A stretch of DNA of 40,769 nucleotides from a virus. Where the stretch lies: positions 1 to 40,769 of IMG/VR virus record IMGVR_UViG_3300032006_002783; one strand, 5' to 3'. The position numbers were made by a program, and so were the translations under genes. Every line of letters begins with the position of its first letter. The stretch's first letter is position 1. Positions 1 through 40,769 of this stretch are shown piece by piece. The notes under the pieces are model-generated. The model ran no database searches. It was not told the DNA's origin and worked only from the letters and a program-made list of their open reading frames with translations.

Positions 1-1404
1 TCATCGCGAGGCCCGTCGCTTAGCAGGAAACCGGAAATCGCCGTTCACTGGTGATGCGCAGGACCTCCGCGAACGTGGTCCGACAGCCTTCACCGGCCTC
101 TCGACGAGCACGGTCGGGTCGGGCAACCCATCGCTCAGCATGTCAGCCCAGACCTGTGCGAGCTCGCGTCTCCGGGGCAGGTACGCAGCGCGGTTATACG
201 CACCTTCGACCTTTTCTTTCGGGACATGGGCAAGCATCAGGTCGATGATCTTGCGGTCATGATCCTTTCCATGCCGCTCTGCCCATTCGTTCATGATGGT
301 CGAGAAGGCGGCACGAAAGCCATGCGGGACATGGTGCCCGTGGTAGCCAGCGCGATTGAGCAGGTAACCGATTGCGTTCTCACTCATTGGCCGGTGCGTA
401 TGCCGGTTGCTCGGGAAGAGCAGTTCGCCGCTTCCAGTCAGCGGCCACAGCGCCTTGAGGACTGCGATGGCCTGCGGTGTGAGCGGCACGAGATGATCGC
501 CCTCGATCTCTTCCTTGCGGTCGAGGTCGCCCTTCATTCGGGCCGAAGGAATACGCCAGAGCGGCTGCGGGCCGTTCAGTTCTTCAAACTCGTCCCAGCG
601 CGCGCCACGAAGCTCGCTTGGCCGCACCGCCGTCAGTGCGAGAAAGCGAAGCGCCAGACGCGTAACGGGGCGGGCATAATCCTCCTCCGCTGCGATGATC
701 ATCTTTCGGAGCGGTACAAGGTCCGTGATGGCTGGCTGCCGTCCCTTGCGAAGCGGCTTGAGGGCCGCTCCGAGCTTCTCGGCCGGATCGTCCTTCGTAA
801 TGCCCTCCGCAATGGCGTAGACGAAAACGGCGGAGATCCTCTGCCGGATGCGTTTCGCCGTCTCGATCGACCCACGGGCCTCGACCTCACGCAGCACGCC
901 CATGACAAGCGGTGGCGTCAGTTGCGCGATCGGTAGCACGCCGATCGCCGGGAAGACGTCTCGCTCGAGGCTGCGGATAATGTCAGCCGCATGGATCGCG
1001 GCCCATTGCGACTTCGCATTCTCATACCATTGCCTGGCGACCCGCTCGAACGTCTGGCGACTGGCCTCCAAATTTGCCTCGATCTTGAGCTTCTTGACGA
1101 CCGCCGGGTCGTGGCCGTCGCAAAGCATGGCGTAGGCCTCGTCGCGCTTTGCCCGTGCGTCGAGAAGGCTGACCATGGGATAGATCCCGAAGTTCATGCT
1201 CTTCTGCTTGCCGTCGTAGGCGTAGTTCCAGCGCCATAGCTTTCCACCGCCGGGTTTCACCTCGAGGTACAGCCGGTGGCTGTCCGTCAGCTTGTAAGCC
1301 TTGTCCCGCGGCTTCGCGCCGCGCAGTTTCGCATCATTCAGTGTGACGCGACAGTAATTACCGGCCCTGCTGGGAGCCGGGATATACCGGGCCAAACGCA
1401 CCAC
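1..1404 (-). CDS. int: P4-type tyrosine site-specific integrase (5' end uncertain)
   Basis: This is a tyrosine recombinase of the P4 integrase family, which inserts and excises genomic islands or phages at tRNA-type sites. The N-terminal DUF4102-like arm-binding domain begins at the residues LNDAKLRGAKPRDKAYKL. The catalytic domain shows the first Arg in TAVRPSELRGARW, the HGFR box, and a His followed by the nucleophile Tyr in EGAYNRAAYLP. The C-terminus runs to the window edge with a stop codon. The 5' end is odd: the codon where family members start is GTC (1345-1347), and there is no ATG nearby. The nearest in-frame starts are GTG at 1404 and 1401 and TTG at 1395, none with a clear ribosome binding site. 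The frame stays open to 1689, but that upstream stretch does not look like protein. The gene may belong to the host or to an older island rather than to the Mu-like phage. Confidence 0.85.
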   Translation of the reverse strand: MVRLARYIPAPSRAGNYCRVTLNDAKLRGAKPRDKAYKLTDSHRLYLEVKPGGGKLWRWNYAYDGKQKSMNFGIYPMVSLLDARAKRDEAYAMLCDGHDPAVVKKLKIEANLEASRQTFERVARQWYENAKSQWAAIHAADIIRSLERDVFPAIGVLPIAQLTPPLVMGVLREVEARGSIETAKRIRQRISAVFVYAIAEGITKDDPAEKLGAALKPLRKGRQPAITDLVPLRKMIIAAEEDYARPVTRLALRFLALTAVRPSELRGARWDEFEELNGPQPLWRIPSARMKGDLDRKEEIEGDHLVPLTPQAIAVLKALWPLTGSGELLFPSNRHTHRPMSENAIGYLLNRAGYHGHHVPHGFRAAFSTIMNEWAERHGKDHDRKIIDLMLAHVPKEKVEGAYNRAAYLPRRRELAQVWADMLSDGLPDPTVLVERPVKAVGPRSRRSCASPVNGDFRFPAKRRASR

Positions 1405-1547
1405 ATATCGGGATGAACGCCCAGAAAAACGGGCCTTTCGGCACTTTCGGAGCGCGCGGGTAGGCGTTCCGGAATTATTGTCGCGTTCCGAAGAAAAAGC
1501 GGCCCTGCGCGGCTGGTGGCGGCCCGAAAAACGGCGGAAATGCGTGG

Positions 1548-1679
1548 CCAGTTCCGACTTAACCGACAATCCAGTTCCGACTTTCCCAAAAGGCCCGATT
1601 TCCGGGCGTTTCAGGGCGCTGTCGCACGGCGGAATCCCGATTGTAACTCGGAACTGGCGGGCCGCTAAGTCGGAACTGG
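1548..1679. repeat. Four-copy CCAGTTCCGA(C/G)TT site array in inverted pairs
   Basis: Two copies point right (1548-1561 and 1571-1583) and two point left (1645-1657 and 1666-1679). The outer pair is a perfect 14-base inverted repeat. Copies within a pair are 22-23 bases apart, about two helical turns, the spacing of MuA sites R1/R2 or of iterons. Two weaker GCGTTCC copies lie at 1464 and 1483. The array sits between the end of the late leftward operon and the integrase gene. Candidate roles are transposase end-binding sites or binding sites for another regulator. The repeat is seen directly; the role is inference. Confidence 0.6.
1590..1611 (-). terminator. Intrinsic terminator after the leftward operon
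   Basis: GCCCG (1593-1597) and CGGGC (1603-1607) form a short GC stem with a five-base loop. On the minus strand the stem is followed by CTTTT. It lies about 80 bases past the stop of the adenine methylase gene, at the end of the leftward arm, and inside the inverted site array. A short T run also follows on the plus strand, so it may act both ways. Confidence 0.5.
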
Positions 1680-1688
1680 AAATGGGCA

Positions 1689-2522
1689 CTACATCCCGCC
1701 CGTGATGATCAGTTCGCCGGCTGCCTTGGCGTTGTTCTTGGCATCGAGCGTGTACGTCGTGCGGACAGCTTCAATGGCGAAGCCGGAAAAGATGTCTCGC
1801 ACTTCCGGCCGGTCATTCAGGCTTAGGATGAAACGGCCCTGCAGGCGCGCCAGCCTATCGGCCATCACGGCGAATTCGTCACGGCAGAACATGCCTCGGC
1901 CGTAGTCGTTCTCCGATCCGTAGTAGGGCGGATCAAGGTAGAACAGCGTACCCGGCCGGTCGTACCTATCGATGAACGCGGCCCATAGCATACGCTCGAT
2001 CACCACACCGGCCATCCGGTCGTGGACCGCTTCCAGCAGGGGCACGAGCTTGGTCACGTCGAAACTCGCGGGCCGACCAACCGAAACGCCGAAGTTGCGG
2101 TCGGCGACCTTGCCGGCAAACGCCAACCGCTGAAGGTAGAGGAACCGGGCCGCCCGCTCCAGATCAGTAAGCGAGGCGGGCTCCAGCGCAGCGAGCTTTT
2201 CAAACGCCGCGCGGCTGGTGACCTGATAGCGGAGCATGTCCACGAACGCGACATAGTGCCGCTGCAGCACGCGGAAGAAGGTGGAAACGTCTTCCGACCA
2301 GTCGTTGATCACCTCGACGCGCGGGCGAGCGGTGCGGCGCAGGAACACGCCGCCCATTCCGACAAAGACTTCGGCATAGGTGGTGTGCGGCACCGCCGCG
2401 ATACGTTCGACCAGGCGCCGCGCGAGGTTGCGCTTGCCGCCGAGGTAGCCAGCCGCAGGCCGGACGGGAGACACGGGTTGCAAGGGCGATGAAACGGCAT
2501 TTTCGCCGCCTTGCAGGGGCAT
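1689..2522 (-). CDS. DNA adenine (N6) methyltransferase, D12 class
   Basis: Predicted to transfer a methyl group from SAM to adenine N6. From ATG 2522 the protein has 277 residues, usual for Dam-type enzymes. Motif I (AGYLGGKRNL, residues 24-33) binds SAM, and the catalytic DPPY motif is at residues 197-200. It is the last gene of the leftward arm and follows F after a gap of about 300 bases (2523-2820). That gap holds GC-rich hairpins and no gene I can support, although this frame stays open through it; a GTG at 2546 with GAGA upstream is an alternative start. Such phage methylases usually protect DNA from restriction or alter promoter control. The position at the operon end and next to the site array suggests an acquired cargo gene. 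Confidence 0.88.
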   Translation of the reverse strand: MPLQGGENAVSSPLQPVSPVRPAAGYLGGKRNLARRLVERIAAVPHTTYAEVFVGMGGVFLRRTARPRVEVINDWSEDVSTFFRVLQRHYVAFVDMLRYQVTSRAAFEKLAALEPASLTDLERAARFLYLQRLAFAGKVADRNFGVSVGRPASFDVTKLVPLLEAVHDRMAGVVIERMLWAAFIDRYDRPGTLFYLDPPYYGSENDYGRGMFCRDEFAVMADRLARLQGRFILSLNDRPEVRDIFSGFAIEAVRTTYTLDAKNNAKAAGELIITGGM

Positions 2523-2820
2523 TTCAAAGGGACTCGACTCTTTCACGATGTTCTCTAGTTGTTCGCGCCGTCCGGTGCCGGATGGCGGGATGATTCGGGC
2601 GTTGGCCAGCCCGATCGTGACGGTGCCTTCCCGTCGGTTTGGGGCGTTGGCGCGCCCCTTCCCCCGCCCGCAGGCGGTGAATTGCTTGTTAAGGCCGGAA
2701 GCCCTATATTGCTGGCTGCGACGCGCGTGACACGGTGAACCTTGCGGCCGTAGCACGCTGACCATCGGGTCAACGGAGCGCCATGCGAGGGATGCAAGTC
2801 CTCGCCGCGCGTCGCTTCCT

Positions 2821-4029
2821 TCAGCGCCGGTCAACGATAATCTCCGTTCCCTTCAGCAGGCGCGGCAAGCTGGCGTCGTTCTGTTCACGGACGCTGGTAA
2901 CGAACAGCCCTTCCCCGCTGGCCGTGCGCTTGACGACCGCGACGGTCCAGCGCCCGTCCGCCGCCCGCGCGAAGATCAGCACGTTGTCACCATCGCGGGC
3001 GACGATGTCGGCATGTTCGACCATATCAGGCAGGCGGCGATAGACCGCGACCGGAAGGGCAGCGCGCTTTTCGACCTGCTTGGCGACCGTCTCCGGCGAC
3101 AGCACCGCGACGCGCACTTTCGCGCCCAGGACATCGCGCAGCCGATCGTCGAGGATCATGACCGGAAACCCCGGATCAGGCAGGGCAAGGAACTGCTCAA
3201 AGGCAGCGTCGGCAACGATTTCCTGCAAGGTCTGCCGCGCGGCCTGGTCAAGCCCGACATCGAGCGCCTGCTGGATCGAATTGGCCGCTTTCGCTGCCGC
3301 CGCCTTCAGATGCGCGGTGCCTGGATTGTAGCTGAAGCCGGGATCGATGCCGTCGGGCACCATGATCGGATCGCCAACGGCCGGAATGAACCGCTGCGGC
3401 GGCCCACCTGCAATCTGATCCTCGGGCGTGATCGACCAGCCCTTACGGTCCATCTCCCGCTGGGAAATCTGGCGGTAGTTGCACTTACAGCCCCAGCCGT
3501 TGGGCGGGAAATGGGTCTGCCACCACGGATGATCGACCGGCAACGTGACGCCGTACCAGAGCTTGTGCAGCGGGCGCTTGTGTTCCGACGTCGAGGCCAG
3601 ATAGCGCAGGAAGGGCAGCACGTCCTTTTGCCGCTGGACGCGGAGCCAGTTGCCTGTGGCGAGGCTCATGCGCACGTTGGTATCGTAGATCGTGCGCAGG
3701 CGGCGTTCGTTGATGATGACCGTTTTGTCGGTGCCGGTCAGATCGCGATTGTTGACGGCGCCCCACCAGCCCTGTCGCTTCAGTTCCGGCAGGATGGTGG
3801 CCTTCCATTGCTCGAACGTGCCGCCCTTCCGGATCACCTCGTCCAGAGACGACTGGATATAGCGCAGCAGGTCCAGCTTGGTGATCTTCGCCACCGTGAA
3901 CGCGACCGCGTGCTGCTCGTGCCGCATTTCCGACCAGCGCACGGTAGGCTGCAGCTGGCCGCGTGCCTCCCACGCGCGAACGGTGTCCACGGGATCGAGG
4001 AAGATGGAATAGCCGAGGCTGTCAGCCAT
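2821..4029 (-). CDS. Mu F-like minor head protein with C-terminal PBECR-like domain
   Basis: Equivalent of Mu gp30 (F), a minor capsid protein near the portal that helps head assembly and DNA ejection. ATG 4029 gives 402 residues and overlaps the preceding stop by 8 bases. The phage-head-morphogenesis domain occupies about residues 50-200 and includes NERRLRTIYDTNVR and the Cys-containing PPNGWGCKC (175-183) typical of the family. Residues about 285-402 form a separate domain with conserved-looking VLSPETVAKQ, ending in VVKRT and LFVTSV blocks. This resembles the phage-Barnase-EndoU-ColicinE5/D-RelE (PBECR) nuclease-like domains often found on this protein. The head-protein call is firm; the nuclease-like label is tentative. 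Confidence 0.87.
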   Translation of the reverse strand: MADSLGYSIFLDPVDTVRAWEARGQLQPTVRWSEMRHEQHAVAFTVAKITKLDLLRYIQSSLDEVIRKGGTFEQWKATILPELKRQGWWGAVNNRDLTGTDKTVIINERRLRTIYDTNVRMSLATGNWLRVQRQKDVLPFLRYLASTSEHKRPLHKLWYGVTLPVDHPWWQTHFPPNGWGCKCNYRQISQREMDRKGWSITPEDQIAGGPPQRFIPAVGDPIMVPDGIDPGFSYNPGTAHLKAAAAKAANSIQQALDVGLDQAARQTLQEIVADAAFEQFLALPDPGFPVMILDDRLRDVLGAKVRVAVLSPETVAKQVEKRAALPVAVYRRLPDMVEHADIVARDGDNVLIFARAADGRWTVAVVKRTASGEGLFVTSVREQNDASLPRLLKGTEIIVDRR

Positions 4030-4600
4030 GGGCGAAACGCCAGAGAACGGGTTTCTGGTCGGGCGCGATGCGGTGGAGGCCGCGTGCCATCGGATGCTTC
4101 GGCGCGCCATTCTTCGTCTTGCCCCAGCACCAGAGGTGCGGCCACGGTTCTTCGCCGTCCTGAATGGCCTCGACGACGTGGTCGATCCACACCGGATCGC
4201 GCGCGATAGCACCCCAGCAAGCAAAAACCTTATCGGCTGACTTCGCGGCGGAAACGACGGCATCGACGTTCGCATCGCGGGCATCGCGCGCAGCCCAATT
4301 CAGGCCGGCGTCGATCTCCCGCACGATGCGATACACGTCGGCCGGATCGGCGGAGACGAACGGGTAGAGGTTGACCGCGACCAGGCCACCGAAACCGAAA
4401 AGCCGGCACCATTCGATCCACCACCGCGTGGTCATATCGTCGCGATCGGCGTCGGCATCGGCCGGGTTGTGGCCAATCATGCAGGCGATCGGCCCCGGCG
4501 CCCAGCGGCGGTGCAGTTCGACGCGGTTGCCGGCGACGAAGGTGGCAGCACGCTGCATCACCGGGTTGCCGAAAAGGTCTATGCCGTATGGATCAGCCAT
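4022..4600 (-). CDS. DUF1643 domain protein
   Basis: 192 residues from ATG 4600, with GGAAG upstream; ATG 4636 is an in-frame alternative. The protein matches the DUF1643 family pattern: a core reading ACMIGHNPADADADRDDMT, then FGGLVAVNLYPF, then VFACWGAI, and a C-terminal PHPMARGLHR-like block (seen as KHPMARGLHR). DUF1643 proteins occur in phages and mobile elements, and their biochemical role is not settled. The gene overlaps F by 8 bases and is the last member of an accessory cluster inserted between portal and F. It should be expressed late with them. Confidence 0.85.
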   Translation of the reverse strand: MADPYGIDLFGNPVMQRAATFVAGNRVELHRRWAPGPIACMIGHNPADADADRDDMTTRWWIEWCRLFGFGGLVAVNLYPFVSADPADVYRIVREIDAGLNWAARDARDANVDAVVSAAKSADKVFACWGAIARDPVWIDHVVEAIQDGEEPWPHLWCWGKTKNGAPKHPMARGLHRIAPDQKPVLWRFAHG

Positions 4601-4660
4601 GATTTCGCTTCCAAACCTCGAAGGCAACTTTACCACCGGGCAGCCGGACGCGCTCGCACG

Positions 4661-4921
4661 TCATACGGCTAGGCTCGTGCGAAACCGCGTCACGATCTTG
4701 TAGCTGGTGAGGTACTGTTGCCCGCCACGCGGTCTCGACAAGTTGGCTTCCAGCCGGAACCCGTTGGGATAGTCCGCGCGCAGACGGCGCAGACAGCCAT
4801 CACTGTCGCGCCAACCGATCACCGTTTTCGGCGCTTGCCCATCGCCAATATCGAGTATTTGCGCCAGCACAGGCCGGGCCGCTTCAGCGTCCAGCCGGTG
4901 GCGAGTTAGGCGCCGGCTCAT
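4661..4921 (-). CDS. Small hypothetical protein (86 aa)
   Basis: ATG 4921 overlaps the previous stop as ATGA, so translation is probably coupled. The 86-residue protein is basic at its N-terminus and has a compact central part with TVIGWRDSDGCLRRL and NGFRLEANLSRPRGG. I do not recognise a family. It has no signal peptide or membrane segment. The tight overlap with its neighbour is the main support that it is real. Confidence 0.6.
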   Translation of the reverse strand: MSRRLTRHRLDAEAARPVLAQILDIGDGQAPKTVIGWRDSDGCLRRLRADYPNGFRLEANLSRPRGGQQYLTSYKIVTRFRTSLAV

Positions 4922-5100
4922 TTTGGCAACGCCTTGCGCAGGCGCGCGTCTAGCCGCGCGTGAAGTGGCTTGGCCACGGCCAACAAGTCATCGAAACCGC
5001 TCTGTCCAGCGCCTGCCTTCAAGAGCATTTCGACCGCTGACCTTACGAGTATGGCTTCGTGAAGATCGAGCATCGCAAATGTGCTACCGCGTTTGCTCAT
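4918..5100 (-). CDS. Small hypothetical protein (60 aa)
   Basis: ATG 5100 overlaps the stop of the small membrane protein by four bases (ATGA), and its own stop overlaps the next start in the same way. The protein is mostly helical in appearance (LDLHEAILVRSAVEMLLKAG, then LLAVAKPLHARLDARL), with no recognised domain. It looks like a small helical accessory or anti-host protein. No function can be assigned. Confidence 0.6.
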   Translation of the reverse strand: MSKRGSTFAMLDLHEAILVRSAVEMLLKAGAGQSGFDDLLAVAKPLHARLDARLRKALPK

Positions 5101-5231
5101 TTGAAGCTGTCCCCGATCGCAAGGGCAAAGATCAGGCCAATCCACGCGATCACGGCAGCGGCGAGGAGTATCGGCACGCCGATAAGCAGGCCGGCGGCCC
5201 AGATCAGCCACATGGGAATAGTGAACGTCAC
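5097..5231 (-). CDS. Small integral membrane protein (44 aa)
   Basis: Starts at GTG 5231 with a good GGAAGGAA site upstream; ATG 5213 is an alternative. The start overlaps the stop of the zinc-ribbon gene by two bases. Almost the whole protein is hydrophobic, from WLIWAAGLL to FALAIG, about 33 residues: one long or two short membrane helices, with a short charged tail (DSFK). A holin-like or pore role is possible because no other holin is obvious in the window, but size and hydrophobicity are the only evidence. Confidence 0.6.
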   Translation of the reverse strand: MTFTIPMWLIWAAGLLIGVPILLAAAVIAWIGLIFALAIGDSFK

Positions 5232-5404
5232 AGCAGCATTCCTTCCGGTGGTTGCGGGATAGTTGGAGCGGCCGGCGCGGGTGCGCGGGCACGATCGTGG
5301 CAGGGCTGGCAGCGCCAAGGGCCTATCGGGCCGGTTAGGCTCCAGCTCGGCCACGGCGCGCCACAGTCGGCGCACTGGTGAGGCTTCCAGCGGGAGACCT
5401 TCAT
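5228..5404 (-). CDS. Tiny zinc-ribbon protein (58 aa)
   Basis: A 58-residue reading frame from ATG 5404, four bases below the methyltransferase stop. It carries two CxxC knuckles, CADC (residues 11-14) and CQPC (32-35), flanked by Trp residues, followed by a proline-rich tail ending PQPPEGMLL. This is a zinc-ribbon pattern. The stop overlaps the GTG of the membrane protein (GTGA), which supports it as a real coupled gene. Small phage zinc ribbons often bind nucleic acid or host proteins; the partner is unknown. Confidence 0.6.
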   Translation of the reverse strand: MKVSRWKPHQCADCGAPWPSWSLTGPIGPWRCQPCHDRARAPAPAAPTIPQPPEGMLL

Positions 5405-5407
5405 TTG

Positions 5408-6067
5408 TCAGGCCCCCTCCCGCAGCAGGCGCCCGTATTGGTCAGCGAGGGCATTGGCGAAGCCGGGGAATGTTCTGGCGCGATTGCGCGACCGTTCCTG
5501 GCCAGCTTTGCCCCATCCCGAATGCCGATGGATCGCACTCCACAGCCTGTGTTCCGGCGTACCTGGCCGAGGCGGAGTGAGGCGATTGGTCGCGCGTAGC
5601 TTCGGCAACTCGATCAGTTCCAGCCCGGTCGCTTTGAAAGCAGGGTCGCCAAACCACCAAGGCTGGACAAACTGCACATTGCGGCGCCCTGTCAGGCTGA
5701 TCGCATGGCCGTGCATGATCGGGTTCTCGATCACGCGGCGCGGGATGCGTCCATCATCCCGAACAGTGCGATAGAACGCGGCCGCCTGTTCCAGCTCTGA
5801 CCATCGAAGCGGATCGGGGCCGTTGATCTTCTTCCCGCCGATGTAGAGCCATTTTGCGCCGGAGTTGCACAGGATGGTGCAAGGCGGATGCATCACCGCA
5901 AGGAGGTCCCAGCCACCATCCAGATGGTTGCGCACGTCGTCACGGATGTGCCGATTGCTGCCGTCGTCGGCAGGCTCGGTATCGCAGCTCCAAGCGTCAA
6001 AGCCGAGCGCGAGGAATGCGCGCCGAAGGACACCGCTGCGCTCGCAGCCGATCAGAACGCGGGCCAT
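5408..6067 (-). CDS. Dcm-like phage DNA methyltransferase family protein
   Basis: 219 residues from ATG 6067, which overlaps the preceding stop (ATGA); GTG 6070 is just upstream. The N-terminus RVLIGCERSGVLRRAF is a SAM-binding motif I of the Rossmann fold. HPPCT corresponds to the PPC motif that holds the catalytic Cys of C5-cytosine methyltransferases, and VIENP matches the ENV/ENP motif. The target-recognition part is very short, so this is the minimal phage branch of the family. Activity is plausible but not certain. With the adenine methylase it gives the phage two DNA-modification genes. Confidence 0.75.
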   Translation of the reverse strand: MARVLIGCERSGVLRRAFLALGFDAWSCDTEPADDGSNRHIRDDVRNHLDGGWDLLAVMHPPCTILCNSGAKWLYIGGKKINGPDPLRWSELEQAAAFYRTVRDDGRIPRRVIENPIMHGHAISLTGRRNVQFVQPWWFGDPAFKATGLELIELPKLRATNRLTPPRPGTPEHRLWSAIHRHSGWGKAGQERSRNRARTFPGFANALADQYGRLLREGA

Positions 6068-6360
6068 CACAGACGCCCCCAGCTTGCGGCCACGGTTTCC
6101 ATCAGCGATGGCGCGGTCCGCAGATCGACGCGATCGGCGTTTGGCAGCGCCTTTCGCCGTCGTTCGTCATCGAGATGCGCGCGCACGGCCAGGCCGACCC
6201 GATTGAGCGCCGACCGCTGGACCGAATAACCAACGGTCAGGTAATCGGGCACGGAGCCGGCCGGGACCAGAATGCGCCCATCGGCCAGCACCTCCGCGCT
6301 TGCTATGATGCTTCGCTGCTTGTCCGACAGGCATGATGCGATCGTAGCAATGTCGCTCAT
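6067..6360 (-). CDS. Hypothetical protein, helical (97 aa)
   Basis: ATG 6360 overlaps the portal stop (ATGA), and its stop overlaps the methyltransferase start. The protein has LSDKQRSIIAS near the N-terminus and a VGLAVRAHLDDERRRK helix, the layout of a small phage winged-helix-like protein. No family can be named with confidence. It is the first gene of the cluster that separates portal from F. Confidence 0.6.
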   Translation of the reverse strand: MSDIATIASCLSDKQRSIIASAEVLADGRILVPAGSVPDYLTVGYSVQRSALNRVGLAVRAHLDDERRRKALPNADRVDLRTAPSLMETVAASWGRL

Positions 6361-8414
6361 TGGTCACTCTCCGTCGGTGCGGGTTGGGCCGCCGCGTCGA
6401 GCTGGGCGGCGAAGCCGGCGCGGTTCAGCGCCTGCATGAGCGGCGTTTCGTCCATCGTGCCCAAGGCACTGGCGAGCAGCGCGCGGGCTTCTGCCTCGCT
6501 GGTGGCGGCCATGATCCGTTCGACGAGCGTGCCGGTCATCGCATTGGCGACGCGGTAGCCGTCCTCTGCGATCATGCGGTCAACGACGCTATCCACATCG
6601 TCATGCGCGCTGGCGGACGGCGACGGTTCGGCGAAGCTGGCTGGAGCCAGTTCGGTGACACCATCATGCCAATCGCTCTGGATCGGCTCGAACCGTTCCG
6701 GCCCGAAGACAAGCCGGCCCTGATAGGCCTGCACCTTCGACAGATCGAGATCGCCGGCTTCGTAGGTCAACGTCACATGCGGGAGGAAGCTGGGATAATC
6801 CCAGCTCGCGCCGGCATCGACCATTTCGCGGTGGCGCCACTGCAATTCCCCGGACTGGAAGATCAGCGCGACCGCGCCATCGGTGCCGAGGCGTTCGACC
6901 AGGCGCGGCCCGCCCGGAGGCACGATCAGCTCGCCGGCATACGATCCCCATTCGCCCATCTTGAACCAGTTGACCGGGCGCTTGGAGTACATGACGGTGA
7001 CGTGCAGCTGATCGGCCGGAACCGTGGACGCGAAACCCTGCTCCTTTGCCCAATCCAGCACTTCGCTGGCGTTGAGCAGCGCACGCGAGACATATAGCGG
7101 GCGCGGATCGTCGGCCGCGAAGCTGGCGACCTGGCGCTTGCCCGGCGCGCGCTTGGCGCCATCGGCGGGCACGGCTGCCGGATCGATGGGCGGGACAGCG
7201 GTCGGCGGCGGTACGGGCGGCATCGATCCCGACGGCGCTTCCGGATCGTCCTTGCGGACATAGCCTTCCCCGTAAGTGTCGGCGAAGCTGGCCTTGGTGC
7301 GGACCCAGCCCAGCGCTGCGAGGCTGGTATCCGTTTCCGCGTTCGCCTTGGCGTCTTCCTCTTCCTCCACGATCCGACGCACGATCGGCGCGGCGACATC
7401 GGGGCCGAAGTTGAAATCAGTCCACCACCGCGCCGGGCCATCGGTGAAACTGTCGGTCAGTTCGTCCGCATCGGACTTGATGACTTCCAGCTTCACATCC
7501 GCGTGGACCTGCCCCTGCGCGCGCGACGATCCGTTGTCGGTCGTCATGGTCTGCGACAGCACAACCTTGGAGATGGCGCCGTCCATGTAGGCGCAGAGCT
7601 GATGGAAATCGGCCGTGCCGGATTTCGCCGCCGTCAGCAGTTCGACGGCCATTCCCTCGGGCACAACAAATCCGCTGTCGGTAGCGATGGCCTGAAGCGC
7701 CTGGAGCAGCTTGTTGACCTGTTCCGGGCTGGTCGACTGCGGATAAGTGCCCTTCGCGGTCGGTGTGCCGAACTTGTCGAGGAAGATGTTCCAGAAGCGG
7801 ATGCCGTTGCGCTTGAACAGCGTGGGCCAATAGAGCCAATGCGCCAGCCCGAGGCCGTAGGGGCTGTCATCGTCCGGCGCGCCGACGGCGTGAACCCAGA
7901 ACTTGCGTTCGGGCATGATCTCGCCCTGCATGTTGCCGGGCACCAGCATCCGCAGGTTGTCCTGATCATCGTAGCGGAAGCGGCGCGCGTGGCGGACCTT
8001 GATGCCCACGAAATCAAAGAGGCCGTCGCGGTAGCCCCACATCATCTCGGCGACCGAGTAGCCGTAGAACGAGCCCATCAGCATCTTGCCGGTGGTCCGG
8101 TCCCACTTCAGGCGCTTGACAGTCTTGTCGAACGCCTCGGCCGCAGCAACGGAACGCGGATCGCTTTCGTCGCCGGGGATCGTGTTCCAGTCGCGCGCGA
8201 CGACGGCGCCGATCCGCTGCTGCAAGGTCGATTTGACCTGATCGTCGTTCAGCACGACATCGTAGGCGCCCCAATCGACCGCCATCGACAGCTTGGGATC
8301 GCGCGCCTCGCGCAGACCGCGCACCCATGGCTGGGTGATGTCGCGCCCGTCGCGGGTTGTCGCGATCTCTCCCAGCAGAGCCGGTTGCGGCTTGGGGATG
8401 GTTGCGTCTGCCAT
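6357..8414 (-). CDS. DUF935 portal protein fused to Acb1-like 2H phosphoesterase domain
   Basis: 685 residues from ATG 8414. Residues about 15-380 are a Mu gp29-type (DUF935) portal: the dodecameric vertex ring through which DNA is packaged and ejected (blocks WNTIPGDESDPRS, WDRTTGKMLMGSFYGYS, KFGTPTAKGTYP). A proline-rich linker (about 390-430) follows. Residues about 438-590 form a 2H phosphoesterase with both HxT motifs, H471-V-T473 and H546-V-T548. It also has the GGPR, RHRE and GASWDYP blocks typical of the Acb1-like C-terminal domain. T4 Acb1 degrades the cyclic nucleotide signals of CBASS. A helical tail of about 85 residues ends the protein. Mu gp29 itself lacks the 2H domain. The domain calls are firm; cyclic nucleotide cleavage here is inference. 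Confidence 0.9.
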   Translation of the reverse strand: MADATIPKPQPALLGEIATTRDGRDITQPWVRGLREARDPKLSMAVDWGAYDVVLNDDQVKSTLQQRIGAVVARDWNTIPGDESDPRSVAAAEAFDKTVKRLKWDRTTGKMLMGSFYGYSVAEMMWGYRDGLFDFVGIKVRHARRFRYDDQDNLRMLVPGNMQGEIMPERKFWVHAVGAPDDDSPYGLGLAHWLYWPTLFKRNGIRFWNIFLDKFGTPTAKGTYPQSTSPEQVNKLLQALQAIATDSGFVVPEGMAVELLTAAKSGTADFHQLCAYMDGAISKVVLSQTMTTDNGSSRAQGQVHADVKLEVIKSDADELTDSFTDGPARWWTDFNFGPDVAAPIVRRIVEEEEDAKANAETDTSLAALGWVRTKASFADTYGEGYVRKDDPEAPSGSMPPVPPPTAVPPIDPAAVPADGAKRAPGKRQVASFAADDPRPLYVSRALLNASEVLDWAKEQGFASTVPADQLHVTVMYSKRPVNWFKMGEWGSYAGELIVPPGGPRLVERLGTDGAVALIFQSGELQWRHREMVDAGASWDYPSFLPHVTLTYEAGDLDLSKVQAYQGRLVFGPERFEPIQSDWHDGVTELAPASFAEPSPSASAHDDVDSVVDRMIAEDGYRVANAMTGTLVERIMAATSEAEARALLASALGTMDETPLMQALNRAGFAAQLDAAAQPAPTESDQ

Positions 8415-8416
8415 GG

Positions 8417-8809
8417 TTACTTGCGGGCCTTTCGATTGCGGCGGTATTGCGCACGGCGCGCCGGATCGTTGGCGTCGGTCCATTCGGCCCGGCCCATGGC
8501 AACGCGGTGCAGGAAGACAGTGGCTTCGTTCAGCCCGGCAGCGCCATCGAGCGAGACGAAGTCGAGGTGCGGCACCGGATGGGTGTTGTTGACCGGCAGC
8601 CGGTGGTTGGACACGCGGATCAGCCAGTCACGCTGGCCAGCGTCGCGCAGGGTGACATAGCGCGAGGCCGAGCCGCGACTGTGGCTGGCCTTGATCGATA
8701 CGACCTTCAGGCCGAGTTCGCGCGCGGCGGTGCCAAGGCGCATGGCCAGTGCAAGGATGTCCTGTGCCGTAGCGCAGCCAGCGCCGGTGACTATCCGCAA
8801 CATCGTCAT
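8417..8809 (-). CDS. Hypothetical protein between terminase and portal (130 aa)
   Basis: ATG 8809 shares a base with the terminase stop, and the gene ends two bases before the portal start, so all three are co-translated. The protein is basic, with a SASRYVTLRDAGQRDWLIRVSNHRLP core and a C-terminal RRAQYRRNRKARK tail. Its closely packed strands and the arginine-rich end suggest nucleic-acid binding, but I do not recognise a family. Mu has no gene between gp28 and gp29. Confidence 0.6.
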   Translation of the reverse strand: MTMLRIVTGAGCATAQDILALAMRLGTAARELGLKVVSIKASHSRGSASRYVTLRDAGQRDWLIRVSNHRLPVNNTHPVPHLDFVSLDGAAGLNEATVFLHRVAMGRAEWTDANDPARRAQYRRNRKARK

Positions 8810-10281
8810 CAGAAGAACAGCCCGCTTGCCCGGCGCCGGATGGTTCCGAAGCCGGTGGTGTTGATGATCATTTCTTCAGCGGTCAGCCGCGAGTCCGGGA
8901 GCCGATGCACGTCGATCGGCGCGGCATTGTCGTTCGCGGCCGACACGCACAGCGCCGCCGCCCAGAACCGGTCACCGTGGCCATCGCTTTCGCCATCGTG
9001 GACCAGGCGCACTCCGCCGGTGGCGGTGAATGCCTTGGTGATCGAGTGCAGATCGTCCCGCAGCAGCATGTCGCCAACCGGGATGCGGAACTTGCGATCC
9101 TCCATGGCGTCCTTGAGCAGCGAGGCCATCGCGAACTTGCGGACCATGGAAAAGATGACGCCTTCCACGCGCGAGCGGCCCAGCAAGTCCTGGGCGGCTT
9201 CCACGAAGGGTTCGCCCATGCCGGTCTGGTCGATCGCGACGCGCGACGCCCGGTCGCGGTTCACCACGCGCGCCAGTTCCGCCAGCTGCGCCCGGAACGG
9301 TGCGCGGCGCATGGTGATGATCTCGCGCGGGTAAAGCGTGTCGCCGATCTTCACCGCGACCCAGATGCAGGTAAGGTCTTTCTTGCGGGCGATATCCATG
9401 CCGACGAAGACTTCGCCGTTCGTGGGCCGCAGTTCCTCGCCATACTCCCGTTCGGCGGTGATGATCTCGCCGGTGTATTCAACGACCTTGAACCGGCCAT
9501 AACCTTCGGTTTCAACGGCGTTGATCAGATCGAAATCAAGCCACGCGGTAGCTTCGTCGAGCCACTTCAGCTCGAATTCCTGCGCCCACAGGTCCGCGTC
9601 GTTCAGCGCGGCCTTGAGTTCATCGACGTTGCGGTCGAGGCCCTGCCTGACCGCGTCGTAGATATCGACGATATGGCGCGACCAGATCGACGGGTTGGCC
9701 GTCATGATCTCGTAGAACTTGTTCCCCTTGCCGTTGGGCGTGGAAACGACGCGCAGCTTCCAGCCCTTGGAGATCACGGGGAACAGCGCGCCCCAGATAG
9801 CCTTGGACTTGGCGTGGAACGCGAATTCGTCGAGCAGGACGTTGGCCGAGAAGCCGCGCGCGGTGTCCGGATTGGCGGGCAGCGCGGTGATGCGCGAGCC
9901 GCCCGGAAATTCCACCTCGAACGCGCGATAGGTGGCGCCGGTCTCTTCGGAACGCCATTCGCCCTCCTGCACTTCCGGCGGCGCGCCCTTCAAGCCGTTG
10001 TAAAGCTCCCAGAACGCGCGCGTCATCGGCTTCACGTTCTCGGTCATGGCCTCCATGGCCTGGCGTTCGCCGCGCGAGAGGATCACCCAGCGGGTACGCT
10101 TGCGCGCCAGCTCCGCTTCGATGCAGTCATCGACCAGCTCGGCGCAGGACGTGAAGGTCTTGCCCGTCTGGCGCGCGAACATGCCGGCCTTGAACCGGCT
10201 ACGGTCCTGCAACCACTTCCACTGGTAGGGGTGGAAGTTGATGAGCCGTTGCAGCTCGTCACGGACCGCGAAGTCGGCCAT
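8809..10281 (-). CDS. Mu gp28-type terminase large subunit
   Basis: The packaging motor ATPase and nuclease. It is 490 residues long, within the family range. The ATPase domain shows Walker A ARQTGKT (about residues 36-42) and Walker B VLLDEFAFH (about 169-177). The RNase H-like nuclease begins with VGMDIARKKDLTCIW (about 288-302). It pairs with the DUF3486 protein upstream (stop and start overlap at 10281) and docks on the portal encoded just downstream. Mu-type phages package from the left end of integrated copies by a headful mechanism. Confidence 0.92.
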   Translation of the reverse strand: MADFAVRDELQRLINFHPYQWKWLQDRSRFKAGMFARQTGKTFTSCAELVDDCIEAELARKRTRWVILSRGERQAMEAMTENVKPMTRAFWELYNGLKGAPPEVQEGEWRSEETGATYRAFEVEFPGGSRITALPANPDTARGFSANVLLDEFAFHAKSKAIWGALFPVISKGWKLRVVSTPNGKGNKFYEIMTANPSIWSRHIVDIYDAVRQGLDRNVDELKAALNDADLWAQEFELKWLDEATAWLDFDLINAVETEGYGRFKVVEYTGEIITAEREYGEELRPTNGEVFVGMDIARKKDLTCIWVAVKIGDTLYPREIITMRRAPFRAQLAELARVVNRDRASRVAIDQTGMGEPFVEAAQDLLGRSRVEGVIFSMVRKFAMASLLKDAMEDRKFRIPVGDMLLRDDLHSITKAFTATGGVRLVHDGESDGHGDRFWAAALCVSAANDNAAPIDVHRLPDSRLTAEEMIINTTGFGTIRRRASGLFF

Positions 10282-10820
10282 CAGTCGGCAAATCCGAGGA
10301 TGCGGCGGGCACGCTTCAGCGCATCGGGGTCAAGCTCGCCCTTGCCACCGGCATCGTCCAGCTTCCGGCGCATTTCCGCTTCGGCCTGCTTGCGGCCTTC
10401 CTCGCGGACGCGGGCGTCGCGATCGGCGTCGATCTTCGCGGCCGACTGCAGTTCCTTCGTGGCCTTGGCCAGAAAATGGAACGCCTTCGGGTCGAGGTCT
10501 TCGCCGTCGCCGGCCGCCAACGGCAGGACCATGCGCGCACCGATGCTGGTGAGCAGCTGGACCATGAGCTTGCCTTCGGCGTTCTGCGCGCTGCCGAAGT
10601 CCTTGGCGAAGCTCTCGGCCACCACGCGGATATCGCGGTGCCGTTCGGCGAGGCCGGCATAGTCCTTCGCGTAGCGGCCCACGGCCGAGCGTGAACGGGG
10701 ATGGCCGAGGTCGGCCAATTTCTCGACAATGCCGTCGATCGTAGCGCCGGCTTCGAGCGCGCTGACAACGGCCGCCTGCACTTCCTTGGGCAGGGTCTTG
10801 ATGGACGATTTGCGGCCCAT
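10281..10820 (-). CDS. DUF3486 protein (Mu gp27-like, small terminase role)
   Basis: 179 residues from ATG 10820. The N-terminal helix-turn-helix region (LPKEVQAAVVSALEAGATIDGIV followed by HPRSRSAVGRYAKDY) and the long charged helix at residues 120-165 are typical of DUF3486. The family sits immediately before the Mu-type large terminase, as here, and is taken to be the DNA-recognising small subunit. It overlaps the large-subunit start by one base. Confidence 0.85.
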   Translation of the reverse strand: MGRKSSIKTLPKEVQAAVVSALEAGATIDGIVEKLADLGHPRSRSAVGRYAKDYAGLAERHRDIRVVAESFAKDFGSAQNAEGKLMVQLLTSIGARMVLPLAAGDGEDLDPKAFHFLAKATKELQSAAKIDADRDARVREEGRKQAEAEMRRKLDDAGGKGELDPDALKRARRILGFAD

Positions 10821-10821
10821 G

Positions 10822-11112
10822 TCAGTCGCCGGTCTTGTGGCGCCAGACGCCTTCGACGACGAGGCGGCCCTCGGCGATGTCGCGCCCGTCGGCAAGGATG
10901 CGGGCGACCAGGAACGGGCCGAGTTCCTCGCTGGCGATCAGCTTCTGTTCGGCCAGCCACCGCAACTGGTCCGCCACGTCGCGCCGCGCGATGCGATGGC
11001 CGAGCTGGGCAAGCAGCATGGCGAGGACATCATCGTTCTGCTCGCCGCCGATGTCGTTGAGCAGATCGAGGATGGCGCGCCGGATCAGCGGGACGATGGC
11101 GGCCGGGATCAT
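10822..11112 (-). CDS. VpaChn25_0724-type winged-helix phage protein (Mu gp26-like)
   Basis: 96 residues from ATG 11112, overlapping the DUF2730 stop (ATGA). The pattern RRAILDLLNDIGGEQNDDVL, then RRDVADQLRWLAEQKLI, then VARILADGRDIAEG, is the winged-helix architecture of this Mu gp26-like family. The exact job is unknown; conserved position between gp25 and gp27 homologues suggests a role in late head assembly or packaging. Confidence 0.8.
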   Translation of the reverse strand: MIPAAIVPLIRRAILDLLNDIGGEQNDDVLAMLLAQLGHRIARRDVADQLRWLAEQKLIASEELGPFLVARILADGRDIAEGRLVVEGVWRHKTGD

Positions 11113-11471
11113 CGATCCAGCCCCCGATCCACGAGGATTTTCAGATAATCGTTGGTAGAGTTGAGCTGCCGCTCGATGCTGCCAAGGCCGCGCTCTACCC
11201 CGCTTACGCGGGCATCAACCGCCGCGATCTTTTCCATGAGCTGGATGCGCGTCGGTGCGCTGTCCTGCTCCTGCGCAAGATGATCGACGGCCGTGGTGGT
11301 GGCCGTCAGCCTGTTGGCGAGATCCCCGACGGTCCGCGCCAGGCTGTCGAAATCGGCCTTGGTCGGGAATTGCGTGCGGAGATAGAGGAAGCCGGCGCCG
11401 AACAGGATCGGCGTAATCGCGGAAATGATCGGCCACAGGTCGATCATGATATTGAGCAGGGAGGACGGCAC
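11109..11471 (-). CDS. DUF2730 protein (Mu gp25-like), membrane-anchored coiled coil
   Basis: 120 residues. One N-terminal membrane segment (LWPIISAITPILFGAGFLYL, residues 12-31) is followed by a long coiled-coil region ending STNDYLKILVDRG. This matches DUF2730, a conserved Mu-group protein located after the lysis/Mor region. It is the first gene after the Mor-regulated gap and so probably the first gene of the leftward late operon. Function is not established. Confidence 0.82.
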   Translation of the reverse strand: MPSSLLNIMIDLWPIISAITPILFGAGFLYLRTQFPTKADFDSLARTVGDLANRLTATTTAVDHLAQEQDSAPTRIQLMEKIAAVDARVSGVERGLGSIERQLNSTNDYLKILVDRGLDR

Positions 11472-11515
11472 GGATCAGCCCTCCACCGACGAAACAGGAT
11501 GTCCGAAACGCAAAA

Positions 11516-11572
11516 CGGCCTCCACGCGCAGCAGCGATGAAACTGTGTTTCACCGTGCTGGAATGGAGGCCG
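11516..11572. promoter_or_regulatory. Long dyad in the Mor-DUF2730 gap (candidate late promoter region)
   Basis: CGGCCTCCA (11516-11524) pairs with TGGAGGCCG (11564-11572). An inner dyad GAAAC-TGT-GTTTC (11539-11551) lies at the centre and AGCA/TGCT (11530-11533 and 11556-11559) in between. The 145-base gap separates mor from the first late gene. Mor-family activators bind dyad sites just upstream of their promoters, so this may be the late-promoter operator; an attenuator or terminator hairpin is the other reading. Confidence 0.5.
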
Positions 11573-11616
11573 CAGACGTGGAGTCCCACGGTGCGCACCA
11601 AAGCGCTATCGGGCGG

Positions 11617-12099
11617 TCAATTCTCGCCGAACATTTCGAGTTGCCGTGCATCCTTAGGGCGGACCAGCAAGGGCGCCGCCTGGCATTCGGTGCCTTCGTC
11701 GGTCTGGTTGACCAGACGGGAAAGGTGCCGCCGCGCCATGCGCAGGATCGCGGCCCCTTCCACGACAGTCAGCCGACCGGCGCGGATCGCAGCAATGACG
11801 CCTTGCCGCCGTGCGCGCAAGAGCGCGTTGCGCCCCGTAGGGATCGGCAGGCGTTCGCGGCCATAGACGTGGCTAAGGATGGCGGCCTTGTCCGATCCGA
11901 CGATTTCGACAAACGGGCTGCGCCCGGCGTCCATCGGAATGTAAACCTCCTGCCCTGCGAAGGCATCGACCAGGCGCAGCGTATCGTAAGGTCCGATGTG
12001 CGCCGCCATCTCCAGCATCATCGGCGGCCAGCTTTCGTGCGGCTTCGCATCTGGCGGGATCGGGATGTCTTCCGGCCGGAAGGTGCGCGGGCGGGCCAT
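11617..12099 (-). CDS. mor: Mor transcription activator family protein
   Basis: 160 residues from ATG 12099. The family pattern is clear: an N-terminal dimerisation part (MLEMAAHIGPYDTLRLVDAFAG, QEVYIP) and a C-terminal helix-turn-helix (RARRQGVIAAIRAGR, VVEGAAILRMARRHLSRLV). In Mu, Mor turns on the middle promoter; here it directly precedes the late operon, separated by a gap that carries a large dyad, so it probably activates that operon and maybe the rightward late arm. No separate C activator is seen. Confidence 0.87.
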   Translation of the reverse strand: MARPRTFRPEDIPIPPDAKPHESWPPMMLEMAAHIGPYDTLRLVDAFAGQEVYIPMDAGRSPFVEIVGSDKAAILSHVYGRERLPIPTGRNALLRARRQGVIAAIRAGRLTVVEGAAILRMARRHLSRLVNQTDEGTECQAAPLLVRPKDARQLEMFGEN

Positions 12100-12101
12100 G
12101 G

Positions 12102-12794
12102 CTATTCGCCGCGCAGGCGCAGGATGCCGCCAAGGTGACGGATCAGGCCATCCAGTTCGGCAACATGCAGATCGTAACAGGACCGATCGCGATCATAGCC
12201 TTGCCCCTCGACCCAGGCGGCGATCCGCTCGGCGCTGCCGCCACCGTGGCGATCGATCCGCCCTCGCAAGGCGTTGATGACGGCGCAGCGTTCGTGATGG
12301 GTGGCCGTAAAGCCATCCGTCTCGATCTGAATAGCTGCTGTCTCTTCGCTGGTGGGCCACTGCACACCCTCGCGCTCCAGCCAAAACTTCAGCGCCTCGA
12401 TCACGGCGGGGGCATGGCGATGGTCGAGGAAACGCAGAGCGCTGACACCCGTCTGACGCTTGACGAAGGCGCCGATCGCCCGGTCATCCGATTTGTCGAC
12501 CAGGCCCAGCCAGTACAGGCTCCACCACAACGCGCGAACCTTGCCGATGTGGGCGCGGTGCCCGGCCGGGGCGGTGTGGCTGCGGTTGAGGTGATCGAGC
12601 AAGCGCGCCATCTCGCCTATGGTCATGTCCGACAGGCTTTCCTTGCCGATTAATCTGGACTGGAGCGCCTTGCGGTCATCATCATCCATCTTGTTGGCGT
12701 GGCAGGCCGCGCGGACGGCGCGGTAGAACCGCAGCCGTTCAGCCGAGGTCTTGCCCTGGCGGCGCCCATGCTGGGCGTGAACGGTCTTAGCCAT
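12102..12794 (-). CDS. GemA-like regulatory protein
   Basis: 230 residues from ATG 12794. The N-terminal half carries the GemA (DUF1018) pattern LRFYRAVRAACHANKMDDDDRKALQS, then SLSDMTIGEMARLLDHLN. The C-terminal half has WWSLYWLGLVDKSDDRAIGAFVKRQTGVS. In Mu, GemA/Mor overlap and modulate host gene expression and DNA topology. The gene lies two bases before mor, as in Mu (gemA-mor). The length is a little above that of Mu GemA. Confidence 0.83.
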   Translation of the reverse strand: MAKTVHAQHGRRQGKTSAERLRFYRAVRAACHANKMDDDDRKALQSRLIGKESLSDMTIGEMARLLDHLNRSHTAPAGHRAHIGKVRALWWSLYWLGLVDKSDDRAIGAFVKRQTGVSALRFLDHRHAPAVIEALKFWLEREGVQWPTSEETAAIQIETDGFTATHHERCAVINALRGRIDRHGGGSAERIAAWVEGQGYDRDRSCYDLHVAELDGLIRHLGGILRLRGE

Positions 12795-13059
12795 GGGCGG
12801 TCTCCCGGCGCTGCAGCTCGGCGCGCAAGGCTGCTGTCGTGAAGCGATCGAGCTGGATTTGGGCGGGCGCGATGTTGCGGCGACCGCCATGGGTTTTGAC
12901 CAGATGCCCATCGCGCACGAGGGCCGCGACCGCTTCGTGAGCGCGGGTGCGGGACTTGGTGCCAAGGTGCGCCGCGATCTCCTTCAACGAGGGGGCGATG
13001 CGGCGATCGGTGTAGTACTGCTCGATGAAATCGAGCGCGCGGCGTTGCTGCGGGGTCAT
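12787..13059 (-). CDS. LexA-type winged-helix DNA-binding protein (90 aa)
   Basis: Resembles an isolated LexA N-terminal domain: TPQQRRALDFIEQYYTDRRIAPSLKEIAAHLG, then SRTRAHEAVAALVRDGHLV. There is no S24 peptidase part, so it cannot self-cleave. It probably binds DNA in phage early regulation. It overlaps gemA by 8 bases and the preceding stop by 4. Confidence 0.75.
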   Translation of the reverse strand: MTPQQRRALDFIEQYYTDRRIAPSLKEIAAHLGTKSRTRAHEAVAALVRDGHLVKTHGGRRNIAPAQIQLDRFTTAALRAELQRRETAHG

Positions 13060-13313
13060 TGGACTGTCCCCCGCGTTGGCGCTTCCGCGCGCGTGGCGGC
13101 AAAGACCGCGTCGGCCAACAGACCGGCAACGGCGTCAATCTCTTCGCCGGACAACCGGACATAGAAAGCCCGCCCGCCACGCGAGATCGTGACAAACACC
13201 TCGTCGCCGAGGACGCCGAACGCGATCCCATCGTGCACGTGTCCGCCCGACTGATAGACGGGCATATCGCGCCCGACGACCCGGAGCGGGATCAGAGGGT
13301 TATCGCCGCTCAC
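13056..13313 (-). CDS. Hypothetical early protein (85 aa)
   Basis: Starts at GTG 13313, overlapping the previous stop (GTGA), which is the best-supported start because upstream ATGs lie inside the previous gene. The sequence is beta-rich (GDEVFVTISRGGRAFYVRLSG) followed by a helix (IDAVAGLLADAVFAA). No family recognised. Confidence 0.65.
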   Translation of the reverse strand: MSGDNPLIPLRVVGRDMPVYQSGGHVHDGIAFGVLGDEVFVTISRGGRAFYVRLSGEEIDAVAGLLADAVFAATRAEAPTRGTVQ

Positions 13314-14065
13314 TTGCCGATCTCCTTGTCCAACAGGCGGAAGAGGACATCGACGACGAAGCGCCATGCGGCATGTTCCGAGCGATAGTCGCGGGCGAGC
13401 TTGGCCGCCTGCGCCATGTAGCAGGCGGCATCGACGGCCGAGCCGTCCGCCGCGCGATAGGCCGCGTGGACGGCATGCTCGGCGGCTTTCAGCGCCTGTC
13501 GTTCCTGCCCAGCCGTGCCAAGGGTAAGGCGTGGCGCAAGTGCATGCTGGCGCCGCGCGGCTTCGCCAGCAGCTTCAAGTTCCTGTTGGTGATACAGGGC
13601 GCGCCAGACATCGTCGCATGCCCGCAACACGCCCTCATACCGCGCGCGCGCCGCAGGCTTGGTGCCATAGACCCGACCGGCTGACGCATCGAGCCAGCGG
13701 GCCACGTCGGTTGCATACCAGACGACTTCCATCATCAGGCCGACGTGAACGCGTCCCCAGCCATCTCTATCCAGCACCGGCCAGCGTGCGGCACGGTCGA
13801 TCAGGCCCGACGCGAAGCGCTGGAGCTGATGCGACGGCAGCCCATCAACGACGGCCGGAACGAACCGGGCAAGCCAACGCGGCATAAGCGCGGCAGGGCA
13901 ATCCTCGGTGCCGTTGATGTCCTTGCCGAAGGCGGCCAGGAGGCACACCAGTTCGCGGCCCTGTTCGTCCTGGCGCCGCCAGTGTCCCTGCGCGATGGCG
14001 CCGGCCGCCAGATAGGACCGGGCGAGTTCCACCCGGTGTTGGCGTGTCATGGTCTGAAGTGTCAT
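13310..14065 (-). CDS. Hypothetical helical early protein (251 aa)
   Basis: From ATG 14065 with AGGAT upstream; a second ATG lies at 14050. The protein is strongly helical and Ala-rich, with Trp/Tyr-rich stretches (WGRVHVGLMMEVVWYATDVARWL) and a C-terminal segment rich in Ala and His. It has no signal peptide and no motif I recognise. It sits in the early operon between gam and small regulators, the semi-essential early region in Mu that holds host-interaction genes. Confidence 0.7.
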   Translation of the reverse strand: MTLQTMTRQHRVELARSYLAAGAIAQGHWRRQDEQGRELVCLLAAFGKDINGTEDCPAALMPRWLARFVPAVVDGLPSHQLQRFASGLIDRAARWPVLDRDGWGRVHVGLMMEVVWYATDVARWLDASAGRVYGTKPAARARYEGVLRACDDVWRALYHQQELEAAGEAARRQHALAPRLTLGTAGQERQALKAAEHAVHAAYRAADGSAVDAACYMAQAAKLARDYRSEHAAWRFVVDVLFRLLDKEIGK

Positions 14066-14120
14066 GGGGTGATCCTTGGGAAAGGGCGCGGGCAGCGCGC
14101 GGCACCGCCCGCGCCGATGG

Positions 14121-14681
14121 TCATTCGTCCGTTTCAGGCGTGGTGGCGGTGTCGGCCGGTTTCGGGCGCGGCCAATCGACGAAGAATTCCTCGCCCTGGT
14201 CCACGAAGGCCCCGAGTTCCACGAGCACGGCGCCCGTCTCATCGTTGGCCTGGATCGCCTTGATCGCTGCCGGCTTGTCGAGCTTGTGCGTGGTGCGCAG
14301 GGTCACGAGCTTTCCGCGATCGAGCAGCTTGGCGACAAGCATGCCCATCCTGATGCCGCGCAGGCGAAGGGCCGGCGGCGACGTGCGTTCGCCGATCATG
14401 CAGCCGGCAAGCGTTATCGATTTGCGCTTGCCATGCGTGAGTTCTGGCGCAGCCACCGCCCACCACGCGCGCAGCTGGCGGAAGATGTCGGCCGCGCGGA
14501 CTTCGAGCGGCTTCGCGGTTTCGTCACGTACCAGCTCGATCTTCGCGATCGCGGCGCTGGCATCGATTTCCAGCTGGGCGATCGTATCGGAAAGATCGCG
14601 ATATTCGCCGATCAGCGCGATGGCGGCTTCAAGGGTTTGCGGTGCTTCCTGCTTCGGAGCCTTGCGGCGCGGTGGTGCCAT
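14121..14681 (-). CDS. gam: Host-nuclease inhibitor Gam (Mu type)
   Basis: 186 residues. The pattern of Mu Gam is visible: a long N-terminal antiparallel helix (ALIGEYRDLSDTIAQLEIDA), a WWAVAAPEL turn, KRKSITLAGCMIGERTSPPAL, and RLVTLRTTHKLDKPA-like C-terminal part. Mu Gam is a Ku-like protein that coats double-strand DNA ends against exonucleases. ATG 14681 lies three bases past the previous stop. The place after A and B is the same as in Mu. Confidence 0.87.
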   Translation of the reverse strand: MAPPRRKAPKQEAPQTLEAAIALIGEYRDLSDTIAQLEIDASAAIAKIELVRDETAKPLEVRAADIFRQLRAWWAVAAPELTHGKRKSITLAGCMIGERTSPPALRLRGIRMGMLVAKLLDRGKLVTLRTTHKLDKPAAIKAIQANDETGAVLVELGAFVDQGEEFFVDWPRPKPADTATTPETDE

Positions 14682-14683
14682 GG

Positions 14684-14872
14684 TCAGTCTTCCAGTCTGG
14701 TTGGGGTGGCGGGGATGGTGATGAGGGCGACGGCACCGCAGACCGCGCATTCCGCGCTCTGCCGGCCGACCAGCCAGTTGATGGAGCCGCAGCCCTGGCA
14801 ACGGTTCGGTTCATCCGTGCGGAAGGCAGGCGGCGGCGAATGCGGTTCAGGCGTGACGATCGGCCGGATCAC
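14684..14872 (-). CDS. Small zinc-ribbon protein (62 aa)
   Basis: Starts at GTG 14872, overlapping the previous stop (GTGA). It has two CxxC pairs, CQGC and CAVC, about 17 residues apart with a conserved-looking GSINWLVGRQSAEC spacer: a typical zinc ribbon. It ends just before gam. Probably a small nucleic-acid or protein adaptor; no specific role can be assigned. Confidence 0.65.
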   Translation of the reverse strand: MIRPIVTPEPHSPPPAFRTDEPNRCQGCGSINWLVGRQSAECAVCGAVALITIPATPTRLED

Positions 14873-15291
14873 AGTTCGGCCCCTTCGGCTTCCAGCGGCG
14901 CGTCCGTGTTGTTGGGGCACGTCGGACAGGCCCGGGCGAACTGGTGATGGGCGAAGTTGGCCGGCGGCCCCTTGCGACGGCGCGCGCGGATGCAACTGTG
15001 CAGCGGGATCGGCCCGTGAATGGGGCAACCGACCTGGTCGCCGCCGTAAACCGACAGGACCGCCCGTTCCGGTTCAACAGTGCGAGCCGGATACTTGTTG
15101 TTGATCAGCTTGCTGATGGTGCCGGAGCTGCAGGCGAAGCCGGCCGCCGTCAGGCGATCAGCAACGTTCCGCTGACTGGTCTGGTCGCAGGCCGCTGCGA
15201 GCAGATGGAGCCAGCGCGGGAGATCGTCGCCCCACGCGGCAATCGCCCGCGCCATGTTGGTGGAGAGTTGATTAACAATCATGGTTAACAT
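14869..15291 (-). CDS. Helix-turn-helix protein with C-terminal Cys/His cluster (140 aa)
   Basis: Two ATG starts are possible, 15291 and 15282. Residues about 35-70 form an XRE-like helix-turn-helix (QRNVADRLTAAGFACSSGTISKLINN). The C-terminal half carries CPIHGPIPLHSC and CPTCPNN, a plausible metal site. It probably binds DNA. The gene starts seven bases past the winged-helix gene and overlaps the zinc-ribbon start. Confidence 0.72.
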   Translation of the reverse strand: MLTMIVNQLSTNMARAIAAWGDDLPRWLHLLAAACDQTSQRNVADRLTAAGFACSSGTISKLINNKYPARTVEPERAVLSVYGGDQVGCPIHGPIPLHSCIRARRRKGPPANFAHHQFARACPTCPNNTDAPLEAEGAEL

Positions 15292-15297
15292 CCGTGG

Positions 15298-15894
15298 TCA
15301 AAAAAGGGGGGGAAGCGGCGGGTGCGCGGAAATTTCGCGCGCGGTGCCGGTGTTCGGATCGGTGACGATGGTGACGGTGCGCCCGCCTTCGCGGCGCTGC
15401 CCGATGACGGGCACGAGCGGGCCATAGGTACCGGCCAGCGCATAGACGGAGCGTTGGCCGGAATTGGCGTTGCCGCGCACAACCCGCCGCAGGATGCCGG
15501 CCCGCAACAGGGCGCTGACATAGACCTTCGCCGATGCTTCGGTGACTTCGGCGGTCATGCACAGTTGCACGAGATCGAACCGCTTCAGGATGCGGATGGC
15601 GCGCCACATGCCCACGCGCCCGCCGCGCTTGGCGCTGGGCCGAAGTGCGGCATCGAGGGCGGGCGGCGTGGCGAGAGTGCGGGCGGTGTCCGGCATGAGG
15701 TATCGCGTGCGTCCCTGACGGTCGTTGGCGGGAATGGCGGTGAGCAGCCCGGCCTGCGCCCAGCGCGAGAGGCGCCATGCGATGGAGCTGGCCGGCGCGC
15801 CGATCGCGCCCGCCAGTTCGGGGACGGATGCGGGATCGGACAGTGTGCGAAGGGTGGACCAGAGCGGCTGACGGATGGCGCTGGCGGCGGTCAT
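15298..15894 (-). CDS. Winged-helix DNA-binding protein (198 aa)
   Basis: From ATG 15894, which overlaps the previous stop (ATGA). Residues 1-60 look like a winged helix (PLWSTLRTLSDPASVPELAGAIG, SSIAWRLSRWAQAGLLTAI). A second similar unit, RILKRFDLVQLCMTAEVTEASAKVYVSALLRAGILRRV, lies at about 105-140, so it may have two winged-helix domains. Likely an early regulator. It is the only gene in this stretch with such a repeat of the fold. Confidence 0.7.
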   Translation of the reverse strand: MTAASAIRQPLWSTLRTLSDPASVPELAGAIGAPASSIAWRLSRWAQAGLLTAIPANDRQGRTRYLMPDTARTLATPPALDAALRPSAKRGGRVGMWRAIRILKRFDLVQLCMTAEVTEASAKVYVSALLRAGILRRVVRGNANSGQRSVYALAGTYGPLVPVIGQRREGGRTVTIVTDPNTGTAREISAHPPLPPLF

Positions 15895-16103
15895 GGAAAC
15901 ACCTGCGAAATCAGAGTGGGGATGCACCGCCATGCGAGATGCGCGGCGAGCAACAGGATCGGGGGCAGGATGGCGGCCGGGAGCGCGGCGGCGATCGGCG
16001 CGACAGCACGCGCCAAACGCCGCTGCTGTTCGCGCAGATCGTCGGTTTCGACATCGCGCGGGATGACGACGATGATGTCGGGGATGGCTTCCGGGCCGCG
16101 CAT
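15891..16103 (-). CDS. Small single-span membrane protein (70 aa)
   Basis: ATG 16103 lies three bases below the ATPase gene. A cytoplasmic N-terminus with a charged helix (RDVETDDLREQQRRLARA) is followed by one hydrophobic stretch (AAALPAAILPPILLLAAHLAW). Its early-operon position next to B would fit a superinfection-exclusion or host-takeover role, but this is only a possibility. No family recognised. Confidence 0.6.
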   Translation of the reverse strand: MRGPEAIPDIIVVIPRDVETDDLREQQRRLARAVAPIAAALPAAILPPILLLAAHLAWRCIPTLISQVFP

Positions 16104-16105
16104 GG

Positions 16106-16876
16106 TCAGGCCGCCTTGCGCGTGATCACGTCGCCGGTGCGGACCGGACGATCGCCCCACCACGCGACATCGACATGGTCCGCGCCCTCTTCGGCCGCGA
16201 GCTTCTGCGCGTGCTGAAGGTTGTTGACGATGCGGCGTGTGACGCCCCGGCAGCGCACCCGGAACAGTTCGGTAAGATCGTCCGCGATGCGGATGCGGTG
16301 GCAGTAGTGATCGCGCAGCTTGATCGCATCGTCCTGCGACGCGGGCAGCGCGGCCGTGGTGGAGACGATGCGGTTGTCGAACCGCTCCCATGCCTTCAGC
16401 TTCGCTGGCAGCGCCTCTTCGCCGATCATCAGGATGGCGATGTTCGTGCCGTCGTGAATGTCGCGCAGGGTGTTAACCAGCCCCTTGTTCGCGAGGTAAT
16501 CCATCTCGTCCACGATCAGATCGACAGGCTGACGGTTGAGCTGTTCGATGATCTGGCGGAGCAAGTCCGCCGCCACGCGCTTGGGTCGGGCGATGCCGAG
16601 TTCGGCCGCCAGCACGTCCAGCAGCGTCTTGCGGGTCCACAGTTCCTGCGCCTGGATATAGGCAGCGCCGGTCCGCGCCGCGCTGAAGGCGGCGGCGACC
16701 GTCTTCCCGTAGCCGCTGAAGCCGTGGAAGATGCCCATGCGCGCGGACGGATTGTCGCTTTCGCGGCAGTCGATCAGCGTCTTGAGGCACAGCGCCATGT
16801 TGGTGAGCTGCGCCTGCCCCTGCCCCGGCGAATGATCGCCGAAATCAAGAGTGGGCTGGTTGGCAAGATCATGCAT
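16106..16876 (-). CDS. MuB-type AAA+ ATPase, transposition target selector
   Basis: From ATG 16876 (256 residues; ACGGAGAAC upstream). ATG 16927, which overlaps the transposase stop as ATGA, is an alternative start. Walker A GFSGYGKT is at residues 52-59 and Walker B LIVDEMDYL at 120-128. MuB-type ATPases coat target DNA, deliver it to transposase, and give target immunity. This one lacks the N-terminal helix-turn-helix of Mu MuB and is shorter, resembling the AAA_22 ATPases of B3/D3112-like phages. It pairs with transposase A directly upstream. Confidence 0.88.
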   Translation of the reverse strand: MHDLANQPTLDFGDHSPGQGQAQLTNMALCLKTLIDCRESDNPSARMGIFHGFSGYGKTVAAAFSAARTGAAYIQAQELWTRKTLLDVLAAELGIARPKRVAADLLRQIIEQLNRQPVDLIVDEMDYLANKGLVNTLRDIHDGTNIAILMIGEEALPAKLKAWERFDNRIVSTTAALPASQDDAIKLRDHYCHRIRIADDLTELFRVRCRGVTRRIVNNLQHAQKLAAEEGADHVDVAWWGDRPVRTGDVITRKAA

Positions 16877-16926
16877 CGGCGGTTCTCCGTGGTTGAAGGC
16901 AGGGTGAAAGGGTGTTTCGGGGCGCA

Positions 16927-18741
16927 TCAGGCGGCGCCCTGCTGGCGGCGCGGCGCGGCAGGGCCGGCGCGCTGGAAATCGACGAAGGTCATCTTGTGCG
17001 CGCGGTATTCGCTGGTGCCCGCGTAGAGCTGCGCCCGGCGCAGTGCGTCCGGCTCCACCGCTTCCCCGCGCTTGTCCGCGGCGATGACCGCATCGGCTTC
17101 GGCGACCTTCTGTTCGACCGTGCGGGCCGGTGCCGCGACCTGTTCAGTGCGACGCATGACAGCATCGAGCTGGGCGCGATCGACCGGCGCTTCCGGCGTG
17201 GCCGCGATGCTGGCGATGGCCGGGGTGACGTGGCGCACGGTGGGCGGCGGCAGATGCGCCAGCTTGCCCGCCGCTTCGGCTTCGGCGCGCAGCAGCTCGT
17301 CGCGCGCGGTGTCATAGCTGTAGAGCCGTTGCTTGGCGCGCAGTTCCGCCTTGGCCGCGTTCATGTGCGCCTGCATCTGGTTGCGGGCCGCCATGGCGAA
17401 CTGCTGTTCGGTCATGCCGGACCGGCCGACATCGACGGCCGTGTCGATGTAGTTGCCTTCGCCATCGAACAGGAACAGCGCGCCGAGATCGTCCTCGTCA
17501 CGGCGGACATGGACCGGCTTGCCCATCCATTCGACCAGACGCGGCGACCAGTAACGCCCGCCTTTCCAGCGCACGCCGCGCTTACCGACGGTGGCCGTGC
17601 CGACATAGGCCGAGAGGGCCAGCTTCAGCTCGCGTTCGCCCGGCGCGGCGCGCGCCGGCTGCGGGCTGCGTTGCCACCGTTCCATCGGCGACATCTTCAG
17701 GCTGGAGTGCGTGCGCTGATGGTATTCGCCATCGACCCACGCATCGAGAATGGTCTGCAGCTCGGCACCGCTGATGCTGGCGGTGATCTCGGCGCGGCCG
17801 GTCTTCTTCTTGGCCTTGGCGCGCAGCTTCTGCGCCTGCGCGACGTTATGCCCGGCGAAGCCCGGCAGAAGGGCCGCGCGTTCGCGCATGAACGTGCCAA
17901 AGAGGCGTTCGATGTGCGGCTTGTCTTCCGGCGTGCCCGGCAGGCAGGGATCGAGTGTGATGCCCAGCAGATCGAGCGCGGTGCCGATCGAGGCGTTGAT
18001 GAAGCCCGAGCCGTTATCGACCTTCAGCACTTCGGGCATGACGCCCCACGCCGCGATCGTGGTGACCAGCATGCGCCGGACCGACTGCGCGCTTTCTGAC
18101 GTGACAACGAGGAAACGGGCGCGGCGGCTCCAGCGATCGATTATGCCCAGCACCGACCAGCGGCCATCGGTGCAGTGCACGTCGGCCTTTGTGGTATCGA
18201 TCTCCCACATTTCGTGGGCGTAACCGACGGTGGCATCCATACGGCCGAGCGCGGGGCGATAGGACGACTTGTAACCATCCGGATCGCGCAAGGCGGTGAA
18301 GAGGACTTTCTGGCGATCCTCCAGATCGCGCATGAAACGCTGGAGCGTCTTGGGGTGTGGCAATTCACCGAAATTGAATGCGCGCAACAACAGCAGCACC
18401 GTTGCGACCGGCCGGCGCTGTTCGGCAATCATCGCTTCCACAGCGTCCGCGACGTCTGGATGACGGTCGAACCAGCCCGTTCCCTTCGGCCGGCCACGCG
18501 CGGCGGCGGAAGCCCTGACGGCATCGGTCTGCCGCGAAACGAAATCATCGCGGGCGGCATCAGGCAGCGCCAGCGCGCAGTAGGCCCGTCCGCCGCCGAG
18601 ATCGGCGCGACGCTTCCACTGCCACGCCTCGGCTTCGGCCCGCTTGCGGACGCCGCGTTCGGTGGTCGGCAGGCCGGCAAGGCGCAGGTCCGCGATCTCG
18701 CGCGCGGTAAGCCAGATGGCATCAGGCACGGCGGCGCTCAT
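16927..18741 (-). CDS. Mu-type DDE transposase A
   Basis: 604 residues from ATG 18741, overlapping the previous stop (ATGA). The N-terminal Mu DNA-binding winged helix is clear: IWLTAREIADLRLAGLP, followed by GVRKRAEAEAWQWKRR. The rve-type catalytic core has D182 (WEIDTTKADV), D242 (KVDNGSGF) and E278 (DKPHIERLFGT), a DD35E arrangement. The Mu-transposase C-terminal beta-barrel follows (about 390-480, RGVRWKGGRYWSPRL), then a basic/Ala-rich tail for ATPase contact. This enzyme joins phage ends to target DNA for integration and replicative transposition. Confidence 0.94.
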   Translation of the reverse strand: MSAAVPDAIWLTAREIADLRLAGLPTTERGVRKRAEAEAWQWKRRADLGGGRAYCALALPDAARDDFVSRQTDAVRASAAARGRPKGTGWFDRHPDVADAVEAMIAEQRRPVATVLLLLRAFNFGELPHPKTLQRFMRDLEDRQKVLFTALRDPDGYKSSYRPALGRMDATVGYAHEMWEIDTTKADVHCTDGRWSVLGIIDRWSRRARFLVVTSESAQSVRRMLVTTIAAWGVMPEVLKVDNGSGFINASIGTALDLLGITLDPCLPGTPEDKPHIERLFGTFMRERAALLPGFAGHNVAQAQKLRAKAKKKTGRAEITASISGAELQTILDAWVDGEYHQRTHSSLKMSPMERWQRSPQPARAAPGERELKLALSAYVGTATVGKRGVRWKGGRYWSPRLVEWMGKPVHVRRDEDDLGALFLFDGEGNYIDTAVDVGRSGMTEQQFAMAARNQMQAHMNAAKAELRAKQRLYSYDTARDELLRAEAEAAGKLAHLPPPTVRHVTPAIASIAATPEAPVDRAQLDAVMRRTEQVAAPARTVEQKVAEADAVIAADKRGEAVEPDALRRAQLYAGTSEYRAHKMTFVDFQRAGPAAPRRQQGAA

Positions 18742-19121
18742 TCGGCACCGCTCTGCTTCAGTGCGCGGGCAAGCCGCTCGGCCTCGGTGCGGCCCAGCAT
18801 GCGGCCGGGCGGGGGAAAGGAAACCGCAATGCCCTGCGCCTGCAACAGCCTTGCAAGCTCGCCGCTGGCGATGCTGTTGTCTGGCAGGATAACCGGTTCG
18901 TCGCCTTTGTTGACCCGTTCCGACGCAAGGCGAACATTCGCGGTACAAATGGCGCGTGGCCGCATGTATAGAGCGCGCATGAGAGTCGCGGCCCACCAGT
19001 CCACCAGTTCGCACGAGGCGGCCTTCCAGCGCGCCCAGGGCGTGGGCGTGGGAAAGAAGGCATATTCGTCGATGATGATGGTGCCGCGTTTCCCGAGCAG
19101 GGGGGCGTGGGGATCAGGCAC
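18738..19121 (-). CDS. Hypothetical early protein between ner and A (127 aa)
   Basis: Starts at GTG 19121, overlapping the previous gene by 8 bases; ATG starts further upstream would overlap much more. It has a central TIIIDEYAFFP segment, a Trp-rich helix (CELVDWWAATLMRALYMR), and ends ARALKQSGAE. The IIIDEY string looks like a Walker B motif, but no P-loop is present. No family recognised. In Mu, ner and A are neighbours. Confidence 0.65.
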   Translation of the reverse strand: MPDPHAPLLGKRGTIIIDEYAFFPTPTPWARWKAASCELVDWWAATLMRALYMRPRAICTANVRLASERVNKGDEPVILPDNSIASGELARLLQAQGIAVSFPPPGRMLGRTEAERLARALKQSGAE

Positions 19122-19899
19122 GGCCGCGCGCCTCCCGGACCGGTGCGGCGGGGAGATTTCCGTCCCTGCGGACGCGGTGATCCGGCCAGATGGTTTCCAC
19201 GTCCGCACCGACCCATGTGGCGATGTTGGCGCGCGCGCCTATCGAGTAAGGCAGGCCGTTGAACGCCTTGCGCATCGCGGCGGGCTGCGGCGCATGGAAG
19301 CAGATCGCGTTCAGCCAGAAGACACGGCGGTCATAGAAGTCCGCCATATTGGCGGCTGGCTCCAGCCATGCTGCAATGGCGCGCACGAGGTTCCATTTGC
19401 GCCAGCCATCGGCGGCATCGGCGACGTGGTTGCCGACCAGCGGCTTCTCCGCTGGCAAGGTGAAACCCGCCGCCGCCAGCGAAGGGATCGCGCTGGCGTT
19501 CACCTTCGGTACGTCCGCCGCCGCGATGGGATCGGGCCAGATCACGCATTCGGGAAAGCCGAACCAGACGGCCACGGCGCGGCGGCTATCGGGCGAGGTA
19601 TCGGTGTGGCGCAGGGCGTAGGACGCGCGGCGGGCGAAGTTCTTGCGGATGCTTGCGAGCACACCCACCGGGCGATAGCCGGTGTCGATCGCGCCCGTGT
19701 TGATGACGGCCGCTTCGCTTTCGATGGCGCCGAAGACGTTGCGCGGGGCCTCGTCTTCGCCGAACACCACGATGTATCCTTCGATGGGATAGTGCGCCCG
19801 GTCAGGTGCGAAGAAGTCGCGAACGGCGCGCAGCAGAGAGACGGGGCTGCGACCGTCCGGCAGGGTGAAGCCGCGTTCGGCAAGCGAGGCCGGCCGCAT
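19114..19899 (-). CDS. Hypothetical early protein after ner (261 aa)
   Basis: ATG 19899 overlaps the ner stop (ATGA). The protein has mixed alpha/beta character, with blocks HYPIEGYIVVFGEDEAPRNV, VWFGFPECVIWPD, and WRKWNLVRAIAAWLEP. There is no signal peptide, membrane helix or known catalytic motif. It is the second gene of the early operon, ahead of transposase, so it would be made first on induction. The function is unknown and its place is unusual. Confidence 0.68.
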   Translation of the reverse strand: MRPASLAERGFTLPDGRSPVSLLRAVRDFFAPDRAHYPIEGYIVVFGEDEAPRNVFGAIESEAAVINTGAIDTGYRPVGVLASIRKNFARRASYALRHTDTSPDSRRAVAVWFGFPECVIWPDPIAAADVPKVNASAIPSLAAAGFTLPAEKPLVGNHVADAADGWRKWNLVRAIAAWLEPAANMADFYDRRVFWLNAICFHAPQPAAMRKAFNGLPYSIGARANIATWVGADVETIWPDHRVRRDGNLPAAPVREARGRA

Positions 19900-20135
19900 C
19901 AGGCCGCCGCCTTGTCACGTTCGATCATAAAACAGCCGGGCGCAAAACCCAGCTCGCGCCCGATCTCGTCCAAAAGCCTTTTGGATCGACCATGGAGGGC
20001 ATCGCGCACTGCTTCTTGGCTATACCCCTTGGCGCGCGCGAAAGCCGCGAGGGTTCCGTACCGCTTGCACAAGGCCGCCTTCACATCTTGCCGATGGCAG
20101 ACGGCCACCTCTCTGATTTTTGGAACTTCGCTCAT
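19899..20135 (-). CDS. ner: Ner-like early regulator
   Basis: 78 residues. Homologous in layout to Mu Ner: an unusual HTH of the winged-helix Nlp/Ner type, VKAALCKRYGTLAAFARAKGYSQEAVRDAL, in a short protein. Ner represses both the early promoter and the repressor promoter, favouring lytic growth. It is divergent from the S24-type repressor across a 59-base gap, as in Mu and relatives, and is the first gene of the leftward operon. Confidence 0.87.
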   Translation of the reverse strand: MSEVPKIREVAVCHRQDVKAALCKRYGTLAAFARAKGYSQEAVRDALHGRSKRLLDEIGRELGFAPGCFMIERDKAAA

Positions 20136-20194
20136 TATCAGACCTCACGCTAAAATCCCGAGTTGTTTATAGCTCGGCTCGATAACGGGAAGTT
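20136..20194. promoter_or_regulatory. Lysis-lysogeny control region between ner and repressor
   Basis: A 59-base gap between divergent ner and repressor genes. It contains CCGAG...CTCGG around GTTTATA and an ATAAC...GTTAT dyad (20182-20186 and 20192-20196) that runs into the repressor start codon. It is AT-richer than its surroundings, as expected for two back-to-back promoters with operators. Individual -10 and -35 boxes cannot be set with confidence. Confidence 0.6.
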
Positions 20195-20881
20195 ATGACA
20201 ACAAAACGAAACAATCAACCCAATTCCGTGGGTGGTACGTTTTCGTCTCGATTTGAGGCGCGGATGGATGCGCTTGGCGTCAAAGATGCTGATATTGCTA
20301 GGAAAACTGGCATAAGCACATCAGCGCTAAGTCGCTATCGGGCTGGCGGCTCTCCAAAGGCGGAGCATCTTTTTGCTTTGGCGGACGCGCTCAAATGCTC
20401 GCCGCGTTGGCTCATTACGGGCAGCGAAGATGATCCAGTTGCGGGTCGCGGAATCATCGCGCTGCCGGTAGCAGTGGGCACGGAGGCGTCGGCTGGTGGA
20501 GGGGCGGTCCCTCTGGATTATGAGGAAGTTGAGCCGGTACCGTTCCCGGAGAAATGGTTGCGAGGGCTGGGCGATCCGAAAAACATGGCGCTCATCCGCG
20601 TGTCGGGCGACAGCATGTCCCCCAAGATACTCCATGGCGACATGGTGATTTTCGATCGAACCCGGCGTGGACCAGGCGACGGCGTTTATCTGATCCGGCA
20701 CGAAGGCACGCTGATGGTGAAGCAGGTGTGTTTCTTCGATGCGGAGATTCGTATTCGCAGCGAGAACAAGCACTGGCCAGAAGTGCCGGTGCCCTATAGC
20801 GCAATGGAAGACGCTGGCTTGTTCGAGGTTATCGGGCGGGTAGTGTGGGCTGGAAGACTGTTAACCGCCGCTGGCGATTAA
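20195..20881 (+). CDS. Phage repressor, XRE helix-turn-helix plus S24 peptidase domain
   Basis: 228 residues. Residues about 18-75 are an XRE helix-turn-helix (DADIARKTGISTSALSRYRAGG). Residues about 105-225 are a LexA/CI-type S24 domain with Ser140 in VSGDSMSPKILHGD and Lys176 in GTLMVKQV, the catalytic Ser-Lys pair. It may therefore self-cleave when RecA is activated. Mu's own c repressor lacks this domain; S24-type repressors are found in D3112/B3-like phages. It holds the lysogenic state by blocking the early leftward promoter. Confidence 0.9.
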   Translation: MTTKRNNQPNSVGGTFSSRFEARMDALGVKDADIARKTGISTSALSRYRAGGSPKAEHLFALADALKCSPRWLITGSEDDPVAGRGIIALPVAVGTEASAGGGAVPLDYEEVEPVPFPEKWLRGLGDPKNMALIRVSGDSMSPKILHGDMVIFDRTRRGPGDGVYLIRHEGTLMVKQVCFFDAEIRIRSENKHWPEVPVPYSAMEDAGLFEVIGRVVWAGRLLTAAGD

Positions 20882-20921
20882 GGTATTGGCAGGCCGAAGG
20901 CGCTTTAGGAGGGGTGGAACG

Positions 20922-21269
20922 ATGAGATCAGTTAAAATCGCTTTGGCATCAGTTCTTGTATCGATGTCTGGTTCAGCACTGGCGGCCCCCACTTATCTTT
21001 CTTGCGAGTTTCAAAGCAATGGCGGTGTCTGGCCGGTAAATATTACTGCGGATGAGCAATCTGGAAAGGTTACGCTTTTCATGCCGTCGTCAGGTCATAC
21101 GGAAACCGTTTCCGCTGCGTTTGCTGCCGATAAGGTTGTTTTCAGAACTGCCATGATGGCATACGAATTGAGCAGAACTGACCTTGCGATTACGCGCGTC
21201 GTGCCGATTATCAATTCAACAGAGCACGGGCGGTGCAAGGTGCAGCAGCCACCGAAAAGGGCGTTCTAG
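20922..21269 (+). CDS. Small secreted protein, probable lysogenic conversion gene
   Basis: 115 residues from ATG 20922 with a strong AGGAGG 11-16 bases upstream. A clear Sec signal peptide (RSVKIALASVLVSMSGSALAA) is followed by a mature part with two cysteines (LSCEF and GRCKV) that could form a disulfide. The gene lies 40 bases after the repressor on the same strand, with a terminator beyond it, so it should be made in the lysogen. This placement suggests superinfection exclusion or a host envelope effect. No family recognised; its base use is less GC-rich than its neighbours. Confidence 0.75.
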   Translation: MRSVKIALASVLVSMSGSALAAPTYLSCEFQSNGGVWPVNITADEQSGKVTLFMPSSGHTETVSAAFAADKVVFRTAMMAYELSRTDLAITRVVPIINSTEHGRCKVQQPPKRAF

Positions 21270-21371
21270 CCAAGCCTCCACCGGCTGTGGAAAGCGCGTT
21301 CGGCTACCCAAGACGGGGGTTGCCCTTTAGCAATGACGACCAGAGTGATACGGGCAAAATAGAGGCACTTG

Positions 21372-21398
21372 CGAGGGCGGGGTGATCCCCCGCCCTCG
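21372..21398. terminator. Strong hairpin between converging genes
   Basis: CGAGGGCGGGG (21372-21382) and CCCCGCCCTCG (21388-21398) form a perfect 11-base-pair stem with a five-base loop. It lies between the rightward lysogeny genes and the leftward Rz gene, which converge here, so it is probably a two-way terminator. There is no T run on either side, so Rho or a weak release may be involved. Confidence 0.6.
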
Positions 21399-21403
21399 TC
21401 GGA

Positions 21404-21967
21404 TCACTTGCCGCCCTCTTCGCTGACCATGATGGCCAGGCCATTGGCAATCAATCCGGCTCCCCAAATCCGTACCCGCTCCAGCCTCAAGGTGTTGTCG
21501 CGGAACTGGTCGTATTTGACACGGGGGATGGTGACGTATCCTGCCAGGGCATCGGCACCGGGTCCGTCACGATCCGGGGCAGCACCGTTCGCGGCGGTGG
21601 CGGCGGGTCCGCCGGATGGACCGCAATGGACCGGGGCGCGCACGCCGGCATGAGCATCACCATAGCGATCAGCGGCAGCGCGCTGATCCGCAACAGGGGC
21701 AGGTTCTTCACGATCGGCCTTTCTCGCCAGTGTGGCGTATCGGTTTTCGATTTCGATGCGGAAGGCTTCGGCACGGGCCACGGCGGCCTTTTCCGCTGCG
21801 GTGAAGGCATTGCGCTGCAGCTGCGCCACGTTGCGCCATTCGTCGCGGTTGTCACGATAGTGGTTGCCGCGCAGCCAGGCCAAGGTCAGGGCAATGATGA
21901 GCGCCACGATCACGCTTCCGGCAATCGGGAGCAGTTGGGCGCGGAGTGTGGCGATAAATCCGGTCAT
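21404..21967 (-). CDS. Rz-like inner-membrane spanin
   Basis: 187 residues from ATG 21967, with AAGAGGT upstream. An N-terminal membrane helix (LLPIAGSVIVALIIALTLAWLRG) leads into a periplasmic helical region (WRNVAQLQRNAFTAAEKAAVARAEA), the form of an i-spanin. A different-frame lipoprotein gene is embedded within it, which is diagnostic of Rz/Rz1 pairs that fuse the membranes during lysis. The C-terminal 50 residues are longer than usual and contain IWGAGLIANGLAIMV. The gene is alone on the minus strand between repressor and protease, apart from the lysozyme at 38 kb. Confidence 0.8.
   Translation of the reverse strand: MTGFIATLRAQLLPIAGSVIVALIIALTLAWLRGNHYRDNRDEWRNVAQLQRNAFTAAEKAAVARAEAFRIEIENRYATLARKADREEPAPVADQRAAADRYGDAHAGVRAPVHCGPSGGPAATAANGAAPDRDGPGADALAGYVTIPRVKYDQFRDNTLRLERVRIWGAGLIANGLAIMVSEEGGK
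21487..21711 (-). CDS. Rz1-like outer-membrane lipoprotein, embedded in Rz
   Basis: 74 residues from GTG 21711 in a second frame wholly inside Rz. A lipoprotein signal (RISALPLIAMVMLMPAC) ends in a Cys in a MPAC lipobox-like site, and the mature part is proline-rich (ADPPPPPRT). Both are the marks of an Rz1 o-spanin. The ribosome binding site GAGAAAGG lies just upstream. Its nested position supports the Rz call. The mature protein has about 50 residues. Confidence 0.8.
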   Translation of the reverse strand: MKNLPLLRISALPLIAMVMLMPACAPRSIAVHPADPPPPPRTVLPRIVTDPVPMPWQDTSPSPVSNTTSSATTP

Positions 21968-22040
21968 CCGGGCACCTCTTTTCAGGATGCTTGCCATGAC
22001 GGCCAAGCTGGGCCATTGCCTGCCTGTCACGTCGTTCGCG

Positions 22041-22068
22041 GCCTGATGTCAGCCTGCTGACATCAGGC
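22041..22068. promoter_or_regulatory. Perfect 12-base-pair palindrome in the divergent Rz/protease gap
   Basis: GCCTGATGTCAG (22041-22052) and CTGACATCAGGC (22057-22068) are separated by CCTG. A second, weaker GC dyad follows at about 22078-22096. The gap lies between Rz (leftward) and the protease (rightward), so it must hold the promoter for the whole rightward late arm. An operator for an activator or repressor is likely. A terminator is less likely because both flanking genes point away from it. Confidence 0.55.
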
Positions 22069-22098
22069 GCGCGTTTCCCGCCCGGTTAGCTGGGCGGC

Positions 22099-23064
22099 AT
22101 GGATCAGACGAAACCCCGCACTATCCGCATTGCCCGCACCGGCACGTTCACCAGCAACGAAGGCATTGAGGTCTCGTTCGGCGCCGCCGAGCTGGAGGCT
22201 GCCGCTGCTGCCTACGATCCCGCCATCGATCCGGCGCCGCTGGTGGTCGGCCATCCCAAGCTGGACCATCCGGCCTATGGCTGGGTGAGCGGCCTTGCCG
22301 TGGACGGCGACAGACTGGTCGCTACGCCTGACAAGGTGGAGCCGGCCTTTGCCGAGATGGTGAATGCCGGTCGTTTCCCGAAGGTTTCCGCGCGGTTCTA
22401 CCCGCCCGAGCATCCGGCCAACCCCAAGCCCGGCGCCTGGTATCTCAAGCACATCGGTTTCCTTGGCGCACATGCGCCGGGGATCAAGGGGCTTGGCACC
22501 GTGCAGTTCGCCGACGGCGCGGACGAAGGCGCGGTGACGCTGGATTTTTCATCCCACGAACAGGAGGCCACTTTGGCTGACAAGGAAAAGGAAGTGAGCT
22601 TCGCCGAGCGCGAGGCCGCGTTGAATGAGCGCGAGGCCAAAGTCGCGGCCCGCGAAAAGGCCGATGCCGAAAAGGCGGCCAAGGCCCGGCACGAGGCGCA
22701 TGTGTCGTTTGCCGAGGGGCTGGTGTCGAAGGCGCTGCTGGCACCGGCCGGCAAGGGCCTGGTCGTGGGCCTGCTCGACCATTTCGACGCCACGGCGATG
22801 GTGAGCTTTGGCGAAGCGGGCGAGATGGCCCCAGCCGACGCCTTCCGCAAGCTGTTCGACGGCGCCACGCCACTGGTCAGCTTCGGCGAGCATGGCAAGA
22901 AGCCCGAGGAACAGAAGACCTACGTCAGCTTCGCCGCGCCGGCCGGCTACGATGTCGATCCCGAAGCCGCCGCACTCCACGCCGCCGCGACCGCGATCCA
23001 GCAGGCCAATCCCGAGCTGGACTGGATCGCCTGCGTCAAGCGCGCCCAGGCGCAGGGTTCCTGA
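22099..23064 (+). CDS. Mu I-type prohead protease with scaffold region
   Basis: 321 residues. Residues 1-150 carry the Mu I-like peptidase pattern: PLVVGHPKLDHPAYGWVSGL, PAFAEMVNAGRFPKVSARFY, LKHIGFLGAHAPGIKGL. A long charged coiled coil (about 155-205, with REAALNEREAKVAAREKADAE) follows, as in proteins that serve as both protease and internal scaffold. It is the first gene of the rightward arm. The protease processes head proteins during maturation. Confidence 0.87.
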   Translation: MDQTKPRTIRIARTGTFTSNEGIEVSFGAAELEAAAAAYDPAIDPAPLVVGHPKLDHPAYGWVSGLAVDGDRLVATPDKVEPAFAEMVNAGRFPKVSARFYPPEHPANPKPGAWYLKHIGFLGAHAPGIKGLGTVQFADGADEGAVTLDFSSHEQEATLADKEKEVSFAEREAALNEREAKVAAREKADAEKAAKARHEAHVSFAEGLVSKALLAPAGKGLVVGLLDHFDATAMVSFGEAGEMAPADAFRKLFDGATPLVSFGEHGKKPEEQKTYVSFAAPAGYDVDPEAAALHAAATAIQQANPELDWIACVKRAQAQGS

Positions 23065-23113
23065 TCCGGCCCGCCCCACTCCCCGCCCCGCACCATCCTG
23101 AAGGGATGTCACG

Positions 23114-23449
23114 ATGTCCAAGACTGTTCTGTTTTCCATGACCGCCATCGCCTCGGCAGCGGTTGCCGCCAACCGCTTTATCGGCCTGCTGACCGGCGCG
23201 CATTGCGCGGCCGCCGCCAAGCCGCAGGGCGTGTCCTGCTATGCCGCCGCCGCTGGCGAAGCCTTCGAGGTCGATATGTACGGCACGCGCATGGTCGAGG
23301 CCGGCGCCGCGATCGCAGCCGGCGCGGCGGTGAAGTCCGACGCGAACGGCAAGGCCGTTCCGCAGGCCGGCGTCGGCGAGATCGCCGGCTACGCGGTGAG
23401 CGCGGCCGGCGGCGATGGCCAGTTGTTCGAGGTGCTGTTGCGGTTCTGA
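23114..23449 (+). CDS. DUF2190 head decoration (capsid cement) protein
   Basis: 111 residues, small and Ala/Gly-rich, with repeated beta segments (AAITAGAAVKSDANGKAV style: seen as AAIAAGAAVKSDANGKAV, then GEIAGYAVSAAGGDGQL). This matches DUF2190, which covers outer capsid surfaces of many tailed phages. The position between scaffold/protease and major capsid is standard for the family. Confidence 0.8.
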   Translation: MSKTVLFSMTAIASAAVAANRFIGLLTGAHCAAAAKPQGVSCYAAAAGEAFEVDMYGTRMVEAGAAIAAGAAVKSDANGKAVPQAGVGEIAGYAVSAAGGDGQLFEVLLRF

Positions 23450-23556
23450 CCGCAACCCCGATGCCCAGGGAGGCGGCCTGATCCGGCCCACATCCGGCAG
23501 TCAGGCGGCGCAACGGCCTCCCCCCGACATCATCTTTTCACGAGGAAGCAAACCCC

Positions 23557-24486
23557 ATGTCCATGAACACTTCGCAGGCCCGCGTCGTTGACCCGATCCT
23601 GACCCAGCATGCGCGCGGCTACAAGAATGCCGATTTCATCGGTGAAGCGCTGTTTCCGACCGTTTCCATGCCGACGCGCGGGGCGAAGCGGATCGAGTTC
23701 GACCGTTCCAGCTTCAAGCGCCGCCGCACCCGCCGCGCACCCGGTGCGCCGATCGTGGCGCTGGAATTCGGGTACGAAGGCAAGCCGGTGGGGCTGCATC
23801 AGGAAGCGCTGTCCGCCGTCGTTCCGATCGAGCACCAGGAGGATGCCACGGCGGTGCCCAGCATCGATCTGCAACAGGTGGCGGTGGATACGGTGCTGGC
23901 CGTGATCGGTCTGGAAAAGGAAATCCAGCAGGCCAATGCCGCGCGCAATGCCGCCGCCTACGCGGCCACGAACAAGGCCGCCCTTGCTGGCGACTTCAAG
24001 TGGTCCGATCCGGACAGCGATCCGCTCGCGCAGGTGAACGATGCGAGCGAGGTGATCCGCCAGCGCATCGGGCGCCGGCCGAACACGCTGGTGGTTGGTG
24101 GTGCGCTGGCGACCAAGCTGAAGTCGCACCCGAAGATCACGGACCACTACAAGTACACCACGTCCGCGCAGGTCACGATGGAGATGCTGCGCGCGTATTT
24201 CGACCTGCCCAACTTCGCGTCGGGCGATGCGATCTACGATCTGCAGGACGGCACCACCGTGGACGTATGGGGCGGCGATGCGATCCTTGCCTATGTGCCG
24301 CCGGCCGGCCTGCGGCAGATGGCCCTGCCCAGCTACGGCTACACCTATCAGCTGCTGGGCCATCCGCTGGTCGAACCCAGCCGGTTCGATCCCGACATCC
24401 GCAGCTGGAAGAACGACTGCCTGGACGAATTTTCGCCCGAGCTGGTCGGCGCCGATGCCGGGTTCCTGTTCCAGGCCGCGCTCTGA
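23557..24486 (+). CDS. Major capsid protein (Mu T-like)
   Basis: 309 residues, as expected for the Mu-group shell protein. Typical blocks are DFIGEALFPTVSMPTRGAKR, NTLVVGGALATKLKSHPKI and GDAIYDLQDGTTVDVWG, with a C-terminal FQAAL. It forms the HK97-fold icosahedral shell. A strong hairpin follows the stop, which would cap the mRNA of this abundant protein. AGGAAG upstream of the start gives a good ribosome binding site. Confidence 0.88.
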   Translation: MSMNTSQARVVDPILTQHARGYKNADFIGEALFPTVSMPTRGAKRIEFDRSSFKRRRTRRAPGAPIVALEFGYEGKPVGLHQEALSAVVPIEHQEDATAVPSIDLQQVAVDTVLAVIGLEKEIQQANAARNAAAYAATNKAALAGDFKWSDPDSDPLAQVNDASEVIRQRIGRRPNTLVVGGALATKLKSHPKITDHYKYTTSAQVTMEMLRAYFDLPNFASGDAIYDLQDGTTVDVWGGDAILAYVPPAGLRQMALPSYGYTYQLLGHPLVEPSRFDPDIRSWKNDCLDEFSPELVGADAGFLFQAAL

Positions 24487-24503
24487 TCCTTGGCGCGTCC
24501 TGA

Positions 24504-24537
24504 CCGGGTGGCGGCGACCTGCACCACCGCCACCCGG
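24504..24537 (+). terminator. Hairpin terminator after the major capsid gene
   Basis: CCGGGTGGCGG (24504-24514) pairs perfectly with CCGCCACCCGG (24527-24537) across a 12-base loop, followed by CTTCCCC. It lies 18 bases past the capsid stop. Partial termination or mRNA 3' protection would raise capsid output relative to downstream genes. Confidence 0.65.
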
Positions 24538-24567
24538 CTTCCCCTCCCCTTTGCGGAGTTTGTTTCC

Positions 24568-25281
24568 ATGCAGACGTACAAGACCCTGATCACCGTTCGC
24601 GGCCTTCGGCGCGCAGACCCGTCGCGTCGTAAGGAGCCGATCGGCGAAGGCGAAGTCATCGCCCTGCCGGATGGCTATGCCCAATCGTTGCACGACATCG
24701 GCGCGATCGAGCTGACCGACGAAGACGAGACGGTGGAGCTGGAATGGAAGGCTCCCGTTACGTTGGTGAAATCCGACGATCGCGAACGGCTGATCGAGGC
24801 GCTGCAGGCGTTGGGCGTTTCTGATCTGCCGATCATGCCCGAGCCCTCGGCCATGCCGCTTGTCGGCATTCGGCCGACTGATACCGAGGCGCTGGCGCAG
24901 GCCTTGGAGGCCCTTGGTGCGCTGGTGCTGCTACCGGGCGAGGATATCGACCTGCCTACGGCTTCCCGGTTGGCGAGCGCGCTGAAGGAGGTCGGCGCCA
25001 TCGTAAAGCTGCAGGGGTCGGAAATCGACGATCTCGGTCGCTACCTCGATCCAGTGTCTGGCTATGACCTGTTCGTTGCGGCGGTTCAACGCGTGCGCAA
25101 CGGCTATTTCGACCTTGCGGACCTGCCTGATGACGTCCGGTGGGATCTGGCTGGCTTGTTGGGTGCCGGTCAACAGACCGCCCCGCCGTCGGCCCCAGTC
25201 GCTGATCCTACCGCAGTCGTGGCCCCGGCGCAGGAAGCTGCCACCGCACCCGCCAAGCCTGCCCGCAAGGGCAAGGCCTGA
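24568..25281 (+). CDS. Hypothetical protein after capsid (237 aa)
   Basis: From ATG 24568. The N-terminal 60 residues are beta-rich (TYKTLITVRGLRR, then GEVIALPDGYAQ). The rest has repeated helical LEALGALVLLPGEDIDLPTA-type units, and the tail is Pro/Ala-rich, ending in PARKGKA. It resembles small head-tail region proteins whose family I cannot name. Its position before the DUF1320 gene suggests a head-completion or structural role. Confidence 0.6.
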   Translation: MQTYKTLITVRGLRRADPSRRKEPIGEGEVIALPDGYAQSLHDIGAIELTDEDETVELEWKAPVTLVKSDDRERLIEALQALGVSDLPIMPEPSAMPLVGIRPTDTEALAQALEALGALVLLPGEDIDLPTASRLASALKEVGAIVKLQGSEIDDLGRYLDPVSGYDLFVAAVQRVRNGYFDLADLPDDVRWDLAGLLGAGQQTAPPSAPVADPTAVVAPAQEAATAPAKPARKGKA

Positions 25282-25308
25282 CGGCGGTCGGCGCGGAAGG
25301 GCGATTGC

Positions 25309-26049
25309 ATGGCCGTTGAAGCCATCCTGAAACAGCCGGGCGAAGTGCTGCGGCATGCGGTGCGTCTGCCGATCGTGGTGGCGGCGATCGGCGCGGTCAC
25401 CGTGATCGCGCGCGGGCTTGTGCCCGGTGCGCCGTTGCTGTCGGCCGTGCCCGAGCTGGCGGACGGCGTGATCACGCTGACGCTGTCGGCCGGCGGGGAT
25501 GGCGAACGCTATCTGGTGACGGTGGCGGCGGTCGGCGCGGACGGCGCCTCGGCCGAAACCGAACTGGATGTGGCGGTGATCGACGCCGCGTGGATCATGC
25601 CGGACGGCGGCGTGCCATACCTGACGATCGCCGAATTCGTCGGCCGCGTGGGTCTGCCCGAAGTGATCGCGCGCACCGATGGCATTGGCGACGGGCGCAT
25701 CGACCGGGCGCTGTTGATCGGCGTGCTGTCCGACGCGCAGGCGACGATCGATGCGCATCTTGCCGGCCGCTATGCCGTGCCCCTGTCCGATCCGCCGCTG
25801 ATCGTGCAGAAGATGATGACCGATCTGGCCCGCGCCGCGCTTTATCCCGATGGCGCGCCGGACGGCATCGCCGACCAGGCCAAGCAGACGCTGCGCATGC
25901 TGGAGCGCATCCAGGCGGGCCAGATGCCGATCCCGGCAGCGACGCCCCCGGCGCCGGCCGCCAATGCCGACAATCCCGTCCTGATCAGCCCCGGTAGCCG
26001 TGCCTACCCCGACGGGCTGGATGGATATGCGCGCGGGTGGCCGCTATGA
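25309..26049 (+). CDS. DUF1320 head-completion protein with extra N-terminal beta domain
   Basis: 246 residues. The C-terminal 140 match DUF1320 (Mu gp36-like): YLTIAEFVGRVG, ALLIGVLSDAQATIDAHLAGRYAVPL, LIVQKMMTDLARAALY. The family is normally about 140 residues. Here about 100 extra residues precede it as an all-beta domain with a short VAVIDAAWIM linker, similar in look to phage fibre-tail adaptor or Ig-like units. It helps close the head after packaging. The stop overlaps the next start (ATGA). Confidence 0.82.
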   Translation: MAVEAILKQPGEVLRHAVRLPIVVAAIGAVTVIARGLVPGAPLLSAVPELADGVITLTLSAGGDGERYLVTVAAVGADGASAETELDVAVIDAAWIMPDGGVPYLTIAEFVGRVGLPEVIARTDGIGDGRIDRALLIGVLSDAQATIDAHLAGRYAVPLSDPPLIVQKMMTDLARAALYPDGAPDGIADQAKQTLRMLERIQAGQMPIPAATPPAPAANADNPVLISPGSRAYPDGLDGYARGWPL

Positions 26050-26555
26050 GCGGCGTGGAAATCACGATCACGCTGGACAGCGCGGAGATCGAAGCCGCGC
26101 TCGATCGCGCGATTGCCGGTGGTGCGGATATGCGCCAGCCGATGGGCGAGATCGCCAGCGAATGGCTGGGCCTGGTGCACGAACGCTTCGACGAGGAACG
26201 CGATCCGCTGGGCGTGCCGTGGGCGAAGCGCCGCGACAACGCCGATCCGGACCGCAAGCTGTTGCATCTCAAAGGCTACCTGCGCAACGCGGTGCGCGAG
26301 GACTTCGGCGTCGATTATGCGCAGGTGGGCGTGATCGCGACCGGCGGCCCAGCCAAGTACGGTCGCATCCACAACGAGGGCGGCGAGATCAGGCCCAGGA
26401 ATGGCAAGGCCCTGTCGTTCGGCGGGCGCCTGGTCAGCCGCGTGGTGATGCCCAAGCGCCAGTTCGTCGGCGAAGGGCTAGCCGAACGGCGTGTGGCGGA
26501 AGACGTGCTGGGTGACTGGCTGCGCGGCCTGTTCGCGGGGAGCGCGCCGGCATGA
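26046..26555 (+). CDS. Phage virion morphogenesis protein (Mu G-like)
   Basis: 169 residues from ATG 26046 (ATGA overlap). Patterns MGEIASEWLGLVHERFDEERDPLG, W-KRRDNADPDRKLLHLKGYLRN and AKYGRIHNEGGEIRP fit the virion-morphogenesis family PF05069 (Mu gpG/P2 gpS-like), which completes the tail or joins head to tail. Its place before the tail terminator supports the call. Confidence 0.85.
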   Translation: MSGVEITITLDSAEIEAALDRAIAGGADMRQPMGEIASEWLGLVHERFDEERDPLGVPWAKRRDNADPDRKLLHLKGYLRNAVREDFGVDYAQVGVIATGGPAKYGRIHNEGGEIRPRNGKALSFGGRLVSRVVMPKRQFVGEGLAERRVAEDVLGDWLRGLFAGSAPA

Positions 26556-26971
26556 TCGCGCAAGCTCCTATCGTCGCCCGCCTCCTGGCTGCCGGCTTCG
26601 CCCATGCCGAGGGCGTGCTGGAATTCGCGGGGTTGTCGGAAGCGCCGCGCGTCAGCCCGGCGGTATTCGTGGTGCCCGAGCGGGAAAGCGCCGGGACGAA
26701 TACGCTGGGCGCGGGTGCGGTCGACCAGAAGATCACGGAGATTTTCAACGTGGTTGTCGTGGTCCGGACGGAGCGCCGGCCGGGTGCCGTGAACGAGACG
26801 CTGACGGAAGCCATCGGGGCCGTGGAAACGGCGCTGGCCGGGTGGATGCATCCCGACGCGTCATCGCACTGTCAAATCGCGGGAGGGCGGTTGCTGTCAA
26901 CCGACGGACAGCGGGTGGCGTGGGCGATGTCCTTTAGCGTTTCTCGGCATTTCAGGAAGGTAAGTCAATGA
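26552..26971 (+). CDS. Tail terminator (Gp37-like) protein
   Basis: 139 residues from ATG 26552, overlapping the previous stop (ATGA). Short helices followed by long beta strands (PAVFVVPERESA and ITEIFNVVVVVRTE) are the pattern of phage tail terminators that cap the tube and fix tail length. It lies directly before the tail tube gene. Similarity is by pattern and place, so moderate. Confidence 0.72.
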   Translation: MIAQAPIVARLLAAGFAHAEGVLEFAGLSEAPRVSPAVFVVPERESAGTNTLGAGAVDQKITEIFNVVVVVRTERRPGAVNETLTEAIGAVETALAGWMHPDASSHCQIAGGRLLSTDGQRVAWAMSFSVSRHFRKVSQ

Positions 26972-27186
26972 CCGAACAGGTTGACCTCAACCCGCCGACC
27001 GCGCCCCGCAAGGTGGATGCGCAGGGGCGTGAACTGGACCAGTGGGGCCTTCCGCTGAACGGCCCGGCGCGCATCCGCGCGCTGGCGAAGCTGGGCAAGC
27101 CCGATCCGAACGTGGCGCCCGAAGCGTGGGCTGCCGCCGCTGCGACGGCAAAGGCCAAGGTCAAGACGGAGACCGAAAATGGTTGA
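26968..27186 (+). CDS. Small basic hypothetical protein (72 aa)
   Basis: ATG 26968 overlaps the previous stop (ATGA), and the tail tube gene starts inside its last codons. The protein is hydrophilic, with a QGRELDQWGLPLNGPARIRALAKLG segment and a Lys-rich tail (AKAKVKTETENG). This position often holds tiny tail proteins in Mu-like phages. No family recognised. Confidence 0.65.
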   Translation: MTEQVDLNPPTAPRKVDAQGRELDQWGLPLNGPARIRALAKLGKPDPNVAPEAWAAAAATAKAKVKTETENG

Positions 27187-28114
27187 TTGGGTGGCGGTCG
27201 TCCTCGCCAAGAAGGAAGTGACCTATGGCACCGATGCGGTGCCGGTGGCGGCGACCAATGGCGTGCTGACGCGCAACTATCAGGGCAAGCCGGTCGATGT
27301 CGACCAGCTGGAGCGCAATCTGGACAGCGGCCTCTATGGCGCGCAGGCGAGCGCGCCCAGCAACGAACGGCGCACGTTCTCCTACGAAGTCGAAATCGCC
27401 GGTTCCGGCGCGGCTGGCACGGCGCCCGCGTGGATGGAACTGCTGGAAGGCTGCGGCATGGCTGCGGCCGTGCTGTCGCCCGGCGTGGACGCGCAGCAGA
27501 GCTTTGCCGCTCCCGGCGTCGGCGCCAGCCTTTCGCACTACGACTTCCTGTCTGACCAGCGGCGCAAGGCGTTGGGCAGCGTTGGCACCTACCAGCTCGA
27601 TTTCACGGCCGGCGCCTATCCGTTCATCACGTTCAACTGGACCGGCCTGCTGCCCGCCGCCACGCCGTTCGACAAGACGGCGCCCGGTGCAGTCGCGCTC
27701 GCGCGCTGGAAGCAGCCGGTCGAGGTCAACGACGCGAACACGGATTTCACGCTGGACGGCTATGCCGCGAAGATGCGGAGCTGGAAGGCGGATGCCGGCG
27801 TCACGGTGGCCCCGCGCAATCTGGTCGGCAGCCGCTATATCCGGCGCGGCAATCACGCGATGAAATCGACGCTGGTGATCGAGGCCGTGGACGTGGCGAC
27901 GAAGGATTACCTTTCGACGCTGCGCACCGGCGCGCTGGTGGCGTTCCATCTGACCCATGGCATCGCCGCCGGCAACATCGTGGAGATCGCCACGGCCAAG
28001 GCCCAGATCACGAGCATCACCGAAAGCAAGGAAGATGACATCGTGATGTGGACGATGGAGCTGATCCACACGATCGACGGCGGATCGCCCGATCTGGTGA
28101 TCACCGCGAAATAA
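27179..28114 (+). CDS. Tail tube (major tail) protein
   Basis: 311 residues, starting in an 8-base overlap. Patterns EVTYGTDAVPVAATNGVLTRNY, RRTFSYEVEIAGSG, GSVGTYQLDFTAGAYPFITFNWTG and a beta-rich remainder fit the phage tail tube family (siphovirus-type). It is the tube through which DNA leaves. No sheath gene follows, which argues against a contractile tail. A GNRA-looped hairpin after the gene probably limits read-through. Confidence 0.8.
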   Translation: MVDWVAVVLAKKEVTYGTDAVPVAATNGVLTRNYQGKPVDVDQLERNLDSGLYGAQASAPSNERRTFSYEVEIAGSGAAGTAPAWMELLEGCGMAAAVLSPGVDAQQSFAAPGVGASLSHYDFLSDQRRKALGSVGTYQLDFTAGAYPFITFNWTGLLPAATPFDKTAPGAVALARWKQPVEVNDANTDFTLDGYAAKMRSWKADAGVTVAPRNLVGSRYIRRGNHAMKSTLVIEAVDVATKDYLSTLRTGALVAFHLTHGIAAGNIVEIATAKAQITSITESKEDDIVMWTMELIHTIDGGSPDLVITAK

Positions 28115-28130
28115 ACACCCGAGGGGCGTT

Positions 28131-28148
28131 GCCGGTCGCAAGACCGGC
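28131..28148 (+). terminator. GCAA-loop hairpin after the tail tube gene
   Basis: GCCGGTC (28131-28137), GCAA tetraloop, GACCGGC (28142-28148): a perfect seven-base-pair stem. It lies 16 bases past the tail tube stop in a 137-base gap. Terminators or attenuators after major tail genes are common in phages because tail tube protein is needed in excess. No T run follows. Confidence 0.5.
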
Positions 28149-28251
28149 TGAATGGGTCGCTGGCGTCCGGGCCGTGCTGACCAGTAGCCGGATAGAGCGG
28201 GGACACGGCCGAGACAACCGGCCCCGCACCCCAAAACCATGGAGAATGAGC

Positions 28252-28638
28252 ATGTATCGGCTGATTAGCGAGCGTCTGGCCTGGTGGCCGGTGCTGTTCG
28301 ACGGGGTGACCGAGGAAGGCGAGGTCATCACCAACCAGATCGAGTTGCGCTTCCGCATCCTGGGCGAAGATGAATTCGCGGCCTGGGCGCAGGAGCTGGC
28401 CGCCCCTTCGGTTGCCGAGGACGGAAGCGAGAAAGCGGCATCGACAGACGCCGCCGTTGCCCGCCTCATGCGCGTGGTCTCGGACTGGCGGGGCGTAGGC
28501 GCCGAAAACGGCGAGCCGCTGCCGTTCAACGCCGCGAACTTCGGCGCACTGCTCCAGGCGCCCAACGTGGCGCCCGCTGTCGGGCGCGCCTACCTCGCGT
28601 GCCGCCGCGCCGCGCCGGAAATCCGCGAGGGAAACTGA
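28252..28638 (+). CDS. Tail assembly chaperone, short form (lambda gpG-like)
   Basis: 128 residues from ATG 28252 (ATG 28246 is in frame just upstream, and GGAGA precedes both). It has the length and composition of the first of the two overlapping tail chaperones that lie before the tape measure gene. It contains WRGVGAENGEPLPFNAANFGALL and ends REGN. The last two codons are GGA AAC, within a slippery heptamer just before the TGA stop. Ribosomes that slip by -1 read on into the next frame. Confidence 0.75.
   Translation: MYRLISERLAWWPVLFDGVTEEGEVITNQIELRFRILGEDEFAAWAQELAAPSVAEDGSEKAASTDAAVARLMRVVSDWRGVGAENGEPLPFNAANFGALLQAPNVAPAVGRAYLACRRAAPEIREGN
28629..28635 (+). other. Programmed -1 frameshift slippery heptamer
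   Basis: G-GGA-AAC is a canonical X-XXY-YYZ slippery site. It sits in the zero frame of the chaperone, directly before TGA (28636-28638). The -1 frame continues without a stop to 28997. Lambda uses GGGAAAG in the same gene pair to make gpG and gpGT at a fixed ratio. GC-rich pairs downstream (around 28645-28680) could act as a stimulatory structure. Confidence 0.75.
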
Positions 28639-28676
28639 AAAAGGCCGCTCGCGCCTGGGCAACCGGGCGGGGCGGC

Positions 28677-28997
28677 ATGACCCGCAGGATGGCCGATCCC
28701 ATGACCCAAGCCGCGCAGATGCCCGAATGGATGCAGGAGCGGCTTGGCGGAACCGTTGTGGCGCCGGGCGAGATCGAGCTGGCTCCGGACGAAGTGCAGC
28801 CGTTTGCGCTGTTCCTGTCGCTCGCCACGCAATGGCGCTGGTGCCCGATCAGCGGGCAGCGCCTCGGCATCGACTATGGCGCGATCCAGACGACGGCGGC
28901 GATGATGGATGTCACCGTGACACCCGCGCTGTTCACTGATCTGCGCCGCATGGAAGCGGCGGCGCTGGACGCCCTGGCGGAAGGCCGGCGGCCATGA
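28677..28997 (+). CDS. Tail assembly chaperone C-terminal part, read by -1 frameshift
   Basis: The frame is open from before 28629; read through the slip it adds 120 residues to give a fusion of about 248. As a free gene it could start at ATG 28677, but it has no good ribosome binding site. The sequence contains MPEWMQERLGG, EIELAPDEVQPFALFLSLATQWRW and a PISGQRLGIDYGAI block, as in DUF1799-type proteins that follow siphovirus tail chaperones. It overlaps the tape measure start by four bases. The long form would load tail tube onto the tape measure. Confidence 0.72.
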   Translation: MTRRMADPMTQAAQMPEWMQERLGGTVVAPGEIELAPDEVQPFALFLSLATQWRWCPISGQRLGIDYGAIQTTAAMMDVTVTPALFTDLRRMEAAALDALAEGRRP

Positions 28998-31900
28998 CGA
29001 CGATCGTAACCGGCGTTCGGCTGCAGGTCGAAGGCGGCGCCAGTTTCGTCGGGCAGCTAAAGGACGTGCGCGCCGGCATCGCCGACGTGGCCGATGTCGA
29101 AAAGGTTGCTGCGGCGGCGGGCGTCCAGTTGGCCAGCGCCACGGAGGCGGTTGCCACGGCGTCACAGAGTGCGGCGGGTGGTCTGGCGCGCGCAGCCGAG
29201 GCGGCGAACGAAAATGCGGCCGCCTTCGGGCGGGCGAAGACAGCGACCAACCAATACGCTTCGGTGGCCGCGCAGCTCCGGGCCGAACTGGACCCGATGT
29301 TCGCGGTGCAGCAGCGGTTCGACCAGGAGCTGGCGCGCGCGGACCAGCTGTTCGCGGCCGGCGCGATTTCCGCGCGCGAATACGCGGCGGCGCAGAAGCT
29401 CGCCAACGATAACCTGCGGGCGGGCGCCGCCGCGATCTTTGCGGTCGATGGGGCACAGGATCAGCTCAACAAGAAGCTTGGGCTGGCCCGGGCCGGCTGG
29501 CAGGGCGTGGGCTTCCAGTTGCAGGACGTGTTCGCGTCCTACGCATCGGGATCGCGGCTGACGACGATCGCGGCGCAGCAGGTCGGCCAGCTATCGTCCG
29601 CTATCTCGATGATCGCGGCGGCGAGCGAGACAAGCACCGGCGCGATGGGCCGCTTTGCCACGTTCATGGGTGGCGGATGGGGCATCGCGATCGGCGTGGC
29701 GGTATCGCTGGCCGGTGCGCTGGCCAACGCGCTCTATACCGATGCCGATGCGGCGGCGAAGGCGCACGAGGTTTCGACCGGGCTGAAGGACGTGCAGGGT
29801 CTGCTGGGCGACGTGTTCGACCTGACGACCGGCAAGATCAAGCTCAACACCGCCGCGCTTGATGCCAATACACAGGCAGCACTGCTCAACCTTCAGGCGA
29901 AGTCGCTCGATCTCAAGACCGACGCGCTGAAGCGGCGGCAGAGCTTTGAAGAGGTGTTCCGCGACGCTGCCTCGCCGTCGTGGTTTGATCTGTCGGGCGC
30001 GGCGCTTGCGGGCGACACCGTAGTCGAGGGCATCTACAAGGAAGCCGAAGGCTCGATCGTTGCCACGGTGCTGCGCAATGTCGAGAAAGGCAAGCTCAGC
30101 CCGACCAAGGCGTTCGACCGCCTGAAGGGCCTTGATTACAGCGGCGCGCAGATCTCGCGCGATAAGGCGCTGCAGGCGTTGCAGGACATCGTTTCCGCGC
30201 GCGGCATGGAGGAAACGGCCAGCCTGATCGACCAGTCGCTGGCTGCCGGCGCGCTCGATCCGGCGTTGCGCAAGGAGCCGAAGGCCAAGAAGCCGAAGAA
30301 GGTCAATCTCGACGCGGCGGCCCGGCGGGAGGCGGCGCGCGTGGAATTCGGCGAGGATACAGACAAGAAGATCGGGAGCATCCGCGATCAGTTTGCTGAT
30401 ATCCCGACGCAGGTCCGCAAGGTCAACGAAGCGCTGCGGCAGCTCGACGACCTTGCCTCGGACGTGCAGCGCCGCAAGCCACCGAACTACAAGGATGCGC
30501 TGGGCGATATCGTTGCCCTGAAGCAGGCGATCAGGGACAACCTCGACAAGCCGTTCGGCGACTATCTCGAAAAGGCGCGGGAAAGCGCGGAGATCGACAA
30601 GCTGTTGATCGCCGGGAAGGACGACCAGGCCGCCGCGCTCAAGATTGTGCTGGACTTGCAGCGGGAGATGGGGCCGCTCACGCGCGACCAGCTTCAGACT
30701 GTTCTTGCGACCGTCGAAGCGCAGCGGCGTCAGAGTCTTGTATTCCGCGACCAGCGAGCGCTGATCCAGACCAACGTGCGTGCCGTGCAGGATATGCGCT
30801 CGGCGTTAACGCAAACCGTTGCTGATGCGCTTCGGGGCCGGCTGTCGCTCAACAACATCCTGTCGTCTTTCGCCAATTCCTACGTCAACCAGACATCGCA
30901 GCGGATCGTCGAGAAGCTGTTCGGCGACACGCTGCGGTCGCTGGAGGATCAGGCGAGCGGCCAGAACAAGGTAGACGCCGCCGGCACGGAAATGGCCACG
31001 GCCATGGGCAAGGGTTCGGCAGCCGTTGTCGAATTCGCGAATGTGGTACGCGAGGCGAACAGGTCGATCGGCAATGCATCCGCACGGTCCCCGCTGCAGG
31101 AGGCCGTGGGCGATGCCTTCGGTAGTGCCGGCAACGCCGTTTCATCGACGTTGCAAGGCTTCCTCTCCGGGCTTGGCGACAAGCTGCGCGAACAGGTCGC
31201 CAATGACAATGGCGCGGATACCCCGATCACCGTCATCGGCAAGCGGACAGCCAAGTCTGCCGCCGAACCGACGGGCAATATCCTTGTCGATATGGCCAGC
31301 GCGTTCCTGGGCAAGCTGGGCCTCGACATTCCGGTCAAGGTCTCGGCCGGCGTCAAATCCACGCTTAGCAAGCTGGAAACCGCACTGCCCGGCGTTCTGT
31401 CCGGCGCGTTCACCGGCGCTTCGGCCAGCCGGATCATCTTGGGGGATCGCGGCACCGGCGGGTCGATCGGGAGCGCGATCGGCGGCACGCTGGGCGGCAA
31501 GCTGGGCGAAAAGGTGCTGGAAGGCGGCCTTAGCAAGATCGCCAAAGGTCTTGGCTCTTTTGCCGGGCCGCTCGGCTCCATCCTTGGCGGTGTTGTCGGC
31601 GGCCTGCTGGGCGGCGCTTTCAAGACGACCACCAAGGGCTATGCCGTCGTTACCAATTCGGGCGTCAGCTCGGGCGGCAACAACAACCAGCTGGTGCAGC
31701 AGGCGGCGTCGAGCGGATCGGGCCTGCAATCGACGATCAACCAGATCGCCCAACAGCTGGGCGCGAGCGTCGGCAACTATTCGGTCTCGATCGGCAAGCG
31801 CTCCTCGGGCTGGATCAGCGTGTCCGCGTCCGGATCGTCGCAGGTTGCCGACAAGAGCTGGAAACAGGCCAATGCCGGCGGCGACCTGATCTATGACGGC

Positions 31901-32686
31901 AAGGACGAGGCCGCCGCCATCGCCGTGGCGATCAGCAACGCGATTGCCGACGGCGCGATCAGCGGGATCAGCCAGAAGGTGCAGGCCGCGCTGCTGTCCA
32001 CCAAGGACATCGACAGCGCCCTGCGCGAAGCGGTCAAGGTGCAAGACCTTGAACTGGCGCTGGGCGGCGTCCAGGCCGCGCTGGAAAAGGAATTCCGCAG
32101 CTTCGAGCAGACGGCCAAGGAACGGCTGTCGCTGGCGCAGAAGTACGGCTTCGATATCGTCGAGGTCGAAAAGCTCAATGCCAAGGAGCGGCTCGCCCTT
32201 TCGGAAAAGCTGCTGAAGGAGCAGGTCGGCAGCCTGCAAGACCTGATCGACGAAATGACCAGTGGCAGCCTGTTCGAGGGTTCGGCCGTCGATCAGCGCA
32301 ACGCCTTGCTGGCCAAGATCAGCGCCACGCAGGCCGACGCTAATGCCGGCGTCGAGGGCGCGGCCGACAAGCTGGCGAACCTCTATCAGCAGCTCAATTC
32401 GGTCTCCAAGGATGCGTTCGGGACTACGGGCGGCTTCGCGGCCGATCGGCAGGCGATCATCGACGGGGCGCAGCAAGCGATTGCGGCGGCGAACGCGCGG
32501 GTGGCGGCGGCCGACAAGGCGACCGATCCGGCGTTGCAGACCACGAACACGCTGCTGGATGAGCAGGCCGGCCAGCTTGCCAAGCTGACCGCGTTGACCG
32601 GGCTTTCGGCGGACTATCTCAAGTCCATTGCCGCCGCGCTCAATACGACCGACCTGTCGAACCTGCGCGCGCAGTTGGCGTACTGA
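28994..32686 (+). CDS. Tail tape measure protein
   Basis: 1230 residues, the longest gene, starting with an ATGA overlap. Long Ala/Gln-rich helical coiled-coil regions dominate (e.g. residues about 30-140 and 1010-1200). A membrane-like segment lies at about 222-245 (MGGGWGIAIGVAVSLAGALANAL), and a Gly-rich hydrophobic part at about 820-880 (GSIGSAIGGTLGGKLG and ILGGVVGGLLGGAF). It sets tail length and helps DNA pass the host membrane. No lytic transglycosylase or peptidase domain is seen. Confidence 0.88.
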   Translation: MTTIVTGVRLQVEGGASFVGQLKDVRAGIADVADVEKVAAAAGVQLASATEAVATASQSAAGGLARAAEAANENAAAFGRAKTATNQYASVAAQLRAELDPMFAVQQRFDQELARADQLFAAGAISAREYAAAQKLANDNLRAGAAAIFAVDGAQDQLNKKLGLARAGWQGVGFQLQDVFASYASGSRLTTIAAQQVGQLSSAISMIAAASETSTGAMGRFATFMGGGWGIAIGVAVSLAGALANALYTDADAAAKAHEVSTGLKDVQGLLGDVFDLTTGKIKLNTAALDANTQAALLNLQAKSLDLKTDALKRRQSFEEVFRDAASPSWFDLSGAALAGDTVVEGIYKEAEGSIVATVLRNVEKGKLSPTKAFDRLKGLDYSGAQISRDKALQALQDIVSARGMEETASLIDQSLAAGALDPALRKEPKAKKPKKVNLDAAARREAARVEFGEDTDKKIGSIRDQFADIPTQVRKVNEALRQLDDLASDVQRRKPPNYKDALGDIVALKQAIRDNLDKPFGDYLEKARESAEIDKLLIAGKDDQAAALKIVLDLQREMGPLTRDQLQTVLATVEAQRRQSLVFRDQRALIQTNVRAVQDMRSALTQTVADALRGRLSLNNILSSFANSYVNQTSQRIVEKLFGDTLRSLEDQASGQNKVDAAGTEMATAMGKGSAAVVEFANVVREANRSIGNASARSPLQEAVGDAFGSAGNAVSSTLQGFLSGLGDKLREQVANDNGADTPITVIGKRTAKSAAEPTGNILVDMASAFLGKLGLDIPVKVSAGVKSTLSKLETALPGVLSGAFTGASASRIILGDRGTGGSIGSAIGGTLGGKLGEKVLEGGLSKIAKGLGSFAGPLGSILGGVVGGLLGGAFKTTTKGYAVVTNSGVSSGGNNNQLVQQAASSGSGLQSTINQIAQQLGASVGNYSVSIGKRSSGWISVSASGSSQVADKSWKQANAGGDLIYDGKDEAAAIAVAISNAIADGAISGISQKVQAALLSTKDIDSALREAVKVQDLELALGGVQAALEKEFRSFEQTAKERLSLAQKYGFDIVEVEKLNAKERLALSEKLLKEQVGSLQDLIDEMTSGSLFEGSAVDQRNALLAKISATQADANAGVEGAADKLANLYQQLNSVSKDAFGTTGGFAADRQAIIDGAQQAIAAANARVAAADKATDPALQTTNTLLDEQAGQLAKLTALTGLSADYLKSIAAALNTTDLSNLRAQLAY

Positions 32687-35328
32687 TGGCTACCCCGGTT
32701 GTCCTGGTCGAACTGCATCCGCGCAATCCGGCGGACGGCGCGGTGCAAGTTGTGCGCCTTGCCGGCGGTGGCATGGATTACCCGTACATCTATGGCGGGT
32801 TTGTCGATTGGCGCGCCGGCAACGTCCAGCTGCCGACGTTCGTTACCAGCATCAAATTCGAGGGTGGCGACTTCGGAACCGGCGGCGAAACGCAGGGCGC
32901 AGAAGTCCAGTGGGCGGCCACGACCAAAGTTGATCTGACCGCGTTGGCCAACCTGTTCTGGATCGACGCGGACGCCGTCATGCGGATCGGGCCGGAGAAT
33001 GATCAGGGCGCGCTGCCGCCGGTTGCACTGGCAGGCAAGGCGCTCGGCGCTACGGTTGAAGGCGGCGTCATCAAGATCGCGATGTCCGATCCGGCCGCCG
33101 ATCTTAAAAAGCCGCTGCTGACCGCACGCTACGGCGGCACTGGCGATCTCGACGGGCCGCCGGAGTGGGACGGCAAGGTCAAGCCGCGCGTGTGGGGGCG
33201 TGTCTGGAACCGTGCGGGCGAGTGCATCGACAAGGCGCACAATATCTACTGCTGGGCCGATCCGCTCCATCCGATCCAGGCATTCGATGCGGTGCGCGAC
33301 AAGGGAGCGCCAGCCGCCGACCTGACGATCGTGAACTGGCAGGGCAGCGCCGCCGCGACGCTCGCCACGTTGCGCGCGGCTGCTGTTCCGCCCGGCGGTG
33401 GCGTGGTGTGCCCGTCGCTTGCCTGCGTCCGCTGGTGGACACAGCCGGCCGGCGACCTGACCGCCGACCTGCGGGGCGAAATCGGGACCGGCTACGTCGA
33501 GACTACGGCCGACATCGTGGCGCGGATCGTCTCGGCCGGACCGGGCACCGCATTCGCGGCCGGAACGATCGCGGCGGCGCGCGCGGCCCGGCCGGCGCCG
33601 GTCGGCTGGGTGGCGGCCGATGACAGCACGACGGTCGCCAGCATGATCGAAGAGCTGCTCGGCAATTCCTCGCTGCTATGGCTGCTCAACGATGCCGGCG
33701 AGATCGTGTTGCGCGAATGGGCGTGGGGCGCGCCGGTCGCGGCGGGGATCAGCCAGTCGGTGAAGCGCACATCGGTGTTTCGGCCGGTCGCTACCCGCAA
33801 GCTCGGCTACCAGCGGAACGAAAAGGTCATGGCGCGCGGCGACCTGGCCGCGATCGTCCTGACCAACGGCGTTACCTATGGCGACGGCACGCCGATCGAT
33901 GCGCTGAAGCCGGCGCAGCCCGGCGCCGACGTGACCGGCGAGCATACTTCGGCCGACACGGGCGCGGTCAACGGCGTGCCGGCCGCGACGATCACGACGA
34001 AGCTGTCGACACTGGAAACCGACACAGCGGCGGCGATCAGCAATATCGCCGCGCTGGAAGCGCAGGCATCGGACCTTCAGGCACAGGCCGTGGAGCTGGG
34101 CGACGCCATCGCCGAGGTCGGCGGCCAGGTCGTGACGCTCCAGACCACGACGGCGTCGCAAGGATCGCTGATCGCCAGCAACGCGACCGCGATCAGCAAC
34201 GTCGCCGGCAACCTCGCCACGCTGACAACGACGGTTTCGGCGCTGGGCACGACCGTATCAACGCAGGCGAGCGCGATCAGCAGCCTGGAGGCGCAGGCGG
34301 CATCGCTGGGCACGACCGTGACGGCACACAGTGCGTCGATCGCGGCCAATGCCAGCGCGATCGCCACGACCAACGCCAACCTTGCGGCACTCACCACGAC
34401 GGTTTCGGCGGGTGGCGGCAACCTGCTGACCAATTCGGATTTCGCGGCCGGGAGTTCGGCCGGGTGGACGATGTGGTACGATTCGGGTTCGGGGGCGGTG
34501 GTCGATAATGTCGGCGTGAACCTGCCGGATGCCAACTGGCACCCGATCGCCGAAAACTGTCTGACGTTGCACCAGGCCAACCGCGTTGGCGCTGATACCA
34601 ACATCAACTGGACGTCGGATGCCATCGCGTGTCAGCCCGGCGACGTAGTGCAGGGCTATGCATTTGTGGCCGCGCACCGCGCGCAAGTTGCTGTCCAGGT
34701 CGTCTTTCTTGATGACGCTGGCAGCTGGACGGGATCGGGGTGGTCAGGCTTGCAAGCCGTTGGAACCGGCGGGCGCAGCCTGTCGGACTATACCCAAGTC
34801 GGCGTGCCTGCGATTGCCGCGCCGGCCGGCACAACCCGAGCGGTGCTGGTCGTCCTGAAGTGGGATACGGCAGCCGGCTATACGGATAGCTGGATGTGGG
34901 TGCTGCGCCCCTATCTCGGCTACGCACGATCCGGGCAAACCACGTTCAACACCTACTCCCGCGCCAACGCGCGGGCGGTGATCCAGACGCAGGCCACGGC
35001 GCTATCGACCGCATCGGCACAGATCGCGTCACTGACGTCCACGGTATCGTCGCAAGGCGCATCGATCTCAACGCAGGCGACCGCGATCAGCACGCTCAAT
35101 AGCAACGTCGCCACCGCGTTCGCCCGCTGGGCGCTACAGGTCGATGCCAACGGCTACACCGTGGGCATCGAGATCAACAACAACGGTTCAAGCGGGGCAA
35201 TCAAGTTCCGCTCTGACCTGTTCGAGATCTCCAGCCCGGCCGGCGGTGCCAAGGTGACCTTCATTGCCGGCGTCCTGCGGTTCATCGACAGCGGCGGCGT
35301 GGCCCGCGTTGAAATGGGGATCGGCTGA
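32686..35328 (+). CDS. Tail tip/host-specificity protein (J-like) with jelly-roll insert
   Basis: 880 residues. About 1-430 is the tail-tip body. Residues about 438-581 are a long heptad-like Ala/Thr/Ser coiled coil with repeated ATAISN, SLEAQAASLGTTV and ANLAALTTTV units. Residues about 582-745 form a beta-sandwich of carbohydrate-binding type (NLLTNSDFAAGSSAGWTMWY, VQVVFLDDAGSW, VVLKWDTAAGYTDSW). A second coiled coil (about 748-811) leads to a C-terminal DUF1983-like end (FARWALQVDANGYTVGIEI). It probably binds the host receptor. The gene overlaps the tape measure by one base (TGATG). Confidence 0.78.
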   Translation: MATPVVLVELHPRNPADGAVQVVRLAGGGMDYPYIYGGFVDWRAGNVQLPTFVTSIKFEGGDFGTGGETQGAEVQWAATTKVDLTALANLFWIDADAVMRIGPENDQGALPPVALAGKALGATVEGGVIKIAMSDPAADLKKPLLTARYGGTGDLDGPPEWDGKVKPRVWGRVWNRAGECIDKAHNIYCWADPLHPIQAFDAVRDKGAPAADLTIVNWQGSAAATLATLRAAAVPPGGGVVCPSLACVRWWTQPAGDLTADLRGEIGTGYVETTADIVARIVSAGPGTAFAAGTIAAARAARPAPVGWVAADDSTTVASMIEELLGNSSLLWLLNDAGEIVLREWAWGAPVAAGISQSVKRTSVFRPVATRKLGYQRNEKVMARGDLAAIVLTNGVTYGDGTPIDALKPAQPGADVTGEHTSADTGAVNGVPAATITTKLSTLETDTAAAISNIAALEAQASDLQAQAVELGDAIAEVGGQVVTLQTTTASQGSLIASNATAISNVAGNLATLTTTVSALGTTVSTQASAISSLEAQAASLGTTVTAHSASIAANASAIATTNANLAALTTTVSAGGGNLLTNSDFAAGSSAGWTMWYDSGSGAVVDNVGVNLPDANWHPIAENCLTLHQANRVGADTNINWTSDAIACQPGDVVQGYAFVAAHRAQVAVQVVFLDDAGSWTGSGWSGLQAVGTGGRSLSDYTQVGVPAIAAPAGTTRAVLVVLKWDTAAGYTDSWMWVLRPYLGYARSGQTTFNTYSRANARAVIQTQATALSTASAQIASLTSTVSSQGASISTQATAISTLNSNVATAFARWALQVDANGYTVGIEINNNGSSGAIKFRSDLFEISSPAGGAKVTFIAGVLRFIDSGGVARVEMGIG

Positions 35329-35633
35329 TGCCCGAGCCCTATGTCCGCATCCGCCGCGCCGATGGCTCGATCAAGATGACCGAGCAGTCGTTTCTGGCGC
35401 GCAAGCTGGGCAAGTTCACGCTGGCATCGACCGATGGCAGCGGATCGATGATCGTGTCCGACCTTGCCCAGGGCAAGCCGTGGGTGATCGTGATCCCGAC
35501 CGATGGCGGGTACGGCGCCAGCTCCAAGTTCCCGCATTCGGTGTCCGTTTCGGGCACCACGATCTCGTGGGCGCCGGGTGGCTATTCCACCTCGGTGCGC
35601 TGCGGCTCGATCGTGCTGTTCGGGACGTACTGA
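35328..35633 (+). CDS. Small tail protein (101 aa)
   Basis: Starts one base inside the previous stop (TGATG). It is beta-rich (KFTLASTDGSGSMIVSDLAQ, then PWVIVIPTDGGYGASSKFP), ending in SIVLFGTY. Position and composition indicate a tail-tip or fibre-associated structural protein. No named family. Confidence 0.65.
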   Translation: MPEPYVRIRRADGSIKMTEQSFLARKLGKFTLASTDGSGSMIVSDLAQGKPWVIVIPTDGGYGASSKFPHSVSVSGTTISWAPGGYSTSVRCGSIVLFGTY

Positions 35634-35635
35634 CC

Positions 35636-36295
35636 ATGGGTGCGTACGCTCGCTTCAACAACAGCGTCGATGGCTCCCGCCAGATCGATGAGACGTACAA
35701 GAACCTCGCGCTGCGGGCCAAGGGCACCTTTACCGCAAGCGATGGCGTTGTGCCGGTCGCGATCACCGTTGCGGGCGTCAATCCGGTGGTCGCGGTGCGG
35801 TCCACCGGCACCAATTCGCCCGTGATGCTGCATTCGGCCACCGACAACGGCGGCGGATCATGGACCTATCGGTTCCTGTCCAAGGCCGGCGACGTTGTGA
35901 CCTATTACGTGTTCGACGAACCGGGCGGCGCTCCGGCCAAGTATCTGGTGATCCGCAACGCGGCCAACGAAATCTGCTTCAACGCCAACGAGGAATACCT
36001 GATCCCGGTTTCCTATCAGGTCTATGGCTGGAGCAACGGCGGCCCGAACAGCCACGTCGATTTGCCCACGGGCCGGACCTATGCGGCGGTTCAATGCAGC
36101 GGTGATCGCGGGTTCAGCAGCGCCTTCCTCGGCACAGGCATCTGGGCGGTCGCCGTGTTCGGCGTTGGCGCATACTTCGACGCCACGGGCCTGATCCTTG
36201 AGGGCAAGGGCATGTACTCGACCAGCGCGGCAACGCCGCTGGGCAACAGCCCCGCCTATGGCCGCTTCCTTGTCATTGATGTCACCGGGTTCTGA
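35636..36295 (+). CDS. Beta-rich tail/fibre protein (219 aa)
   Basis: From ATG 35636, three bases after the previous stop. It shows many beta segments (VVPVAITVAGVNPVVAVRS, GDVVTYYVFDEPGG, SYQVYGWSNGGPNSHVDLP) and few charged helices. It looks like a tail-tip or receptor-binding accessory. I do not recognise a family. The order in the operon fits minor tail proteins. Confidence 0.65.
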   Translation: MGAYARFNNSVDGSRQIDETYKNLALRAKGTFTASDGVVPVAITVAGVNPVVAVRSTGTNSPVMLHSATDNGGGSWTYRFLSKAGDVVTYYVFDEPGGAPAKYLVIRNAANEICFNANEEYLIPVSYQVYGWSNGGPNSHVDLPTGRTYAAVQCSGDRGFSSAFLGTGIWAVAVFGVGAYFDATGLILEGKGMYSTSAATPLGNSPAYGRFLVIDVTGF

Positions 36296-36308
36296 AGGAG
36301 GAACGACT

Positions 36309-36542
36309 ATGCCTACCGCGATTGAAAACCTTGCCGCCATCGTCAACACGGACGAGTTCGACCAGATCGCTACGGCGATGGCCGCGCAGCGGGCCAACTG
36401 GATCGACAACGAGCTGGTCTTTACCCATGTGAAGGCGCTGGCCGAGATCATGCCGCGCCTGAAGGGCATCGTCGCCGGCATGAACCCGGCGCCGGCACCT
36501 GCCGCTGAAGAAGAGGCCGGCGGCGAGGCGGCGGCCAACTGA
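36309..36542 (+). CDS. Small acidic hypothetical protein (77 aa)
   Basis: ATG 36309 follows a strong AAGGAGG. The protein has a helical body (NLAAIVNTDEFDQIATAMAA, RANWIDNELVFTHVKALAEI) and a Pro/Ala/Glu-rich flexible tail. It lies in the tail operon; a tail-fibre chaperone-like role is possible but not shown. Confidence 0.65.
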   Translation: MPTAIENLAAIVNTDEFDQIATAMAAQRANWIDNELVFTHVKALAEIMPRLKGIVAGMNPAPAPAAEEEAGGEAAAN

Positions 36543-36543
36543 T

Positions 36544-36912
36544 ATGACGGCGGTCGATCCCCTCTATGCGCAATGGCTGATGGCCGATGCCAAGTGGCAG
36601 GTCACGACCGATGCCGCGCTCGATGCGCGGTGGGGATCGACCGCGCAGACGACCGAGCGCGTCACCACGCTGGCGACCAAGGGTGACGCGATCGTCGAGG
36701 GCGCCCGCCAGATCGCGTTCCTCGGCGGCGGCGGTCCGCTCGCGATCGAGGAGCACGAGCTGGCGGGCGCCTGGCGGCAGTACCTCGGGCAGGTCGTGAC
36801 GCTGACGATCGACCGGCTTGGGTACGAGGCCGGCCTGGACGTGTTCGTCATCGGCGCGGCCGACAACATGGCGACAGGCACGTCCACCCTTACCGTGATC
36901 CGGAGGCTCTGA
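36544..36912 (+). CDS. Hypothetical tail-region protein (122 aa)
   Basis: Starts one base past the previous stop. The N-terminal half is helical (YAQWLMADAKWQVTTDAALD), and the C-terminal half is beta-rich (QVVTLTIDRLGYEAGLDVFV, then GTSTLTVIRRL). It overlaps the next start by one base. A conserved minor tail protein is likely; no family recognised. Confidence 0.65.
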   Translation: MTAVDPLYAQWLMADAKWQVTTDAALDARWGSTAQTTERVTTLATKGDAIVEGARQIAFLGGGGPLAIEEHELAGAWRQYLGQVVTLTIDRLGYEAGLDVFVIGAADNMATGTSTLTVIRRL

Positions 36913-37682
36913 TGGGCAATGTGCTGATCCTTTCGCCCACGCCGATCGCCGCGATCGGCGCGTCGCGCGGCAGCGGCGCGGCCAACCTGCTGACCCGGCC
37001 GCCCAAAGAGGTGTGGGCCGATGTCGCGGCGGGATCGGTCGCGAATATCGATATTGATTTCGGGGCCGTGGTGCCGGTGGACACGGTCTATCTCGGCTAC
37101 CTCTATCCGCCCGCTGCCGGCGCGACGTGGACGATCACGGGCGGCGCGGCCGGCTATACCGACATCACCTTGTCGCCGGCCGGCGCGCTGCGGGCCGTGG
37201 ACAGCGCCAGCCGCAGCCCGAAGCGCACGCACGCGTTTTGGCACGGGGCGACGGTCAACGTGCGCTATCTGCGCCTCGCCGTGACGCAGGCGGCCGGATC
37301 GCCCGCGCTGTCGGCCGGGATCGTGATGGCCGGCAAGGCGTGGCAGCCGCAGTTCAACATGGAGTTCGGCAGCGGGCGGCGCGTGATCGACACCGGCACC
37401 GTGGCCAGCCTGCCGGACGGCGGATTTGCCACGATGGAGGGCGCGCGCAAGCGGGCCTGGTCCTGGACGCTGGGCGACCTGTCGGTTGCCGAGACGGACG
37501 CGCTGGAGGAGCTGCAGCTCGATCACGGCGAGACGATCCCGCTGCTCGTGGTCGAAGACCCGGACGCGACAACGGGCCAGCGCAACCGGCTGCACTACGG
37601 GCTGTTCACGGGGCTTAAGGCGTATGAGCGCGAAGACCCGGCCAAGACCAAGTGGTCATTCGATTTCGAGGAATGGACATAG
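36912..37682 (+). CDS. Tail protein with discoidin-like beta-sandwich (256 aa)
   Basis: 256 residues with a jelly-roll-like N-terminal half (VANIDIDFGAVVPVDTVYLG, TWTITGGAAGYTDITLSPAG, VRYLRLAVTQAAGSPALSAG) that recalls F5/8-type C (discoidin) ligand-binding domains. The C-terminal half (GGFATMEGARKRAWSWTLG, HYGLFTGLKAYEREDPAKTK) is structural. It probably forms part of the tail tip or a receptor-binding structure. Confidence 0.68.
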   Translation: MGNVLILSPTPIAAIGASRGSGAANLLTRPPKEVWADVAAGSVANIDIDFGAVVPVDTVYLGYLYPPAAGATWTITGGAAGYTDITLSPAGALRAVDSASRSPKRTHAFWHGATVNVRYLRLAVTQAAGSPALSAGIVMAGKAWQPQFNMEFGSGRRVIDTGTVASLPDGGFATMEGARKRAWSWTLGDLSVAETDALEELQLDHGETIPLLVVEDPDATTGQRNRLHYGLFTGLKAYEREDPAKTKWSFDFEEWT

Positions 37683-37685
37683 GCG

Positions 37686-38456
37686 ATGCAGCCCGGTTGC
37701 ATCGCCATTGCACCCGAGCCGGAAACCACGCTAGAGATGGCGTTGCCGGCGCTGGTCCGCACTGACCGTCCGGCGGCGGACATCAATCCAGACAAGGCCG
37801 TGCCGGATAGTTCCGGGGATCATTCCCAAATCCCGGAACCGCTGATGTCATCCAAGATCAAGAAGGGCACGCTGGCCGCGATCGTCGGCGTGTTTGCCGC
37901 AACCACGCTCTATACGATCACGCCGCAGGACGAGAGCGGGCGCACCGTGCAGGTCACGCTGGCGCCCGATGGCGAGCCGACCATCACGCATGTGAGCGGC
38001 CCGCAGTATCGGCGGGCCTATCTCGATATTGCCGCGGTCGCCACGGCGTGCGACGGGATCGCCCAGCGGATCAAGCTCGGACAGGTCTACACCGAGGCGC
38101 AATGCACCGCGATGCTGGACAAGGCGCTGGTCGAACATGCGCAGGGCGTGATGGACTGCTCGCCGGCCCTTCGCCAGCCGGGGCGCGACTGGCAGCGCGT
38201 GGCGGCGGTAAACCATGCCTATCAGTTCGGCGTTGCGGGGTGGTGTACCTCGACCGCGCGCCGCCTGATCGAGCAGGGCAGGATTGCCGAAGGCTGCAAC
38301 GATCTCGCCCGCTGGAACAAGGTCCGGCAGGGCGGCGTGCTGCAGTTCAGCAATGGCGTGCAGCGCCGATCGATGCGGCGCCTTGAATACTGCCGCACCG
38401 GCCTGCCTGGCTATCCGGCCGAGACGCTTCAGGCCCGCCTGAAGCCGTGGAAGTGA
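37686..38456 (+). CDS. GH24-like phage lysozyme with N-terminal anchor; catalytic Glu missing
   Basis: Family R21-type endolysin. The probable functional start is ATG 37845 (203 residues; signal-anchor helix GTLAAIVGVFAATTLYTI at residues 8-25), but the frame is open from ATG 37686, which has AGG upstream and adds 53 residues. Family blocks: AYLDIAAVATACDGI, YTEAQCTAMLDKAL, FGVAGWCTSTARRLIEQG, GVQRRSMRRLEYC. In GH24 enzymes the catalytic triad is Glu-8x-Asp-5x-Thr. Numbered from 37845, Asp61 and Thr67 are present, but the Glu position (52) is Gly, with a rearranged stretch before it. It lies in the tail operon, away from Rz/Rz1. Confidence 0.82.
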   Translation: MQPGCIAIAPEPETTLEMALPALVRTDRPAADINPDKAVPDSSGDHSQIPEPLMSSKIKKGTLAAIVGVFAATTLYTITPQDESGRTVQVTLAPDGEPTITHVSGPQYRRAYLDIAAVATACDGIAQRIKLGQVYTEAQCTAMLDKALVEHAQGVMDCSPALRQPGRDWQRVAAVNHAYQFGVAGWCTSTARRLIEQGRIAEGCNDLARWNKVRQGGVLQFSNGVQRRSMRRLEYCRTGLPGYPAETLQARLKPWK

Positions 38457-38468
38457 GGGGGACGCGCG

Positions 38469-39368
38469 ATGGCTGATAAACTGGTCAACATGGAGACCCG
38501 GCCTGCGACGGCCGATGGAACGCGCGTGCGGCTGCGGGATTTGGGCGGTGGCACATTCGGGCAGGTTGTCGTCAACCACAACGTTCCGCTGGTCAGCCTT
38601 CCTTTCACGTCGGTGGACCAGCTGGCGCTGTCGGGGACAGCCACGGCGTCCGTCAACGGTAATGCCAGCGACAACGACGACGGTACGCAATCGTGCCTCG
38701 ACATCACCATTCCGGGCTCGGGCACGTTCGCGAATGCTGTTCAGGTGCGCCGCATCATCAACGGCAACACGATTGGCCTGCGGCTTTCGCGGTACGGCGC
38801 CAACTACAACACCCCGGTGCCCTTCGCGGCGATCGTCGATGGACAGCCGATCGAAGTGGACTGGTCCGCACTGCTGCTGCCCGAGGCCCAGACAGCACCG
38901 GGCAACATCGCGGCCTATCGCAACATCATTCTCGGCCGCGATTTCGGCGATGGCGCGCACGACGTGCGGATCGGGTTCCCGTGCGATGCGGTCAGCCAGC
39001 GGCAAGCGCGGCTTCTAAGCTGGCTGGCCGAGGAAGCGGCGGGCTATCGGTCGCCGCAGCGTGGCGTTTCGTTGCAGGATGCGCAAATCACGCTCAACAG
39101 CGCCAACAAGACGTTCATGGGCGCAGCGAGCACCACGCGTGGCCTTCTCGGCTTCTACTGGCGCAACACGAACGGCGCTGCGCAGACCCTGAAGGTCTTT
39201 GCCGGCACGTCGGCGTTCGCCGGGGAGCTGTTCACCATCTACGCGGCGCCTGCCGGCTCGAACGGTTCTGACGGCTACTTCGCGCTGCCGGGCCTCGTGC
39301 CCGATGGCATTCAGGTGCAGGCGAGCGTCGCCAACGCCTTCGTCCTCACTCCCGTAGGAGCCATGTAA
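38469..39368 (+). CDS. Tail fibre-like beta-rich protein (299 aa)
   Basis: 299 residues. Beta segments and Thr/Asn/Gly-rich stretches dominate (ALSGTATASVNGNASDNDDG, IPGSGTFANAVQVRRI, QTLKVFAGTSAFAGELFTIY). This is consistent with a distal tail or fibre protein. It ends overlapping the SGNH hydrolase by one base. No named family. Confidence 0.65.
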   Translation: MADKLVNMETRPATADGTRVRLRDLGGGTFGQVVVNHNVPLVSLPFTSVDQLALSGTATASVNGNASDNDDGTQSCLDITIPGSGTFANAVQVRRIINGNTIGLRLSRYGANYNTPVPFAAIVDGQPIEVDWSALLLPEAQTAPGNIAAYRNIILGRDFGDGAHDVRIGFPCDAVSQRQARLLSWLAEEAAGYRSPQRGVSLQDAQITLNSANKTFMGAASTTRGLLGFYWRNTNGAAQTLKVFAGTSAFAGELFTIYAAPAGSNGSDGYFALPGLVPDGIQVQASVANAFVLTPVGAM

Positions 39369-40228
39369 TGTCGAGGATCGTTCTTGCCTGCATGGGCGAC
39401 AGCCTGACTACGTCCGCTCCGGGCTACGGCCTCACGGCAGCCGACGAGCACCCATGCCGCATGGGGCAGGCCCTGCAGCTGCAATTCCCCCAACATGACA
39501 TCGCCGTGCGGGCGCTGGGCATCGGCGGGAACAGCACCGCGCAGATGGTCGGCCGCAAGAAGGCCATGACGCAGTTTGAGGTGCCGGCGATCGGCGTGCT
39601 CTATGGCGGCGCCAACGATCCCTCGCTGTCCTCGACGGTCAATGGCGGCGCGGCAACCACGACCGTTATCCCCGTCCAGGCCGGCGCCGGGCCGAATTAC
39701 GGCGTGGGCAGCTGGGTAAAGATCAACGGCGAGCGGCGGCAGATCGGATCGATCGCCGGTGATACGCTGACGCTGGCGACGGCCCTGTCGGCGGCACCGG
39801 CCAATACGACGGCGGTGGCGATCGACACCGAACTGAACCTCCTTGAGCTGGCGCTCTATCTCAAGTCCGCCGGCTGCACGCGCGTGCTGGTCCACGGGCA
39901 GCACATGAAAAACTGGACAGCGGGCGGCGATACGCTGGTGGCGGAAGAGGCGACCTATGCCGGCTTGCGCGTGGCGCAAATGGCGGCGGTGGCGGATATG
40001 ATCGCGCAGGGGATCGAGGCGGTCTACTGCGACAATCTGGCGGCCATGCGCGCGCTGATTGCCTCGGGTGCCGAGGCGGCCGGATCGAACTGCTGGTCGG
40101 CCTATGCCGACAATCAGCACCTCAATTGCCGGCGTACACGCGGGGATGCCGCCGGACGCGGCGGTGGGCATGATGTGCTGGCCGCCAACGCGGTCGCGGT
40201 GATCGTGGCCAAGCGCTGGGTGCGATAG
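39368..40228 (+). CDS. SGNH/GDSL-type hydrolase at the end of the tail operon
   Basis: 286 residues. All SGNH blocks are seen: MGDSLTT with nucleophile Ser12, IGGNS (Gly54/Asn55), YGGAND with Asn83, and the DNQH dyad Asp248-His251. Such hydrolases remove O-acetyl or similar esters, and in phage tails they often act on surface polysaccharide at adsorption. Residues about 95-150 form a beta-rich insertion (VIPVQAGAGPNYGVGSWVKI, RRQIGSIAGDTLTLATAL) not present in minimal enzymes. There is no signal peptide, as expected for a virion protein. Substrate unknown. Confidence 0.83.
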   Translation: MSRIVLACMGDSLTTSAPGYGLTAADEHPCRMGQALQLQFPQHDIAVRALGIGGNSTAQMVGRKKAMTQFEVPAIGVLYGGANDPSLSSTVNGGAATTTVIPVQAGAGPNYGVGSWVKINGERRQIGSIAGDTLTLATALSAAPANTTAVAIDTELNLLELALYLKSAGCTRVLVHGQHMKNWTAGGDTLVAEEATYAGLRVAQMAAVADMIAQGIEAVYCDNLAAMRALIASGAEAAGSNCWSAYADNQHLNCRRTRGDAAGRGGGHDVLAANAVAVIVAKRWVR

Positions 40229-40256
40229 TTCGTCCTTGCCGAATCGTTCCAGATTT

Positions 40257-40301
40257 GTTCCAACTTCCTTATGCGGCGGAAGGGCGAGCAGAAGTTGGAA
40301 C
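40257..40301. repeat. Inverted repeat GTTCCAACTTC near the right edge
   Basis: GTTCCAACTTC (40257-40267) and GAAGTTGGAAC (40291-40301) are a perfect 11-base inverted pair with a 23-base spacer. A half copy GTTCCA lies at 40246. The motif resembles the GTTCCGACTT core of the left-hand array (1548-1679). It may be a terminator of the tail operon, an operator, or a transposase site. No T run follows. Confidence 0.5.
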
Positions 40302-40591
40302 GGCGGTGGATGCCATGGGGGCCAGGGCATCCCGTTCACCGCCCCATCCGCACCGGGGACAGATGGCTTTACGCATGGGCTATGCAGGCATGTACTCCGT
40401 ACCCGCTGATCGAGCGCAAGACCGGCATTACGGTGCAGCGCCTGCTTGCGTTGGAAGCCGGCGCGGCCCCTACGGGTCCGGAGTGCGAGGCACTCGCGGA
40501 ACTATGGCGGTGCCCGTTGGACGATCTGCTGGCTTCGATGGCGCTGGAAGAGGATGTCAGGGGTGACCGGGTTGGCCAATGCGATGAATGA
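40271..40591 (+). CDS. Small helix-turn-helix-like hypothetical protein (up to 106 aa)
   Basis: The start is unsure: ATG 40271 lies in the spacer of the inverted repeat, and ATG 40310 and 40382 are alternatives. Residues about 45-95 (PLIERKTGITVQRLLALEAG, CEALAELWRCPLDDLLASM) look like an XRE-type helix-turn-helix, so a DNA-binding regulator is possible. It overlaps the next gene by eight bases. Confidence 0.55.
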   Translation: MRRKGEQKLERRWMPWGPGHPVHRPIRTGDRWLYAWAMQACTPYPLIERKTGITVQRLLALEAGAAPTGPECEALAELWRCPLDDLLASMALEEDVRGDRVGQCDE

Positions 40592-40769
40592 GGACTGGCT
40601 TATCATTGTGACGGCCAGCGGTCGCCCCCTGACGGGTGCCGGCGGGTCGCCGATCCTGTTCCCGGATAAGGATGCTGCCGCGCCCTTTGCGACCAAGCCG
40701 ACCGACCGGATTGAGCCTTGGACTGGCGGGTTCCGACCGGTCCCTTGGGCGGCCCATTTCGACGGCTGA
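40584..40769 (+). CDS. Small hypothetical protein at window edge (61 aa)
   Basis: Starts at ATG 40584, overlapping the previous stop by eight bases; GTG 40563 is in frame too. The protein begins NEDWLIIVTASGRPLTGAG and ends WAAHFDG, with no recognised domain. It ends exactly at the window edge. It may be the last phage gene or part of the flanking host DNA. Confidence 0.5.
   Translation: MNEDWLIIVTASGRPLTGAGGSPILFPDKDAAAPFATKPTDRIEPWTGGFRPVPWAAHFDG

Follow-up and report, generated by a model that had tools for sequence, protein, structure and literature searches.

Acb1, as described from phages T4 and FBB1 (PF23474; structures 7t26 and 7t27), is a free-standing anti-CBASS enzyme with a 2H fold and a HxT/HxT tetrad, the T4 enzyme being known to destroy alarm molecules of bacteria, and the roles of the T4 Acb1 residues that we refer to below are taken from the literature (PMC9117128). 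Acb1 domains also occur C-terminal to the core of phage portal proteins of the PF06381 (DUF1073) family, for instance in Pam3 (8hds), phiPSA1 and Rhizobium phages. Passages of a survey published in Viruses in 2022 report fusions of 2H domains with MuF or portal domains and propose that these are packaged, injected and then counter nucleotide-based immunity or signalling (PMC9503650). Judged by these passages, both the kind of fusion and the idea of its injection are therefore already published; the passages do not name the Acb1 family, a DUF935 architecture or protease sites, and our literature search for Acb1 or anti-CBASS in combination with a portal fusion found no paper. A further point of reference is the portal gp29 of phage Mu, a DUF935 protein whose last 124 residues are missing from its cryo-EM structure, a loss ascribed to protease I (PMC11915804).

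The DNA analyzed here, the IMG/VR record IMGVR_UViG_3300032006_002783 (40,769 nucleotides, hereafter the window), stems from a Mu-like, transposable phage. An earlier note had claimed that its DUF935 portal carries an Acb1-like anti-CBASS enzyme which, being built into the portal, may be present in every particle. The first part of this interpretation stood, with an Acb1-family domain, its predicted fold, and its catalytic and adenine-contacting residues all retained; the second part, permanent residence in the portal, has become doubtful. New is the observation that the Acb1 domain is flanked by two [AV]SF[AG][AE] motifs that are otherwise found only in the protease/scaffold protein of the phage proteome.

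An Acb1-type domain within a Mu-type portal protein

The portal gene (positions 6357 to 8414; it and all portal features below are on the minus strand) encodes a predicted portal-Acb1 polyprotein of 685 amino acids, as judged from its ORF, start and Pfam matches. Its ATG at 8414 comes directly after the TAA that ends the preceding gene. Pfam detects a Portal_Mu (DUF935, PF06074) core at residues 50 to 382 (7269 to 8267; E = 5.7e-98), and this profile match as well as the position of the gene behind those for the small and large terminase subunits identify a Mu-type portal. The Acb1 2H phosphoesterase domain occupies residues 439 to 584 (6663 to 7100; E = 3e-40), and its 138 bits against a cut-off of 27 settle the HMM search that the earlier note had suggested for residues 438 to 590, an interval that proved accurate within a few residues. 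PADLOC and NCBIfam searches with the portal gave no match. Core and domain are joined by a hypervariable linker 1 (residues 383 to 438; 7101 to 7268) that the structure model renders with low confidence (pLDDT under 50 at residues 393 to 437). The protein ends in a helical C-terminal tail (residues 597 to 685; 6360 to 6626), delineated by alignment and structure model and also present in the Acb1-less portals L170 and L171.

The AlphaFold model of the Acb1 domain reaches a mean pLDDT of 92, and its top fold matches in the PDB are two entries of FBB1 Acb1 (7t26: E = 9e-9, TM 0.72/0.83), followed by a Burkholderia phage phosphodiesterase and LigT from E. coli. The high-confidence prediction thus resembles the crystallized FBB1 Acb1 (7t26), and both HxT motifs lie within the Acb1-like fold. 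In a sequence search of the PDB, FBB1 Acb1 was recovered with an E-value of 2e-11, and the C-terminus of the Pam3 portal was nearer still (5e-33). Of all PDB chains, that of this portal (8hds) is closest in sequence, yet it is not among the best 50 fold matches of the domain, which hints that the Acb1 domain was not modelled in that structure. A structure model of the full-length window portal (pLDDT 56) is too poor for placing the Acb1 domain on the portal.

Alignment with T4 and FBB1 Acb1 equates H44 and T46 of the T4 enzyme with the first HxT motif (His471-Val-Thr473; 6996 to 7004), H113 and T115 with the second (His546-Val-Thr548; 6771 to 6779), and E141 and W147, at equal spacing, with Glu576 and Trp582 (6669 to 6689). 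Y12 corresponds to Tyr441 and F107 to Tyr540. Among the ligand-stacking aromatics, Y12 and W147 are kept and F107 is present as Tyr; the adenine contact E141 is kept as well, whereas the column of the stacking Trp74 holds Glu in the window and Glu or Asp in most other portal-borne copies. The HVT motifs, and likewise GGPR (residues 501 to 504) and GASWD (535 to 539), lie where the earlier note had put them. Across 22 distinct DUF935-Acb1 domains, Tyr12, Thr46, His113, Thr115 and Glu141 are invariant (22/22 each), Trp147 is kept in 21 and His44 in 20; the conservation of the His and Thr residues is biased by our search patterns, outside of which Tyr12, Glu141 and Trp147 lie. In L046 and L107, the first catalytic His is replaced by Asn and Tyr, respectively, and these two portals possibly represent inactive copies. 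Mean dN/dS values are about 0.29 for the Acb1 domain, 0.25 for the portal core and 0.62 for linker 1, with distant pairs near saturation; by this measure, purifying selection acts on the Acb1 domain about as it does on the portal core, and linker 1 is far less constrained. From its sequence, the domain is expected to be an Acb1-type, metal-independent 2H phosphodiesterase that cleaves the cyclic di- and trinucleotides of CBASS on the 3' side of adenosine.

Two other regions of the window deserve mention. A MuF-type head protein (2821 to 4284, minus strand) has a weak C-terminal match to the PBECR3 nuclease (E = 0.019, below the cut-off) and is perhaps a second head-borne effector. A tyrosine-integrase-like ORF (Phage_int; 1 to 1689, minus strand) at the end of the record, which also contains Mu-type transposition genes (16106 to 19014, minus strand), possibly belongs to a flank from the host or a neighbouring element.

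Candidate protease sites on either side of the domain

The window portal contains two [AV]SF[AG][AE] motifs, one on each side of the Acb1 domain: site 1 (ASFAA, residues 430 to 434; 7113 to 7127) and site 2 (ASFAE, residues 592 to 596; 6627 to 6641). Composition shuffles predict 0.010 occurrences in this protein. The head maturation protease/scaffold protein (phrog_976; 22099 to 23064, plus strand) harbors six, against an expectation of 0.015, at residues 25 (within the protease part), 166, 202, 235, 260 and 276, its repeats reading VSFAE, VSFGE and VSFAA; the 26 other counted ORFs of the window (8,812 amino acids) contain none. A related sequence that belongs to the end of the core, ASFADT at residues 375 to 380, departs from the motif and was left uncounted. 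Since the motif had been spotted in these sequences before it was counted, its strongest test comes from the relatives and from Mu, and not from the window itself.

In the alignment of DUF935-Acb1 portals, SFAADD stands directly N-terminal and SFAE directly C-terminal of the domain. With slightly relaxed patterns, both sites are found in 23 of the 24 Acb1 portals (window included), and a single site in 14 of the 15 Acb1-less portals; L072, the most divergent member, is without a recognizable second site. The frequency of [SE]F[AG][AE] per 1,000 amino acids is 0.18 in portal cores, 10.1 in protease/scaffold proteins and 10.5 in linkers. Across lineages, the version of the site that a portal carries covaries with the version in the scaffold (SFAE, EFAE, A[FL]AE; permutation below 1/5000, with kinship ignored). 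Mu gp29 and the B3-type portals belong to the same family but are without Acb1, and they possess one site in the wording of the local protease before the C-terminal tail (Mu, AALSAE at residue 427; B3, TEFAEG) where the window portal has two; ALSA is repeated in the Mu protease/scaffold protein. In L170 and L171, whose cores are 81 and 79% identical, the linker is followed directly by ASFAE, the counterpart of site 2, and the shared tail, and from these alignments the cassette looks like an SFAA-Acb1 unit inserted before an older site. Both motifs in the window portal are probable targets of the head protease that the phage itself encodes.

Fusions to DUF1073 portals, to which the earlier note had referred, are indeed common. 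They involve another portal family, and their Acb1 domain (about 33-59% identical) forms the end of the protein with no tail after it; inspection by eye of PF06381 phages found neither SFA-type sites nor comparable bracketing. Excision can consequently not be general among portal-Acb1 fusions. Separately, the DUF935 portals L230-L233, L236 and L237 carry an extra SFAE or SFAD near their N-terminus, and N-terminal processing is possible there.

Proposed excision from the portal and its alternatives

From the observed or computed features (domain identity, residues, predicted fold, motif distribution and insertion pattern) we infer a model for catalysis on CBASS signals, for cleavage, and for the place and time of action. 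Residues 1 to 382 would form an ordinary Mu-type portal subunit, and residues 433 to 594 an Acb1-type enzyme segment, the gene thus encoding a portal polyprotein. As the C-terminus of the portal ring faces the prohead interior, the Acb1 domain would be brought into the protease/scaffold compartment during head assembly; in JBD30, the procapsid encloses the portal crown, and the scaffold, once cleaved, is believed to exit through pores (PMC11445458). The head maturation protease would then cut [AV]SF[AG][AE] on either side of the domain and free an enzyme of about 18 kDa; cleavage behind Phe, an assumption about the exact bond, would give pieces of 47.4, 18.0 and 9.4 kDa. Acb1-less portals would, as is thought, receive one trim by the same type of protease. 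Once freed, the enzyme might exit together with the cleaved scaffold and act in the producer cell at a late stage, upon triggering of CBASS; alternatively, up to 12 copies might stay in the head and enter the next host with the DNA. The latter route would resemble that of T4 IPI and Alt, counter-defence or host-takeover proteins that are located in the head, processed by the head protease and ejected (PMC9026906). This likeness is one of working principle without homology, argued for the window from motifs, and the T4 proteins differ in being propeptide-targeted and present in 40-370 copies as opposed to the 12 of portal carriage.

We put the probability that the head protease excises an active anti-CBASS Acb1 enzyme from a portal polyprotein, followed by late release or carriage, at roughly 0.6, and excision in the prohead is the likeliest course because protease I of Mu is believed to shorten the Mu portal at its C-terminus. 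The model connects head assembly with immune evasion in testable form. If it is right, head maturation or injection would set the timing of anti-CBASS action, searches for counter-defence enzymes could target cassettes enclosed by head-protease sites, and a processing motif inferred for Mu-type head proteases (SFAE, EFAE, ALSA) would become available. The more specific proposal, that the cassette is freed in the prohead, injected with the genome and arms the next infection before CBASS signals, is a tentative one; should it be true, the portal would serve as a stoichiometric 12-copy vehicle for a cleavable counter-defence enzyme. Free Acb1 made from an internal translation start was considered and rejected, as no conserved start codon or ribosome site lies upstream of the domain.

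An active anti-CBASS enzyme could also do without excision: late in infection it might work in the cytoplasm as part of the portal, whether unassembled or in a ring, or it might remain fixed inside the head. In PF06381 and most PF04860 portals, the domain is C-terminal or nearly so and, given the lack of bracketing noted for PF06381 phages, it must be able to function while tethered; T4 Acb1 activity at about 15 min into infection, alongside late CBASS (PMC9117128), would suit late action of this kind. For the window, however, the two-site bracketing by a motif matching that of the scaffold, together with the absence of the equivalent region from the Mu portal structure, makes excision more likely than persistence in the portal, and we hold a permanently tethered enzyme to be unlikely. 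It appears somewhat less probable still that the domain is a 2H phosphodiesterase acting mainly on something else, for instance on damaged RNA ending in 2',3'-cyclic phosphates or on ADP-ribose cyclic phosphate. LigT and other 2H enzymes are among the weaker fold matches, and passages of the 2022 survey tie phage 2H domains to RNA repair as well (PMC9503650), but Acb1 is the closest family by both profile and fold, the equivalents of Glu141, Tyr12 and Trp147 are kept, and there is no RNA ligase or kinase among the annotated window genes (a subset of the ORFs). That the domain mainly serves structure or assembly, its chemistry being irrelevant, is very improbable: although it resides in a head protein and the catalytic His is lost in some relatives, the catalytic residues are otherwise conserved, and portals with 79-81% identical cores exist without the domain, which is hence dispensable for assembly.

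Distribution of Acb1 fusions and their hosts

Our domain scans covered IMG/VR and GTDB genomes, and the counts obtained are lower bounds. Portal-Acb1 fusions are a recurrent kind found on three portal families, with at least 97 distinct PF06381 portals, at least 22 distinct PF06074 portals in a first set (at least 31 Acb1-bearing rows, including the window, in a second) and at least 5 PF04860 portals. At least about 30 loci from IMG/VR or prophages contain the PF06074 version, but it is missing from the 50,697 records of named phages, none of which covers 80% of the window protein. The trees require at least two or three switches of portal type, and the Acb1 domain has thus moved between portal families; an independent origin of the L072 fusion, indicated by a first tree, was not upheld once long branches had been removed.

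The scans also recovered the domain outside of portals. At least three XkdF-type head proteases, another head-assembly protein, carry Acb1 at their N-terminal side (L003, L005 and L073, in the last of which the protease part was detected only with a home-made profile). In addition, Acb1 is found in a 2702-amino-acid polyvalent protein with SNase and LPD38 domains (L147, 2011 to 10116) and, combined with a Gp49/toxin-like domain, in a further ORF (L136, 5827 to 6888). An apparently separate Acb1 gene in Synechococcus phage Yong-M3-232 (OM868076.1) was rejected: this genome equals that of Ssp-JY40 (PP438430.1) except for a 127-base insertion (1467 to 1593) that repeats neighbouring sequence, splits the portal-Acb1 gene and is probably an assembly artefact.

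SMODS domains occur in 12 of 47 portal-Acb1 genomes compared with 17/150 and 18/151 in two background families (35/301 combined; p = 0.02 with taxa unmatched), a weak enrichment of CD-NTase genes. The nearest relative, with an Acb1 domain 79% identical, is a prophage of Sphingobium faniae, and this host possesses a CBASS locus that looks complete from its gene content, in which genes for a CD-NTase, TRIP13 and two effectors, one TIR and one exonuclease, adjoin each other (L271, 5094 to 9148).
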